This document shows positions 1 through 64,000 of a stretch of 64,000 nucleotides of DNA, piece by piece. How positions within the stretch are numbered: the stretch's first letter is position 1; each line of letters starts with the position of its first letter. The translations under genes and the position numbers were made by a program. The notes beneath the pieces were generated by a model that did no database searches, was not told the origin of the DNA, and saw nothing but the letters and a program-made list of their open reading frames with translations. Origin of the DNA: an uncultured Desulfatitalea sp. (GTDB lineage Bacteria > Desulfobacterota > Desulfobacteria > Desulfobacterales > Desulfosarcinaceae). The stretch spans positions 632,749-696,748 of the forward strand of contig CALMNL010000004.1 in NCBI GenBank assembly GCA_937868765.1. Direction: 5' to 3'.

Positions 1-798
1 AGCGACCAGATCTTCGGCGCCCTGCAAAAGGCCGGCAAGCGCATCGACTCCTACCGGGATGCCACTGGTTTCGACCAGTTCCACATGCGGGGCGTGGAGG
101 CCACCCGGGAACTGGCGGCCCTGGCCGGCGTGAGGCCGGGCCAGCATGTGCTGGATCTGGGCTGCGGCCTGGGCGGCGCCGGCCGCCTGCTGGCCGTGGA
201 GTTCGGTTGCCGGGTGACCGGCATCGACCTGGTGGCCGGGTTCATCGAAACCGCCCGGCGCCTGACCCAGGCGGCGGGGTTGCAGGAAAAGGTTTCCTTT
301 CAGACCGGCGACTTGAGCGCCCTGCCCTTCGCAGCGGGCACCTTCGATCTGGCCTGGTCCCAGCACACTCTGATGAACATCCGGGACAAGGCCGACCTCT
401 TCGGCCAGATCGCCCGGGTGCTCAAACCGGAGGGGATGTTCGCCTTCTACGAAGTCCTGGCCGGCCCCCGGACGCCCATCTACTACCCGGTCCAGTGGGC
501 CAGCGATGCCTCGATCAATTTTCTGCTTCCTGAAGATCGGTTCCTGTCTCAGTTATCCGCGGCCGGTTTCGAGCAGGTCCGGTGGCAGGAGGTCAGCGAC
601 CTGTGCCGGGAATGGTTCCAGCAGGTGGTCTCCAAGATGGCCCGCCGCGCGGCCGACGCGCCGGCGCCCCTGGGCCTGAACCTGGTGATCGGCCCCACCG
701 CGGCCGAGAAGGCGCGCAACACCCTGCGCAACCTGGAAGAGGCGCGCATCCGCGTGGTGTACGGCGTGGTGCGCAAGCAGAGAGACCGCCATGATTGA
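1..798 (+). CDS. SAM-dependent methyltransferase (5' end outside window)
   Basis: Class I methyltransferase. The reading frame is open from base 1, and the first ATG (85) lies inside conserved sequence, so the true start is upstream; 265 codons are visible. The SAM-binding motif I is VLDLGCGLGGAGRL followed by the acidic end of strand 2 (GCRVTGIDL), and a post-I region FDLAWSQHTLMNI is present. The upstream part (FDQFHMRGVEATRELAAL) and the GCGLGG motif resemble UbiE/sarcosine-dimethylglycine methyltransferase-like proteins, so a small-molecule N- or C-methyl acceptor is likely, but the substrate cannot be read. The stop overlaps the next gene by 8 bases, which suggests translational coupling. 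Confidence 0.85.
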   Translation, partial: SDQIFGALQKAGKRIDSYRDATGFDQFHMRGVEATRELAALAGVRPGQHVLDLGCGLGGAGRLLAVEFGCRVTGIDLVAGFIETARRLTQAAGLQEKVSFQTGDLSALPFAAGTFDLAWSQHTLMNIRDKADLFGQIARVLKPEGMFAFYEVLAGPRTPIYYPVQWASDASINFLLPEDRFLSQLSAAGFEQVRWQEVSDLCREWFQQVVSKMARRAADAPAPLGLNLVIGPTAAEKARNTLRNLEEARIRVVYGVVRKQRDRHD

Positions 799-1279
799 AC
801 CGCCGGCGGCTTCCGGGGCGTATCAGCACCTGAAAATCTACTTCGCGGGCGCCATCCGCGGCGGCCGCGGCGACGCCGCCCGTTACCTGGAGATGATCCG
901 GTTTCTGCAGGCCTTCGGCGAGGTCCTGACCGAACACGTGGGCGATCCGGCCCTCACCGAGGCGGGCGACGACGGCCCTGACGACCGCTTCATCCACGAA
1001 CGGGATATGATCTGGCTGCGGGGCAGCGATATCGTCGTGGCCGAAGTGACGCTGCCCTCCCTGGGGGTGGGCTATGAACTGGGCTGGGCCTGCGCCCTGG
1101 GCAAGCCGATCCTGGCCCTGTACCGATCGCGGCCGAACAAACACCTCTCGGCCATGATCGCCGGCAGCCCGGGCATCATCACCGCCCAATACACCACCGC
1201 CCACCAGGCCGGCGAGATCCTGCGCGGCTTTATCCGGACCTTTCTCAAGCAGCGCGAACTGGACCTGCGCCCCCGGTGA
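791..1279 (+). CDS. DNPH1/Rcl-like 2'-deoxynucleoside 5'-phosphate N-hydrolase
   Basis: A 162-residue protein of the nucleoside 2-deoxyribosyltransferase superfamily. IYFAGAIRGGRGD near the N-terminus matches the phosphate/sugar-binding start of DNPH1 (Rcl), and GVGYELGWA carries the glutamate that acts as nucleophile in this family. Members cleave the N-glycosidic bond of deoxynucleoside monophosphates and serve in nucleotide salvage or sanitation. It overlaps the upstream methyltransferase by 8 bases. Its stop codon lies inside the first copy of a 27-bp direct repeat (1275-1301); the second copy precedes the U32 peptidase gene at 5367, so these two genes were probably once adjacent. Confidence 0.75.
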   Translation: MIEPPAASGAYQHLKIYFAGAIRGGRGDAARYLEMIRFLQAFGEVLTEHVGDPALTEAGDDGPDDRFIHERDMIWLRGSDIVVAEVTLPSLGVGYELGWACALGKPILALYRSRPNKHLSAMIAGSPGIITAQYTTAHQAGEILRGFIRTFLKQRELDLRPR

Positions 1280-1301
1280 GCGCGAGGCCGATGGGAAGCC
1301 G
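1275..1301 (+). repeat. 27-bp direct repeat, copy 1
   Basis: This segment, starting GGTGAGCGCGAGG and ending GATGGGAAGCCG, is identical over 27 bases to 5337-5363. Copy 1 contains the stop codon of the DNPH1-like gene and a GGGAAG that no longer precedes a gene. In copy 2 the same GGGAAG sits directly before the ATG of the U32 peptidase. Confidence 0.9.
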
Positions 1302-1366
1302 TTCAGGGCCGCCTGCCTGGAACCGATGGCGGCGGCCGGCAGGCAAGTCGGTAAGCGGCAGGCAGC

Positions 1367-1897
1367 CTATTTGTCGGGGAGCGGCACCACCAGCACCGGT
1401 ATCCTGGACTGTTTCAGCACCTTCTGGGCCGTGCTGCCCAGCATGAAACGGGCAAGCCCGCCGTGGCCCTGGGTACCCATGACGATGAGGTCGCAGCCTG
1501 TTTTTTCAGCGGTCTCGATGATTACATCCACCGGATTTCCTCTTTTCACCAGCACATCATCCAGCTGAAAGGTCTGTTCTTCGAACTCCGTCGATGCGTT
1601 TCGATAAATGGACTGCAGCGCCTGCAAAATGTGCCCGCTTTCTGGGCGCTGCTTGCCGATAATGGCCTTTCGGGCGTCACTCGTGCGTTGCTGTTTGATC
1701 TCAGCCCAGCGCTCGGCGCCCACATGATAGCTGATGGCGGCGTCCATGCCCGGAGATTCCTCCAGCGCATGGACGATGGTGATGCCCAGGCCAAACATTT
1801 TGGCCAGGTTCACGGCATAGGCGAGGGCGAGCCGGGCGTTTTCCGACAGGTCGGTGGCAAACAGGATCTTTTTTATTGCGACTTTGGGAAGTATCAT
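1367..1897 (-). CDS. Universal stress protein (UspA family)
   Basis: A 176-residue single-domain Usp. The N-terminal KKILFATDLSENARLALAYAVNLAK strand-helix and the C-terminal DLIVMGTQGHGGLARFMLGSTAQKVL nucleotide-binding loop (G-x2-G-x9-G-S/T type) indicate an ATP-binding Usp, ending in the usual PVLVVPLP strand. AAGGAG lies 7 bases before the ATG. It is the last gene of the minus-strand unit dctP-dctQ-dctM-usp, about 70 bases after dctM. Usp genes next to TRAP transporters are known elsewhere, where the Usp can bind the permease; whether that applies here is inference. Confidence 0.92.
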   Translation of the reverse strand: MILPKVAIKKILFATDLSENARLALAYAVNLAKMFGLGITIVHALEESPGMDAAISYHVGAERWAEIKQQRTSDARKAIIGKQRPESGHILQALQSIYRNASTEFEEQTFQLDDVLVKRGNPVDVIIETAEKTGCDLIVMGTQGHGGLARFMLGSTAQKVLKQSRIPVLVVPLPDK

Positions 1898-1965
1898 CTG
1901 TTTTCTCCTTGATGGACCGTTTCTTGCCGTGCATCGGGTCGATCCGGCGGTCGTCTTTCAGCCCG

Positions 1966-3246
1966 CTAGTTGAACAAGAGATTGGGCAGCCACAGGGAGA
2001 CGCTCGGCACATAGGTGATCAGCACCAGGTACAGAAACATGACCAAGATCCACGGGGCGCACGCCTTGGTGGTTTCGGTCAGCCCCAGATGGGAGATCCC
2101 CGAAGCCACATAGAGATTCAAACCCACCGGTGGCGTGATCATGCCGATTTCCATGTTCACCGTCATGAGCACCCCCAGGTGAATGGGGTCGATATTGAGA
2201 TGCATCGCCATCGGAAAGAGCAACGGGGCCGTAATCAGCAGGATGGACGATGGTTCCATGAAGTTGCCGGCGGCCAGCAGGAGAATGTTGACCATGACCA
2301 GAAAGCCCACCTTTCCGAGGCCCAAATTGGTGATCCACTCGCTCAGATGCTGGGGAATCTGCTCGGACGTCAGCAGGAATGAGAAGAGTACCGCATTGGT
2401 GATGATATAAAGGATCATCGCCGACATGTTGGCGGCGGCCAGCAATGTCTTGGGCACGTCCTTGAGGCGCATGTCGCGATAGACGAAGACGGAGACGAAA
2501 AAGGCGTAGACCGCACTCATGGCGGCCGCCTCGGTGGCGGTGAAAACCCCGGAATAGATCCCGCCGATCACCACGACGATCAACAGCAATCCCCAGATGC
2601 TTTCGCGGAAGGTGCGCAGGCGTGTGCCCCAACTGGCCTTGGGCAGACTGGGATAGTTGCGCGTCTTGGCCACCAAACCGGTTACCCCCATCAGGAGAAG
2701 GGCCAGGAAAAGCCCGGGAATGATGCCGGCGATGAAAAGCCGGCCGATGGAGGCGTTCGTGGCCACGGCGTAAATCACCATGACGATGGAGGGCGGAATC
2801 AGGATCCCCAGACTGCCGGAGGTGCCGATGACGCCCACACCGAACTTCATGGGGTAGCCCTGATCCACCATGGCCGGCAGCAGAATGGAACCGATGGCCA
2901 CCACCGTGGCCGGACTGGACCCGGATACGGCCGCGAAAAGCGCGCAGGCCACCACTCCGGCGATGGCCAATCCCCCGTGCCAGTGCCCCACCATGGCCGT
3001 GGCAAAATTGATCATCCGCCGGGCAACGCCCCCATGGGTCAGGAAGTTTCCGGCCAGGATGAAGAAGGGCACGGCCATGATTTCGAATTTCTCGATCCCG
3101 GTGAACAGCTTCATGGCCACCGCTTCGATGGGCACCTGGGTCATCGTGAAGAGAAAGGTCAGCACCGTCAGGCCCAGGGCGATGGATATGGGCATGCCGG
3201 TGAGCATCAGCACGGTCAATAGCCCGAAAATAATTATACCGCTCAT
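1966..3246 (-). CDS. dctM: TRAP transporter large permease DctM
   Basis: A 426-residue, very hydrophobic protein of the DctM/ion-transporter superfamily, close to the family's usual 425-430 residues, with 12 or more membrane segments. Typical patches are GIIIFGLLTVLMLTGMPISIALG at the N-terminus, FFILAGNFLTHGGVARRMINF, GSSPATVVAIGSILLPAM, and a C-terminal GMITPPVGLNLYV. It carries solute and Na+ across the membrane in complex with DctQ. Its ATG overlaps the stop of dctQ by 4 bases. Confidence 0.93.
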   Translation of the reverse strand: MSGIIIFGLLTVLMLTGMPISIALGLTVLTFLFTMTQVPIEAVAMKLFTGIEKFEIMAVPFFILAGNFLTHGGVARRMINFATAMVGHWHGGLAIAGVVACALFAAVSGSSPATVVAIGSILLPAMVDQGYPMKFGVGVIGTSGSLGILIPPSIVMVIYAVATNASIGRLFIAGIIPGLFLALLLMGVTGLVAKTRNYPSLPKASWGTRLRTFRESIWGLLLIVVVIGGIYSGVFTATEAAAMSAVYAFFVSVFVYRDMRLKDVPKTLLAAANMSAMILYIITNAVLFSFLLTSEQIPQHLSEWITNLGLGKVGFLVMVNILLLAAGNFMEPSSILLITAPLLFPMAMHLNIDPIHLGVLMTVNMEIGMITPPVGLNLYVASGISHLGLTETTKACAPWILVMFLYLVLITYVPSVSLWLPNLLFN

Positions 3247-3902
3247 GATAATCCTCCCTGCTCCCCGGGCAATTGATCCCTGCCGCGCCTGTCCGGTGAC
3301 GACGCGTCTTCCAGGCCGTCCACATGGCTCGCATCGTGATGGGGCAGTTGCCCGGTCCGGACGAAACGCTCAATGACCTGGAGAAAACGGAAGCACATCA
3401 GGTAAGAGCCCAGCGGCACCGCGGAATAGAAGATCCAGACGGGCCATTCCAGATCCGGGGAAACCGGTCCCTCGGTCAAATCCGGCCAATCGAGACCCAG
3501 AGTGGTGGCCACGGCATACCGCAGCCCGACCTCCCAGACGAATTTGAAGCCCAACGTACCGATGACCGCGGTAAACAAGGCCCCGCCGCTCAAACCGATG
3601 ACTACGAATTTGGCGCGATTTTTTTCTTTGAGGCTGTTGATGAAGACATCCACCCCCACATGGATTCCGGTGCGAACACCGTAAGCGGCGCCGAACTTGG
3701 CCATCCAGATGAACATATAGATGCACAACTCCTGGGCCCAGCTCATATTCAAACTCAAAAGCCAGTCCTGAACCACGGGGATGGGCCAACCGCTGGCATA
3801 GCGGTGCACCACCGCCAAGAAAATCACCATGGTGGCAGCGGCGATCAGCGAAGCGACCAGCCACTCTTCCAGGTGATCCAGAAATTTCAGTATGTGCTTC
3901 AC
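3243..3902 (-). CDS. dctQ: TRAP transporter small permease DctQ
   Basis: Four-helix small TRAP permease. I prefer the GTG at 3902 (219 residues, VKHILKFLDHLEEWL) because GGAG lies 7 bases upstream. An in-frame start at 3974 would add 24 residues with no family support. Segments of about 20 hydrophobic residues follow LEEWLVASLIAAATMVIFLAV, and the loop GVRTGIHVGVDVFINSL is typical of DctQ. The region after helix 3 (WPDLTEGPVSPDLEWPVWIF) is longer than in many DctQ proteins, as in C4-dicarboxylate DctQ. The C-terminal tail is charged. Confidence 0.9.
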   Translation of the reverse strand: MKHILKFLDHLEEWLVASLIAAATMVIFLAVVHRYASGWPIPVVQDWLLSLNMSWAQELCIYMFIWMAKFGAAYGVRTGIHVGVDVFINSLKEKNRAKFVVIGLSGGALFTAVIGTLGFKFVWEVGLRYAVATTLGLDWPDLTEGPVSPDLEWPVWIFYSAVPLGSYLMCFRFLQVIERFVRTGQLPHHDASHVDGLEDASSPDRRGRDQLPGEQGGLS

Positions 3903-4011
3903 TTTGATTCTCCATGGATTAGAGCCCATTTTAAGGCCCAGGAAAAAAATGCCGTTGTACGGGGCCCCCGGCATTTTTCCTTGGATTGCCGAAGCGGGCG
4001 CCGGTCTGGGC

Positions 4012-5010
4012 TTACTTCTTAAAACCCGTCGCCTGGTACACCTCCTGAATCAGATCGGCACCGATGCGATTGGCCATTTCTTCATGCACCTTGATCAGCG
4101 CATTTTTCCAAAGCGCCCGTTCCTGAGGGCTCAGTGCGATCACCTCTGATTTCCCCGAAGCCTTCACCGCGGCCATATCCTCGTCATTTTTCTTCTTGGC
4201 GATATCGTTGGCGAAGGTGGTGGCATCGGCCATGGCGCTTTCCAGCTGGGTGCGGATATCGGCCGGCAGACCTTCCCAGAACTTCTTGTTCACGATGACG
4301 GCGTATCCCAGATAGCCATGGTCGGTCAGGGTCACATACTTCTGCACCTCGTGCATCTTCTGGGTATACAGGTTGGAAGGGGGGTTCTCGGTGCCATCCA
4401 CCACGCCGGTCTGCAGCGCCTGATAGACCTCTGAAAACGCCATGACCTGGGGGATGGCCTTGAGCGCCCTCATCTGCGCCTCGAGAATCTTGGAGGACTG
4501 AATGCGCATCTTCAATCCCTTGCAGTCTTCCGGAACCCGCAGCGGTTTGTTGGCGCTCATGACCTTGAAGCCGTTATCCCAATAGGCCAGGCCCAAAATT
4601 CCCTTGGGTTCCAGCTTCTTCAACAGGCTTTGGCCCACCGGGCCGAGGGTCACCTTGTGCAGCTGATCATAGTCGTCAAAAATGTAAGGCAGGTCGAAAA
4701 CCTCGAATTGCTTCACCCCCAGGGGGCCGAACTTGGCCAGGGACGGCGCCAGCATCTGCACCGAGCCCAACTGCAGGGCTTCCATCTCTTCCTTGTCTTT
4801 ATAGAGCTGGCTGTTCGGGTACACCTCTATTTTGACGGCCCCATTGGTCCGTTCTTCGGCCAGTTTCTTGAAATATTCCGCAGCCTGTCCTTTGGGGGTG
4901 TCGACGGCCACCACATGGCTGAATTTGATTATGATGGGTTCGGCCATCGCGGTTGCAGCCATAGCGATCACCATTCCGACAACCAGCACCAACAGAATTC
5001 TCTTTTTCAT
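4012..5010 (-). CDS. dctP: TRAP transporter solute-binding protein DctP
   Basis: A 332-residue periplasmic binding protein. The signal peptide (KKRILLVLVVGMVIAMAATAMA) precedes mature EPIIIKFSHVVA. The stretch KGLKMRIQSSKILEAQMRAL contains the conserved substrate-carboxylate arginine. AFSEVYQALQTGVVDGTENP and HGYLGYAVIVNKKFWEGLP are close to C4-dicarboxylate DctP proteins, so succinate, fumarate or malate is the best guess for substrate. AAGGAG lies 7 bases before the ATG. It is the first gene of the dctPQM-usp unit. No adjacent DctS/DctR two-component pair was found. Confidence 0.92.
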   Translation of the reverse strand: MKKRILLVLVVGMVIAMAATAMAEPIIIKFSHVVAVDTPKGQAAEYFKKLAEERTNGAVKIEVYPNSQLYKDKEEMEALQLGSVQMLAPSLAKFGPLGVKQFEVFDLPYIFDDYDQLHKVTLGPVGQSLLKKLEPKGILGLAYWDNGFKVMSANKPLRVPEDCKGLKMRIQSSKILEAQMRALKAIPQVMAFSEVYQALQTGVVDGTENPPSNLYTQKMHEVQKYVTLTDHGYLGYAVIVNKKFWEGLPADIRTQLESAMADATTFANDIAKKKNDEDMAAVKASGKSEVIALSPQERALWKNALIKVHEEMANRIGADLIQEVYQATGFKK

Positions 5011-5278
5011 TTACTGCTCCTTCTACTCATCATTGTTTTGAATTGCGCCGGCAAGAGACCTGCTCCCATTGCTTCGCATGAACAGGCACCCCGCAAAGCG
5101 GAGCCACATATTACCTCGATTCAAGCGCTTTTCCGCTTGTGTACCGGACGGCCGATACCCACAAACCATTTCTTTCCCGATTGTCAGCCAAGTTAAATTA
5201 AGATATCAGTTTATGGCAATTGGAGCTTTTTTGATTCCGATGTCGGATTTTTTCTTACGCGCGAGCCTCGGCGGCACC

Positions 5279-5302
5279 GGCCGGGCGGCCGGGCGGCCGG
5301 GC
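5279..5302 (+). repeat. Short tandem repeat, 3 x GGCCGGGC
   Basis: Three perfect head-to-tail copies of an 8-mer lie 35 bases before the second copy of the 27-bp direct repeat, at the right edge of the putatively inserted TRAP/Usp segment. Confidence 0.85.
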
Positions 5303-5336
5303 GCATCGACACCACCCGATGCCCGGCCCAGGCCCA

Positions 5337-5363
5337 GGTGAGCGCGAGGCCGATGGGAAGCCG
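5337..5363 (+). repeat. 27-bp direct repeat, copy 2
   Basis: Identical to 1275-1301. Its GGGAAG probably serves as ribosome-binding site for the U32 peptidase ATG at 5367. The two copies are 4062 bases apart. Confidence 0.9.
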
Positions 5364-5366
5364 CCC

Positions 5367-7199
5367 ATGACTACCCCTTTGGAGCTGTTGGCGCCCGCAG
5401 GAAATGCAAAGATCGGCATGGCCGCCATCGACCATGGCGCCGATGCCGTCTATATCGGCGCCCCCCGCTTCAGCGCCCGTGCGGCGGCCGGCAATCCCGT
5501 GGCCGAAATCGCCGCTCTGGTAAGCTACGCCCACCCCTTCGCGGTCAAGGTGTACGTGGCCCTCAACACCCTGCTTACGGACGCCGAACTGCCCGACGCC
5601 CTGGAACTGATCCGTCAGGTCCATGCGGCCGGCGCCGATGGCCTGATCATTCAGGACGTGGGCCTGCTGGAGTGCGATCTGCCGCCCATCCCGCTCATCG
5701 CCAGCACCCAGATGCACAACGCCTCACCGGAAAAAGTGAAGTTCCTGGAGGATGTGGGTTTCCAGCGGGTGATCCTGGCGCGGGAGCTGTCGCTGGCGGA
5801 GATCCGCGCCATCCGCGACCGCTCCCGCATCGAACTGGAAAGCTTCGTCTACGGCGCCCTGTGCGTCTCTTACAGCGGCCAGTGCTACCTGAGCCAGGCG
5901 CTTTGCGGCCGCAGCGGCAACCGCGGCGTTTGCGCCCAGCCCTGCCGGCACCGCTACACGCTTTACGACGGCCAGGGGAAGAACATCGCGGCGGACAAAC
6001 ACCTGCTCTCGCTCAAGGATCTCAACCTCTCCGGCGCCATCGCCGATCTGGTGGCCGCCGGCATCACTTCCTTCAAAATCGAGGGCCGCTACAAGGATGC
6101 CACCTACGTCAAGAATGTCACCGCGGCTTTCCGGCAGGAGATCGACCGCTTTATCGCGGCAACGCCGGGCTTTCGCCGGGCCAGCACAGGCACGAGCGAA
6201 ATTAACTTCACGCCGGATCTGAACCGCACGTTCAATCGCGGTCACACGCGCTACTTCCTTTGCGACCGGAAGGAAAAGGTGGGTGCCGTCGAGACGCCCA
6301 AGTCCATGGGGAAAGCCGTGGGCACGGTGGCGGCGGTGGGCAAAGGCTTCTTTCGCCTGCGGGGGGAAACGCTCCGCAACGGTGACGGCCTCTGCTTCTT
6401 TAATTCTTCAGGAGTTCTCGCCGGGGCCAGGGTCGACCGGATCGTCAAGGATCGGATCTATCCCAACACCATGGAGGGTTTGGCGGTCGGCCAACATCTT
6501 TATCGCAACCGGGATCAAGAATTTCTGCGGCGCCTTGAGCGGGCATCCGCCAACCGACGGGTGGGTGTAAGCCTGCGCTTGCTGCAAAGCGCCACCGAGG
6601 TGGCCCTGGAAGTGACGGACGAGGACGGCCTCCAGGCCCGGGCAAGCATTTCAGCGCCTTACCAGAACCCCCGGAATCAGGAAGCGGTGCGCGCCCAGAC
6701 CCACAGCCAGTTGGCCGCCATGGGCCATACGATCTATCGCCTCGATGGCCTCACCTGCGCGCCCGAGCAGCCCGGTTTCCTGCCCCTGAGCACCCTCAAC
6801 CGCCTGCGGCGCGAGGCTTTGGAACGGCTGACCGAGCGCCGCATGAAGTACTACCGGGCCAAGGCGGCCATCTTTCTGCCCAACTCGGTCCCTTACCCCG
6901 AAAAAGAATTGGATTACCGGGCCAATGTCCTCAACCGCAACGCCGAACGGTTCTACCGGCGCCACGGCGCCACGGTCAGCGAGCCAGCCCTGGAATCCGG
7001 CACCGCCCCCGCCGGCAAGCCCCTCATGACCACCCGCTACTGCCTTCGTCACCAGCTCGACCTGTGTCCGCAACATTCTAAGCAGAAGATCGCTTTGAAA
7101 GAACCGCTCTTACTGACCGACGGCCGGCACAGGTACCGGCTCACCTTCGACTGCCGGCGCTGTGAAATGCTCTTGACCCTTGAAAAGCCTGAATCGTGA
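5367..7199 (+). CDS. Peptidase U32 family protein (RlhA/YegQ-type RNA hydroxylation factor)
   Basis: A 610-residue U32 protein. MTTPLELLAPAGNAKIGMAAI is the classic family start; an in-frame ATG at 5319 would add 16 residues encoded by the direct repeat and is unlikely. The signature ESFVYGALCVSYSGQCYLSQ with the cysteine pattern SGNRGVCAQPCR is intact. A further cysteine set near the C-terminus (CLRHQLDLC, then CRRCEML) may bind a metal or Fe-S cluster. The length and extra C-terminal domain resemble RlhA (23S rRNA C2501 hydroxylation) more than the shorter TrhP. True protease activity is not expected. The best fit is a prephenate-dependent RNA hydroxylation enzyme. Confidence 0.85.
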   Translation: MTTPLELLAPAGNAKIGMAAIDHGADAVYIGAPRFSARAAAGNPVAEIAALVSYAHPFAVKVYVALNTLLTDAELPDALELIRQVHAAGADGLIIQDVGLLECDLPPIPLIASTQMHNASPEKVKFLEDVGFQRVILARELSLAEIRAIRDRSRIELESFVYGALCVSYSGQCYLSQALCGRSGNRGVCAQPCRHRYTLYDGQGKNIAADKHLLSLKDLNLSGAIADLVAAGITSFKIEGRYKDATYVKNVTAAFRQEIDRFIAATPGFRRASTGTSEINFTPDLNRTFNRGHTRYFLCDRKEKVGAVETPKSMGKAVGTVAAVGKGFFRLRGETLRNGDGLCFFNSSGVLAGARVDRIVKDRIYPNTMEGLAVGQHLYRNRDQEFLRRLERASANRRVGVSLRLLQSATEVALEVTDEDGLQARASISAPYQNPRNQEAVRAQTHSQLAAMGHTIYRLDGLTCAPEQPGFLPLSTLNRLRREALERLTERRMKYYRAKAAIFLPNSVPYPEKELDYRANVLNRNAERFYRRHGATVSEPALESGTAPAGKPLMTTRYCLRHQLDLCPQHSKQKIALKEPLLLTDGRHRYRLTFDCRRCEMLLTLEKPES

Positions 7200-7267
7200 T
7201 ATTAAAGACATATCCAAATTCTTGGTGATTGCGCTTTTTTATTGTGATATTGGTATGTAATCAACGC

Positions 7268-7322
7268 GCCTGATAATCAGACCACAAGAGAAGTGCAAAA
7301 TATTGCGACTATATTATCAGGC
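7268..7322. repeat. Inverted repeat with 10-bp arms
   Basis: GCCTGATAAT (7268-7277) and its exact complement ATTATCAGGC (7313-7322) flank a 35-base AT-rich spacer between the convergent U32 and merR-tetR genes. The spacing is long for a terminator. Confidence 0.6.
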
Positions 7323-7341
7323 ATCCGCAAAGTTTGTTTAC

Positions 7342-7376
7342 GGTGTGAACCCAAAGCGGATTCACCCCAATTTTTT
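7342..7376 (+). terminator. Rho-independent terminator after the U32 peptidase gene
   Basis: GGTGTGAACC pairs with GGATTCACCCC across a CAAAGC loop (one bulge and one mismatch), followed by AATTTTTT. It lies about 145 bases after the U32 stop and reads in the plus direction. The last T run overlaps the perfect palindrome TTTACCATGGTAAA (7374-7387). Confidence 0.6.
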
Positions 7377-7433
7377 ACCATGGTAAATGTTTTCCAGCCC
7401 ATCGCCTCCACGTCGTTGGCCGTTGCCAGATAC

Positions 7434-8282
7434 TTATCCCCTGCTCTTCAGGAAAGAATCAACGATGAGGTCGGACAAAAATTCTATTACATCATCCAGA
7501 TTATACTTTTTGTCCAAAGATAGCCTCAATGACATGATCTCGATTAAACCTGTCAGGCTGTATCCCAGTAAATCGGCATCTACTTTCCGGATAATGCCTT
7601 CGTTTGCGGCGGCCTCGATCTCCCGTATGAGGGGCTGCGTAAGACCATGGTAGATTTTTTTGATCTTATCCGCCGGCCAACGCTCCTCGCTGGCCATTTC
7701 AGCGCGAAGCTGATTCAATATTTCACTATATCTCGTATAATTTTTGTAGAAAACCCTGCCACGGATTTTCATGCGCTCGACAAAATCTTCTTCGCCCTTT
7801 ATGGCAATGGCCGCCTCTCCCACGATATTTCGGAAGACGTGGTCAATGACCTCTATGAACAACTCGCGCTTATCCTGGAAGTAGAGATAAAACGTGCCGG
7901 TCGATATTTTAAGCGCCCCGGTGATATCGACGATTTTTACCCCATGGTAGCCTTTGGTGCTGAAAACCTCGATGGCTTTTCTGATAATCTCCTCACGCCG
8001 CTTCTGTTTTTCCTTTGGTGTGGTTGCCGCCTTGCTGAAATCAGGAAGGGCAACCGCTTTGTCTGCGGCATTCGAAGTAATTTGCTTCTTTAGAAATGAT
8101 ACCGGCACCCGACACCCTTTTTTTAAATCTTCAATCTCCCTCAGGCGCCGGAGATGGGTATCGTCATAGTAAGCCATTGTTCTTCCGGTTTTTTGGGGAG
8201 GGTGCAGCAGTCCCTGCCGAAGGTAAAAATGGATCGTCGTGCGCGGTACCCCGGACTTATCGACCAATTCTTTAATCCGCAT
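7434..8282 (-). CDS. MerR-TetR fusion transcriptional regulator
   Basis: A 282-residue regulator with two different DNA-binding modules. Residues 1-70 are a MerR winged helix (MRIKELVDKSGVPRTTIHFYLRQGLL, then YYDDTHLRRLREIEDLKKG). After a linker, residues about 93-140 are a TetR helix-turn-helix (RREEIIRKAIEVFSTKGYHG, then ISTGTFYLYFQDKRELF), followed by a helical TetR ligand domain. It is divergent from the catabolic operon beginning at 8610, so it probably controls that operon, perhaps by sensing an acyl-CoA intermediate. The MerR effector domain is absent, so the TetR part probably provides dimerisation and ligand sensing. Confidence 0.88.
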   Translation of the reverse strand: MRIKELVDKSGVPRTTIHFYLRQGLLHPPQKTGRTMAYYDDTHLRRLREIEDLKKGCRVPVSFLKKQITSNAADKAVALPDFSKAATTPKEKQKRREEIIRKAIEVFSTKGYHGVKIVDITGALKISTGTFYLYFQDKRELFIEVIDHVFRNIVGEAAIAIKGEEDFVERMKIRGRVFYKNYTRYSEILNQLRAEMASEERWPADKIKKIYHGLTQPLIREIEAAANEGIIRKVDADLLGYSLTGLIEIMSLRLSLDKKYNLDDVIEFLSDLIVDSFLKSRG

Positions 8283-8609
8283 TTCGGTTCCCCTTTTTAC
8301 AAACTATAGACTTCTTTTATATAGAGTTAACCAGAAAAATTTCAATTTTTAAAGACCTTCGAGACTGAACGAGTTTCTGGTGAACAAGATAACAGCACAT
8401 TTTTAGTATGTTACATAGATTCAGTCATTTTTCAACACATCTTGAATTAAATATTGACTCGCCTTTCCTTTAGTATATTTAATCGACAACGAACATTCAT
8501 TTTCTATAGACTGCTATCAGGGGCGGCAGCGGAATGTCAATAATCAACCATAAAATTAGCACATTGATACATCGCAGCATGCAATCGACGCAAGCAAAGG
8601 ATTGTCACT
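8283..8609. other. Divergent control region of the catabolic cluster
   Basis: An AT-rich 327-base gap between the regulator and the thiolase-like gene. CTATAGAC occurs at about 8304 near the regulator start and again at about 8507 near the operon, which could be two operator half-sites. No clear sigma-54 motif is present. Confidence 0.5.
8454..8481 (+). promoter_or_regulatory. Candidate sigma-70 promoter of the catabolic operon
   Basis: TTGACT at 8454-8459 and TATTTA at 8476-8481 are separated by 16 bases. This is a plausible but sub-optimal -35/-10 pair about 125 bases before the thiolase-like gene. A regulator site could overlap it. Confidence 0.4.
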
Positions 8610-9797
8610 ATGGAGAAAAGTAGCATAGCCATAATTGGTATCGGCGAGGTCCCCACCGGAACCTACCCGCACCGGTCGCGGTGGGACATCATTTATGAGA
8701 CGTGCATGGCCGCTGTAAAGGATGCGGGCATTCACAAGAACGATGTGCAGGGCGTGGTTACTGTCGCGCCTCAAGCACAACCTGAGATCGCCGCGGAAAT
8801 CTCTTTCGGAAAAATACCGGAGGAACTGGGGCTGCGCGGTTGCAAGGATGTGTGCATCTGCAACGCTGGCGGGGCATCCACATCCAATTGCCTGCGGATG
8901 GCCGAACAGTATATTGAAAGCGGGCTGGCCAGATTTGTTCTCATCCCCCATGTCACCGTTCATTCCAGTATACCGGCGCCTGACCTGATCAACTTCTTTG
9001 CCAAAGCAGGCATCGACCTTCAATGGGAATATCCCTACGGCACGACTTACAATGGCATCATCGCGATGATGACCCGACGCTACATGCACGATTCGGGTAC
9101 CAGTGCCGAGGAGATGGCATCTATCGTGGTCTCGTTGCGCAAATGGGCGACGCTCGACCCCAACTCCATCTTTTTCGGCAAAGAGGTACCATCCGTCGAC
9201 AAAATCCTCTCCTCGGGCATGGTCTCTTCACCCTTGCACAAACGCGAATGCAATGTGCTGGCCGACGGCGGGGGCGCCATGGTGGTGACTTCTGCCGAAA
9301 CAGCATCGCAAATGGGGGTGCCGGCTGCATATAAACTTGGTGAGAGCACACGATATTTCAGCGCGTTTACGACCACCCGAAGCACTGAATCCGTCACGAC
9401 GGGATTTCGGGATGCCACCCGGGAAGCACTGGCCGATGCCGAGGTGTCGAAAGAGCAGATCGATATCTGGAATGTTTATCTGGCTTATCCGGTCGGGCAC
9501 CCCATGTTCATGGAGGCCGCAGGCTTATGCGGGCCCGGCCGTGCGGGAAAAGTGTTCCTGGAAGGCCACACCTGGCCGGGTGGGAAAATGCCATGGGCCA
9601 CTATCGGCGACGCCATCGGCCGTGGGCACACCGGCTCCGGCGTCAGCATGGCGACTTACATCGAAACCGCCCGGCAGTTGATGGGCAAAGCGGGGGCACG
9701 TCAAGTGCCGGATGCCAGATTCGTGTTTCAGAACACATCCGGTGGATCAGGCATGAATTTCATCGCGACCGTGTGGGGGAGGGCAAATAAACCATGA
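8610..9797 (+). CDS. Thiolase-superfamily (SCP-x/Ltp-like) protein
   Basis: A 395-residue thiolase-fold protein of the lipid-transfer/SCP-x branch (IAIIGIGEVPTGTYPHRS start, CICNAGGASTSNCLRMAE nucleophile-region motif, GRGHTGSGVSM). The usual C-terminal CxG thiolase motif is replaced by NTSGGSG. Loss of that cysteine is typical of Ltp-type retro-aldolases, which work with DUF35 partners, and of related BbsB-like proteins. The next gene carries a DUF35 domain and overlaps this stop by 4 bases, so the two products probably form a complex. The likely role is C-C bond cleavage of a CoA ester, by aldol or thiolytic chemistry. First gene of the cluster. Confidence 0.82.
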   Translation: MEKSSIAIIGIGEVPTGTYPHRSRWDIIYETCMAAVKDAGIHKNDVQGVVTVAPQAQPEIAAEISFGKIPEELGLRGCKDVCICNAGGASTSNCLRMAEQYIESGLARFVLIPHVTVHSSIPAPDLINFFAKAGIDLQWEYPYGTTYNGIIAMMTRRYMHDSGTSAEEMASIVVSLRKWATLDPNSIFFGKEVPSVDKILSSGMVSSPLHKRECNVLADGGGAMVVTSAETASQMGVPAAYKLGESTRYFSAFTTTRSTESVTTGFRDATREALADAEVSKEQIDIWNVYLAYPVGHPMFMEAAGLCGPGRAGKVFLEGHTWPGGKMPWATIGDAIGRGHTGSGVSMATYIETARQLMGKAGARQVPDARFVFQNTSGGSGMNFIATVWGRANKP

Positions 9798-11110
9798 AAC
9801 AGAATCTAAAACCGATCCCGGTCACCCAGCCATGGACCACGGAATTCTGGAAAGCGGCGAAAGACGGAAAACTTATGGTTCAGCACTGCCGGGCGTGCGG
9901 CGCGAATATCTTTTTTCCTAAAAAGGTCTGCCCGGAGTGCTGGTCCGACGACCTTGGCTGGATCCAATCGTGCGGCCGGGCCAAAGTCTACACCTATTCG
10001 GTCATGATGGACATGGTGGAGCCCAAGTTTATGGGTGATCTACCCTATGTGCTGGCCATGGTCGACCTTGAAGAGGGGATTCGCATGACCACCCGGATCG
10101 TCAACTGCAATCCCCAGGACATCGCCATCGATATGCCCGTGGCGGTCGTCTTCGAAGATATATCGCCCGAATTCGCCTTGCCGGTCTTTCAGCCGGCTGA
10201 TGAATCCCTGCGGCTGCAGGCGCCGGATGAGGCCCCGCAAGCGACAGGCCAAGATGCCCCCACCGGGCTGCGACCTGAAAATTATCAAACCATATTATAT
10301 GAAACCGGCGGGGAAAACGGCGCGGTCTGCACCATTACCTTGAACCGTCCGGAAAAGTACAATGCCATCAACCAACGCATGGCGTTGGAACTCGTGGATG
10401 CCTTCCGCCGCGTGCGGGAGATTCCAACCGTCGGAGTAGTGGTGCTGACCGGCGCCGGCAAAGCCTTTTGCACCGGCGGCGACCTGGAAGTCTTTCCCTC
10501 CCTGGCCGAGCACACCTCCAGCCTGAACTGGCTCGCTCACGAGGGCCTCGATGTGCAGCGGGCCATAGCCGGCTGTGAGAAGGTGGTCATCGGGAAGATC
10601 AATGGGCACTGCCTGGCCGGCGGGCTCGAACTGGCACTGGCTTGCGATCTGCTTTACGCCACAGAATCCGCCCGCCTGGGCACCACGGAAATCAATATGG
10701 GCGTTCTGCCCGGCTGGGGCGGGACAGCCCGGTTGCCGCGCAGCATGCCGGTTTTTCGAGCCAGGGAAATCGTCTTCAGCGGCCGCAAGGACTACACCGC
10801 CAAAGAGATGTACGACATGGGCCTGCTCACCCGCGTGTTTGCCGATGATGGATTCGAATCCGGCTTTGCGGCTGTCGTGAAAAACATCGCCTCTAAAAAG
10901 CCTGTCGCCCTGCGCATGGGCAAGGAGGTCATGGCCCGTTCGGTGGACGGCTGCGATCTGGAAACCGCACTGGCGGTCGAACGCAACGGCATTCAGTGGC
11001 TGACGTACGCGCCGGATATCCAGGCCCTGCTGGAGCAATTCAGGGCCTCCCCCGATCAGCTGACAAGAACGCAGAAGCAAAGCAACCTCCAATCCGACCG
11101 CAAAGGGTAA
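9794..11110 (+). CDS. DUF35 (zinc ribbon-OB fold) and enoyl-CoA hydratase fusion protein
   Basis: A 438-residue fusion. Residues 1-140 are a DUF35 module: the rubredoxin-like zinc ribbon has Cys32, Cys35, Cys46 and Cys49 (HCRACG, CPECW), followed by an OB fold. After a linker, residues about 165-425 are a crotonase: GKAFCTGGDLEVF, then LAGGLELALACDLLYA and TEINMGVLPGWGG. Both catalytic glutamates of hydratases (in GGLELAL and TEINMG) are kept, so hydration of a 2-enoyl-CoA is likely. The DUF35 part would dock the thiolase-like protein encoded immediately upstream, giving a hydratase-aldolase or hydratase-thiolase complex. This parallels ChsH2-Ltp2 of steroid breakdown, but with a crotonase instead of a MaoC fold. 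Confidence 0.87.
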   Translation: MKQNLKPIPVTQPWTTEFWKAAKDGKLMVQHCRACGANIFFPKKVCPECWSDDLGWIQSCGRAKVYTYSVMMDMVEPKFMGDLPYVLAMVDLEEGIRMTTRIVNCNPQDIAIDMPVAVVFEDISPEFALPVFQPADESLRLQAPDEAPQATGQDAPTGLRPENYQTILYETGGENGAVCTITLNRPEKYNAINQRMALELVDAFRRVREIPTVGVVVLTGAGKAFCTGGDLEVFPSLAEHTSSLNWLAHEGLDVQRAIAGCEKVVIGKINGHCLAGGLELALACDLLYATESARLGTTEINMGVLPGWGGTARLPRSMPVFRAREIVFSGRKDYTAKEMYDMGLLTRVFADDGFESGFAAVVKNIASKKPVALRMGKEVMARSVDGCDLETALAVERNGIQWLTYAPDIQALLEQFRASPDQLTRTQKQSNLQSDRKG

Positions 11111-11121
11111 AGGAGCTATGC

Positions 11122-12285
11122 ATGGATTTTTCTTTCACCAAAGAACAGGAAATGATGCGGAAGGAGATCAAATACTTCTGCAAAAAGGAATTGAGCAAGG
11201 AGTATGTCCAGTGGATGGACGAAAATGTGGACTTCCCGCCGGACGACCTGTGGCGCAAATTCGTCGAGATCGGCTTCTTTAAATCCGCCATCCCGGTCGA
11301 ATACGGCGGAGACGGATTGGGGTATGTCGATCAAATGGTTGCCTTTGAGGAAATCTGCAAGGCCTCTATGTCGGTGGCGCTGGCGGTGGGAACCACATCC
11401 GGTTTCGGTCCGCGCTTCATCTCCGAGATGGGGAGCAAGCAACAAAAGGAGAACTATCTGCCTTTGATCGGCGAGGGCAGGCTCAAAACCTGTATGGCGC
11501 TTACAGAGCCGGGCGGCGGTACGGATATACTCGGTGCTTTATCAACCTTTGCCGAGGAAAAGGACGATCGCTGGGTGATCAACGGGGAGAAGGTGTTCAT
11601 CACGGCCGCCCATGCTTCCGACTACATGATCACCATCTGCAAGACCGAAACGGACACCAAACCTTCAAAATCGCTTTCGGTTTTCCTGGTCCCCGCGAAA
11701 AGCAAAGGCATCACCATCACCCGCATTCCCAAGATTTCCTGCCATCACTGCGATTCGGTCGGCATCACCTTTTCCAATGTGGAAATCCCCCATGACAGCC
11801 TGCTGGGTACCCGGGGCAACGGGTGGTACGAGATGCTGGCGGTGCTCAATCCGGAGCGCATCGCCTGCGCCATGATGGGCGTCGGCCTGATCGCGGCCGC
11901 CTACGAAGATGCGTGCGCCTATGCCCAGCAGCGCCATGCCTTCGGCGGCCCGATCAGCCGTTTCCAGATCCTGCAGCACTACCTGGCGGACATTTATATC
12001 AACCTGGAGAACTCGCGGAACCTAACCTACAAGGCGGCCTGGTTGTGCGACCACGGGCGCCCCTACCACCTGGAAGCCACCATGGCCAAACTGGTGGCCT
12101 CCGAGGGTGCCCTGCATGCGGGGCGTTTCGGGGCCGAAATCCTGGGCGGATACGGCATCTGCATGGAATATCCCATGCAGCGCTACTTGCGCGATGCCTA
12201 CCAGCTCCAGTTTTCGCCCATCTCCAATGAAATGAGCAAAAACATGATGATGCAGTTCCAGGGATTCCCCAAGTCCTGGGCTTAA
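11122..12285 (+). CDS. Acyl-CoA dehydrogenase
   Basis: A 387-residue flavoprotein. The ATG at 11122 (MDFSFTKEQEMMRKEI) is preceded by AGGAG at 11111, 6 bases away. The FAD/substrate loop reads CMALTEPGGGTDILG, the middle domain VINGEKVFITAAHASDYMI, and the C-terminal part GGYGICMEYPMQRYLRDAYQLQ. The common catalytic EGT motif is replaced by SPISNEMSKN, as in one acyl-CoA dehydrogenase subgroup, so the base may be positioned differently. It introduces the 2,3 double bond used by the upstream hydratase. Electrons presumably leave through ETF, which is not encoded here. Confidence 0.92.
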   Translation: MDFSFTKEQEMMRKEIKYFCKKELSKEYVQWMDENVDFPPDDLWRKFVEIGFFKSAIPVEYGGDGLGYVDQMVAFEEICKASMSVALAVGTTSGFGPRFISEMGSKQQKENYLPLIGEGRLKTCMALTEPGGGTDILGALSTFAEEKDDRWVINGEKVFITAAHASDYMITICKTETDTKPSKSLSVFLVPAKSKGITITRIPKISCHHCDSVGITFSNVEIPHDSLLGTRGNGWYEMLAVLNPERIACAMMGVGLIAAAYEDACAYAQQRHAFGGPISRFQILQHYLADIYINLENSRNLTYKAAWLCDHGRPYHLEATMAKLVASEGALHAGRFGAEILGGYGICMEYPMQRYLRDAYQLQFSPISNEMSKNMMMQFQGFPKSWA

Positions 12286-12316
12286 TGAAGCAGACACCCA
12301 TCAGGAGGATCATATT

Positions 12317-13870
12317 ATGTACACGCTAGGCGATATTCCTCGCAAAACTGCCAGTCAATACCCGGATGCATGCGCCATCGTATTTGAAGGCCAGCGCTGG
12401 ACCTATCGTGAGCTCAACGAACGGGTCAACCGCCTGGCCAATGCCCTTGCCGCCCTTGGGTTTGCAAAGGGCAGCCGGGCCGCTGTCCTGGCGGAAAACA
12501 CCTCCAAGTACCTGGAAACCTATTTTGCCGCAGCCAAGCTGGGCATGAGCGTGACACCCTTGAATTTCCGGCTGTCCGAGGAAGAAATCGTCCACATCGT
12601 CCGGGACAGCGAGTCGTCCTGCTTTTTGATCGGAGACAGCCAGGTGGAGCGGGCCATGAAAATCCGCGAACGGCTGCCCGGCATACGCACCTGGATCGGG
12701 TTCGATTCGGAATCCAAAAATCTTCTGGGCTACGAGAAGATGATCGCCTCCGCCTCCGGCCAAGAACCCACTCCCGCTGTTGCAGTCGACGAGAACGACT
12801 TGGCGGTGCTCATGTATACCGGCGGAACGACGGGTTTGCCCAAGGGGGTCATGATGTCGCACCGCAACCTCATGACGGCCGTGCTGTCGGCGGTCATCGC
12901 CACCGGTTTTACCCGGGACGATGCCACCTGTTTCGTGCTGCCGCTCTTTCATGTTTCATTCTGGCCGGCCTTCGGCGTCCTGATGGCCGGCGGAAAGGTG
13001 GTGATCAACCGCAAGCCCGACCTGAATGGCATCCTGCGGCTCATCCAGGATGAAAAATGTACTCACATCAATGCGGTTCCCACGGTTTACGCCTGGATGC
13101 TCCAGCTTGCGGATGTGGACGGTCATGATCTGTCCAGTTTGCGCTCAATCACGTACGCCGGCAGCCCGATGCCGATCGAGATTCTGAAGCAATGCATCAA
13201 AAAATTCGGCCCGATCCTCTCTCAGGGGTACGGCATGACCGAGGCGCTCGGAGTCAGCACGCTGATCGACAGGGATCATTTCCTTGAAGGCGATAAATCC
13301 AGGCTGCTGGCCAGCGCCGGCAAACCCGTTTTCTGCGCAGAGGTCGATGTCTTCGACGAACATGATCAGCCGGTTAAAACAGGGCAGATCGGTGAAATCG
13401 TCGTCAAGGGAAAGCACGTGATGATGGGGTATTGGAAAAATCCGGAGTTGACCCAGCAGACGTTGCGGGGCGGTTGGTACCATTCCGGAGACATGGGCTA
13501 CAAAGATACCGAAGGCTACATCTTTCTGGTGGACCGCAAGGCCGACATGATCGTCACCGGCGGAGAAAACGTCTACCCCAAAGAGGTCGAAGATGTGCTG
13601 TATGAACACCCGGCGGTGGCGATGGCAGCGGTGGTTTCCGCTCCGGACCCGAAATGGGGGGAACGCGTGCAGGCCGTGGCGGTGCTGAAGCCGGGAGCCG
13701 CCGTCTCGGAATCCGAGCTGATCGATTTCTGCAAGACCAAACTGGGCGGGTACAAGTGCCCCAAAGCCGTGGCATTCTGGGAAGCTTTGCCCACCTCCAC
13801 GATCGGCAAAATCCTGCGCAAGGATGTGAAAAAGAAATTCTGGGAAGGCCACGCGCGCTCCGTCAATTAA
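12317..13870 (+). CDS. AMP-forming acyl-CoA synthetase (ligase)
   Basis: A 517-residue ANL-superfamily ligase. The A3 loop reads MYTGGTTGLPKGVMMSHRNL, the A5 motif QGYGMTEA, and the A7-A8 hinge YHSGDMGYKDTEGYIFLVDRKADMIVTG appears in the usual order. The A10 lysine is in STIGKILRKDVKKKF. It activates a carboxylic acid to its CoA thioester with ATP. Its similarity to medium-chain/aryl acid ligases gives no exact substrate. It starts 31 bases after the dehydrogenase, with AGGAGG upstream, and presumably performs the entry step of the pathway. Confidence 0.92.
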   Translation: MYTLGDIPRKTASQYPDACAIVFEGQRWTYRELNERVNRLANALAALGFAKGSRAAVLAENTSKYLETYFAAAKLGMSVTPLNFRLSEEEIVHIVRDSESSCFLIGDSQVERAMKIRERLPGIRTWIGFDSESKNLLGYEKMIASASGQEPTPAVAVDENDLAVLMYTGGTTGLPKGVMMSHRNLMTAVLSAVIATGFTRDDATCFVLPLFHVSFWPAFGVLMAGGKVVINRKPDLNGILRLIQDEKCTHINAVPTVYAWMLQLADVDGHDLSSLRSITYAGSPMPIEILKQCIKKFGPILSQGYGMTEALGVSTLIDRDHFLEGDKSRLLASAGKPVFCAEVDVFDEHDQPVKTGQIGEIVVKGKHVMMGYWKNPELTQQTLRGGWYHSGDMGYKDTEGYIFLVDRKADMIVTGGENVYPKEVEDVLYEHPAVAMAAVVSAPDPKWGERVQAVAVLKPGAAVSESELIDFCKTKLGGYKCPKAVAFWEALPTSTIGKILRKDVKKKFWEGHARSVN

Positions 13871-13912
13871 AGCCGAATACATCCCGGCCCGCTAAATCCA
13901 TAGGGAGGCATC

Positions 13913-14950
13913 ATGAAACAGCATAACGCAGACGACTACTTCAAAATCGATCCCGAGCCCCATTTGATCGGCGACATGGGACCCGTCAACCATTTTCCAG
14001 GTGTGCAGATGTGGTGGCGGGCCATCGGCGCCATCCATCGCCCCATGCTGACCGGGGCGCCGCCGCAATCCTTCGAAGGCATGGAAGAGTGGGAGATGCT
14101 GAAAAGCACCGACCCCGCCAATATCATCCGGTCCATGGACAAGTACGGGGTGGATATCGCCTGCCTGCTGCCCGAATCGATGATGGACACCACCGGGTAC
14201 TCCAGTCGCTGGTGCACCAATGGCGACATGGCCGAAGTGGTCGAGTCGAACCCGGACCGGTTCATGTACCAGCCCAACATCTCCCCCATCAAGCATAAAG
14301 GCCTGAAGAACACCATTTGGGAGCTGGAGTACTGGGTCAAGGAGAAAGGCGCCAGAATTTTCAAATTCTACCCGCCCGAAGACACTTATATCAACGACCC
14401 GGAGATCTGGCCTTTCTACGAAAAGGCCGAGCAGCTGGGGATTGTGCTTGACATCCACACCGGGTTCTCCTGGGTGCCGCCCGGGAAGAGCAAATACGCC
14501 CTGCCCATCTATCTCGATGACGTGGCCCGGGATTTTCCGAACTTGAAGATCAATGCCTTCCATATGGGGTATCCCTACTGCGCGGATTTGAACATGATCG
14601 CCATGCAGCACCCCAACGTCTACGTCTGCCTCAGTCTGTTGATTCCCTGGGCCACCAGTTCTCCCCGCAACTTCGCAAAGATCATCGGCGAGGCGCTTCG
14701 CTGGGTAGGGCCGGAAAAGATCATCTGGGGAACGGATTATGCGGGATTCGGTTCGCAAATCAGGTTCGCCGTCATTGGCATGCGGGAATTTCAGATTCCA
14801 GAAGATATGCAGCAGCAGTACGGGTACCCGGCTATCACGGATGAAGACCGGCGAAAGATTTTCGGTGGCAACCTCGGCCGATTGCTGGGGATCGATACGA
14901 CCAGACGGCGGGCACGCCCGGGCAAGCCAGACAAACAAGCAGCCAACTGA
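13913..14950 (+). CDS. Amidohydrolase_2 family protein
   Basis: A 345-residue TIM-barrel protein of the ACMSD/gamma-resorcylate decarboxylase-like branch. Candidate metal ligands are seen in ARIFKFYPPE, VLDIHTGFSW, INAFHMGYPY and IIWGTDYAG (final Asp). The usual N-terminal HxH is not clear: the start reads KIDPEPHLIGD with a single histidine, so the metal site may be altered. This family performs hydrolysis or non-oxidative decarboxylation. In this operon it may act on a ring-opened or branched acid, but the substrate is unknown. AGGGAGGC lies just before the ATG. Confidence 0.8.
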   Translation: MKQHNADDYFKIDPEPHLIGDMGPVNHFPGVQMWWRAIGAIHRPMLTGAPPQSFEGMEEWEMLKSTDPANIIRSMDKYGVDIACLLPESMMDTTGYSSRWCTNGDMAEVVESNPDRFMYQPNISPIKHKGLKNTIWELEYWVKEKGARIFKFYPPEDTYINDPEIWPFYEKAEQLGIVLDIHTGFSWVPPGKSKYALPIYLDDVARDFPNLKINAFHMGYPYCADLNMIAMQHPNVYVCLSLLIPWATSSPRNFAKIIGEALRWVGPEKIIWGTDYAGFGSQIRFAVIGMREFQIPEDMQQQYGYPAITDEDRRKIFGGNLGRLLGIDTTRRRARPGKPDKQAAN

Positions 14951-14992
14951 CCCACACACCGATTGAATCACCGGGAGAAAGGAAAAAAGCAT

Positions 14993-16399
14993 ATGCGTTA
15001 CGACACGTTGTTCGAGCCGGTCACCATCGGCAATATGGAACTCAAGAACCGGATCGCCGTGGCGCCGATGAATGTCGGGTACGCCGCTCCGGACGGATAT
15101 CCGAACGATCAGTATCTGGCGTTCTATGCGACCCGCGCCCGGGGCGGTTTCGGCCTGATCATCACTACCGCGGCCATGGTCAACCCCCACGACTGGGCCG
15201 GATCTGAAAGCATGAACCCGCTGAAGTTCACGGACTATCGCTATTACCGCTTCTGGAATGAAATCATCAAGGCGGTTCACTACTACGACGGCTGCAAAAT
15301 CGCCATCCAGCTGAGCCCCGGCTGGGGACGCCAGGGGCATCCCAACGTGGGCCAGCCGGGCGTTCCGTCCGGAGCGCCCTCTTGCATCCCCCTTTGCATG
15401 GACCTCCGGGATTACTTCAAGAAATGCAAGGGCAACCTGAAGCAGATGAGCAAAAAGGTCCCGGCCGGAACCTTCGAGAGCATGGACCTGGATGGGCTGA
15501 TCAAAATGTCGGATGAAGAGTACTTCTCACCGGAATTTCAAGGATTCCTGAAGGACGTTCTCGCCCAGATGGACCCCGAGATATTTCATTATATCTGGGG
15601 AGACGTGCCCCGGGAACTGACCGTCCCGGAAATAAAGGACTTGGAAGATCGCATGGCCGTTCAGGCCAGGGACGCCTTCACCCTGGGATTTGACGCCGTC
15701 GAAATCCACAGCCCCCACGGCTATCTGATCCATCAGTTTCTGAGTCCCAAGATGAACAAGCGCAAGGACGAATACGGTGGCAGCCTGGAAAACAGGGCGC
15801 GTTTTCTCATGAACATCATCCGAAAGATCAGGGCCAAGGTCGGGCCGGACAAGCCGGTCTGGTGCCGCCTGTCCGGCGACGAGCTTCAGCCCGGCGGCAT
15901 CCACCACGAAGAGCAATGTCAGGTGGCCGCCATGGCCAGGGAAGCCGGGGTCAACGCCATCAATGTCTCCCAGGGCAGCTACGAAGCGATGGGCAGCGCG
16001 TTTGCACCGGATGGGGAGGGCGATTTCACGAGATGGGCGGCCGGATTCAAAAAGGCAACCGGCGGGTTGCCCATCCTGGTACCCAATTTTCTGACGCCCG
16101 CCTGCGCGGAGAAAGCAATCCGTGAAGAATCGGTGGACATCATCGAACTGGGCCGGCAGGCCCTGGCCGATCCGTTCTGGCCGGTCAAGGTGAAGACCGG
16201 ACGCGAAAAAGAAATCATCAAGTGCATCCGCTGCCAACAGTGCTACATCGAGTTCGGCGCGAAACACTTCCTGGAATGTGCCGTCAATCCCATCACCGGC
16301 CGGGAGAAATACTTTCCGGAGTTGTGGCTCAATGAAACTACTTTGGGTAACCGCCTGAATCGGGCCATGAAGAAAATGGAGGGATTCCCGCAGATCTAA
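14993..16399 (+). CDS. NADH:flavin oxidoreductase / old yellow enzyme family with a [4Fe-4S] motif
   Basis: A 468-residue protein whose FMN barrel starts LFEPVTIGNMELKNRIAVAPMN; the ATG at 14993 follows GGGAGAAAGG. HSPHGYLIHQFLSPKMNKRKDEYGG is the conserved substrate/FMN segment. CIRCQQCYIEFGAKHFLECAVNP resembles the [4Fe-4S] binding set of 2,4-dienoyl-CoA reductase and 2-enoate reductase. The protein stops about 50 residues after this motif, so the FAD and NAD(P)H domains of those 640-670 residue enzymes are missing. Residues about 130-215 hold an insert without a counterpart in standard members. It probably reduces an enoyl or dienoyl group, with electrons from a separate donor. Confidence 0.85.
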   Translation: MRYDTLFEPVTIGNMELKNRIAVAPMNVGYAAPDGYPNDQYLAFYATRARGGFGLIITTAAMVNPHDWAGSESMNPLKFTDYRYYRFWNEIIKAVHYYDGCKIAIQLSPGWGRQGHPNVGQPGVPSGAPSCIPLCMDLRDYFKKCKGNLKQMSKKVPAGTFESMDLDGLIKMSDEEYFSPEFQGFLKDVLAQMDPEIFHYIWGDVPRELTVPEIKDLEDRMAVQARDAFTLGFDAVEIHSPHGYLIHQFLSPKMNKRKDEYGGSLENRARFLMNIIRKIRAKVGPDKPVWCRLSGDELQPGGIHHEEQCQVAAMAREAGVNAINVSQGSYEAMGSAFAPDGEGDFTRWAAGFKKATGGLPILVPNFLTPACAEKAIREESVDIIELGRQALADPFWPVKVKTGREKEIIKCIRCQQCYIEFGAKHFLECAVNPITGREKYFPELWLNETTLGNRLNRAMKKMEGFPQI

Positions 16400-16495
16400 A
16401 CGATTTGCCTGATTTCGCACCCGAGTGGGTGAAGGAGGCAGGTGTTCCGTGCCGGCCGGCATCGATTGAATCACAGATGTAAAGGGAAGGAAGAG

Positions 16496-17611
16496 ATGAT
16501 GGCTACGATGAAAAAGACAATCCGTTTATTTGGGATGATGATTTTTCTTTTCGGCACATGGACCATTTCCGCAAGCGCTGAACCCTGCTCCCCTTCAACG
16601 GCCTTCGATGCTTATGCCATGCAGTATTTGACCCGGACCATTCCGGGAATAAGATTGCTGCAAACCAGTCCGGGCATGCATGTCATCCTGGCCGGGACCG
16701 GTCAACCTTGGTATGATCCCATCCGCAATCCCCAGAGTATCGCCATCATTGCTGGCGGGAAATTCATCTTGTTTGATGCAGGGGACGGCTGCGCTCACAC
16801 CCTAGAGCGCCTGAATCTGCCCATCAACCTGGTCGACACGGTCTTTCTGACCCATTATCACTCGGATCACGTCAACGGTCTGGGGCATTTGATCAGCCAC
16901 ACTTGGGTGAATGGCCGGCAGCAGCGGATTGATGTATACGGTCCTAAAGGCGCCATTTACCTGACCAACGGGTTCAAAAAAGCAGCCAAATTGGATGTCG
17001 CTATCCGGACCGGAAATCTCGAGACCCTCGACACCGATTTGGCTGAGGGTGTACCCCACGAATTCGCCTACCCCGAAGACGGCTCGCCCATGACGGTGTG
17101 GAACGAGAACGGCGTTGTGGTCAAGGCCTTCAAAAACGATCACTACGATGTGGAAATCTCATGCGGATACCGTGTCGAATACGCCGGAAGAGCGATCGTG
17201 CTCAGCGGCGACACCATTTATTCAGAGCATGTGATCGAAAATTCCATTGGCGCCGCCCTGCTCATCCATGAAGCCACCAATAAAGCCATGGCGGAACGCG
17301 CGGCATGCCTGGCGGCTACTTTGCTGGGGCCGCAGGGGCAGAGTACGGCCCTTCGGATCCGACGCGCCATAGAACATCACATCGACACATCGGAGGTCGC
17401 CGAGGTGGCTGCCCTTGCAGGAGTGCAAAGCCTCATTTTGACCCACATCATCCCGCCGATCCCGGAGTCTTTTTCGAACGCCTTCATGGAAGGCATGGAT
17501 GCGATCTACGCCGGCCCAATCGTTGTCGCCAAGGACGGCGATTCCTTCTACCTGCCGCCGTTGCCCGATGTCGGCATTGTCGGACCGTGCAATGGACCCT
17601 GCGCACCATGA
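16496..17611 (+). CDS. Exported metallo-beta-lactamase-fold hydrolase
   Basis: A 371-residue protein with a signal peptide (KKTIRLFGMMIFLFGTWTISASA) cut near residue 28; the ATG at 16496 follows GGGAAGGAAG. The zinc motif is THYHSDHVNG (His120, His122, Asp124, His125), with GDT (SGDTIYSEH) and a late LTHIIPP histidine. The layout resembles the RNase Z/arylsulfatase-like branch. Export implies action on a periplasmic substrate, perhaps releasing an ester or sulfate before uptake; this is inference. It is 96 bases after the oxidoreductase and before the porin gene. Confidence 0.83.
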   Translation: MMATMKKTIRLFGMMIFLFGTWTISASAEPCSPSTAFDAYAMQYLTRTIPGIRLLQTSPGMHVILAGTGQPWYDPIRNPQSIAIIAGGKFILFDAGDGCAHTLERLNLPINLVDTVFLTHYHSDHVNGLGHLISHTWVNGRQQRIDVYGPKGAIYLTNGFKKAAKLDVAIRTGNLETLDTDLAEGVPHEFAYPEDGSPMTVWNENGVVVKAFKNDHYDVEISCGYRVEYAGRAIVLSGDTIYSEHVIENSIGAALLIHEATNKAMAERAACLAATLLGPQGQSTALRIRRAIEHHIDTSEVAEVAALAGVQSLILTHIIPPIPESFSNAFMEGMDAIYAGPIVVAKDGDSFYLPPLPDVGIVGPCNGPCAP

Positions 17612-17843
17612 AAGCACCACCCCTGTCTGGCAACATGGCCCTGGACCTCAGTGCCCCCAGGGCCTGGGACGGGAAGTCTCCCTGGCCTTGAGGCGCGCGT
17701 GGCGGATGCTGTCGTCACGGATCTTCTGACCTTTTGGCCGCGGAAGAGGCAGAATATATCTACAGATACGTCCATCCGGGTCATCGGCAGTTCCAGTGTG
17801 TCTTAAAAATGCAGAAATGAATGCAGAAGAAAGGATGAAACCG

Positions 17844-19151
17844 ATGCTACGCAGCCTATATTATTCATTCAGCTTGGTCCTCATTCTGGCACAGTTGCTG
17901 CCGTCTTCCGTATTGGGGCATGGATGGGGCGGTTACGAACAGGGGGCCAAGGCGCGCGGCATGGGCGGCGCTTTTACGGGCCTGGCCGATGACCCGAGCG
18001 CTGTTTTCTACAACCCGGCCGGGATATTGAAGTTGGAAGGAACCCAGACATCGTTTGGAGTGGCCGTGCCAATCATACGAGGTCAGTTCGAAAGCTATGG
18101 AACATCGGGTATGGATGATGTCAACCGGGGGGATGAAACCAGTCTCGAAGATCAGACGTTCATCATCCCCAACTTCTATTTGACATCTGAAATTAACGAT
18201 CGACTTGCATTGGGATTGGGCGAATACACGATCTATGGACTGGGTTTCGAGTGGCCCGACTCTTTTGAGGGAAGATTCGCACCCGGAGGCATAAACGGCG
18301 ATTTAAAAACGATGACGCTGAGCCCCGTTGTCGCCTACCGGATCACCGACGATCTTTCCATTGCTGCAGGCGGTCGAATCGAACGCGCGGAACTGGCTCT
18401 TGAAAATAGAATTTTTGTTGCCCCCGGTGTCGGCGAAGTCAGCTCCAAAATCAGCGGGGATGATTATGCAGTGGCCTGGTATTCGGCGATCCTTTACCAA
18501 ATTACGCAGAATTTTAGTGCCGGATTGAATTACAGGAGCGAAATGAAACACTCCTTCGACGATCTCGATGTCGAATTTACTCCTCAAATAGGTATGCTAG
18601 GCCCTATTCCCGTCGGTCTAACCAATACGAAAGCCGACCTCGATGTAACTCTACCGCAATTTATTTCCCTCGGGTTGGCCTGGTCCGTCGGGTCCCTGAC
18701 ATTGACGGCAGACGCCTATTGGTGGAATTGGTCCAAGTTGGATGAATTGAATTTCGTTCTGGAAGCGCCGGTTGCCGGTCAAGCATCCCTGCGCACGCCC
18801 ATGGATTGGAACGATACCTGGACTTGGGCCATAGGCGCTCAATACAAGATCAAGGCCTGGGATAGGGAAATAAGCCTGAGAGGCGGATTTATGTACGAGG
18901 AATCTCCTGTACCCGATGAAACCGTCATTCCGGTCGGGTACCAGGGTGACAACCTGTTGTACAATGTCGGCATTGGTACCCCGATTGGCCCGATTTACTC
19001 CGATCTTTATTTTACATATGTTCACACAAAAGATCGCGTCTGGAACAATTCCTATAGCTATACGCGAAACCCCGGGGGTGGACCGGTCACAGGTGAATTC
19101 AACGATTACCAAACCTTTTTAATAGGCGTAAATTTCACTTACAAATTCTAA
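17844..19151 (+). CDS. FadL/TodX-family outer-membrane transport protein
   Basis: About 435 residues. The signal peptide (RSLYYSFSLVLILAQLLPSSVLG) is followed by HGWGGYEQGAKARGMGGAF and LADDPSAVFYNPAGI, the N-terminal hatch signature of FadL-type channels for hydrophobic compounds. The rest alternates polar and aromatic residues as in a beta barrel and ends FTYKF, an outer-membrane assembly signal. I chose the ATG at 17844 because AAGG lies 9 bases upstream; in-frame ATGs at 17817 and 17835 are possible. As last gene of the catabolic cluster it is the probable entry channel, so the substrate is likely hydrophobic (long-chain, terpenoid or aromatic). Confidence 0.88.
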   Translation: MLRSLYYSFSLVLILAQLLPSSVLGHGWGGYEQGAKARGMGGAFTGLADDPSAVFYNPAGILKLEGTQTSFGVAVPIIRGQFESYGTSGMDDVNRGDETSLEDQTFIIPNFYLTSEINDRLALGLGEYTIYGLGFEWPDSFEGRFAPGGINGDLKTMTLSPVVAYRITDDLSIAAGGRIERAELALENRIFVAPGVGEVSSKISGDDYAVAWYSAILYQITQNFSAGLNYRSEMKHSFDDLDVEFTPQIGMLGPIPVGLTNTKADLDVTLPQFISLGLAWSVGSLTLTADAYWWNWSKLDELNFVLEAPVAGQASLRTPMDWNDTWTWAIGAQYKIKAWDREISLRGGFMYEESPVPDETVIPVGYQGDNLLYNVGIGTPIGPIYSDLYFTYVHTKDRVWNNSYSYTRNPGGGPVTGEFNDYQTFLIGVNFTYKF

Positions 19152-19678
19152 AAAATCGCGATAGCAGGCGGTTCCGGTTTTTCTGCTCCAGCTTAACTGG
19201 ACTGTTGAACAGAGGGCGGCAGAACGGACCGCCTTGGACGAAAGCCGGGCTAAGCAATTTAGCAACTTCAGGCCCTTGCGGTTGAACTGCTCGAGGCTGT
19301 GGGGCGCGAGATGCAGCGCATCGCCGAACTCCTGCACGAAGATCATTCCTGCGCTCAAACCGGGTTGGGGCCCCTCGGTCTGCGTGAGCGTGCGGCCTGC
19401 TCTGGCAGTCTCTCCGTCGAAAGAGGTCCCGGGCATGGCAGTATCATCCTTCCGATAGTCCCGTCAGTCCTTCCCCAGCCTGCCGTTGAGACAGTAAAAG
19501 GAAGAATTAATTTGTGGAGCAAACAGGGTTGGCAGTGTCGGTGTTCGGGGCCTTGTTGGCAGACGATACTAAAATGCTGTATGTCTCCATGTCCGGAGAT
19601 GGACGGCATCACCGAAAAAATTGAGGTTTCTATGAGGGCCGGTCGACATCCTAAAATTTCCCGATTATATTCTTAGAC
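19152..19678. other. Gene-free 527-base stretch, possible decayed coding sequence
   Basis: No open frame here is convincing. Some frames read like fragments of a helical protein (EQRAAERTALDESRAKQF, then LLEAVGREMQRIAELLHED in another frame), which could be a frameshifted relic. No RNA gene or insertion-sequence end was recognised. Confidence 0.4.
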
Positions 19679-20356
19679 ATGAAGCTTTTAAAAATCTCTG
19701 ACTGGGCAGTCTCCAGAAAAAACAACACCATTGCTATTGTTCATGATGAAGGCCTGCTTCTAAGACCCAGCAAACCGCATCTTTTTATGATGGGCGGGGT
19801 TCATGGAGATGAACCCGAAGGCGTTCACTTGGCAGAACAAACTCTGAAGTGGCTCCAGCAGAATCGCAGCCCTTTAAAGTGGTCTGTTTCCATTGTAACA
19901 TGTCTAAATCCTGACGGTTTTCAATCTTCTCAGCGGGTGAACGGAAATGGAGTCGATCTGAATAGAAACTATCCAAGCAAAAACTGGTCGGCTAAATTTG
20001 ATCAACCCAAATACTATCCGGGCCCCTCGCCGGGCAGCGAGCCCGAAATTCAAGCCGTTGTCGCTTGGGTCAAAAAAACAAAACCTCGACTGATCATTCA
20101 CTTTCATTCATGGCAGCCCTGCGTTGTCCTTTCCGGTCCACCGGGAGAACCCTACGCCAAAGCCCTGAGTGAATCCTCGGGCTACCTATTAAAAGACTCC
20201 ATTGGTTACCCCACACCGGGAGGCTTAAGTCAGTGGGGATGGTTTGACAACAATATTCCTATTATTTGCACCGAAGAAAATGACCAAGGAGGTCTTGAAA
20301 AAACCTGGGAAAGATTCGGGCCAGGTTTGATAAAGATCCTAACTGCTTTGGATTAA
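19679..20356 (+). CDS. M14 zinc carboxypeptidase, murein peptide amidase-like
   Basis: A 225-residue, compact M14 protein. The zinc ligands are in GGVHGDEPEG (His42, Glu45) and IIHFHSWQ (His141 or His143). NPDGFQ and GVDLNRNYPSKNW are the substrate carboxylate-binding segment, and CTEEND holds the catalytic glutamate. The size and motifs fit MpaA-like enzymes that trim murein peptides, or DUF2817 relatives. There is no signal peptide, so cytoplasmic peptide turnover is likely. Base composition is clearly more AT-rich than the flanking genes and it stands alone between two unrelated units, suggesting transfer. No strong ribosome-binding site precedes the ATG. Confidence 0.82.
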   Translation: MKLLKISDWAVSRKNNTIAIVHDEGLLLRPSKPHLFMMGGVHGDEPEGVHLAEQTLKWLQQNRSPLKWSVSIVTCLNPDGFQSSQRVNGNGVDLNRNYPSKNWSAKFDQPKYYPGPSPGSEPEIQAVVAWVKKTKPRLIIHFHSWQPCVVLSGPPGEPYAKALSESSGYLLKDSIGYPTPGGLSQWGWFDNNIPIICTEENDQGGLEKTWERFGPGLIKILTALD

Positions 20357-20528
20357 GCATTGTGTGCATTGCGCCCAACCCCGGGAGCCAAAATGGGGAC
20401 AGCTATAGTATCAACCTGATAACACGAGCCCATGAGAATCTGCGATAAGGGAATAGTATCTACCGCTTCAACCTGCCGCAATTGGGCCGATGGTCCTAAA
20501 TGGCAGCGTTATACAATGACGTCCTGCC

Positions 20529-22526
20529 CTAGTGGTCGTGCGGCGTCACCGCCTGCCGCTCGACCACGGTATGCGCCATGGGTTCGCCGCTGAAGCTGGG
20601 GAACGCCTGGATGAACTGGCGGTGGAGCAGTTGGGTGGAGAGGATGGCCACCAGGGCCATGTTTTCCCGCTCGCTCACCAGGCGGCCCTCCTGCTGGCGG
20701 CACTTGGTCACCAGACGCCGGACCTTGGCCGGGTCGAAGCAGCCTGCGCTGTTCAGGCCGGCATCGGAGAGCAGTTCGTCCACGTAGTCGGGTGGATTCT
20801 CTCCCATGAAGCAGCGGCTGATGGGTGCCCGGTAAGGCTGCTTGGGCCGGTTGATAACCTGGGAAGGCACCTGGCCGCGGGCCATGCGCTTGAGCAGATA
20901 CTTCTCGGTGAGACCGTTGAGCCGCAGCTTGGCGGGCAGTTGCGCGGCCAGCTCCACCACCCGGTAGTCGAGGAACGGGTAACGGCCCTCGATGGAGTTG
21001 GCCATGGCCATGCGGTCGCCCTGGGTGGAGAGCAGATAGTTGGAGAGAAACAGGGTGTTCTCCAGGTACTGGGCCTTGGCCAGGGGCGACCACTGGTGGA
21101 AGGCCGCCGGCAGCTGATCGACGATGCGGCGGGTGAAGCTCTCCAGGTCGTCGGTCTGGAACTGCATTTCCGCCGAGAAGAACCCCTTGAGCTGGCTGGT
21201 GTTGAGCCAGCGCACCATGTGGGAGTAAACCGGCGAATCCACCTGCTCCAGATTCTTCTTGAAAAAGCCGATGAGAAAAGCGCTGGGCCGGCCGCTGGCC
21301 TGGTCGAAGATGTCGGGGTAGATCTTTCCCAGCAGGAAGGGCCGCAGGTTCGATTCGGGATGGCGCGCCCAAAAACGCCGGATCATCGCTTCCTTGAAGA
21401 TATCGTAGCCGCCGAAGATTTCGTCGGCACCCTCGCCGGTCAGCACCACCTTAAAATCGCTCCGGCGCACCAGCCCGGATAGCATCATCAGCGGCGCCGG
21501 GGCCGTGCGGATCATGGGCACCTCGGCATGCCACACCACCTTGGGGAAGATGCGGCCGATGTCGTCATAGCTGCATTGGATGGCGCGGTGCTGGGTCTGG
21601 ATGGCCATCAGGGCCGTCTGTTGGAAGTAGGTTTCGTCGAAACGCTTGTCGCTGAACTGTACCGAGAAGGTGTTGAGCCGATTGTTGAAATTGTTATGCA
21701 CCAGGGTGCTCAGGTAGGTCGAATCGATGCCGCCGCTCAGGTAGGCGCCCACGGGCACGTCGGCCCGCAGTCGGATGCGCGAGGCGTCCAGCAGCAAAGC
21801 GGCCATCTGCTCTTCCCACTCCTCCACGGAACGCGCATCGGGCTCGGCCTCGTGGAAGGCCAGCTGCCAGAAGCGCCGGATGTGCAGCCCACCGGTATCG
21901 AAGACTGCCAGATGCCCCGGCGGCAGCTGGTAGACACCGTCGAAGGCGGTCAACGGGTCCACGGGGGTCCAGCAGGTGAAGACATCCGACAAGGTGCGGG
22001 TGTTGAGCCGCCGGGGGATGCGTTCGTCCGAGAACAGAGCCTTGATCTCCGAGGCGAAGTGCAGCCGGCCCTCTGCCAGATGGTAGAAAAGAGGCCGGAT
22101 GCCGACGCGGTCGCGGCCCAGCAGCAGTTGGTTGCGGCGCTGATCCCAGATGGCGATGGCGAACTGGCCGTTGAGGTGGTGGAAGAGTTCCGGGCCGTGT
22201 TCTTCATACAGGTGGACGATGACTTCGGTGTCGCTCTGAGAGTAGAATCGATGGCCGCGCCGGATCAGGCCTTCGCGCAGCTCGGGATAGTTGAAAATCT
22301 CGCCGTTGAAGATGATCCAGACATCCCGCGTCTCGTTGTGCATGGGCTGATGGCCGCCGGACAGGTCGATGATGCTCAGGCGCGCGTGGCCCAGGCCGCA
22401 GGCGTCGCCCAGGTAAAGGCCGGTGGCATCCGGGCCGCGGTGGCTCATGGCCCGCAGCATGCGGTTCAGGATGACTTCCTGGTTCTCTTTGGCGTTGAAG
22501 TTGACGATGCCGGCGATGCCGCACAT
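20529..22526 (-). CDS. asnB: Asparagine synthase (glutamine-hydrolysing)
   Basis: A 665-residue AsnB. Cys2 of MCGIAGIV starts the class II glutaminase domain (MSHRGPDATG, then NGEIFNYPELR), and the synthetase PP-loop is GAYLSGGIDSTYLS. The C-terminal part (GDRMAMANSIEGRYPFLDYRVVELAA) is typical of the longer Gram-positive/archaeal type. It makes asparagine from aspartate, ATP and glutamine. It lies downstream of glnA on the same strand, past a strong hairpin at 22667-22703, so transcription from glnA may be attenuated. Its product could also amidate other acids, as some 650-residue AsnB homologues do. Confidence 0.9.
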   Translation of the reverse strand: MCGIAGIVNFNAKENQEVILNRMLRAMSHRGPDATGLYLGDACGLGHARLSIIDLSGGHQPMHNETRDVWIIFNGEIFNYPELREGLIRRGHRFYSQSDTEVIVHLYEEHGPELFHHLNGQFAIAIWDQRRNQLLLGRDRVGIRPLFYHLAEGRLHFASEIKALFSDERIPRRLNTRTLSDVFTCWTPVDPLTAFDGVYQLPPGHLAVFDTGGLHIRRFWQLAFHEAEPDARSVEEWEEQMAALLLDASRIRLRADVPVGAYLSGGIDSTYLSTLVHNNFNNRLNTFSVQFSDKRFDETYFQQTALMAIQTQHRAIQCSYDDIGRIFPKVVWHAEVPMIRTAPAPLMMLSGLVRRSDFKVVLTGEGADEIFGGYDIFKEAMIRRFWARHPESNLRPFLLGKIYPDIFDQASGRPSAFLIGFFKKNLEQVDSPVYSHMVRWLNTSQLKGFFSAEMQFQTDDLESFTRRIVDQLPAAFHQWSPLAKAQYLENTLFLSNYLLSTQGDRMAMANSIEGRYPFLDYRVVELAAQLPAKLRLNGLTEKYLLKRMARGQVPSQVINRPKQPYRAPISRCFMGENPPDYVDELLSDAGLNSAGCFDPAKVRRLVTKCRQQEGRLVSERENMALVAILSTQLLHRQFIQAFPSFSGEPMAHTVVERQAVTPHDH

Positions 22527-22666
22527 GGAGGGGCTCCTTTTATGCTCAAGACCGAGGGCTGCAGATTCAATAGCTGGGTTGTCAGCCTGCTCCGTCCCTT
22601 GTTCGAATCGATATTTTCAATAAATTACACGATTATCGCCGGATGGCAAGATGCCGCGCCAAATTG

Positions 22667-22703
22667 ATCGGCCGGACCGGGCGAGGTGCCCGGTCCGGCC
22701 GAT
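22667..22703 (-). terminator. Strong hairpin downstream of glnA
   Basis: A perfect 16-bp stem (arms 22667-22682 and 22688-22703, ATCGGCCGGACCGGGC type) with a 5-base loop lies 27 bases after the glnA stop. On the minus strand it is followed by CAATTTGG, a short T run. It is likely a terminator or processing barrier between glnA and asnB. Confidence 0.7.
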
Positions 22704-22729
22704 GCGATATTCGTTGTCCCTGCTCGGGG

Positions 22730-24142
22730 TTAGATGTCGAAGTAGAGGGCGAATTCATGGGGGTGCGGACGCAGCTTGACCGGGTTGACCTCGTGCTTGG
22801 TCTTGTAGCTGATCCACATGTCGATAGCGTCCTGGGTGAAGACGTCGCCCTTGCGCAGGAAGTCGCTGTCTTCGGTCATGGCCTTCATGGCTTCCTCCAG
22901 CGATCCCGGGGCCGAGGGGATCAGCGCCAGTTCCTCGGGCGGCAGGCCGTAGATGTCCTTGTCCAGCGGATCGCCCGGATCGATCTTGTTCTCGATGCCG
23001 TCGATGGCCGCCATCAGGCAGGCGGCAAACGAGAGGTAACCGTTGCAGGACGGGTCGGGCGTGCGGAACTCGATGCGTTTGGCTTTGGGCGACGCCGAGT
23101 ACATGGGAATGCGGATGGCGGCGCTGCGGTTGCGGCTGGAGTAGGCCAGGTTCACCGGCGCCTCGAAGCCCGGCACCAACCGTTTGTAGGAGTTGGTGGT
23201 GGGGTTGGAGAAGGCGCAGATGGCGCGGGCGTGCTTGAGGATGCCGCCGATGGCGTGCAGGCCCATCTGGCTCAGGCCGGCATACTTGTCACCGGCGAAC
23301 AGGGGCTGGCCGCCCTTCCAGATGCTTATGTGGGTGTGCATGCCGCTGCCGTTGTCCTCGAAGAGCGGCTTGGGCATGAAGGTGACGGTGTGGTTGTGGC
23401 GCAGGGCCACGTTCTTGAGCACGTATTTGAACCACATCAACTGGTCGGCCATGACCAGCAGCGGCTTGAAGCGCATGTCGATCTCGCACTGGCCGGCGGT
23501 GGCCACTTCGTGGTGCTGGGCCTCGATCTCGATGCCCAGGTTCTGGAGTATCAGAACCATTTCGGTGCGGATATCCTGGAACTTGTCCATGGGCGGCACC
23601 GGGAAGTAGCCCTCTTTGTGGCGCGGCTTGTAGCCCAGGTTCGGTCCTTCGTCGCGGCCGGTGTTCCAGGCGCCCTCGATGGAGTCGATGCTGTAGAAGG
23701 CCTTGTTGGATTTGGACTCGAAGCGGATGTCGTCGAAGATGAAGAACTCGGCTTCCGGTCCGATGTAGGCCACGTCGCCGATGCCGCTGCTCTTGAGGTA
23801 GGTTTCGGCCTTCTTGGCGATGTAGCGCGGATCGCGGCTGTACGGCTGGCGGGTCACCGGATCGACGATGTCACAGATCAGCACCAGGGTGGACTCCTTG
23901 AAGAAGGGGTCGATCTTGGCCGTGGCCGGATCGGGGATCAGCAACATGTCGCTGGCATGGATCGGCTGCCAACCGCGGATGCTCGATCCGTCGAAGCCGT
24001 AACCATCCTCGAAATTACCTTCATCCATCTCGCTGGCCGGGATCGTCAGGTGCTGCCACAGCCCCGGAAAGTCCATGAAGCGCAGATCGATCATCTTGAC
24101 GTTTTTGTCCTTGACCATCTTAAGTACATCTTTAGGTGTCAT
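22730..24142 (-). CDS. glnA: Glutamine synthetase, type I
   Basis: A 470-residue GlnA of normal length, converting glutamate, ammonia and ATP to glutamine. The beta-grasp loop is [15 protein letters not shown], and metal/ammonia-site residues lie in [13 protein letters not shown] and [10 protein letters not shown]. The ATP-site loop is [12 protein letters not shown], and [17 protein letters not shown] is intact. Tyr398 in [11 protein letters not shown] is the adenylylation site used by GlnE, which is encoded at 32.9-35.8 kb. GGAG lies 5 bases before the ATG. It follows the PII gene after 158 bases, and the unit amt-glnB-glnA shares one strand. Confidence 0.97.
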
Positions 24143-24300
24143 ATCTTCTCCTTTTTACTATTCCGCCATACAGCGTGTGTATATGAGACAAGTCATCTTA
24201 CCCTGCTTACTGCCTCTGTTATTGGCAATAATCCTTCTTCCGCTGCCGCGCGCGACGGGCGGCGTTGCGCTGAATTTCACCAAATCGGCAACCCGGTGCG

Positions 24301-25976
<1,676 letters not shown>

Positions 25977-26027
25977 TCGTTTCATCCTCCTTCAAACCAA
26001 AAATGAATCTTAGAGACCGCGGCAGGC

Positions 26028-28757
26028 CTACTGCAGCACCGCCGCGATGGTCTCGCGTATTCTTTTGACATCGTCTGCGGCGTCGACTTTTTCGCCGTCG
26101 AAACTGCGCACGTAAAACACATCCACCACCTGATCCACCTGGGTGGCGATCTTGGCCACCCAGATGTCGAGGCGGCAGCGGAAGATCGCATCGGTGATGC
26201 GGTAGAGCAGCCCTGGAAAATCCCAGGCGATCACCTCAATGATCGTGTAGAAGCTCGAGGTTTCGTTGTCGACGGCCACGGTCTGGGGACGCTCCTTGGA
26301 TATGGTTTTGATCGAACGGAAGCCGAGCTGTTTTTCGGCCAGTTCGGCCGACAGATCCAGCTGATCGGCCAGGGCCGTCTCCAAGTTGCGGGCGGCGCGC
26401 TGCCAGCGCTCCTCCTCGAAGAGGATGTCGGGTGGCGGCTTGACCTCGAAAATGTCCAGGGCGACATTGTTACGCCAGGTGAAGATGCGCACGTCCAGGA
26501 TATCGATGCTGTTGAGGGTCAGCACGCCGGCCACCCGCGACAGCAGGCCGGGCCGGTCCTTGGCGCACAGGGTGATGGTGCGGGTCTGGCCGTCGGCCGA
26601 TTTGTCGATGCGCCACACGAACGCATTTTCCTGGAGCTGTCGGTGGAGCGCCATGTGCTGGGGGATCTCCTGGGACGGGGTGTGCAGCATGTAGCGCGGC
26701 GACATGAATTTGAGCAGATTGGCACTGGCGCTGCGCTCCTCGGCGGTGAGGGCCGCTTCCAGGATACGCTCTTTTTTCTCCTCCATGATGCGCATGGCCC
26801 GCTTGGAGACCAGCTCGCCTTTTTCCATGACATTGAGGGTCTTCAGAAAGAGCGAGCGCATCAGCGACGCCGTCCAGTCGTTCCAGGCTTTGGGACCGGT
26901 GGCCATGGCATCGGCCACGCTGAGCAGGTAGAGCATCTTGAGCCGCTCGGGTTTGGCCACCCGGCGGGCCACGTTCAATGCCGTCTCTTCATCGTTGATG
27001 TCCCGGCGCGTGGCGGTTTCGAACAGCAGCAGGTGATCGCGGATCAGGAATACCACGGCCTCGATCTCCGCTTCGTTCAGCCCTTTTTCCGCACAGATTC
27101 TGGTGGCCATCTCGGCGCCGCGCTCCGCATGGCCGGGAGCAGGCTCGGCCTTGCCGATGTCGTGCAGCAGTGCGGCCCACAACAGAACGCGTTTGTTGCG
27201 GATCTCCTGGTAAAATTTCTGGGCCAGGGTGTCCGGTTCGTCATTTTTGGCGGTGCCGACCTGTTTGAGCAGCCCCACGGTCAGCAGCAGGTGTCGTGCC
27301 ACGGGATAGAGATGGTACTGGTCGAATTGAATGCGGTTGACCAGCCCCTTGAATTCGGGAAGGTAGCGCACCAGGAAACCGGTATCCAACATGGCGTAAA
27401 GCGCATTGAACTCGCCGGCCGGCCGGGCCAGAACCCGTTCGAAGATTTCCGCGACTTGCGGCGAGCTGCGGAACCAGTCCTGGTTCACCAAATCGGCGAA
27501 CTCCCGGATCAGACGGCGCGCCTCGGCGCTCAGGGGCGCCTTGTGCACGGCGCTTTCGGCGAAGATCTTCACGATCAGCAGCGGATCGTTGAGAATCGCC
27601 TCGGGCGATACGAAGTTGAGCATGCCGCGGTTGAACTTGAGACCGGGCACGTCGGTGGTTTTCAATGCCTTGTTCTTGCGTTTGAGCCGCTTGCGCTGGT
27701 CCAGCTCATAAATGAAGACATCGTAGCACTGCTTGATGAACTCCATGTGGCCGTGCAGATCGCCCAACAGCCGTTCCACCGGCAGGTGGCCATTGACCCC
27801 CTTGACTTTCATGGCGTCGGCCAGGCTCGTCTGGTGCTCCAGGTGCAGTTGATCGCACTTGCGGTTCATGAGCAGATGCAGCTGATTGCGCACCGACCAG
27901 ACAAAGTCCAGGGAACGGCTCAGTTTTTCGAATTCGTGGCTGGAAAGGTAGCCGTAGTATTCCAGATCCCGGGACTGCTTGATGTCGGACTGGATGCGGG
28001 CGATCCACAGCATGGTGTGATAATCGCGCAATCCCCCCTGGCCTTCCTTCAAATTGGGCTCGAGCAGGTAGGCGCTGTCGCCGAAGCGGGTGTGGCGCTC
28101 GGCATTGCTCTCGACCAGCTGGGTGATGAGCTGTGCCGGCTTGGGCGTGAGCAGCTTGACCCGCATGCGATCCATCAACTGGTGGTAAAGGGGCGACATG
28201 CCGCATACGAATCGGCCGTCCAGCAGGGCGGTGAGCACCTCCAGGTCCTGACGGGCCAGCTGGATGCAATCTTTGATCGAACGGGTGGCGTGGCCCACCT
28301 CCAGTCCCATGTCCCAGAGGGGGTAGACGATCTCGCGCACCAGGGCTTCGGCTTCGGCCGGCACCCTCTCTTCGAAGAGAAACAGCAGATCGATGTCGGA
28401 AAAGACACACTGCTCGGCCCGGCCATAGCCGCCCAGGGCGATCATGGCGTAAGGATTGCGCATGATCCCCATGCGGGGCCCCACGGAACTCTGGGCGAAA
28501 CTGGCCAGAAAATATTCATCCACGGCCGCGGCATGGGCCTTGAGAAACTCCTGGGCCGTCATGCCGGCCACCATGGAGAGCAATTGCTTGCGCCGGGCCC
28601 TGAAGGTCTCGGCGGCTGGGGGGCTTTCCATGATATTGGTCTGTGGCATCATGCGACGCGTGCGCTCCGGGTCGTTATGGGCTTCGTTCTTTGCCGTACC
28701 CCAGGGTACCGGTTCGGAAGCAAACAGTTGCTGAACATATCGCAATAGATGTGCCAT
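26028..28757 (-). CDS. glnD: [Protein-PII] uridylyltransferase / uridylyl-removing enzyme
   Basis: A 909-residue GlnD with all domains. The nucleotidyltransferase motif is GGYGRAEQCVFSDIDLLFLF (about residue 110), the HD hydrolase motif LLHDIGKAEPAPGHAERGAEMA (about 530), and two C-terminal ACT domains for glutamine (DRPGLLSRVAGVL and DFPGLLYRITDAI). It adds UMP to PII Tyr51 when glutamine is low and removes it when glutamine is high. Its two likely substrates are encoded on either side (24.3 and 30.5 kb). The first 40 residues are poorly conserved, and no good ribosome-binding site precedes this start, so a later ATG is possible. Confidence 0.95.
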   Translation of the reverse strand: MAHLLRYVQQLFASEPVPWGTAKNEAHNDPERTRRMMPQTNIMESPPAAETFRARRKQLLSMVAGMTAQEFLKAHAAAVDEYFLASFAQSSVGPRMGIMRNPYAMIALGGYGRAEQCVFSDIDLLFLFEERVPAEAEALVREIVYPLWDMGLEVGHATRSIKDCIQLARQDLEVLTALLDGRFVCGMSPLYHQLMDRMRVKLLTPKPAQLITQLVESNAERHTRFGDSAYLLEPNLKEGQGGLRDYHTMLWIARIQSDIKQSRDLEYYGYLSSHEFEKLSRSLDFVWSVRNQLHLLMNRKCDQLHLEHQTSLADAMKVKGVNGHLPVERLLGDLHGHMEFIKQCYDVFIYELDQRKRLKRKNKALKTTDVPGLKFNRGMLNFVSPEAILNDPLLIVKIFAESAVHKAPLSAEARRLIREFADLVNQDWFRSSPQVAEIFERVLARPAGEFNALYAMLDTGFLVRYLPEFKGLVNRIQFDQYHLYPVARHLLLTVGLLKQVGTAKNDEPDTLAQKFYQEIRNKRVLLWAALLHDIGKAEPAPGHAERGAEMATRICAEKGLNEAEIEAVVFLIRDHLLLFETATRRDINDEETALNVARRVAKPERLKMLYLLSVADAMATGPKAWNDWTASLMRSLFLKTLNVMEKGELVSKRAMRIMEEKKERILEAALTAEERSASANLLKFMSPRYMLHTPSQEIPQHMALHRQLQENAFVWRIDKSADGQTRTITLCAKDRPGLLSRVAGVLTLNSIDILDVRIFTWRNNVALDIFEVKPPPDILFEEERWQRAARNLETALADQLDLSAELAEKQLGFRSIKTISKERPQTVAVDNETSSFYTIIEVIAWDFPGLLYRITDAIFRCRLDIWVAKIATQVDQVVDVFYVRSFDGEKVDAADDVKRIRETIAAVLQ

Positions 28758-28866
28758 GGCTGCCGCACCTGAAAATTACATTTTAAAACAATCAATTAGG
28801 AAATATGCAAGAGAATTGGAAATTTTGATGGAATCTACAATTTTGTCGTACTTTCGGGGATAAAAA

Positions 28867-28881
28867 TTACATTTGTGTAAA
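28867..28881. promoter_or_regulatory. Candidate operator upstream of glnD
   Basis: TTACA-TTTG-TGTAA is an inverted repeat with 5-bp arms, about 110 bases before glnD. A second half-site-like TTACA occurs at about 28779. The same arm sequence and spacing occur before the glutamate synthase operon at 36067-36084. Confidence 0.4.
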
Positions 28882-28977
28882 TCAAGTAGCGATTTTTAAA
28901 TCTTTCGCTGCTTTCTGGCAAAGCGGCCGGAGCCATGCCGCGCCCCGACCGCTTTCACCCCCATTCGATCCGAAGCG

Positions 28978-30384
28978 CTATTCCTGCCCCAGGGCCACGG
29001 CGCCGGCCGCCAGTCCTTTCGCTTCGGCCGGTTTACCCGCAGAAACCACCATGCCGCCATGGGAGGCGATGCCGAAATCGGGATAGGCCACGCCGCCATG
29101 CTCCACCATGTCGAGCCCCTCCAACTCCTCTTCGGGAGAAACCCGCAGACCGATGGTCTTATCGATCAGTTTGAACAGACCGAAGGCCAGGGGGAAGGTC
29201 CAGACGAAGCAGGCCACGATGCCCAGCAACTGCACGCCCACCATGGACAAGCTCGTGCCGCCCATGTTGAACAGGCCGGCCGCCAGCGTACCCCAGGCGC
29301 CATTTACCGCGTGTACCGAAACGGCGCCCACCGGGTCGTCGATTTTGATGCGGTCGATGAAGAGCACCGAGAAAACCACCAGGACCCCCGCGATGGCGCC
29401 GATGATGATCGCGCTGCCGGGCGACACATTGGCACAGCCGGCGGTGATGGCCACCAGGCCCGCCAAGGCACCGTTGAGGGTCATGCCGATTTCCGGTTTG
29501 CCGAATTTGAGCCACGAGGCGAACAGGGCTGTCGTGGCGCCGGCGCAAGCCGACAAATTTGTGGTGACGAAAATGATCGCGATACTCTTGTTGGCCGCCG
29601 TGGTGGAGCCGGGATTGAACCCAAACCAACCGATCCACAGAATGAACACACCCAGCGCCGCAAGGGTCATGCTGTGCCCCAGGATCGGCTTGATCGCGCC
29701 ATCTTTGCCATATTTGCCGATCCGCGGCCCGAGGACGATGGCACCGGCCAGGGCGGCCCACCCGCCGATGGAGTGAACGACCGTGGAACCTGCAAAATCG
29801 ATGAAGCCCAGCTTGCCCAGCCAGCCGTTGCCATGGAACAGGTTCCCCCAGGCCCAACTGCCGAAGATGGGATAGATCACCGCGCTGATCACGGCACTGT
29901 AGAGCAGGTAGCCTACAAATTTGGTACGTTCGGCCATGGCGCCGGATACGATGGTGGCCGCCGTCGCCGCGAAGACCACCTGAAACATCCAAAAGGCGAG
30001 AATCCAGGGATCTCCGTCGGGGGTCCAGTCGCTCAAAAAGAATCCGTCGGTCCCGAACCACCCGGTCTTGGTGGTCCCGAACATCAGGCCGAATCCGATG
30101 GCCCAGAAAGCAATGCTGCCGAGACAAAAGTCCATCAGGTTCTTCATCATGATGTTGATGGCGTTCTTGGCCCGGGTAAACCCGGTCTCCACCATGGCGA
30201 AGCCCGCCTGCATGAAAAACACCAGGGCCGCGGCGATCAGGGTCCACATGTAGTTGGCGTGGGTCTGCACCAGATCGATGGCCTCTTTATTGGTCAGCGG
30301 CGTGGGATCATCGGCCCACGCGGCCGCCACACCGCACCCCAGCAACAGCACCGCACCCGCGCCTATCATCTTCATCGGTTTCAT
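28978..30384 (-). CDS. amt: Ammonium transporter Amt (second copy)
   Basis: About 468 residues. The start at 30384 (MKPMKMIGAGAVLLLGCGVAAAWA signal peptide) has AAAGGAG 8 bases upstream; a start at 30438 would put 18 non-conserved residues before the signal. It has membrane-segment signatures MQAGFAMVETGFTRAKNAIN, SWAWGNLFHGNGWLGKLGFIDFAGS, GWFGFNPGS and DDPVGAVSVHAVNGAWGTLAAG. It is longer than the first copy and belongs to the AmtB-with-extended-C-terminus type. It is co-transcribed with the upstream PII gene (75-base gap), under the sigma-54 promoter at 30860-30875. Confidence 0.94.
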   Translation of the reverse strand: MKPMKMIGAGAVLLLGCGVAAAWADDPTPLTNKEAIDLVQTHANYMWTLIAAALVFFMQAGFAMVETGFTRAKNAINIMMKNLMDFCLGSIAFWAIGFGLMFGTTKTGWFGTDGFFLSDWTPDGDPWILAFWMFQVVFAATAATIVSGAMAERTKFVGYLLYSAVISAVIYPIFGSWAWGNLFHGNGWLGKLGFIDFAGSTVVHSIGGWAALAGAIVLGPRIGKYGKDGAIKPILGHSMTLAALGVFILWIGWFGFNPGSTTAANKSIAIIFVTTNLSACAGATTALFASWLKFGKPEIGMTLNGALAGLVAITAGCANVSPGSAIIIGAIAGVLVVFSVLFIDRIKIDDPVGAVSVHAVNGAWGTLAAGLFNMGGTSLSMVGVQLLGIVACFVWTFPLAFGLFKLIDKTIGLRVSPEEELEGLDMVEHGGVAYPDFGIASHGGMVVSAGKPAEAKGLAAGAVALGQE

Positions 30385-30459
30385 CGTCAGTACTCCTTTC
30401 GAAATTTTTCTGAATTGAAGAGCGGAAGTCGCCTTCAACCTTTTCTTTTCGTCTTTTTC

Positions 30460-30891
<432 letters not shown>

Positions 30892-31115
30892 TCATCTATT
30901 TGGTATTTATGTAATATTTGCATTTACATACAAATACATATTGTTTTTTATGTTTACAGTTTTGTTTTTATATTATCTTGTTTTGACATTTTTGTAGCAT
31001 ACCGGCGCGGGGCGAGCATTGCCCTCAGGAGCCGGAGAGCGGCGACGTTATGCAATTGGCGAGGATGGCCATGAAACGCCGCCGGCTATCGATCATCAGG
31101 CGGAACGGTGAGAAA

Positions 31116-31628
31116 TCAGGAGAGGAAATAGGTATGGGTGGGACACAAGATGTGCGGCCGCCGGGAGGTCGCGGCGGTGGTCGTGCAGCGATGGCGGTCC
31201 AGGCGCCTGAGCCTGTGGGAGTCGAAGAAGCGGATCTGCCTGGCCGAGATCGAATGCACGATGGTCCAGTGGTCCCAGGCCGGCCCGCCCAATCCAATGA
31301 GGATGGCGCGCCTGTCGCTGTCATCGAGAAAACGGGCCATGGCCTGCCAGAACTCGTCCAGGGGGACCTCCGGCCGATGCTTGAAGGGCATGCGGCGGTT
31401 GGGGATCCGGCGACCCACGACATCGCGCAGGATAGCGCCGATCTCGTTCAGGCCGATCCCCTCGGTCAACACCGTGCTCAGCTCACTGGTTTTTTCCAGG
31501 TAGACCATGATCCGCCGGAACAGATCCCGCGAATCCTGTTCATTGTTGCCGGCCACGATACGCGCCGCGTTGACGATGCTGTAGATGGCGCACAAGCCGT
31601 CCAGCGCGCCTTGAAAATAGGGTCTCAT
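31116..31628 (-). CDS. Small papain-like cysteine peptidase (putative)
   Basis: A 170-residue protein. The ATG at 31628 has GGGGGAG 5 bases upstream. QGALDGLCAIYSIVNAAR places Cys13 at the start of a helix, as in papain/C39-type folds; DHWTIVHS supplies His120, and FFDSHRL supplies Asp136 in the expected order and spacing. There is no signal peptide or membrane segment. The last 25 residues are low-complexity and arginine-rich. The gene follows the ATP-grasp ligase by 43 bases, so the two probably work together, for example in making and trimming a peptide bond. The family assignment rests on motif pattern only. Confidence 0.65.
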   Translation of the reverse strand: MRPYFQGALDGLCAIYSIVNAARIVAGNNEQDSRDLFRRIMVYLEKTSELSTVLTEGIGLNEIGAILRDVVGRRIPNRRMPFKHRPEVPLDEFWQAMARFLDDSDRRAILIGLGGPAWDHWTIVHSISARQIRFFDSHRLRRLDRHRCTTTAATSRRPHILCPTHTYFLS

Positions 31629-31671
31629 CGGTGCTCCCCCGGACCGAGATGCCGATTGTGCGGAACCGGTA

Positions 31672-32691
31672 TCAGGTGCCGCTTGAAAATACCGGATGGC
31701 GTTGGGCCGCCAAGTTGACCAGCAAGCTGGCCATGGCGCCGTAGGAAAGCCCGGCCGCCTCGGCCGCATACACCAGCGTGGTGTCGGCACTCAAGTCGGC
31801 GTTCGGGTTGATGTCCAGGACATAGTAAAGGTCATTTTCCATCCGCAAATCGATGCGCGCGTAATCCCGGCAGCCCATGGCCCGATAAGCGCCGACCGCC
31901 GTCCGGTTCAAGGTGGCCAACTGCGCCGCATCGAGCGCGGCCGGAATCCGCAGCTCTATCTTCTCGTAATGCACCGAACCGGGAATGAATTTGGAGTCGA
32001 AGGTGCACAGGCGGTCCCTGACCTGCTCGAAGGCACTGAAATCCATCTCCGCCGCGGGCAATGGATGCACCGTGCCGTTGCCCCAGAGGGTGACATGAAA
32101 CTCGCGGCCGTCGATGAAGGCCTCCACCAGGGCCGGTTGTTTGAATGTGTCGTGCACGAAGGCGACCCGCTGTTTGAGCTCCTGCCTGTCCATCACCACC
32201 GCATCGGTGGAGATGCCGAAACTGCAATGTTCCAGCGCCGGCTTCACGATGGCGGGAAATCGGTCCCAGACGTCCACCCGCTGCGGATCAATCACCCTCC
32301 CGTCGGGGGTGGGGATGCCCTGGCTGTTGAGCATCTCCTTGACCGCCGCCTTGTCCCAACTGAAAGCAAGGATATCGGGAGAAGAACCGGTGTAGGCGAA
32401 ATTCATCGATTCCAATATGCCGGCCACCGCGGCATCGCTGCGGGGGCAGCCGGGCAGTTCTTCGCACCAGTTGAAGACGACGAAATCCTCCGGTGCATAC
32501 AACCGCAGCAAATCGCCGAGCGTCGCGTCGGTCACCGGCACGACGGTCACCGGGTGCCCCTCTTTGTTCAATTCGGTTGCAAGCTTTTCTGCGGATTCAA
32601 CGGCGTTCGCCGTCTCTGCGGAATCCCAGGCAGGGTCCAGATTGTGCAGCATCAAGACAGGTATGTCGGTTCGTCTGTGTGTCGGGTCCAT
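31672..32691 (-). CDS. D-alanine-D-alanine ligase-like ATP-grasp enzyme
   Basis: A 339-residue ATP-grasp protein. N-terminal domain: PVLMLHNLDPAWDSAETANAVE. Central part: AFSWDKAAVKEMLNSQGIPTPDG, FPAIVKPALEHCSFGISTDAVV and ALVEAFIDGREFHVTLWG. The magnesium site is YARIDLRMENDLYYVLDINPNADLS. Order and motifs follow Ddl, but the N-terminal substrate motif differs and the gene is not in a cell-wall cluster. It is probably not the housekeeping Ddl and may join two amino acids or extend a peptide. GGGAGG precedes the ATG. It is paired with the cysteine peptidase gene downstream and lies between glnK and glnE. Confidence 0.85.
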   Translation of the reverse strand: MDPTHRRTDIPVLMLHNLDPAWDSAETANAVESAEKLATELNKEGHPVTVVPVTDATLGDLLRLYAPEDFVVFNWCEELPGCPRSDAAVAGILESMNFAYTGSSPDILAFSWDKAAVKEMLNSQGIPTPDGRVIDPQRVDVWDRFPAIVKPALEHCSFGISTDAVVMDRQELKQRVAFVHDTFKQPALVEAFIDGREFHVTLWGNGTVHPLPAAEMDFSAFEQVRDRLCTFDSKFIPGSVHYEKIELRIPAALDAAQLATLNRTAVGAYRAMGCRDYARIDLRMENDLYYVLDINPNADLSADTTLVYAAEAAGLSYGAMASLLVNLAAQRHPVFSSGT

Positions 32692-32866
32692 CGCCTCCCA
32701 TATTCCAATGCATGCGGCCAGGGCGATAACGGATCTATCCCCTTTCCAGATTCAGGTTGCCGGTGCGTGTTCATTTGAACGGTTGATCGACCGAAAAACT
32801 CCAAACTTAATGCCGCCTTACCCTAAAGCAGGATATCGCGCAATAAAAAGAGGGCGGTGTGGAAAT

Positions 32867-35800
32867 TTATTGCCCCAGAAACCGCTGCCATGTGTCCACC
32901 ACGAATTGGCGCGGCTGCGCGAAGCGGTCTTGGCTTACCCGGGCCGATTGCTGGTTCAGGTTGAGGCGGTGCACCATGGCCCTGTAGATAAGGTAGGCCC
33001 GGCGCAGGCGGAAGGCCGTGGTGTTGTCGAGGATCCCAGCCTCGTTGAGGGCCTGCAGCAGGCGGACATTGTCGGTCCAGCGGACGATGGCCGGATGTTG
33101 GTGGGCATGTCGCAGGACCAGGTATTGCACCAGGAACTCGATGTCCAGGATGCCGCCGGCCCCCTGCTTGATGTCGAACTGGCCGCTGGTTTCCGCCTTT
33201 TGCTCCTTGCGCAGCCGGACCCGCATGTCGGCCACCTCCTGGCGCAGGCGTTCGCCGTCCCGTGCCTTGGTGAGGGTTTCCAGACGGATGGCATCGAAGC
33301 GGGCCAGCATGGCCGGGTCGCCGATGATCGCCCGGGCCCGGATCAGGGCCTGGTGCTCCCAGGTCCAGGCCTCGCTGCGCTGATAGTCGGCAAAACCCTC
33401 CACATGACTGACCAGCATGCCGGAGTCTCCACTGGGACGCAGGCGCATGTCGATGTCGTACAAGACGCCGGCGCCCGTGTGGGTGGTGAGCAGGTGCAGC
33501 ACCCGCTGGCCCAGGCGGCTGAAAAACTGGGCATTGTCCATGCTGCGGACGCCGCCGAAGGTGCTGCCCGGCTGGGCGGCGTGCAGGAAGACCAAATCCA
33601 GGTCCGAGCCATACCCCAGTTCCAAACCGCCCAGCTTGCCATAGGCGATGACGGCGAACCCGCGCTCGCAGCCATTTTGGACAGTACTGCAGGCCGGCGT
33701 GCCGTATTTCTCTTTCAGCTGCTGGAAGCACAGGTCCACGGCCGCCTCGAGCACCACTTCGGCGATATCGGACAGATGATCGCTGACTTTCATCAAAGGC
33801 AGCACGTGGGTGATATCCGAGGCGGCCACCCGCAGCACGTTCACCTGCTTGAAGACCCGCAGTACTTCCATCTGATATTCCAGATCTTCGGCGTCGACCC
33901 CCGCAAGGCGCTGGGCCAGCTCTCCCTCGATCTCCCGGCGCCGGGGGGGACGGTACAGAGTCCGGGGGTCGAGCAGTTCGTCCAGCAGCACCGGATGGCG
34001 CCCCAGGAAGGCGGCGATCCAGGGACTGGCGCCGGCCAGCCGCACCAGGTGGGTGAGGATCGAAGGGTTCTCCAAAAGCAACGCCAGATAGGAGGTGCGC
34101 TGCTGGATACTGCGGATCATGTCGAAAATGCGGGCCAGCACCAGGTCGGCCTGGGGGTCGCGCCCCACGACCTGCAGCACCAGGGGCACAAGCCGGTTGA
34201 CGCGCTCGCGGCCAACGCTGCTCATGGCCTGCAGGGCCCGGTCCTCCTTGAGGGCTGCGATCTGGCGCAACGCCTCTCCCGGCACCTGGTAGCCGATGCG
34301 GCGGATCAGGGCCGTCCGCTGCTCCTTGTCGCCCACCCCCTGCCAGAGCACCCGCAACTGCTTGAGCGTTTCTTCTTCGGGGCTGTTGACGCCATTTTCC
34401 TTTACCGGCGCCAACAGTTCGTTGAAGTGGGCATGCACACGCCGACGATGGTCATCCAGACATGCCAGGAAGCCCTCCCAACCGTCGAAACCCATGACCA
34501 CCGCCAGGCGCCGCTGCGCCCTGGCCTCGGTGGGCAGGTGGTGCGTCTGCATGTCGGCCCACTGCTGCAGGCGGTTTTCCACCGTGCGCAAAAAGACGTA
34601 GGCCTCATCCATGGTGCGGCCCACGGCCGCGGGGATGTAGCGTTTTTTCACCAGCACCTGGAGCACCTGCCGGATAGGCCGGATCTGGAGAGCGGCCTCG
34701 ACCCCGCCGCGGATCAGCTGGAACATCTGGCCGAAAAACTCGATCTCACGGATGCCCCCCGGCCCCAGCTTGATGTCGTTCTGCATGCCCTTTCCGCGCA
34801 CCTCGAGGGCGATGCGGCCTTTCATCTCCCGCAGGCTGTCGAAGGCGCCATAGTCAAGGTAGCGGCGGAATACAAAAGGCCGCAACCGCCCCAGCAGCAG
34901 CTCGCCGGCCGCCTGGTCGCCGGCGATCACCCGGGCCTTGATCAGGGCATAGCGCTCCCATTCGCGCCCCTGCTCCTGGTAGTAATCTTCCATGCGATCG
35001 AAGTTCATCACCAGCGGCCCGGCATCCCCGTACGGCCGCAGCCGGGTGTCCACCCGGAAGACGAAGCCGTCGGCGGTGGGCACGCCGATGATCTGGATCA
35101 GCTCCCGGCACAGACGCGTGAAAAAGGTCTCGTTGGTGGTTTCGCCCTGGCGGCCGCCGCGGGTCCGGCCGTCGGCGGCATAGGCGAAGATCAGGTCCAC
35201 GTCCGAAGAGAAGTTCAGTTCGTGGGCCCCGAGTTTGCCCAGGCCCAGCACCACCAGGCCGACGCGCTGCCCCTTGGCATCGAGGGGTTCGCCCCAGGCC
35301 GCCGCTTCGCGTGCATAGAGATAGTCCACGGCGGCGCCGATGGCCGTATCGGCCAGCGCCGAGAGATCGGCCAGGGTCTGGTTCAGGTCGGCCCAGCCGC
35401 AGATGTCGCGCAGGGCGATGCGCACCATCTCTCGTTGGCGGACGCTTCGCAGCACTTGCATCACCGTCTCCCTGGACGGCTCCTGGAATGTCTCGGCTGC
35501 GCCGACATCGCCGGTCAGGGGCTGACCCAACGCCACCTGGCAGGCGTGCGTCAGTCGCGGCCGCAGTGGCCGGTCCCCGCTATCGGACCGGAGTTCCCCG
35601 CTGTCGATCAGGTCGGTGAGCAGGGTGGGCCGCCGCACCCATTGATGGACGATGAAATCGCTGAAGAGCAACACCCGCTCCAGGCAGGGCCGCAGGGCCC
35701 CCGGATCGGGAACCGCAAGGCCGTCACGGTCAAATGCCTCGCCTACGGTTTGCCAGCGCTCGATGGCTTCCTTCTGTAGATCGGGGGGCAGTTGGGGCAT
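32867..35800 (-). CDS. glnE: Bifunctional glutamine synthetase adenylyltransferase / deadenylase
   Basis: A 977-residue GlnE, near the usual 950. The N-terminal adenylyl-removing nucleotidyltransferase domain has VLGLGKLGAHELNFSSDVDLIF, and the C-terminal adenylyltransferase domain has AYGKLGGLELGYGSDLDLVF; both acidic catalytic pairs are present. The ATG at 35800 (MPQLPPDLQKEAI) is 6 bases after AGGA; a start at 35905 would add 35 residues without family support. It modifies Tyr398 of the glutamine synthetase encoded at 22.7 kb, under control of PII and glutamine. Confidence 0.95.
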   Translation of the reverse strand: MPQLPPDLQKEAIERWQTVGEAFDRDGLAVPDPGALRPCLERVLLFSDFIVHQWVRRPTLLTDLIDSGELRSDSGDRPLRPRLTHACQVALGQPLTGDVGAAETFQEPSRETVMQVLRSVRQREMVRIALRDICGWADLNQTLADLSALADTAIGAAVDYLYAREAAAWGEPLDAKGQRVGLVVLGLGKLGAHELNFSSDVDLIFAYAADGRTRGGRQGETTNETFFTRLCRELIQIIGVPTADGFVFRVDTRLRPYGDAGPLVMNFDRMEDYYQEQGREWERYALIKARVIAGDQAAGELLLGRLRPFVFRRYLDYGAFDSLREMKGRIALEVRGKGMQNDIKLGPGGIREIEFFGQMFQLIRGGVEAALQIRPIRQVLQVLVKKRYIPAAVGRTMDEAYVFLRTVENRLQQWADMQTHHLPTEARAQRRLAVVMGFDGWEGFLACLDDHRRRVHAHFNELLAPVKENGVNSPEEETLKQLRVLWQGVGDKEQRTALIRRIGYQVPGEALRQIAALKEDRALQAMSSVGRERVNRLVPLVLQVVGRDPQADLVLARIFDMIRSIQQRTSYLALLLENPSILTHLVRLAGASPWIAAFLGRHPVLLDELLDPRTLYRPPRRREIEGELAQRLAGVDAEDLEYQMEVLRVFKQVNVLRVAASDITHVLPLMKVSDHLSDIAEVVLEAAVDLCFQQLKEKYGTPACSTVQNGCERGFAVIAYGKLGGLELGYGSDLDLVFLHAAQPGSTFGGVRSMDNAQFFSRLGQRVLHLLTTHTGAGVLYDIDMRLRPSGDSGMLVSHVEGFADYQRSEAWTWEHQALIRARAIIGDPAMLARFDAIRLETLTKARDGERLRQEVADMRVRLRKEQKAETSGQFDIKQGAGGILDIEFLVQYLVLRHAHQHPAIVRWTDNVRLLQALNEAGILDNTTAFRLRRAYLIYRAMVHRLNLNQQSARVSQDRFAQPRQFVVDTWQRFLGQ

Positions 35801-36213
35801 GCAGATTCCTGTGGTTGTAAATATCCCCTGTCGCGGCAGGGAGATAAGGGAGCGCGCGACGGTGATACTGGCACGTTTTGTGAATCCCAGAATATCGTTG
35901 CGCACGCGCCTTTTTGTCCTTGATAGCAGAAAACCATTGGGGACAACAGCCCAATTTAACTAAATAAGGCATGCGTTTCGCAAAGAAGTCCGCCGACCCT
36001 GCGCCCCCGGACAAGGGTGCGGACATGCGCCCTGGCTTAACATTTTTGCAATTAATCGGAGTGATATTTTACATAATTGTAAAAAATGGAACGCCTGGCA
36101 AATTCGAGATTACAGTCGATATCCCATTTTAGGTATAGACTTAATCGAGAAATTTTTGTTAAAGAAAAAGGTTTTTTCAAAGCGCATCGCAGGTTGAAAA
36201 GGAAAGGTGAACC
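35801..36213. other. Divergent control region, glnE and glutamate synthase operon
   Basis: This 413-base region contains the promoters of two divergent nitrogen genes. It includes the operator-like palindrome at 36067-36084 and an AT-rich stretch before the first glutamate synthase gene. No sigma-54 site with correct spacing was found. Confidence 0.5.
36067..36084. promoter_or_regulatory. Candidate operator of the glutamate synthase operon
   Basis: TTTTACATAATTGTAAAA is a perfect palindrome of two 7-bp arms around TAAT. It lies 130 bases before the amidotransferase gene and shares TTACA-N4-TGTAA with the site before glnD. Confidence 0.45.
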
Positions 36214-37344
36214 ATGTGTCGTTTATTTGCCATCACCAGCAAAACACCCCTCTCCCCCATGGTGGCCATGGAAGCCATGGACATCATGCGCGAAGGCCAT
36301 GACGGTTCGGGCGTGGGGCTGTTCTTGCGCGACCTCTCGGGCCCCTTCGAAGAGATGAAAGAAGCCCCAATCCTGTCGGGCATCTTCACCGAAGCGGGCA
36401 TCAAGCGGCTCGATCGTTTCATGATGGATCTGGGTTTCATGACCAAGTACAAGATCTCCATCAAGGTGCCCAAGGTGCCGCTGCCCGGCACCCCGCGCCG
36501 GGATGTATACCTGATCCGGGCCTATGAATATCCCGAAGGCTGGGAGGCGCTGCCGTTCCAGGAGCTGGGACGGCGGCTGCTGAACATCCGCCTGCAGCTG
36601 CGGACCATGGGCGAAAAGGAAGAGGACATGATCGTCTTTTCCTTCTGGCCCGACGTGATCATGATCAAGGAGATCGGCGATCCGATGAAGGTGGCGCACC
36701 ATCTGAACCTGGACCGCAAGGAACTGCATGCCCGGGTGATCATGGCCCAGGGGCGCCAGAACACCAACTACGCCATCAATCTCTACGCCTGCCACCCCTT
36801 CTTCATCGAAGGCTACGCCACCATGACCAACGGCGAGAATACGGCCTTCGTGCCCATCCGGGAGTATCTGCTCTCGCGTAACGTGCTGGGCTACACCGGC
36901 TACCAGTCCGATTCGGAGGTATTCACCCACATCCTGCACTATACGCTGAACCGATTGGGGTTGGGGATCGAGGCCTACAAACACATCATCACGCCGCTGC
37001 AGGACAAAGACCTTACGGCCCATCCCAACGGCGCGTTCCTCAAGCAATTGAAGCACAGCTGCCGGCAGCTGACCATCGACGGCCCCAACTGCGTCATCGG
37101 CTGCCTGCCCGACCACAGCCTGTTCATGGTTCAGGACCGCAAGAAGCTGCGCCCCGGCGTGGTGGGCGGCAAGCCCGGCTGCTGGGCCTTTTCCTCGGAG
37201 ATCTGCGGCCTGGACGCCGCCATTCCGGATCGCGATAAAAGCAAAGATTTTCAGCCCATGCATCTGGACACGACCATGGTCGGTCCGGACCGCCAGGAGG
37301 TAAAGATATGCTCCCAAACCGCCCCATTAGCCCTTCCACACTGA
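36214..37344 (+). CDS. Glutamate synthase, glutaminase subunit (archaeal-type GltB1)
   Basis: A 376-residue class II glutamine amidotransferase with Cys2 as nucleophile (MCRLFAITSKTPLSP) and the EGHDGSGVG substrate loop. It corresponds to the N-terminal domain of bacterial GltB encoded as a separate gene. It frees ammonia from glutamine and passes it to the FMN subunit. AAGGAAAGG precedes the ATG. The next gene starts within it (37-base overlap), so assembly is probably coupled. First gene of a three-gene glutamate synthase operon. Confidence 0.88.
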   Translation: MCRLFAITSKTPLSPMVAMEAMDIMREGHDGSGVGLFLRDLSGPFEEMKEAPILSGIFTEAGIKRLDRFMMDLGFMTKYKISIKVPKVPLPGTPRRDVYLIRAYEYPEGWEALPFQELGRRLLNIRLQLRTMGEKEEDMIVFSFWPDVIMIKEIGDPMKVAHHLNLDRKELHARVIMAQGRQNTNYAINLYACHPFFIEGYATMTNGENTAFVPIREYLLSRNVLGYTGYQSDSEVFTHILHYTLNRLGLGIEAYKHIITPLQDKDLTAHPNGAFLKQLKHSCRQLTIDGPNCVIGCLPDHSLFMVQDRKKLRPGVVGGKPGCWAFSSEICGLDAAIPDRDKSKDFQPMHLDTTMVGPDRQEVKICSQTAPLALPH

Positions 37345-38942
37345 GCGTCAAGGACCTGCTCTGGCAAGTCGCGTGGAGCAAAGACAAATGCACGCTGTGC
37401 GGCCGTTGCACTTCGGTGTGCCCCGTGAGCGCCATCGAGCTGGGCGTCTTCCGCAAGCGTACCCTGAATACGGACCTGGCCTCGGCCGCGCCGCCGTCCA
37501 ATGTCTATCAGGTCTACCACGGCATCCGCCAGAAGACCGACCCGGCCTATGCCTGTGTGGGCTGCGCCATGTGCAACCTGGTGTGCCCCAACGACGCCAT
37601 CGTCCCCATGCACTCGGATGAAGCCGACAAGCAGCGCTTTCACATCAACCGCGGCGGGTCGCCCCGCAGTCGGGGCGGACGGCGCAATGTGCCCGGCGGC
37701 ATCCTGGACCAGATCAAGTTCATTCGGATCTCCATGCTTACCGACCCGGCCCTGGACGCCGGCCGGCACGAGTTCGAGCTGCGCACCCTGCTGGGCCGGG
37801 TGTTGCCTCCCGAAGAGAATATCAAGTTCTTCAAGGAGAACGGCTGGATTCCGCCGGTGCGTGAAATCTATCCCCTGGTCATCGGCAGCATGTCTTTCGG
37901 CGCCTTGTCACCCAACATGTGGGAAGGACTGCAGCTGGGGGTGGCCTACCTCAACGAAGAGCTGGGCATGCCCGTGCGCATGTGCACCGGCGAGGGCGGC
38001 TGCCCGCCGCGCCTGCTGCGCAGCCGCTTCCTGAAGTACACCATCCTGCAGATCGCCAGTGGCTACTTCGGCTGGGACGAGATCATCCACGCCTTGCCCG
38101 AGATGAAGGAAGACCCCTGCGCCATCGAAATCAAATACGGTCAGGGGGCCAAGCCCGGCGACGGCGGCCTGCTCATGTGGCACAAAGTCAATAAGCTCAT
38201 CGCGGCCATCCGCGGCGTGCCCACGGGGGTGAGCCTGCCCAGCCCGCCCACCCACCAGACCAAGTACTCCATCGAGGAGGCCGTGGCCAAGATGATCCAG
38301 TCCATGTACATGGCCTGGGGCTTCCGCGTGCCGGTCTATCCCAAGATTTCGGGCACCTCCACGGCCATGGCGGTCTTGAACAACCTGACCCGCAACCAGT
38401 ACGCGGCAGGCCTGGCCATCGACGGCGAGGACGGCGGCACGGGCGCGGCCTACAACGTTTCCATGGACCATATGGGCCACCCCATCGCCACCAACATCCG
38501 CGACGCTTACCTGAACCTGGCCAAATTGGGCAAGCAGAACGAGATCCCCCTGTTTGCCGGCGGTGGCGTGGGCAAGAACGGCAACCTGGCGGCCAATGCG
38601 GCGGCCCTGATCATGCTGGGCGCCAGCGGCGTGCAGATCGGCAAATACGTCATGCAGGCCGCCGCCGGCTGCCTGGGATCCGAGAGCGACCGCTGCAACA
38701 TCTGCAACATCGGCCAGTGCCCCAAAGGCATCACCTCCCAGGACCCCCGGCTGTACCGCCGTCTGGATGTGGACATGGTAGCCGAACGCGTGGTGGACCT
38801 GTTCCTGAGTTTCGACACCGAACTCAAAAAGATCGTGGCGCCGCTGGGCCGTTCCACCACCCTGCCCATCGGCATGTCGGATGCGTTGGGCATCAGCGAC
38901 TACCACGCGGCGGAGCGGTTGAGTATCAAGTATGTGGTTTAA
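37308..38942 (+). CDS. Glutamate synthase, FMN/Fe-S subunit (GltB2 with ferredoxin domain)
   Basis: A 544-residue protein. Residues about 20-105 carry two 4Fe-4S sets (CTLCGRCTSVCPV and CVGCAMCNLVCPN), and the rest is the FMN-binding glutamate synthase barrel (IGSMSFGALSPNMWEG, GEGGCPPR, GQGAKPGDGG, AGLAIDGEDGGTGAAY). SDRCNICNIGQCPKGITSQDP supplies the 3Fe-4S cysteines of GltS. It reduces 2-iminoglutarate to glutamate. The N-terminal ferredoxin domain suggests electrons arrive from ferredoxin or from the fused subunit encoded next. AGGAGG lies 7 bases before the ATG. Confidence 0.9.
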   Translation: MLPNRPISPSTLSVKDLLWQVAWSKDKCTLCGRCTSVCPVSAIELGVFRKRTLNTDLASAAPPSNVYQVYHGIRQKTDPAYACVGCAMCNLVCPNDAIVPMHSDEADKQRFHINRGGSPRSRGGRRNVPGGILDQIKFIRISMLTDPALDAGRHEFELRTLLGRVLPPEENIKFFKENGWIPPVREIYPLVIGSMSFGALSPNMWEGLQLGVAYLNEELGMPVRMCTGEGGCPPRLLRSRFLKYTILQIASGYFGWDEIIHALPEMKEDPCAIEIKYGQGAKPGDGGLLMWHKVNKLIAAIRGVPTGVSLPSPPTHQTKYSIEEAVAKMIQSMYMAWGFRVPVYPKISGTSTAMAVLNNLTRNQYAAGLAIDGEDGGTGAAYNVSMDHMGHPIATNIRDAYLNLAKLGKQNEIPLFAGGGVGKNGNLAANAAALIMLGASGVQIGKYVMQAAAGCLGSESDRCNICNIGQCPKGITSQDPRLYRRLDVDMVAERVVDLFLSFDTELKKIVAPLGRSTTLPIGMSDALGISDYHAAERLSIKYVV

Positions 38943-38953
38943 ATAATAGAAAA

Positions 38954-39034
38954 CTGGTTTTAGGTGGCGGATGGAAGTTATTGGATAAAAAATAGATAGA
39001 ACACCATCACCTGAAACTTAAGACCTAAAACCAG
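38954..39034. repeat. Inverted repeat element between glutamate synthase genes
   Basis: CTGGTTTTAGGT (38954-38965) and its exact complement ACCTAAAACCAG (39023-39034) bound an AT-rich 57-base interior, in sharp contrast with the GC-rich genes on either side. It could be an intergenic repeat or a long stem-loop in the operon mRNA. Confidence 0.65.
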
Positions 39035-39052
39035 GCCCACTTAGGAACGAAC

Positions 39053-41386
39053 ATGGAAAGCAAAGATTACGTCACAATTTCAGGCCGTGAGAACGGCACA
39101 AGAATCGAATCCCGCGTCCTCGAAGAGAAGATCCAGGCGGCTGTCGCCCAGGGCCAGACGCGGCTCTCCATCGAAGCCTATGGCCAGCACGGCATCGGCG
39201 GGCGCCTGTGGCGGGCCGCAGATCAGAAAGTGCACGTGGTGGTGAACGGGCCCACCGGCCAGCGGGTGGGTTCCATGGGGTTCCCCAACACCTGGATCGA
39301 TGTCATGGGGCCGGCCTCGGACGACGTGGGCTGGCTCAATGCCGGCGCCACCATCGTGGTCCACGGCAACGCGGGCAACGGCGCGGCCAACGCCATGGCC
39401 CAGGGCAGGATCTACGTGGCCGGCAACATTGGGGCCCGAGGCATGACCATGACCAAACACAACCCGCGCTTCGAGCCGCCCGAGCTGTGGGTCATGGGGT
39501 CGGTGGGCGATTACTTCGGCGAGTTCATGGCCGGCGGTGTGGCCGTCGTTTGCGGCCACAACCCCCAGACTCCGGGAAACGTGCTCGGCTACCGTCCCCT
39601 GGTGGGCATGGTGGGCGGCAAGGTGTTCGTGCGCGGCCCTCACCGTGGCTTCAGCCAGGCCGACGCCATACTGGTGCCCATCGACGACGAGGAGTGGCAG
39701 TGGCTCACCAGCGGTCTGCGGGCGTTTCTGGAGCACATCCATCAGCCCGAGATCTCGTTCACCCTGCTCTCCGAACGCGAGCAGTGGCAGTGCATCCGGG
39801 CGCGCATGCCCCAGGAACGCGCCGGCAAGAGCAAGCGCGCCATGGGCGATTTCCATAACCAAGTCTGGGACAAGACCCTGGGAAAAGGCGGCCTGGTGGG
39901 CGACCTGACCCAGCTGGACCGCAGCGTCATTCCCCTGATCGTCCACGAGGAGCTGCGGCGCTATGTGCCGGTCTGGGAGAACTACGAGTACAAGGCGCCC
40001 TGCGAGGCCACCTGCCCCACCGGCATCCCGGTGCAGACCCGCTGGCGCCTGGTGCGCGAAGGCAGGGTGGACGAGGCCGTGGACCTGGCCCTGGCCTACA
40101 CGCCTTTTCCAGCCACGGTGTGCGGCTATCTGTGCCCCAACCTGTGCATGCAGGCGTGTACCAAGCAGTCGGCCTTCATGGCACCGGTGGATGTCACCCA
40201 GCTGGGCCAGGCCAGCATCAAAGCCAAGGCGCCGGCGCTCCCGCCCCTTTCGGGCAAGCGGGTCGCGGTGATCGGCGGCGGCCCGGCCGGCCTCTCGGTG
40301 GCCTGGCAGCTGCGGCTCAAGGGGCACGAGGCGGTGGTCTATGACCAAGCCAAGCGCCTGGGCGGCAAGATCGCGGCCTCGATCCCCCAGAGCCGGATTC
40401 CCAAAGAGGTGTTCGATACGGAGATCGAACGCATCGCCAAAGTGATCCCCCATGTGCACCTGCAGCAGCGGATGAAACCGGATGAGGTCGAGCAGCTCGC
40501 GGCCGACTTCGATTTCGTGGTCATCGCCGCCGGCGCCCAGAAGCCGCGCACCCTGCCCATTCCTGGGAAGGAACGCATGACGCCGGCCCTTGATTTCCTG
40601 GCGGCGGCCAAGGCCGGCACGGCCAGCGTGGGCAAACGGGTGGTCATCATCGGCGCCGGCAACGTGGGTTGCGATGTGGCCACCGAGGCAGCCCGCCTGG
40701 GCGCCGAAGATATCCTGCTGCTGGACGTGCAGGAGCCGGCCTCGTTCGGCAAGGAGCGCCACGAGGCCGAACGGGTGGGCGCCCGATTCCGCTGGCCGGT
40801 CTTCACCCAGGCCATCGTCAAGGAGGGCGTCCAACTCGACACCGGCGAGATCATCCCGGCCGATTCGGTCTTCGTCTCCATCGGCGATGCGCCGGACTTG
40901 GCGTTCCTGCCGGCGGACGTGGCCGTGGAGCGCGGTTTCATCAAGGTGGACGAGAACTACCAGACCTCCAACCGCCAGGTGTTCGCCATCGGCGACGTGG
41001 TGCGGCCCGGCCTGCTCACCGACGCCATCGGCGCCGGCCGGCGGGCGGCCCAGACCATCGACGATATTCTCGGGGGCAAACGCCCCACGGCCGATCCGCG
41101 CAAAATCATCGACATCCGACGGGTACACCTGGAGTACTATGATCCGCGGGTGGTGAGCTACGAGAACCTGGACCACTGCGGCAGCCAGTGCGCCTCCTGC
41201 GGCCAGTGCCGCGATTGCGGCATCTGCGTTTCGGTCTGCCCGGAAAGTGCCATCAGCAGGACCCAGACCGAAGACGGTCGTTTCGAGTATGTGGTCTCGG
41301 CCCAGCGGTGCATCGCCTGCGGCTTCTGCGCCGGCGCCTGCCCGTGCGGCATCTGGAACATGGTGGAAAATACACCCATGGGTTGA
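39053..41386 (+). CDS. Glutamate synthase GXGXG domain fused to a GltD-like NAD(P)H oxidoreductase
   Basis: A 777-residue fusion. Residues 1-250 are the GXGXG beta-helix that forms the C-terminus of normal GltB. From about 310 comes a DPYD-type Fe-S domain (CEATCPTGIPVQ, then CGYLCPNLCMQAC), then FAD and NAD(P) Rossmann sites (KRVAVIGGGPAGLSVAW, KRVVIIGAGNVGCDVA). Last is a two-cluster ferredoxin domain (CASCGQCRDCGICVSVCP, CIACGFCAGACPCG). It thus joins the structural domain of the large subunit to the electron-input subunit in one chain. With the two preceding genes it makes a complete NAD(P)H- or ferredoxin-linked glutamate synthase. AGGAACGAAC precedes the ATG. Confidence 0.9.
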   Translation: MESKDYVTISGRENGTRIESRVLEEKIQAAVAQGQTRLSIEAYGQHGIGGRLWRAADQKVHVVVNGPTGQRVGSMGFPNTWIDVMGPASDDVGWLNAGATIVVHGNAGNGAANAMAQGRIYVAGNIGARGMTMTKHNPRFEPPELWVMGSVGDYFGEFMAGGVAVVCGHNPQTPGNVLGYRPLVGMVGGKVFVRGPHRGFSQADAILVPIDDEEWQWLTSGLRAFLEHIHQPEISFTLLSEREQWQCIRARMPQERAGKSKRAMGDFHNQVWDKTLGKGGLVGDLTQLDRSVIPLIVHEELRRYVPVWENYEYKAPCEATCPTGIPVQTRWRLVREGRVDEAVDLALAYTPFPATVCGYLCPNLCMQACTKQSAFMAPVDVTQLGQASIKAKAPALPPLSGKRVAVIGGGPAGLSVAWQLRLKGHEAVVYDQAKRLGGKIAASIPQSRIPKEVFDTEIERIAKVIPHVHLQQRMKPDEVEQLAADFDFVVIAAGAQKPRTLPIPGKERMTPALDFLAAAKAGTASVGKRVVIIGAGNVGCDVATEAARLGAEDILLLDVQEPASFGKERHEAERVGARFRWPVFTQAIVKEGVQLDTGEIIPADSVFVSIGDAPDLAFLPADVAVERGFIKVDENYQTSNRQVFAIGDVVRPGLLTDAIGAGRRAAQTIDDILGGKRPTADPRKIIDIRRVHLEYYDPRVVSYENLDHCGSQCASCGQCRDCGICVSVCPESAISRTQTEDGRFEYVVSAQRCIACGFCAGACPCGIWNMVENTPMG

Positions 41387-41399
41387 TTTTCAATCCGGC

Positions 41400-41444
41400 T
41401 CCGGGATATGGAGACCCGGTTTTGGGGTCTCCGATGATCCCGGA
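41400..41444 (+). promoter_or_regulatory. Two-tier stem-loop upstream of carA
   Basis: The inner stem GGAGACCC/GGGTCTCC (41410-41432) is nested in an outer stem TCCGGGAT/ATCCCGGA (41400-41444). No T run follows, so it is more likely an mRNA leader structure or operon-end barrier than a standard terminator. It lies 92 bases before carA. Confidence 0.5.
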
Positions 41445-41536
41445 CGACAATTGACGTTTGATATCCCTGCGAGAGTGACATAGGTTACGGGATCGGGGCA
41501 CGGACGCAACGACCCTTTAAGAAACGAATCGAGCAT

Positions 41537-42673
41537 ATGAAAGCACTGTTAGCACTCGAAGACGGCCGGACCTTCCCGTGCCGGTCGTTCACCGGCCCGG
41601 GCGAAGTGGGCGGCGAGGTGGTCTTCAACACGGCCATGAGCGGCTATCAGGAGGTCCTCACCGATCCCTCCTACAGCGGCCAGCTGGTCACCATGACCTA
41701 CCCGCTCATCGGCAACTACGGCGTAAATATAGAGGATGTGGAATCGGACCGGGTACAGGTGGCGGCCTTCATCATCCGCGAATACCAGCCCGACTACAGC
41801 AACTACCGCGCCTCGCAAAGCCTGGCGGATTACCTTGCGGCCAACCGAATCGTGGGGGTAGACAGCCTCGACACCCGGGCGCTGACGCTGCACATCCGCA
41901 ACGTCGGGGCCATGCGCGCCTGCATCTCCACCGAGCAGACCGATCCCGCGGCCCTGGTGGCCAGGGCCCGCAGCCTGCCGAGCATGGCGGGCCTGGACCT
42001 GGCCAGGGCGGTGACCCGGACGCAGCCGTACCGCTGGGTGGACGGCCGGCCCGAACCCGTCGATGTGGAGCGCACCCCGCTGGACGAGCGCATCTGGCGT
42101 GAACGATCCGCCAAACGTTCGGTGGTGGCTATCGATTTCGGCATCAAGTACAATATCCTGCGCTCCCTTGCGGCCTGCGGCATGGAGGTGGTGGTTGTCC
42201 CGGCCTTCACCGAGGCCGACACCATCCGGCGCATGGCGCCCCACGGGGTGTTTCTCTCCAACGGCCCGGGCGATCCCGAGCCGGTCGTCTACGGCATCCG
42301 CACCATCCAGGCGCTTCTGGGCTACCGGCCCATTTTCGGCATCTGCCTGGGCCACCAGCTGTTGGGGCTGGCTGTGGGCGCCAAGACCTACAAGCTCAAA
42401 TTCGGACACCGGGGCATCAACCACCCGGTCAAAAACCTGACCACCGGCCGGGTGGAGATCACCTCCCAGAACCATGGTTTTGCCGTAGATGTGAACAGCC
42501 TCGATCTTTCCAAAATCGAAATCACCCACATCAATCTCAACGACAATACCCTGGAAGGCTTCCGGCACAAACAGATCCCGTTGCTGGCGATCCAATATCA
42601 CCCCGAAGCCGCGCCGGGGCCCCACGATGCCAGCTATCTGTTCCACGAATTTGCGGGAATGATGGAAAAATAA
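41537..42673 (+). CDS. carA: Carbamoyl-phosphate synthase small subunit
   Basis: A 378-residue CarA. The N-terminal domain is LEDGRTFPCRSFTGPGEVGGEVVFNTAMSGYQE. The class I glutaminase triad includes the cysteine in FGICLGHQLLGLA and the histidine-glutamate in IQYHPEAAPGPHD, with FLSNGPGDPE upstream. It supplies ammonia to CarB. The stop is immediately followed by the carB ATG. Ribosome-binding sequence is weak (only GAG). Confidence 0.96.
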   Translation: MKALLALEDGRTFPCRSFTGPGEVGGEVVFNTAMSGYQEVLTDPSYSGQLVTMTYPLIGNYGVNIEDVESDRVQVAAFIIREYQPDYSNYRASQSLADYLAANRIVGVDSLDTRALTLHIRNVGAMRACISTEQTDPAALVARARSLPSMAGLDLARAVTRTQPYRWVDGRPEPVDVERTPLDERIWRERSAKRSVVAIDFGIKYNILRSLAACGMEVVVVPAFTEADTIRRMAPHGVFLSNGPGDPEPVVYGIRTIQALLGYRPIFGICLGHQLLGLAVGAKTYKLKFGHRGINHPVKNLTTGRVEITSQNHGFAVDVNSLDLSKIEITHINLNDNTLEGFRHKQIPLLAIQYHPEAAPGPHDASYLFHEFAGMMEK

Positions 42674-45949
<3,276 letters not shown>

Positions 45950-46025
45950 TCGGCAGTATCGCCCGCAGGCGCGACACGGTCGCGTCCGCGGTTAAAAATT
46001 GCATTTTATCCGAGGCTAAGTTGAC

Positions 46026-47489
<1,464 letters not shown>

Positions 47490-47629
47490 GCGCGCTGAAA
47501 GGCGGAGGCCTGCCGTCATTTTCGGTAATGGATGGTTCGGGGTGGCAGAATTTGTGCTTGCCTTTTGATCCCGCAAAAGCCTACATTAAGGCTGTCGGCC
47601 GGTTTCGACGCGAGCACAGGAGATTTTTG

Positions 47630-48235
47630 ATGCTTGAATCCAAATTCCTTAAAGAGAATATAGAGAATATCCAGCGTCTCATGTCCATCCAGGCGCTCAA
47701 GCACTTCGAGACCCGCAACCTGGGCAAACTGCTGCGCCTGAGCAAGATCCGGCAGTACGAAGACGGCGAGCAGATCATCCAGGAAGGGGACATGGATCCC
47801 TGGCTCTACTTTCTGCTGTCGGGCAAGATCCGCATCACCAAAGAGGGTGAGGAGATCGGCACCATCTCGCGCAAAGGCGAAATTTTCGGCGAGATGCGCA
47901 TCATCGATGACCAGAGCCGCTCGGCTTCCGTGCACGCCGTGGGGCAAACGGTCTGCCTGGCCGTGGACACTTCGGCCGGCAAGCGCATGGATGCCGCCGA
48001 CGAAAAGGAAGCCCGACTCGATTTCCTGCTGCTGCTGTATCGTATCTTCGCGGAATACATCACCGCGCGGCTGCGCTTGACCAATGAGGAACTGGTAAAG
48101 GCCAAGCGCGATGCCCAGAAGCCCGCATCCCCCCAGGAAGCCGACAAAGCCAAATCCGAGGCGGACAAGCCCGGCACGGGCAAAACCGCGGCGGGCAAAG
48201 CCGGGTCGCACAAACGGTATATTGAAAGTGTCTGA
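47630..48235 (+). CDS. Cyclic nucleotide-binding domain protein
   Basis: A 201-residue protein. The ATG at 47630 has ACAGGAG 7 bases upstream. Residues about 20-140 form a cNMP-binding beta roll (YEDGEQIIQEGDMDPWLYFLLSGKIRI, then GEIFGEMRIIDDQSRSASVHA in the phosphate-cassette position). No helix-turn-helix follows. Instead there is a helix and a lysine/alanine-rich low-complexity tail of about 45 residues. It is therefore a sensor without its own DNA-binding domain. It overlaps the radical SAM gene by 8 bases, so the two products probably interact. Confidence 0.85.
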   Translation: MLESKFLKENIENIQRLMSIQALKHFETRNLGKLLRLSKIRQYEDGEQIIQEGDMDPWLYFLLSGKIRITKEGEEIGTISRKGEIFGEMRIIDDQSRSASVHAVGQTVCLAVDTSAGKRMDAADEKEARLDFLLLLYRIFAEYITARLRLTNEELVKAKRDAQKPASPQEADKAKSEADKPGTGKTAAGKAGSHKRYIESV

Positions 48236-49238
48236 CCTCTCGGCCCAAACCGTCAGCTTTGCCAGTAACGCCGCCAATGTCTTTTTCCACATTCTGACCC
48301 AGTGCAACCTGCACTGCCGCCACTGCTACATCAATCCGGCGCAGCACGGCACCCAGCGCTTGGCGTTGGACACCATCCGGGCGTGGCTAGGCGTCATGGC
48401 CCGGCGCAGCCCGGGCGCCAACCTCATCTTCCTGGGCGGCGAGCCCACCCTGCATCCCGACCTGGCCGACGCCGTAAAAAGCGCCCGCGAGCTGGGCTAC
48501 GGCTCCATCACCATCGACACCAACGGCTACCTGTTCCATGACATCCTTTCGAAAATCACGCCGGTGCAGGTGGATTACATCAGCTTCAGCCTGGATGGCG
48601 CCTCGCCCGCCACCAACGACCCGATCCGCGGCCAGGGCTCCTTTGAGGTCTGCACCCAGGGGATTCGCCGGGCCAAAGCCAGGGGCTTCCGTACCAGTTT
48701 GATCTACACGGTCAGCCGTCTCAACCTGGCGGAGCTGGCTGCCGTGCCCGCACTGCTCGGTGAGCTGAAAATCGACCGTTTCTTCATTCAGGTGATCGGT
48801 TTGCGCGGCCAGTCGGCGACCGGCGCAGAAGACCGGTCCGGCGATCTTCAGGTCAGCCGCCGGGAATGGGAAACCCATGTCCTGCCGGTGGCCCGTCAGG
48901 CGGCCGGCCTGGGTATCCCCGTGATCTACCCCAAAGTCTACCTTTCGCCCGGCGAGCCGTTCGCCTGTGCCGGCAAAGTGGCCGACAACTACTTTATCTT
49001 CCCCAACGGTAGGGTCTACCGCTGCCCCCTGTGCGAAGACTTCCCGCTGCACAGCCTGTGCTTGGAGCACGACCGACTGGTCGAAATGCCCCCCATCAAC
49101 GAAAAGGACCTGTTTCAACTGAATATCCCCGAAGGGTGCGTGATGAACAAGCTGATCCAGCCCGGCAACCTGAGCTATGACGCCGACGGGAAAGCAGAAT
49201 TTCAAATCGCCTGCTGCCTGATCAAAGAGCGGCTCTGA
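48228..49238 (+). CDS. Radical SAM protein
   Basis: About 336 residues from a GTG at 48228 that overlaps the preceding stop; a TTG at 48222 is an alternative. The cluster motif is CNLHCRHCYINP (Cys26, Cys30, Cys33), followed by FLGGEPTLHPDL and DTNGYLF. A C-terminal set, CAGKVADNYFIFPNGRVYRC and PLCEDF, resembles a SPASM-type auxiliary cluster site. Such enzymes modify peptides or cofactors, and the substrate here is unknown. Coupling to a cNMP-binding protein is unusual. Confidence 0.85.
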   Translation: MSDLSAQTVSFASNAANVFFHILTQCNLHCRHCYINPAQHGTQRLALDTIRAWLGVMARRSPGANLIFLGGEPTLHPDLADAVKSARELGYGSITIDTNGYLFHDILSKITPVQVDYISFSLDGASPATNDPIRGQGSFEVCTQGIRRAKARGFRTSLIYTVSRLNLAELAAVPALLGELKIDRFFIQVIGLRGQSATGAEDRSGDLQVSRREWETHVLPVARQAAGLGIPVIYPKVYLSPGEPFACAGKVADNYFIFPNGRVYRCPLCEDFPLHSLCLEHDRLVEMPPINEKDLFQLNIPEGCVMNKLIQPGNLSYDADGKAEFQIACCLIKERL

Positions 49239-49297
49239 AACGGACTTTTTACCGACATACCGACCCCCGGAGCCTGGGCCGGGGAAAAGATCGAAAC

Positions 49298-50707
49298 ATG
49301 AAAACGATTCGCGGCAAAGTCATCTTGTTTTTCATCTTGAGCCTGGCCTTTGCCGGCGTGCTGACATCCCTGCACTACGAAATGGCATCGTCGCTGCGCC
49401 ACAGGATTTATACCATCGAGCGCTTCGACGATCTGCTCAACGACGTCCTCGAATTGCGGCGCTACGAAAAGAATTATTTCCTCTACCACGACAGGGCGAA
49501 CCTCAACGAAGAGTTGGATTATCTGGCCAGGCTCGCGGATGGCTTTGCGGCCTTGAAGGGCGACATCATCGCGGTCGTGGGACGGGCCGCCGCTGATGCT
49601 TTCCAGCGGAACATAGAGCGATACCGGCAGGTTCTGGATGCGGTCATGGTTTCGAAACCGGCCGGCACCACCCCAGGGGATGAAGAGGCCCTGCGGTCCG
49701 AAGGCAAACTGCTGCTGGATTTTACCCAGCGCCTGATCGGCGAAAAGCGCCGGCGCATCGATCGAACGCTGCGCCATGTGATGATCATTCCGGTAGCCAG
49801 CCTGGTATGCCTGATCATCCTCGTCGTCGTCACCTTCCGGTTTGTCACCCGCGGCATTTTAAGCCCCTTGTGGCTGGTGCGAAAAGCCACCGAGCAGGTG
49901 GCCGACAACACCTTCACGCCCATCGCCTACGATCGGGACAAACAGGACGAAATCACGCGCCTGATGGCCTCGTTCAATACAATGGTGGCCGAGCTCGATT
50001 CCCGGCAGGAGCAACTGCTCCAGTCCCGCAAGATGGCCTCCATCGGCACCTTTACGTCCGGAATCGCCCACGAACTGAACAATCCGCTCAACAACATCTC
50101 CATCACGGCGGAGACCCTGCAATTGAACTATGCCGCCATGAAACCCGACGAGATCGCCGAACTGATCGAAGACATTCTCACCCAGGCCGACCGGGCCAGC
50201 CAGGTGGTCAAGAACCTGCTGGAATTCTCGCGCAACGGCCGCCCCGCGCTGAGCGAGCTGGACATCGGTCAGGTGCTGGAACGCACCCTGGATCTGATCA
50301 AAAACCAATTGGTCGTGGCCCAGATCCGCATCGAGAAAGCCCTGGCCCCGAATCTGCCCGCCATTCGGGGCAAGCGCCAGGATCTGCAGCAGGCGTTCGT
50401 CAACATCTTCCTCAACGCGGTCCAGGCCATGCCCCGCGGGGGTACCCTCACGATCAAGGCTGACGATGGACCGGCAGGCCAGCTGCGTGTCGATATCACC
50501 GATACCGGCACGGGGATCAAACCTGAAGACCTGGAACACATTTTCGATCCCTTCTTTACCACCAAGGAGTTGGGGCAGGGCACGGGCCTGGGCTTGTCGC
50601 TGGTGTACAGCATCATCCGAACGCATGGCGGGCGGATCGAGGTCCAGAGCCAGGTGGGTCAGGGCACCACCTTTTCCATTTTTCTTCCCGTCCACGCACA
50701 GCAATGA
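49298..50707 (+). CDS. Sensor histidine kinase (first of two paralogues)
   Basis: A 469-residue membrane kinase. A first membrane segment (KVILFFILSLAFAGVLTSL), a periplasmic helical sensor domain with RRYEKNYFLYHDRA, a second segment at about 165-190, HAMP, then HisKA with His258 in GIAHELNNPLNNISIT. The HATPase part carries N-box NIFLNAVQAMP, DTGTGIKPED and GTGLGLSLVYSII. The sensor motif resembles helical-bimodular/four-helix ligand-binding domains. The NtrC-type activator gene follows with a 4-base overlap at its first ATG, so the two form a two-component pair. The kinase at 59326 shares the same layout. Confidence 0.92.
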   Translation: MKTIRGKVILFFILSLAFAGVLTSLHYEMASSLRHRIYTIERFDDLLNDVLELRRYEKNYFLYHDRANLNEELDYLARLADGFAALKGDIIAVVGRAAADAFQRNIERYRQVLDAVMVSKPAGTTPGDEEALRSEGKLLLDFTQRLIGEKRRRIDRTLRHVMIIPVASLVCLIILVVVTFRFVTRGILSPLWLVRKATEQVADNTFTPIAYDRDKQDEITRLMASFNTMVAELDSRQEQLLQSRKMASIGTFTSGIAHELNNPLNNISITAETLQLNYAAMKPDEIAELIEDILTQADRASQVVKNLLEFSRNGRPALSELDIGQVLERTLDLIKNQLVVAQIRIEKALAPNLPAIRGKRQDLQQAFVNIFLNAVQAMPRGGTLTIKADDGPAGQLRVDITDTGTGIKPEDLEHIFDPFFTTKELGQGTGLGLSLVYSIIRTHGGRIEVQSQVGQGTTFSIFLPVHAQQ

Positions 50708-50715
50708 GGCCACCC

Positions 50716-52071
50716 ATGAGCATCCGGATCGCCATTGTCGATGACGAGGTCACCGTCTGCCGCCGATTGAAAACGGTGTTGGAAGGGGACGGGTACACCG
50801 CGGAAGCCTTTCAGAGCGGAGAAACCTTCTGGCGGCGGATGGAAAACTTTCCCTTCCAGGTCGTTTTCCTGGACCTCACCCTGCCCGATGCGGGCGGCAT
50901 GGAGATCCTGACGCGCCTCAAGGGGCGCTTCGCCGAAACCGAGGTGATCATCATCACCGGCCAGGGCACCATCGACTCGGCCATCGAGGCCATCAAAAAG
51001 GGCGCCTACCACTACATCACCAAGCCGTTCAAACTGGAAGAGATCCGGGTGCTCGCCGCCGGCGCCCGCGAAAAGATCTCATTGATAGCAGAAAATCGCC
51101 GCCTGCGGGAAGCCGCCATGGGCGGCGATGCCTTGCTCAAAGACTTCATCGGCACCAGCGCGGCCATGCAGGAGATCTTCAACATGATCAAGAAGGTCGC
51201 CGTGGTGGACTGCAATGTGCTCTTGCAGGGCGAAAGCGGCACCGGCAAAGAGCTGGTGGCCAAATCCATCCATCGCTTGAGCCCCCGCAAGGAGTTGCCC
51301 TTCATCTCCTTCAACTGCGGGGGGTTCACCGAAGAATTGATCAGCAACGAACTCTTCGGTCACGAAAAGGGGGCGTTCACCGGCGCCACCCTGACCAAGA
51401 TCGGGTTGCTCGAATCCGCCGCCGGCGGCACCGTCTTCCTGGATGAGATCGGCGAGATGCCGGCATCGATGCAGGTCAAGCTGCTGCGTGTGCTCCAGGA
51501 AAAGCGCATCCTGAGGGTCGGTGGTACCCGCCCCATCGACCTGGATATCCGCATCATCGCCGCCAGCAACAAGGACATCAAAAAAGCCTGCCTGGAGGGG
51601 ACCTTCCGGGAAGATCTCTTCTATCGGCTCAATGTCGTCACCCTTTCCATTCCCCGTCTGAGCCAGCGAAAAGAGGACATTCACCTGTTGATCAACGCCT
51701 TCGTCGAAAAATACAGCCGGCCCTTCGGCAAGAAGATCACCGGGCTATCCCCCCAGGCGCTTGAGATTCTGCTGCGTTATGACTACCCCGGTAACGTGCG
51801 CGAGCTGGAAAATATCATCCAGCGCGCCATTGCCCTGACCGAGGGGGAGGTCATCGGCGAGGAGGGATTGCCGGACGACCTGCGAAAACTGGAAATCAAC
51901 ACCATCGACGGCGAAGGACTGCAGAGTCTGGAAGAGGTCGAACGGCAACACATCGCCAAGGTGCTGCAAAAGACGGGGGACAACAAGAACCTGGCCAGCA
52001 AGATATTGAACCTGCCTCGCACCACCCTCTGGCGCAAGCTCAAGCAGTACAATCTTCTGAAAGACAAGTGA
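50716..52071 (+). CDS. Sigma-54-dependent response regulator (NtrC family)
   Basis: A 451-residue activator. The receiver domain has phospho-acceptor Asp53 in FLDLTLPDAGG. The AAA+ domain has Walker A GESGTGKELVAK, the sigma-54-contacting GAFTGA loop (GHEKGAFTGATL) and Walker B GGTVFLDEIGE. The C-terminal Fis-type helix-turn-helix is GDNKNLASKILNLPRTTLWRKLKQY. The ATG at 50716 follows GAGG by 7 bases; an in-frame ATG at 50704 overlaps the kinase stop. It is phosphorylated by the upstream kinase. Its most likely target is the sigma-54 promoter 184 bases downstream. Confidence 0.93.
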   Translation: MSIRIAIVDDEVTVCRRLKTVLEGDGYTAEAFQSGETFWRRMENFPFQVVFLDLTLPDAGGMEILTRLKGRFAETEVIIITGQGTIDSAIEAIKKGAYHYITKPFKLEEIRVLAAGAREKISLIAENRRLREAAMGGDALLKDFIGTSAAMQEIFNMIKKVAVVDCNVLLQGESGTGKELVAKSIHRLSPRKELPFISFNCGGFTEELISNELFGHEKGAFTGATLTKIGLLESAAGGTVFLDEIGEMPASMQVKLLRVLQEKRILRVGGTRPIDLDIRIIAASNKDIKKACLEGTFREDLFYRLNVVTLSIPRLSQRKEDIHLLINAFVEKYSRPFGKKITGLSPQALEILLRYDYPGNVRELENIIQRAIALTEGEVIGEEGLPDDLRKLEINTIDGEGLQSLEEVERQHIAKVLQKTGDNKNLASKILNLPRTTLWRKLKQYNLLKDK

Positions 52072-52097
52072 GCCGTAGCGCCGGGCAGAAGGCGCCG

Positions 52098-52193
52098 GTT
52101 CCATTTTGAAACAGACCATTTTCCCTCCATTTACTATCCCCTCGATTATCCTCGCAATATCCATACAGGAGCCGTTTTGTTTCAAATTGAAAC
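52098..52193. promoter_or_regulatory. Paired candidate enhancer sites for the sigma-54 activator
   Basis: The perfect palindrome GTTTCAAATTGAAAC (52179-52193) and a related copy GTTCCATTTTGAAAC (52098-52112, 12 of 15 identical) are 81 bases apart. They lie 60-160 bases upstream of the -24/-12 promoter and directly after the activator gene. The paired layout is typical of upstream activator sequences. Confidence 0.65.
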
Positions 52194-52254
52194 TGGACAG
52201 TGCCAAGCCTCCCCATTATTTTCTTAACTATTTGTTATTATTGTACTTTTTAAA

Positions 52255-52270
52255 TGGCACAGCCCTTGCT
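52255..52270 (+). promoter_or_regulatory. Sigma-54 promoter of the Usp/phosphotransferase operon
   Basis: TGGCACAGCCCTTGCT matches the TGGCAC-N5-TTGCW consensus exactly with correct spacing. It ends 26 bases before the usp ATG at 52297, and AAAGGAG (52279-52285) is the ribosome-binding site. Confidence 0.88.
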
Positions 52271-52296
52271 GAACCCTTTTTTCAAAGGAGTGTGCC

Positions 52297-52731
52297 ATGG
52301 AAAAAATCCTGGTGGCCATGGACTCCGCATGGACCCATTTTCTGGCTGCAGTCCATGCGCTGGGCCTGGCCAAGCGCATCAAGGCCAAGGTCTCATTTCT
52401 CCTGATCTTCCCTTCGCCACCGACGGGTCTGGCATACCCCGCCGAAACCGCCGACGCGGCTCTGGTCAAAAAGAGAATCGATGCGCTCGTCGAGGAGGCC
52501 CGCGCCGACGGGGTGGTCATCGACTACTACCTGGCATACGGCGACTATGAAAACGAACTGCTGAATTTCGTCCAGGAGCACCGCGTGACGCTGCTGGTGA
52601 TCGAATCCAGCACGTCATCGGGGCGTGCGCCCGAAGCAGCCCGGGAATTCATCGACAAGCTGCGGCACCGAATCAACTGCCGCATCGAAATCGTCAACGA
52701 AAAACAGGAATCTCAACCAAGAAAGGATTAA
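52297..52731 (+). CDS. Universal stress protein, divergent, first gene of the sigma-54 operon
   Basis: A 144-residue single Usp domain. The N-terminus MEKILVAMDSAWTHFLAAVHALGLAKRI and the beta strand VTLLVIESSTSSG fit the fold. The glycine-rich ATP loop is not evident (SSGRAPEAAREFIDKL), so it may be a non-nucleotide-binding Usp. It is the first gene after the consensus sigma-54 promoter, and 5 bases separate it from the permease gene. Confidence 0.82.
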   Translation: MEKILVAMDSAWTHFLAAVHALGLAKRIKAKVSFLLIFPSPPTGLAYPAETADAALVKKRIDALVEEARADGVVIDYYLAYGDYENELLNFVQEHRVTLLVIESSTSSGRAPEAAREFIDKLRHRINCRIEIVNEKQESQPRKD

Positions 52732-52735
52732 AGCC

Positions 52736-53656
52736 GTGTGGCACCTGTACCTTCCGATCGCGGGTAATAGCGTGAACATCTTGTTGATCTTCGTCATGGG
52801 CGGGATGGTCGGTTTACTGTCAGGCATCTTCGGCGTGGGCGGCGGCTTCCTGATGACCCCACTGCTGATCATGGTCGGTATTCCGCCCACCGTGGCGGCC
52901 GCCTCCGACTCCAATCAAATCGTGGGGGCCTCCACCTCCGGCACGCTGGCCCACTATCGCATGGGCAACGTGGATTTCAAGATGGGCATCCTTTTGCTCA
53001 TCGGCGGCATTTTCGGCGGTACCCTGGGCGTTCAGCTCATCAAGGTGCTGCGGCATATGGGCAATGCCGATTTCCTGATCCAGATCACCTATGTGGTGAT
53101 GCTCGGCTTCGTGGGCAGCTACATGTTCGTGGAGAGTCTTCAGGGGCTGCGCGGCCCGCAGAAGAAAACGGCGGTCCCTCAGAAGGAATCGGGATATGCC
53201 CGTCTGGTCAAGCGTCTGCCCTGGCAGACGCGATTCGATAAATCGGGGGTCGAATTGTCCATCCTGATGCCCCTGCTGCTGGGCACCTTCGTGGGCGTCC
53301 TGGCGGCGATCATGGGGGTGGGCGGCGGCTTCATCATGGTACCGGTGATGGTCTACCTGCTGCGCATGCCCATGCACGTGGTGGTGGGGACCAGCCTGTT
53401 TCAGATTCTGTTCACCTGCATCAATGTCACCATCATGCAGGCCAACACCAATCATACGGTGGATTTTGTCCTGGCCCTGATCCTGCTGATTGGATCAACG
53501 CTGGGCGCGCAGTTCGGCGCCAAGATCAGCCGGCGTTTGAAAGGCGATCAACTCAAAATCATCCTGGCGTCGCTGGTGCTGCTGGTGATGGTCAAAATGC
53601 TTTTCGACCTCTTGCTTAAACCGGCCGTCCTGCTGTCCTACATCGGAGGGCATTAA
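52736..53656 (+). CDS. TSUP (TauE/SafE) family membrane permease
   Basis: About 306 residues from a GTG at 52736 with GAAAGGA 8 bases upstream. Eight or so membrane segments in two related halves, each with the family repeat: GIFGVGGGFLMTPLL and AIMGVGGGFIMVPVM. Family members move sulfite, organosulfonates or other organic anions. The next gene (TIGR02186) is a frequent genomic partner. In a sulfur-metabolising anaerobe, sulfite or thiosulfate movement is the best guess, but substrate is unproven. Confidence 0.88.
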   Translation: MWHLYLPIAGNSVNILLIFVMGGMVGLLSGIFGVGGGFLMTPLLIMVGIPPTVAAASDSNQIVGASTSGTLAHYRMGNVDFKMGILLLIGGIFGGTLGVQLIKVLRHMGNADFLIQITYVVMLGFVGSYMFVESLQGLRGPQKKTAVPQKESGYARLVKRLPWQTRFDKSGVELSILMPLLLGTFVGVLAAIMGVGGGFIMVPVMVYLLRMPMHVVVGTSLFQILFTCINVTIMQANTNHTVDFVLALILLIGSTLGAQFGAKISRRLKGDQLKIILASLVLLVMVKMLFDLLLKPAVLLSYIGGH

Positions 53657-53657
53657 C

Positions 53658-54431
53658 ATGCGCACGAAAATACTTCTTGTGGCAATGGTGTGTTTTGCGG
53701 CCCTGGCATTCGATCTCTGGGCGGATGATTCACCCCCGCAGACGACCTTCAGCGTGCATCCCGGACAGATCCGGATCGGCGCGGATTTCAACGGCGATAC
53801 GGTGACCGTGACCGGCCGGATACCCGCGGATGCCACGGCGATGATTCGCATTACCGGACAACCGGAAACCTGCAAGCTGAAGGAAAAGGGGCGCGTCCTG
53901 GGCATTTTGTGGATGAATCTCGGCTCGGTGGAAATTCGCAAGGTTCCCAGCGTGTTTCTGACCTATCTGCCCGAGGGGCCGCACGATCCATGGCTTGCGG
54001 ACAAGTTGCAGACGCTCGGCCTGCAGGGGTTGCGCCGCCAGGCGGAGATCCTGCCGGCGGACAAGCAGCAGGACTCGGTTTTCGAAGAATTTCTGAAGTT
54101 GAAACGCAAGGGCGGCCTGTATAGCGCCGTGGACCAGGCCATCGTGTTAGGACCGGCAGATGGCTCCACACGATCGGTGAGCGCCAGCCTGGCACTGCCG
54201 GCGGCGCTTCCGGCAGGGCATTTCGTTGTCGAACTGATCAGCCTGCGCAAGGACGCCGAGCCGATCGCGGCCAATCAACAGATCACGGTGAGTGAAGTCG
54301 GCATGCCGGCCTGGATCTCCAATCTGGCGTTCAAGCATGGCACCCTTTACGGTGTGCTGTCCGTTCTGGTGGCCGTGATCGCCGGCCTGATGACCGGCAT
54401 CGTGTTCAAAGGCGGCAAGGGATCTCATTGA
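53658..54431 (+). CDS. TIGR02186 family exported, membrane-anchored protein
   Basis: A 257-residue protein. It has a signal peptide (KILLVAMVCFAALAFDLWA), an Ig-like/beta-rich periplasmic domain starting FSVHPGQIRIGADFNGDTVTVTG, and one C-terminal membrane helix (TLYGVLSVLVAVIAGLMTGIVF) with a short cytoplasmic tail. The order and the GxRIGxxFxG start match the TIGR02186/Alph_Pro_TM family, whose function is unknown. It is separated by one base from the TSUP permease, which it may assist. Confidence 0.8.
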   Translation: MRTKILLVAMVCFAALAFDLWADDSPPQTTFSVHPGQIRIGADFNGDTVTVTGRIPADATAMIRITGQPETCKLKEKGRVLGILWMNLGSVEIRKVPSVFLTYLPEGPHDPWLADKLQTLGLQGLRRQAEILPADKQQDSVFEEFLKLKRKGGLYSAVDQAIVLGPADGSTRSVSASLALPAALPAGHFVVELISLRKDAEPIAANQQITVSEVGMPAWISNLAFKHGTLYGVLSVLVAVIAGLMTGIVFKGGKGSH

Positions 54432-54483
54432 GGCGGTCAACGCCGCAGGCGTTGCCGCTGTGCATATTTCGGAATGGTGCCAT

Positions 54484-57069
54484 ATGGCCCAAATGATCGA
54501 CCCAGTGATCGATTGGATTCGCGGAATGCTCGCTCCCCGCGGCCGGCCCCACGAAGCGGTCACTTTTGCTTCCCTGTTCCAGACTTTTCAGAGAATCCTG
54601 GAACTCAACAACCGCATCCTGGAGCTCATGGCGGACATGGGCGCGAAGCTCGGCGGCGATTATGTCTTCGATCGGCAGTATATCGCCGACTCGAGCCGGA
54701 AGATGGCCAATCTGGTGTATGAGCTGATCTACAATTTCAATGCATTGGCGCCTCGAAAGTATCTGGATCTGGACGACCGCTTCCGCCACATCAATCACGA
54801 TATCGAGGAAGAGCTGGCGGGCCGGTTGGTGATTCCGAGAACGCAATACGTCATGGCCTATGACATCATCACAGGAGATTTCGACGACGTGGTGGGCGGC
54901 AAAAACGCGCATGCAGCCGAAATCCGCAACCGTCTCGGCCTGACGGTACCGGAAGGGTTTGCCATCACCACCCGGGCGTTCGGCTCCTTTATGGAACACA
55001 ATGGCTTCCAGGACCGCATTTCAGGCATCCTGAAGCAGTGGGAAGAAGGAGAGATCTCCTCGGAAGCGGCCTCCGGCACCATCAGGCCGCTGATCGCCTC
55101 CGGCGCCGTGCCCCCGGCCTTGGGCCGCGCCATACAGAAAGCACTCAAACAGCTTTCTAAAAAAAACGATCGGCGTCCGTTGCATCTGGCCGTGCGCAGC
55201 AGTGCCATGGGAGAAGACAGTGAACATACCTTCGCAGGTCAGTACCTGAGTTTGTTGAACCAGCCGCCCCAGCGCCTGGCGCAAAGCTACAAGGAGATAA
55301 TCGCCAGCGCCTACTCGTCCCATGCCATGGAATACAGGCGCCAGAAGGGCATCTCGGAACACGAGGTGGCCATGGCCGTGGCATGTCAATGCATGATCGA
55401 CGCCAAGGTCAGCGGTGTGCTGTATTCCTTCGATCCCATGGACCCGGCCAGTGAAGTTATAATGATCTCGGCGGCCTGGGGGCTGGGGGCGCCCATCGTC
55501 AGCGGCCAGGTGACGGCCGATCGCTTCACAGTTTCGCGCGGCCGGCCGTTCACGATTCAAAGTCGGCAAATCGTACGCAAGGAGCGCCGCCTGGCGCTCA
55601 AACCGGACGAGGGCTGCGACTGGCAACCGGTGGACCCGGCATTGCAGTCCCGTGAAACCCTTTCCGAAGCGCAGATCCGGGAGTTGTGCGAGGCGGCGCT
55701 GACCATCGAAAGATATTACAAGTGCCCCCAGGACATCGAGTGGGCTATCGATCAGCAGGAGCGCCTGCATATCCTTCAGGCCCGGGCCTTGAACGTCAGA
55801 TCCCGCATGGCGCCGGTGGTATGCGACGTCGCTTCGGTCACCGATCAGTTTCCCGTGGTATTTTCCCACAAAGGCGTCATCGTTCAAAACGGAATCGCTT
55901 CAGGCGAAGTCTATTTGGCCCGGCCGGATGACGATCTGGAGCGGTTCCCCAACGGTGCGATCCTGGTGGCCAGGGAGACATCCCCCCGCTTTGCCAAAGT
56001 GGCTCGCAAGGCCGCCGGCATCATCACCGATGTGGGCAGCGCCACCGGCCACATGGCCGCCATCGCCCGCGAATTTCGAATCCCCACCATCGTGGGCACC
56101 GACACGGCGACGCAGCTGCTCGCACCGGGCCGGGAGATCACCCTGGATGCCCAGGAGAATGCCGTCTACCTCGGGCGCATCAAGGAGCTTTGCTATTTCA
56201 ATTTCATGGAAGATGCCTTCGAAGAGAGTTACGAATATCGGCTTTTGCGGCGGGTGCTCAAGAAGATCACGCCCCTGAAGCTGGTGGACCCGCACGCGAA
56301 GCTCTTCGCTGCGAAGGCCTGCAGCAGCTTTCATGACATCACCCGCTTCATCCATGAAAAAGCCGTGGAAGAGCTGACCAACATCAACTTCCACCACGGC
56401 CTGCGCGACGAAACCGCCAGCAAACGGCTCAAATCCGACATCCCCCTGGATTTGATCCTCATCGACATCCGCAACGGCCTGCAGGCGCTTAGCGACGAAG
56501 GCTTCGTCACCCGGGAACAGGTCCGCTCGATTCCCATGGGGGCCTTTCTGGACGGCTTGTGCTCTCCGGGCGCCTGGAGCCGGGAACCCATGTCCGTGGA
56601 TTTCGGCGGATTCATGTCCAGCCTGACCCGCACCTTTTCGTCCCACCAGGCCAACCCGCGCAATGTGGGGCAGAACCTGGCCGTGATCTCCGATACCTAT
56701 GCCAATATCAACCTGCGCCTGGGGTATCATTTCAACATGATCGATGCCTATATCGGCGAGCACATCAACGACAACTACGCCTACTTTCGTTTCCTGGGCG
56801 GCGTAACCGAACCGATGCGACGCTCCCGCCGGGCCAGATTCATCTATGAGTCGCTGGCACGCAACGATTTTATCGTCGATCTGCGCGGCGATCTGGTCAT
56901 CGGCCGCATTAAAAAGCTCGGCGCGTCGCTCATGCAGCGCAAGATGTATCTGCTGGGGCAGTTGGTCGGCTTCAGCCGTCAGCTCGACGTGAAAATGACC
57001 GACGACAGCCAGATCGGCGCCTTCGTAAGCGAGTTCGATCGATTGGTACAAAACGCAATGACCACATGA
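54484..57069 (+). CDS. PEP synthase/PPDK-like phosphotransferase with a non-standard C-terminus
   Basis: About 861 residues. Residues 1-125 are helical. Then follows the ATP-grasp domain of PEP synthase/PPDK (VVGGKNAHAAEI, VPEGFAITTRAF, LAVRSSAMGEDSEHTFAGQY, RLHILQARAL). The swivelling phosphohistidine domain is VGSATGHMAAIAREFRIPTIVG, with His523 in the catalytic place. The PEP/pyruvate TIM barrel that normally follows is missing. About 290 residues of unrecognised sequence take its place. ATP-driven phosphorylation of the histidine is therefore likely, but the final acceptor is unknown, and a protein or small metabolite is possible. A GTG at 54460 is an alternative start. It precedes the receiver gene in the sigma-54 operon. 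Confidence 0.82.
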   Translation: MAQMIDPVIDWIRGMLAPRGRPHEAVTFASLFQTFQRILELNNRILELMADMGAKLGGDYVFDRQYIADSSRKMANLVYELIYNFNALAPRKYLDLDDRFRHINHDIEEELAGRLVIPRTQYVMAYDIITGDFDDVVGGKNAHAAEIRNRLGLTVPEGFAITTRAFGSFMEHNGFQDRISGILKQWEEGEISSEAASGTIRPLIASGAVPPALGRAIQKALKQLSKKNDRRPLHLAVRSSAMGEDSEHTFAGQYLSLLNQPPQRLAQSYKEIIASAYSSHAMEYRRQKGISEHEVAMAVACQCMIDAKVSGVLYSFDPMDPASEVIMISAAWGLGAPIVSGQVTADRFTVSRGRPFTIQSRQIVRKERRLALKPDEGCDWQPVDPALQSRETLSEAQIRELCEAALTIERYYKCPQDIEWAIDQQERLHILQARALNVRSRMAPVVCDVASVTDQFPVVFSHKGVIVQNGIASGEVYLARPDDDLERFPNGAILVARETSPRFAKVARKAAGIITDVGSATGHMAAIAREFRIPTIVGTDTATQLLAPGREITLDAQENAVYLGRIKELCYFNFMEDAFEESYEYRLLRRVLKKITPLKLVDPHAKLFAAKACSSFHDITRFIHEKAVEELTNINFHHGLRDETASKRLKSDIPLDLILIDIRNGLQALSDEGFVTREQVRSIPMGAFLDGLCSPGAWSREPMSVDFGGFMSSLTRTFSSHQANPRNVGQNLAVISDTYANINLRLGYHFNMIDAYIGEHINDNYAYFRFLGGVTEPMRRSRRARFIYESLARNDFIVDLRGDLVIGRIKKLGASLMQRKMYLLGQLVGFSRQLDVKMTDDSQIGAFVSEFDRLVQNAMTT

Positions 57070-57091
57070 ATGACTATGGGAGGAAACCACC

Positions 57092-57487
57092 ATGACCAAT
57101 GCAGTGAAAACCAGGATACTTGTCCTTGATGACGAACCCATTGTCCTCAAGCGATTGGGCCCGGCGCTGGAGAAAGCGGGATACTTTGTGGAGGTGTTTT
57201 CCCGCGGCGCAGAGGCCTCCGGACGATTCCAGCAAGAAAACTTCGACATCGTCATCACCGACTTGAAAATGGAGGGACTGGACGGAATGCAGTTCCTGAC
57301 CCAGGTCAAGGAGCGCTCTCCGCGTACGGAAGTGATCGTGATCACCGGTTTCGCCACCATGGACACGGCCAAGGAGTCTTACCAGAAAGGGGTCTTCGAC
57401 TTCCTGGCGAAACCGTTCAAGCTGGGTGAAATTCTGGAGACGGTCAAGAAAGCCGAGCAGAAAATTCAGCAGAATCAAACGGCCTGA
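57092..57487 (+). CDS. Single-domain response regulator
   Basis: A 131-residue CheY-like receiver. DDEPIVLKRL acidic pocket, phospho-acceptor Asp57 in VIITDLKMEGLDG, TGFATMDTAKESYQKG with the conserved threonine region, and KPFKLGEI with the lysine. It has no output domain, so it probably works by binding a partner such as the kinase or the neighbouring phosphotransferase or Usp proteins. GGGAGG precedes the ATG. The kinase at 59326 is the probable phosphate donor. Confidence 0.92.
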   Translation: MTNAVKTRILVLDDEPIVLKRLGPALEKAGYFVEVFSRGAEASGRFQQENFDIVITDLKMEGLDGMQFLTQVKERSPRTEVIVITGFATMDTAKESYQKGVFDFLAKPFKLGEILETVKKAEQKIQQNQTA

Positions 57488-57551
57488 GAAACATTGCCTG
57501 GGCAAAGCGCCAAATGGAGCGGCTCCCAGACCAAGAAAAAGGAGAAGGGAA

Positions 57552-58388
57552 ATGATAAATGCGTTGATATCATTAAACGCCGACCTGGCATCGAGTATCG
57601 CCTTCCGATATTCGTGCCGCCTGATGAAATTTGTCGACATGCGCCTGCAAGCCATGCACGTGGAAGAGGTGGCCAAGGATGAATTTCCACCCGGCAGCGG
57701 CTGGGTGCGCAGCACATGGGAAAAGGGATTGCTGCAGGCGGCCCAGGAGGAGATCGCGCAGTTGATCAATGCGGAAAAGCCCCACTGCGCACCGATGGAC
57801 AACACCATCATACGCATCGGCAACCGCGAAGACGAACTGCTGCGTGAACTCGAGGAGAACCGGTACGATCTTTTGCTGGAAGGCGCATTGAACGCTTTCG
57901 ATGCGCAGCATTTTCACAAGAAGATTCATTCCAAATTATACAAATATATGCCTTGCCCGATCCTGCTGATCAAGAACCTGGTCGATCCGAGCCAGGCTGC
58001 ACTGATAGTGGGCGATATCGAAGATGTGCATCCCCTGGTAGCGACTTTCACCAGGCTCTTCGAAAAAACGCAGATCAAATTGGATCTGGTCTTCTTCAGC
58101 GACAAGCCTGCCGGTCAGGCCGAGATCCGAACCAGATTGTCGGAGGCGCCGCATCCCCTGCAGCAACGAGCGGCGCAGGTCCTCGATGCCGCCAGGGGGG
58201 CCCTGGCCGGACATGGGTGGACACCACAGGATAGCTGGGTAGTGCAAAACAAGCCCCAGAAGATCGGCGAAATGCTCGGTGACTACGGCCTTGTCGGGGC
58301 CTACCTGCCGTCGGCGGCCAGCCGTAAGCACTTTGCCATGGATCTGTTGAGCCGGATTCCGACGGCCACATTACTATGCAAACCATAA
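57552..58388 (+). CDS. Divergent universal stress protein-like protein
   Basis: A 278-residue protein. The ATG at 57552 follows GGAGAAGGGAA. It reads as two Usp-like halves: the first ends YMPCPILLIKNL, as Usp domains end in a PVLVV-type strand, and the second starts AALIVGDIEDVHPLVATFTRLFEKTQIKLDLVFF. The ATP loop is not obvious in either half. An ordinary BLAST-level match to UspA may be weak. It sits between the receiver and tandem Usp genes and may be a partner of either. Confidence 0.7.
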   Translation: MINALISLNADLASSIAFRYSCRLMKFVDMRLQAMHVEEVAKDEFPPGSGWVRSTWEKGLLQAAQEEIAQLINAEKPHCAPMDNTIIRIGNREDELLRELEENRYDLLLEGALNAFDAQHFHKKIHSKLYKYMPCPILLIKNLVDPSQAALIVGDIEDVHPLVATFTRLFEKTQIKLDLVFFSDKPAGQAEIRTRLSEAPHPLQQRAAQVLDAARGALAGHGWTPQDSWVVQNKPQKIGEMLGDYGLVGAYLPSAASRKHFAMDLLSRIPTATLLCKP

Positions 58389-58400
58389 GGGGAGTCTATC

Positions 58401-59294
58401 ATGAAGATTCTAGTCGCCGTGGATCAGTATGACTACAGTCGCCATGCAGTGGATGAGGTGGCGAAACTCGCTGCCAATACCTGGGCCAATATCACTCTCT
58501 TCGGGGTTCAGCCCAAACGGGCCGTTGGAACCAGGCGCGCCGCCGAATTAAAGATAGTACAGGCCACCGATGGCCCGCTGCCCGAAGCGCTCTTCACCCT
58601 GCACCGCGAATTTCTCTCCTATTTTGACGGGCGCGAATGCCCATATGCCCCGGCCAATGCCCATGAAAAGCTCACCGAAGTCCACAAAGGCGTTTTCGAA
58701 CTCGCGGAGGGAAGCGGTGCGGCCAGGAAAAAACTCACCATTCGAATGCGCATCGGCAATCCCGCCAACGAAATTCTATCCGAGGCCAAAGAAGAGGAGA
58801 GCGACCTGATCGTCCTGGGATGCGATCACACCAACGCGTCCGGGTGGGAGAATGCTGCCAGCGTGCCCCGCAAGATCGCCGGCAGCGCCCTGTGTTCGGT
58901 GCTGGTGGTCAAGAAGAAAAGGGATGTTCAACGCATCGTCTGTTGCCTGGACCACGACCGTATCAGCCAGCCCTCTCTGGAGATGATCAACCAGATGGTC
59001 ACCCTTCACAAGGCGCCTCTGACCATCGTGGGGCTCACGGACCACCAGGCGCTCAAGACCGAGGTTGAAAAGAAGATGGACAAGATCCTGCGTTACTATC
59101 ACGCCCGTCAGATCGACCCCTGGATTGAACTGGTGGAAATCTCGGCCCTGGAGTCGTTCATCGCCCGCGAAACCCGCTGGGGTCTTCTGGCGCTGTGGAT
59201 GGGCAAGCAATCCATCCTCACCAAGGCCCTGCCCCGTAGCAAGGTCAACCAGTTGATCAAGGGCGGCGATGCGTCCGTACTGATCCTTCGGTAG
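58401..59294 (+). CDS. Universal stress protein, tandem-domain
   Basis: A 297-residue protein with two Usp units. The first starts MKILVAVDQYDYSRHAVDEVAKLA and ends SDLIVLGCDHTN followed by SVPRKIAGSALCSVLVVKKK. The second (VQRIVCCLDHDRISQPSLEMINQMV) ends with GLLALWMGKQSI and GGDASVLILR. The first half keeps an ATP-loop-like pattern and the second is degenerate. It starts 12 bases after the preceding gene, in the same sigma-54 operon. Confidence 0.85.
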   Translation: MKILVAVDQYDYSRHAVDEVAKLAANTWANITLFGVQPKRAVGTRRAAELKIVQATDGPLPEALFTLHREFLSYFDGRECPYAPANAHEKLTEVHKGVFELAEGSGAARKKLTIRMRIGNPANEILSEAKEEESDLIVLGCDHTNASGWENAASVPRKIAGSALCSVLVVKKKRDVQRIVCCLDHDRISQPSLEMINQMVTLHKAPLTIVGLTDHQALKTEVEKKMDKILRYYHARQIDPWIELVEISALESFIARETRWGLLALWMGKQSILTKALPRSKVNQLIKGGDASVLILR

Positions 59295-59325
59295 GGCCGG
59301 ACCTTTCACCTGAAGGACGCATGGG

Positions 59326-60825
59326 ATGATGACTGCCAGCCGGATCATTTCCTCTTCTTCCGCCGATCTCGAATCCGCCGAGCGGGCCTTGAAGCAGCGC
59401 CCGAAGTTCAGCATCCGCCTCAGGGTCGCCCTGGGGTTCATGCTGACCTTCGCGCTGATCTGTGCCGTCACCCTCACAGGCATCGTGTTTATCTCCAAAC
59501 TCGGCGCCAAGCAGCTCTTCATCGAAAAAGCGGGCAACTACACTTTCGAAATCCAGCAAGCCCGGCGCTTCGAGAAGAACTTTCTGCTTTACGGGACTGA
59601 CCTGTTCGACGCCCTGGTGGATGTGAACAATGCCCAAACGGTGCTGGAGGCCTCCCGCCAGGATTTCATCGCCACCATCGGGGAGAGCGCCTTCAACCGC
59701 ATGGCCGCGAATCTGAAACGCTACCATGATTTGCTCGAAAGCCTGGAAAAGATGGGGACCGGTTCCGATGTGGTCACGGCCGACCAGCGCGGGCGATTCC
59801 AATCCGAACTGCGGCGCTCGGGCGCGGAACTGGTGACCGATGCGGCCAACGCCATCGACCAGGAGCGGCTGAGTTTTCATACCTGGCTGCATACTTCCAA
59901 GATCATCGCGGTTTCGGCGCTGGTGCTCATCCTGTTGATCGAAACCTATATCGTCACTTTTATCGCGCGCCAGATATTTCTTCCGTTCAAGCGATTCGAA
60001 AGTTACATGCGGCGCATCGCCACAGGAGATTTTTCCCCGATCACGCCGGTCAAGCGCTTCCAGGACGAATTCACCGACCTGGCCGTGGCAGTCAACCGCA
60101 TGCTCAAGGAGATCCAGGACCGCGGCAACCAGCTGGTAGAGTCCCGGAAGATGGCGGCCATCGGCACCCTGACCGCGGGCATCGCCCATGAAATCAACAA
60201 TCCCCTCAACAACATCAGTTTGACCACCGAGGCTTTGATCGATGACTTTCAGACTTTGCCCGAGGAAGAAAAGCTCGACATGCTCAAAGACATTTTCGGT
60301 CAAGTCGAACGAGCCGGCGCGACGGTGGCCAATTTACTGGACTTCACCCAACGGGACCGCAGCGCCTTCAAACCCACCGACATCCGCATGGTTCTCGAAT
60401 CCACGGCGGCCCTGCTGCAGAACGAGCTGCAGCTGAGCCACATTACCCTTACCCTGACGGCCGAGCCGGATCTCCCGCTGATCAGCGGGCACCATCAAAA
60501 TCTTCAACAGGTTTTTCTCAACCTGTTTCTCAACGCCAAAGAAGCCATGCCCGGCGGCGGCGAGCTGTCGGTCAAGAGCATTCGGCAGGAGAGCCTCGTG
60601 CGCATCGAGGTGCGGGACACAGGTGTCGGCATCCCCCCCGAGAACCTGGGACGCATTTTCGATCCTTTCTTCACCACCAAGGAGGTCGGCAAGGGCATGG
60701 GCCTGGGCCTGTCGGTCAGTTTCGGCATTGTCGAGCGACACCATGGCACTATCATCGCAAAAAGCGAGCAAGGCAAGGGCAGCACATTCACAGTGCTTCT
60801 GCCAATCTCCGATCGGCCAGATTAG
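59326..60825 (+). CDS. Sensor histidine kinase (second paralogue)
   Basis: A 499-residue kinase. Membrane segments lie near residues 42-62 (GFMLTFALICAVTLTGIVFIS) and 193-213. Between them is a helical sensor domain containing QARRFEKNFLLYGTD, matching the RRYEKNYFLY motif of the kinase at 49298. HAMP follows, then His288 in GIAHEINNPLNNISLT, N-box NLFLNAKEAMP, DTGVGIPPEN and GMGLGLSVSFGIV. No regulator follows directly; the lone receiver at 57092 is its likely partner. Last gene of the sigma-54 operon. Confidence 0.92.
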   Translation: MMTASRIISSSSADLESAERALKQRPKFSIRLRVALGFMLTFALICAVTLTGIVFISKLGAKQLFIEKAGNYTFEIQQARRFEKNFLLYGTDLFDALVDVNNAQTVLEASRQDFIATIGESAFNRMAANLKRYHDLLESLEKMGTGSDVVTADQRGRFQSELRRSGAELVTDAANAIDQERLSFHTWLHTSKIIAVSALVLILLIETYIVTFIARQIFLPFKRFESYMRRIATGDFSPITPVKRFQDEFTDLAVAVNRMLKEIQDRGNQLVESRKMAAIGTLTAGIAHEINNPLNNISLTTEALIDDFQTLPEEEKLDMLKDIFGQVERAGATVANLLDFTQRDRSAFKPTDIRMVLESTAALLQNELQLSHITLTLTAEPDLPLISGHHQNLQQVFLNLFLNAKEAMPGGGELSVKSIRQESLVRIEVRDTGVGIPPENLGRIFDPFFTTKEVGKGMGLGLSVSFGIVERHHGTIIAKSEQGKGSTFTVLLPISDRPD

Positions 60826-60837
60826 ATATTCTCCGCC

Positions 60838-60887
60838 ATCGGAATCTTTGATTCCGATTTAAGATAAACCGGAATCAAGGCTTCCTA
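60838..60887. promoter_or_regulatory. Tandem inverted repeats, candidate enhancer sites
   Basis: Site 1 (60838-60858) is a perfect inverted repeat with 9-bp arms ATCGGAATC and GATTCCGAT around TTT. Site 2 (60869-60887) is a weaker copy, CCGGAATC-AAG-GCTTCCTA. Their centres are 30 bases apart, three helical turns, and lie about 150-180 bases before the next sigma-54 promoter. Site 1 alone could also act as an operon-end hairpin. Confidence 0.55.
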
Positions 60888-61024
60888 TTTCTATGTGATG
60901 ATATTTCAATTGGTTACAAACGCACAGCGCCTTTGTCCCATCCAGAGTGCCGCCATTGCATTCGACACCCTCCCAGACCACCGTATAATTAGGCGTATTT
61001 ACAAATATTTCCAAAACTCCTGAA

Positions 61025-61040
61025 TGGCACTGCTCTTGCA
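61025..61040 (+). promoter_or_regulatory. Second consensus sigma-54 promoter
   Basis: TGGCACTGCTCTTGCA fits TGGCAC-N5-TTGCA exactly. It lies 43 bases before the ATG at 61084 and closely resembles the promoter at 52255-52270. Confidence 0.88.
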
Positions 61041-61083
61041 GACCACATGGCGCCGGGAAGACCATCGCAAAAGGAGTGAGGCC

Positions 61084-61365
61084 ATGCGACGCAACGTGCT
61101 GTCAAGGTGCATCCTCGCGGGTTTTATGGCGGTTTTCATCTTTGCCGCTTCGGCTATGGGCGCCGAGAAAACCATCGTCGGAGAGGTCAATGACAACTTC
61201 CAGATCGTTTCCGGCAACCAGATCTATGAGATCGAAGATACCGAAAAAGGGAAGGATCTGGCCGAAAACCATGTCGGCGCCAAAGTGAAGGTCACCGGCA
61301 GCGTGGAAGAACGCGATGACATGAAGATATTGACCGTAGTCTCCTACAAGGTTCTATCCGAATAG
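61084..61365 (+). CDS. Small exported protein, OB-fold-like
   Basis: 93 residues. The ATG at 61084 follows AAAGGAG by 8 bases. The signal peptide (RCILAGFMAVFIFAASAMG) is probably cut before AEKTIVGEV. The mature 70 residues alternate short beta strands (TIVGEVNDNFQIVSGNQIYE, then GAKVKVTGSVEERDDMKIL), as in small periplasmic OB-fold proteins such as BOF or DUF5666-like proteins. No catalytic residues or cysteines are seen in the mature part. It is the first gene after the second sigma-54 promoter, so it is probably strongly inducible. Confidence 0.75.
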   Translation: MRRNVLSRCILAGFMAVFIFAASAMGAEKTIVGEVNDNFQIVSGNQIYEIEDTEKGKDLAENHVGAKVKVTGSVEERDDMKILTVVSYKVLSE

Positions 61366-61494
61366 AACGGCGGGTGTAAATGCGCATCTGCTGCCTGGTA
61401 TCCGGAAGATGATCCTTATGTGCTGGGAGATAGCGAAAGAGGCAGCTGTCGTCATCCGTCGCACCCTTCGGTATGAGGCATTGAGGAGTGGCAT

Positions 61495-61749
61495 ATGCCC
61501 AAAAAGAAAACGATCCAGGGCCAGGAAACCCTTATCGGCATCGTCACACCGGTTCAATGGAACGAGTTCGATCAGGTCACCGCAGTGGCCCTGAGCGCCA
61601 CGGATGATGAAGAGTACCGCATTGAAAACGGAGAGGAATTCATCGACCTGATCCAAAAGGTCATCGAGGCCAGCGGCGAAGTCCGGCGCGACCCGAAGGC
61701 AACCCGGACGATTACCATCAAACATTTCAACGTCATCGAAAATTTTTGA
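61495..61749 (+). CDS. Small conserved-looking protein of unknown function
   Basis: 84 residues. GAGGAG lies 6 bases before the ATG. It is acidic and soluble with an alpha/beta pattern (ETLIGIVTPVQWNEFDQVTAVALS, then EEFIDLIQKVIEASGEV). There is no signal peptide, membrane helix or cysteine. It lies 130 bases after the exported protein gene and 20 before the DksA-type gene, so it probably belongs to the second sigma-54 unit. I do not recognise the family. Confidence 0.7.
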   Translation: MPKKKTIQGQETLIGIVTPVQWNEFDQVTAVALSATDDEEYRIENGEEFIDLIQKVIEASGEVRRDPKATRTITIKHFNVIENF

Positions 61750-61769
61750 GCCTGGCAGGTGTACTATCG

Positions 61770-62141
61770 ATGGAAGCAATGGGACCCGAAGATCTTGCTT
61801 ATTTCAAGGAATTGCTGACCCGGCAGTTGAATGAACTGCTAAACACCGCGGAAAAGACCGTGGGCACCCTGGTACAAGGCGGCGAGTGGGCGGCCGACCC
61901 CCTGGATCAGGCCGCCATGGAAACCACCCGCACTTACACCCTGCGTATTCGCGACCGGGAGAGCCATCTGATCAAAAAGATCAAAGAGGCCCTGGTGAAA
62001 ATCGAGGATGGCACCTTCGGCATCTGCGAAGCGTGCGGCGAGGAAATCGCCCTGTCACGCCTCAAGGCCAGGCCGGTGACATCCTACTGCATCCGATGCA
62101 AGACCCAGATGGAGGCCTTCGAGAAGGTCGCCGACGTCTGA
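61770..62141 (+). CDS. DksA/TraR-family zinc-finger transcription factor
   Basis: A 123-residue protein. The coiled-coil tip keeps both DksA aspartates (Asp43 and Asp46 in ADPLDQAAM). The zinc finger has Cys86, Cys89, Cys107 and Cys110 (CEACGEEIALSRLKARP, then CIRC), with the linking helix RDRESHLIKKIKEAL. It therefore looks able to act on RNA polymerase with ppGpp. The ATG at 61770 has AGG 11 bases upstream; a TTG at 61746 is an alternative. Its place after a sigma-54 promoter suggests stress induction. Confidence 0.9.
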   Translation: MEAMGPEDLAYFKELLTRQLNELLNTAEKTVGTLVQGGEWAADPLDQAAMETTRTYTLRIRDRESHLIKKIKEALVKIEDGTFGICEACGEEIALSRLKARPVTSYCIRCKTQMEAFEKVADV

Positions 62142-62320
62142 TGACCATTCGCGGAGCACAGCGCTTGCAGCGACTCGCTTCGAGAAAAACTTTGTGTTCT
62201 TCAAGATAACGAGCTAAAAGGAATCGCGTGAAAGCTTCCGAAAATGACGCGTAAGGCAAAACACTTGGCTCCAGCTGGCGAGCCGCCGACACACAAATGC
62301 TTGAAAGGAGAGGGCAAAGA

Positions 62321-62590
62321 ATGAACAAGAGCGAATTGATCAATGAGATGGCCAAAAATCTGAACAGCAAAAAAGAAGCCGAAGCCTGCCTGGACAGCCT
62401 GCTGGGGGCCATCACCCAGGGATTGAAAAAGGGAGACAAGGTCACGCTGACCGGATTCGGCACCTTTAAAGTGGCCAAACGCAAAGCCCGCACCGGTCGC
62501 AATCCACGCACCGGCGAGAAGATCAAGATCAAGGCGCGCAAAGTCCCCCAATTCACCGTCGGCAAAGCACTGAAGACCGCTGTTGAATAA
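62321..62590 (+). CDS. HU-family DNA-binding protein
   Basis: 89 residues, the standard HU length. MNKSELINEMAKNLNSKKEA begins the protein, followed by GDKVTLTGFGTFKVAKRKARTGRNPRTGEKIKI, which contains the DNA-binding arm, and PQFTVGKALKTAV. The ATG at 62321 follows GGAGAGG by 7 bases. It may be read from its own promoter in the 179-base gap after the DksA-type gene, where I see no clear motif. A terminator follows 32 bases after the stop. Confidence 0.95.
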   Translation: MNKSELINEMAKNLNSKKEAEACLDSLLGAITQGLKKGDKVTLTGFGTFKVAKRKARTGRNPRTGEKIKIKARKVPQFTVGKALKTAVE

Positions 62591-62622
62591 TATCTGCCAA
62601 CGGTTATCCCCCATGCCATAGC

Positions 62623-62655
62623 AAGGGTGGCCTGAAACGGCCGCCCTTATCTTTT
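62623..62655 (+). terminator. Rho-independent terminator after HU
   Basis: AAGGGTGGCC pairs with GGCCGCCCTT (one G-U) around TGAAAC and is followed by ATCTTTT. It ends within the last codons of the convergent kamA-like gene. Confidence 0.75.
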
Positions 62656-63726
62656 AGGCGAATCGCCGCAGGGGTAGTCATAAACGGTCCCCAGCCAGTT
62701 GCGTACCCGCCAGTGGGTGGGGTGTTTCGCGACAATGGCATCGGGGGTCAGCGCGACCTTACCGCCGCCGCCGGGCAGATCGATCATGTAGTGGGGAATG
62801 GCCATGCCCGAAAGGCGACCGCGCAAGGCATCCATCAGCGCCAGGCCGCGGGCGAGCGGCACCTGAAAATGGGCCGTGCCTGGTACGCGGTCCAGTTGAT
62901 GCAAGTAGTAGGGTTTGACCCGGATGGCCAGCAGGCCTTCGAAGAGCATTTTCAACACTTCGGCATCGTCATTCACGCCACCCAGCAACACGCTTTGACT
63001 CCCCAGGGCGATCCCCGCGTCGGCGAGCAATCCACAGGCCGCAGCGCTTTGCACGGTAATCTCCCCGGGGTGATTGCTGTGGAGATTGACATACAGGGGG
63101 TGAAATCGGGAAAGAAGCGCCGCCAGTTCCGGCGTCACGCGCTCCGGCAGGGCCATGGGCACCCGGGTGTGCAGACGCAGCAAGCGTACATGCGCCATGC
63201 GCCGCAGGTCCTGAAGTATCGCAAACAGCCGGCCATCGGGCAGCATCAGCGGATCACCGCCCGAAAGAATGACTTCGTTGATTTCGGCATGTCCGCGGAT
63301 GTACGCCAGGCCCGCCTCGATGGCCGCCGCTGAAACCTGCCGTCCACCGGCCACGCGGCGCTTGCGCATGCAAAAACGGCAATGCACGGCGCACTGATTG
63401 GAAACCAGGAACACCACGCGCTGGGGATAGCGGTGTAAAACCTGCGGTGCCGGCGACTGGCGCTCCTCGGCCAGGGGATCGTCGGCACCGGCGGCATCCA
63501 ATAGTTCGGCCGGGTGGGGAATCACCTGGCGGCCCAGGGGGTCATCGGCCGAACGGACCAATCCCAGAAAGTAAGGCGAGATCTTCATGGGAAAGCGGTC
63601 GACGACCCGGACCAGGGCGTCCTTGCCGGCCACCAGATTTTCCGGCAGATCCTGGGGCCGGTCGATACCGGCAGTCGGATCCTCCCCGCGGACAAAGGCA
63701 TCGGATGTCATGGTTGGTGCCGGCAT
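62647..63726 (-). CDS. KamA-family radical SAM protein (lysine 2,3-aminomutase/EpmB-like)
   Basis: About 359 residues from an ATG at 63726; in-frame starts at 63753, 63768 and 63711 are possible. The cluster motif is CAVHCRFCMRKR, followed by EVILSGGDPLMLPD. The PLP lysine lies in DLPGGGGKVALTPD. The length is nearer EpmB (about 340) than the classic 416-residue KamA with its extra C-terminus. It is either a lysine 2,3-aminomutase for beta-lysine osmolyte or an EF-P modification enzyme; no efp or ablB gene is visible to decide. It follows ychF on the same strand with a gap of about 50 bases. Confidence 0.85.
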   Translation of the reverse strand: MPAPTMTSDAFVRGEDPTAGIDRPQDLPENLVAGKDALVRVVDRFPMKISPYFLGLVRSADDPLGRQVIPHPAELLDAAGADDPLAEERQSPAPQVLHRYPQRVVFLVSNQCAVHCRFCMRKRRVAGGRQVSAAAIEAGLAYIRGHAEINEVILSGGDPLMLPDGRLFAILQDLRRMAHVRLLRLHTRVPMALPERVTPELAALLSRFHPLYVNLHSNHPGEITVQSAAACGLLADAGIALGSQSVLLGGVNDDAEVLKMLFEGLLAIRVKPYYLHQLDRVPGTAHFQVPLARGLALMDALRGRLSGMAIPHYMIDLPGGGGKVALTPDAIVAKHPTHWRVRNWLGTVYDYPCGDSPKR

Positions 63727-63776
63727 AGTCGCAATCGAGATCCTTGGGAGCATGGGAATCGGCTTCAACGCCTTGG

Positions 63777-64000
63777 CTACACGTTAAATCGAAAATTGAT
63801 GATATCCCCGTCTTTCACTTCGTAGGTCTTGCCCTCCAAACGCACCTTGCCCAGCTTGCGCGCTTCGGCATAGCTGCCGGCGCTCATCAGATCCTCGTAG
63901 GCCAAAACTTCGGCCCGGATGAAGCCCTTCTTGATGTCCGAATGGATCACTTCGGCGGCGTCAACGGCCGCCGTGTGCTTGGCGATGGTCCACGCCCGGA
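63777..64000 (-). CDS. ychF: YchF/OLA1 family GTPase-like ATPase, C-terminal fragment
   Basis: Only the last 74 codons lie in the window; the gene continues past base 64000. The translated end contains RAWTIAKHTAAVDAAEVIHS, then IKKGFIRAEVLAYEDL, KVRLEGKTYEV and DGDIINFRFNV before the stop at 63777-63779. HSD-KGFIRAE and the FRFNV end are diagnostic of the YchF TGS domain. YchF binds ribosomes and hydrolyses ATP. Confidence 0.93.
   Translation of the reverse strand, partial: RAWTIAKHTAAVDAAEVIHSDIKKGFIRAEVLAYEDLMSAGSYAEARKLGKVRLEGKTYEVKDGDIINFRFNV

Follow-up and report, generated by a model that had tools for sequence, protein, structure and literature searches.

What role does a gene cluster have that joins Usp-type proteins, an anion permease, a dikinase-like protein and signalling components, and how is it controlled? 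This question is raised by a locus in a 64,000-nucleotide stretch of DNA (the window) from an uncultured Desulfatitalea sp. Eight genes form one run on the plus strand (52297-60825) with intergenic gaps of 1-64 bp. Directly 5' of this run are a kinase/NtrC-type gene pair, two palindromes and a promoter (Table 1). A preliminary description had reported the two palindromes, an exact sigma-54 promoter and the eight co-directional genes, and all are present as described. Its interpretation of one sigma-54/NtrC-type operon with enhancer-like palindromes is also supported; its remarks on the rarity of Usp control, the lack of a named system and feedback by the second kinase are not supported in the form given.

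Table 1. Features of the locus, in window coordinates.
Feature	Position	Strand	Basis or remark
HK1, membrane histidine kinase	49298..50707	+	Pfam HAMP/HisKA/HATPase_c; gene neighbour of NtrC at many orthologous loci
NtrC-type response regulator: receiver, AAA+ with GAFTGA loop, Fis-type HTH	50704..52071	+	Pfam; RTTLWR recognition helix
Distal enhancer-like site GTTCCATTTTGAAAC	52098..52112	.	12/15 copy, 81 bp upstream of proximal site
Proximal enhancer-like site GTTTCAAATTGAAAC, perfect palindrome	52179..52193	.	sole exact copy in genome
Sigma-54 promoter TGGCACAGCCCTTGCT	52255..52270	+	exact TGGCAC-N5-TTGCT, as in a -24/-12 promoter; 76 bp from proximal site
usp1, small Usp-type protein	52297..52731	+	Pfam Usp 5.1e-8
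TSUP (TauE/SafE) permease	52736..53656	+	Pfam TauE 1.4e-51; GTG 52736 start inferred
TIGR02186/Alph_Pro_TM protein	53658..54431	+	Pfam 9.8e-39
PPDKL, dikinase-like	54460..57069	+	Pfam PPDK_N + PEP-utilisers mobile domain
REC, single-domain receiver	57092..57487	+	Pfam Response_reg
uspX2, weakly Usp-like protein	57552..58388	+	Pfam Usp E 0.028, below cut-off, permissive scan
usp3, Usp-type protein	58401..59294	+	Pfam Usp 3.9e-16
HK2, second membrane histidine kinase	59326..60825	+	Pfam HK

Loose motif matches carry no weight, because some shuffled windows reach the same counts. In the window alone, the sigma-54 consensus is found at six sites with at most one mismatch (2.7 expected; 8 of 100 shuffles reach six), and the palindrome at four sites with at most three mismatches (1.8 expected; 11 of 100 shuffles). 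The exact match carries weight: when the 225-bp gap was shuffled base by base 20,000 times, no shuffle contained an exact GTTTCA-N3-TGAAAC or two copies with at most one mismatch. The 5.36-Mb genome has a single exact copy of GTTTCAANTTGAAAC. With at most two mismatches, 14 genome sites are found (three for a backwards control), two of which are the window pair. This pair is the only clear target in the host genome. A wider regulon there was considered and rejected, because the other 12 sites are all single and all overlap an ORF of at least 80 aa (some of these ORFs are surely spurious), and only one, L052, has a sigma-54-like site (one mismatch) within 400 bp.

Conservation before homologous operons, which the preliminary description had proposed as its own test, is evident. 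GTTTCA-N3-TGAAAC with at most two of 12 mismatches precedes the operon in each of the 36 non-redundant loci where this NtrC type is in view, versus 3 of 10 loci where it is not (3 of 8 if L118 and L119, which have short upstream DNA and were scored negative, are omitted). The N3 form was picked post hoc, after a first conservation scan; of 13 regions searched with the window's own 14-base motif, 12 have a site with at most two mismatches and all have one with at most four. Among 40 fetched loci, L091 (whose contig begins inside PPDKL) and L113 are outside the upstream set, and L102 and L104 were dropped as more than 80% identical to L100. The upstream counts also include 9 of 29 contig-search loci, the rest being cut off, distant or recurring; L010, L026 and L028 are the same loci as fetched L084, L086 and L083. 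Locus L026 shows that a culturable relative, Desulfatibacillum alkenivorans, has the operon.

At least two palindrome sites are present in 27 of the 36 loci, and one site only in nine. TGGCAY-N5-TTGCW with at most one mismatch is found in 26 of the 36 orthologous loci, leaving ten without a good sigma-54 match, and the 76-bp distance from proximal site to promoter recurs in L003, L011 and L083. The regulatory DNA of 48 sequences (22.8 kb) holds the exact motif 13 times, compared with twice for 846 kb of those sequences; for at most two mismatches the counts are 74 and 68. L113 carries the motif at one and at two mismatches, together with a 1-mismatch sigma-54 site. The recognition helix RTTLWR is common to all 36 NtrC-type loci, and that of two host NtrC paralogs from other PPDKL clusters is unlike it. 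Conservation thus supports the palindromes as the operon's putative DNA code for its NtrC-type regulator.

The order TSUP-TIGR02186-dikinase-receiver is found in 42 of 46 loci, and the four exceptions arise where a contig ends, where ORF starts are artefactual or where a gene is split. TSUP and TIGR02186 are present in all 46 loci and REC in 45; usp1 was detected in 31, uspX2 in 25 and usp3 in 26. The TSUP protein scores 175.9 bits against Pfam TauE (cut-off 32.6). All three Usp-type proteins lack the G-2X-G-9X-G(S/T) ATP motif, and uspX2 has no Pfam match above the cut-off. The TIGR02186 protein has a predicted N-terminal helix, beta sandwich and C-terminal hydrophobic helix. Its AlphaFold model (pLDDT 88) yields weak beta-sandwich matches alone in the PDB (TM to query at most 0.34), and no mention of TIGR02186 was found in open-licence literature. 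A PADLOC search for anti-phage defence with six operon proteins gave zero matches. The gene dsrA is present in 39 of 41 operon genomes versus 165 of 353 others (relatedness ignored); the operon is rarely found in genomes without dsrA.

The dikinase-like protein consists of a helical N-terminus, a PPDK_N ATP domain, a phosphohistidine domain (His531) and a C-terminal domain of ~290 aa. Every aligned PPDKL has His531 (34 of 34 and 29 of 29). The ATP domain and catalytic His of PEP synthase are both present, and the corresponding ATP-binding and phosphohistidine activities are presumably retained. PEP synthase and rifampin phosphotransferase likewise have a PPDK_N ATP domain and a phosphohistidine swivel domain; PPDKL differs from them in that another C-terminal domain replaces the acceptor part and in its extra helical N-terminus. 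Because the drug-binding domain of rifampin phosphotransferase lies between the ATP and swivel domains, domain order also differs. The predicted PPDKL model is of modest confidence (pLDDT 79, pTM 0.64). Among the best 50 of 699 Foldseek matches, PEP synthase, rifampin phosphotransferase and PPDK lead, followed by other ATP-grasp and swivel-domain proteins. Whole-length alignments of rifampin phosphotransferase span almost all of the model with TM of at most 0.34 to the query, and the modelled C-terminal domain may bear a distant likeness to that enzyme. A PhoU-like N-terminus was hinted at by an E value of 0.085, and no claim is made of it.

REC has the acidic, Asp and Lys residues that a receiver should have if it is to be phosphorylated. 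The sensor region of HK2 is homologous to that of HK1 (25% identity, 234 columns, E 1e-17). HK1 is the likely partner of the NtrC-type regulator. HK2-type kinases adjoin the receiver in L012, L014 and L030 even though no such NtrC is in view there, and REC is therefore the likelier partner of HK2. These loci do not support the earlier suggestion that HK2 may feed back on the operon's own signal.

Paralogous PPDKL genes occur in similar company. Of 20 paralogous PPDKL loci, 15 have a TSUP gene nearby, 14 a single-domain receiver and 16 a kinase; among 20 control stretches the respective counts are none, none and one. A full NtrC gene is near ten of the 20 loci, but also near five controls. Neither TSUP nor a single receiver was found in 3 of the 20 loci. 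These loci were hand-picked, one per genome, and several run into contig ends; as controls, stretches from 10 complete or near-complete genomes were taken, four of these genomes being shared, and the TSUP model for these counts was widened on the pooled paralog and control set.

One such cluster has been described, as the nitrate cluster DVU0251-DVU0245 of D. vulgaris and Dde_0597-0605 of D. alaskensis (Korte et al. 2014, PMC4001038). Like the operon, it encodes a TauE/SafE permease, a histidine kinase, a single receiver and a protein with PPDK_N and mobile domains. It differs in having a PtxB-like binding protein and a phosphatase, with no Usp listed in the accessible part of that paper, and in place of TIGR02186 it has another small protein, of 212 aa in L123. 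Pfam detects neither a PtxB-like binding protein nor a DSP-type phosphatase among the ten window proteins from HK1 to HK2. PtxB, HK, receiver and PPDKL paralog occur in that order in four genomes (G348, G244, G184 and G037). TSUP is also in three of these stretches and was not found in that of G037, and a DSP-type phosphatase was looked for and found in one; a fifth PtxB match (G379, L127) has no PPDKL beside it. By sequence, the operon's TSUP/kinase/receiver/dikinase core is paralogous to this cluster, and the earlier statement that no named system has this composition is to be amended.

According to the accessible text of PMC4001038, insertions in the D. vulgaris permease, receiver or dikinase genes produce the same nitrate resistance. 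For DVU0250, pooled and single-mutant results conflict; the D. vulgaris kinase DVU0248 carries a pseudogene annotation and has little or no single-mutant effect; and DVU0245 mutants remain sensitive. G20 mutants are mildly sick on thiosulfate, given there as unpublished data. Because the nitrate-cluster TSUP is distant (52-55 bits against the TSUP model of the operon) and identity between the PPDKLs is just 30-32%, the phenotype may not carry over. Nevertheless, because insertions in all three genes share one phenotype, receiver and dikinase may by analogy be needed for function of the operon's TSUP permease.

The locus is probably a self-contained sigma-54 operon of dsrA-bearing (sulfate-/sulfite-reducing) Desulfobacterota that encodes an anion permease and the means to control it. 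We read its control as two-tiered: NtrC would set expression, and receiver and dikinase would set permease activity. HK1 would phosphorylate the NtrC-type regulator, which would bind the paired GTTTCA-N3-TGAAAC sites and open the -24/-12 promoter before usp1. The operon would then supply the TSUP permease and its membrane-anchored TIGR02186 partner, and HK2 and the single-domain receiver, acting with PPDKL, would form a second control layer. A sulfur oxyanion, for example thiosulfate or sulfite, would be the most likely natural substrate. More speculatively, PPDKL and the receiver might constitute a phosphohistidine switch, fed by ATP, by which TSUP permeases are gated or energised. These would form a widespread, undescribed class of dikinase-dependent anion transporters, with several differently regulated copies per genome and the operon as the most conserved, sulfur-linked form.

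Other explanations bear on separate parts of this proposal. The palindromes could serve another regulator or be structural, with the operon using a different promoter. Among 29 genomes, 17 exact sites are found in 13 genomes (four for a backwards control), of which eight are at the operon promoter, two near the operon and seven elsewhere; the elsewhere sites, and the motif in three loci without the NtrC type in view, fit this explanation. L117 has a lower-scoring NtrC with RTTLWR, yet the motif is absent from the 54 bp before its TSUP operon. However, motif presence follows the NtrC type and the RTTLWR helix, and we consider this explanation very improbable. It is similarly hard to believe that PPDKL serves gluconeogenesis as an ordinary PEP synthase. 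PEP synthases are the best sequence matches for residues ~110-575, but the score of 331 bits is below the PEP synthase equivalog cut-off of 598, and the C-terminal PEP/pyruvate domain of that enzyme was not found. For the last 295 residues (575-869), Pfam gives no match up to E 10, although most matches above 0.1 would be hidden by HMMER's filters, and no sequence in the PDB matches them.

The operon might instead counter anion stress, with TSUP exporting a toxic anion (sulfite or chlorate-like), the Usp proteins protecting the cell and the dikinase having a side activity. The model for this is DVU3305, which controls DVU3302-3298, some with UspA-type domains and others membrane proteins; the putative anion transporter DVU3299 is important in chlorate (accessible parts of Rajeev et al. 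2011, PMC3333781; Kazakov et al. 2015, PMC4641369). The Usp genes within the operon and the Pfam family name, sulfite exporter TauE/SafE, agree with such a role. However, the Usp genes were detected in only part of the loci, whereas TSUP-TIGR02186-PPDKL-REC is near universal, and several mutants of the nitrate cluster become more, not less, resistant (accessible part of PMC4001038). We regard a stress role as possible but doubtful. The DVU3305 regulon shares with the operon an NtrC-type regulator, sigma-54 and, as targets in a sulfate reducer, neighbouring UspA-domain and membrane/anion-transport genes. It differs in its Lon-type receiver DVU3303, and the accessible text mentions no PPDK-like gene; Pfam finds no Lon-domain receiver among the ten window proteins.

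A further precedent is the NmpR regulon of Myxococcus xanthus (McAllister et al. 2025, PMC11841059, in the part available), in which an NtrC-like regulator, paired palindromes and sigma-54 control a Usp gene and the system's own signalling genes. Its sites differ (GCGCA-N5-TGCGC, mostly 14-15 bp apart), as do its seven promoters and oxygen-related genes. With DVU3305 and NmpR as precedents, sigma-54 control of Usp genes cannot be called uncommon, as had been supposed.

The set of regulator, operator and operon is concrete and testable for cultured and uncultured sulfate reducers, and it places the poorly understood Desulfovibrio nitrate-resistance genes in a large module family. Should the dikinase indeed control the permease, this would explain how resistance to nitrate dosing arises from single mutations in unrelated-looking genes, and would represent a new mode of membrane transport control.

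No mention of the motif strings was found in open-licence literature. Spacings of 32 neighbouring site pairs have modes at 40-43 bp (seven pairs) and 80-85 bp (13 pairs), or about four and eight turns. Helical phasing as a rule was rejected: 10.5-bp periodicity gives R 0.33 (p 0.03 versus uniform spacings, kinship ignored), and some other periods score equal or higher, leaving two modes. The two exact sites near the operon lie before a second TSUP gene in L108 and near the HK1/NtrC junction in L110.

The preliminary description had proposed an operon under sigma-54 control, and every element it claimed was found: the palindromes, the exact sigma-54 promoter and eight genes in one direction behind a sensor kinase (HK1) and an NtrC-type regulator. 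The exact form GTTTCAANTTGAAAC occurs as a single copy in a search of the whole 5.36-Mb genome. Counted inside the window only, looser hits on the sigma-54 or palindrome consensus show no excess over what chance often yields.

Features of the operon and its downstream flank
Feature	Position	Remark
Enhancer-like palindromes	52098 and 52179	Upstream of operon
Exact sigma-54 promoter	52255	
Eight co-directional genes (+ strand)	52297-60825	Preceded by HK1 and NtrC-type regulator
Inverted repeat CGGAATC-TTT-GATTCCG	60840	Upstream of second promoter; 2-mismatch copy 30 bp further on
Second exact sigma-54 promoter, TGGCACTGCTCTTGCA	61025	Ahead of 93-aa ORF
93-aa ORF	61084-61365	Hydrophobic start

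Gene content and order are conserved among 46 non-redundant orthologous loci, which were collected by similarity to the dikinase-like protein (PPDKL; <80% identity in this protein between loci) and not by context. The TauE/SafE permease (TSUP), TIGR02186 and PPDKL genes are each present in all 46 loci, and the single-domain receiver (REC) in 45. The strict order TSUP-TIGR02186-PPDKL-REC holds in 42/46; of the four exceptions, L007 runs into a contig end, L111 and L119 have ORF-start artefacts, and in L117 the TIGR02186 gene is split. The three Usp genes are frequent but dispensable (31, 25 and 26 of 46 loci). Six loci (L094, L095, L099, L105, L111, L114) have a divergent HK1/NtrC pair and two additional tandem PPDKL genes after the receiver.

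The palindromes are conserved upstream of homologous operons, and this operator code is tied to regulator type. The motif GTTTCA-N3-TGAAAC (≤2 of 12 mismatches) precedes the operon in 36/36 loci showing this NtrC type (model score >500), versus 3/10 loci not showing it, two of these ten having incomplete upstream DNA. The motif is also present in L113, outside the 46-locus set. In 48 sequences, 13 exact motifs fall in 22.8 kb of regulatory DNA versus 2 in the remaining 846 kb; at ≤2 mismatches, the counts are 74 and 68. Among the 36 loci, 27 carry at least two sites upstream of the operon, and 26 have a sigma-54 match with ≤1 mismatch; neighboring sites are most commonly spaced 40-43 or 80-85 bp apart. 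The regulator's recognition helix contains RTTLWR in 36/36 loci, and the helix is unlike this in two NtrC paralogs that belong to other PPDKL clusters of the same genome. The lower-scoring NtrC of L117 has RTTLWR too, yet the short gap before its operon lacks the motif. The regulator presumably binds the palindromes.

An exact motif also lies ahead of a second TSUP gene (2766-3767) in L108, at position 2420, making this gene a possible further target. The sole other ≤2-mismatch site in the Desulfatitalea genome (L052, contig 16, position 1501) with a sigma-54-like match (1 mismatch, 216 bp downstream at 1717) may be a chance pairing.

In PPDKL, a helical N-terminus is followed by a PPDK_N domain and then by a swivel domain in which His531 is invariant. 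The C-terminal domain, about 290 residues long, has the invariant residues HD..RF.HE, YH....D, N, RF.GG, RR and RQLD. Because no sequence relative of the C-terminal domain was found in Pfam or PDB, the protein is termed dikinase-like; it would presumably catalyze a dikinase reaction. Rifampin phosphotransferase is the best-known dikinase with a replaced acceptor part, and the fold match of PPDKL to this enzyme is in the shared domains.

Of 394 genomes in the phylum, 387 contain a PPDK-type match of one sort or another, and the weakest hits represent more distantly related dikinase-type proteins. Within about 8 kb of 20 second-tier PPDKL copies (20 genomes), we found TSUP in 15/20, a single-domain receiver in 14/20 and a kinase in 16/20, versus 0/20, 0/20 and 1/20 control stretches; neither TSUP nor receiver is nearby in 3/20. 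The Desulfatitalea genome has four further copies (35-37% identity). Its further PPDKL clusters L037-L040 (contigs 11 and 2) include TSUP, receivers, their own NtrC regulators and sensor kinases of Cache or 4HB type. The module seems to have multiplied with differing sensors.

For function, the D. vulgaris nitrate cluster (DVU0251-DVU0245) offers the closest experimental handle. According to PMC4001038, single insertions in TauE (DVU0251), DVU0250, the receiver (DVU0247) or the PPDK-like gene (DVU0246) give equal growth with or without 100 mM nitrate; DVU0245 mutants are still nitrate-sensitive; insertion in the kinase DVU0248, an annotated pseudogene, has little or no effect; and a leaky thiosulfate transporter is suggested. 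The order PtxB-like gene, kinase, receiver, PPDKL paralog recurs in G348, G244, G184 and G037, preceded by TSUP in the first three genomes and with a confirmed DSP-type phosphatase in G037. From gene order and protein sizes, we judge these clusters to be the probable DVU0251-0245 counterpart.

The operon is associated with dsrA, which occurs in 39/41 operon genomes (those where PPDKL scores at least 670 bits) versus 165/353 others (Fisher p 5e-10, a statistic that ignores relatedness). Together with the phenotypes and gene order of the nitrate cluster, this association suggests a permease for a sulfur oxyanion whose activity depends on the receiver and dikinase; this substrate, like the transport direction, is putative. 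Single in-frame stops within dsrA matches of ten genomes (G017, G172, G083, G107, G145, G073, G123, G253, G132, G213) may simply be the natural stop codon, which the search would have translated past.

HK1 and HK2, the kinase ending the operon, have homologous sensor regions. Because HK2-type kinases adjoin TSUP-TIGR02186-PPDKL-REC in L012, L014 and L030, where this NtrC is not in view, HK2-to-REC is the likeliest pairing. Under such putative phosphotransfer routes, HK1 and HK2 would be sibling sensors, one for expression and one for activity. The operon is a new variant of a known arrangement, the NtrC/sigma-54-controlled transporter operon; a new transport-control mechanism within it is plausible but unproven.

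Downstream, the 93-aa ORF had no match in a Pfam search. The inverted repeat ahead of its promoter occurs exactly only once in the genome, and allowing ≤2 mismatches gives 31 sites against 3 for the control; therefore, the activator of this promoter likely differs from the operon's NtrC-type regulator.
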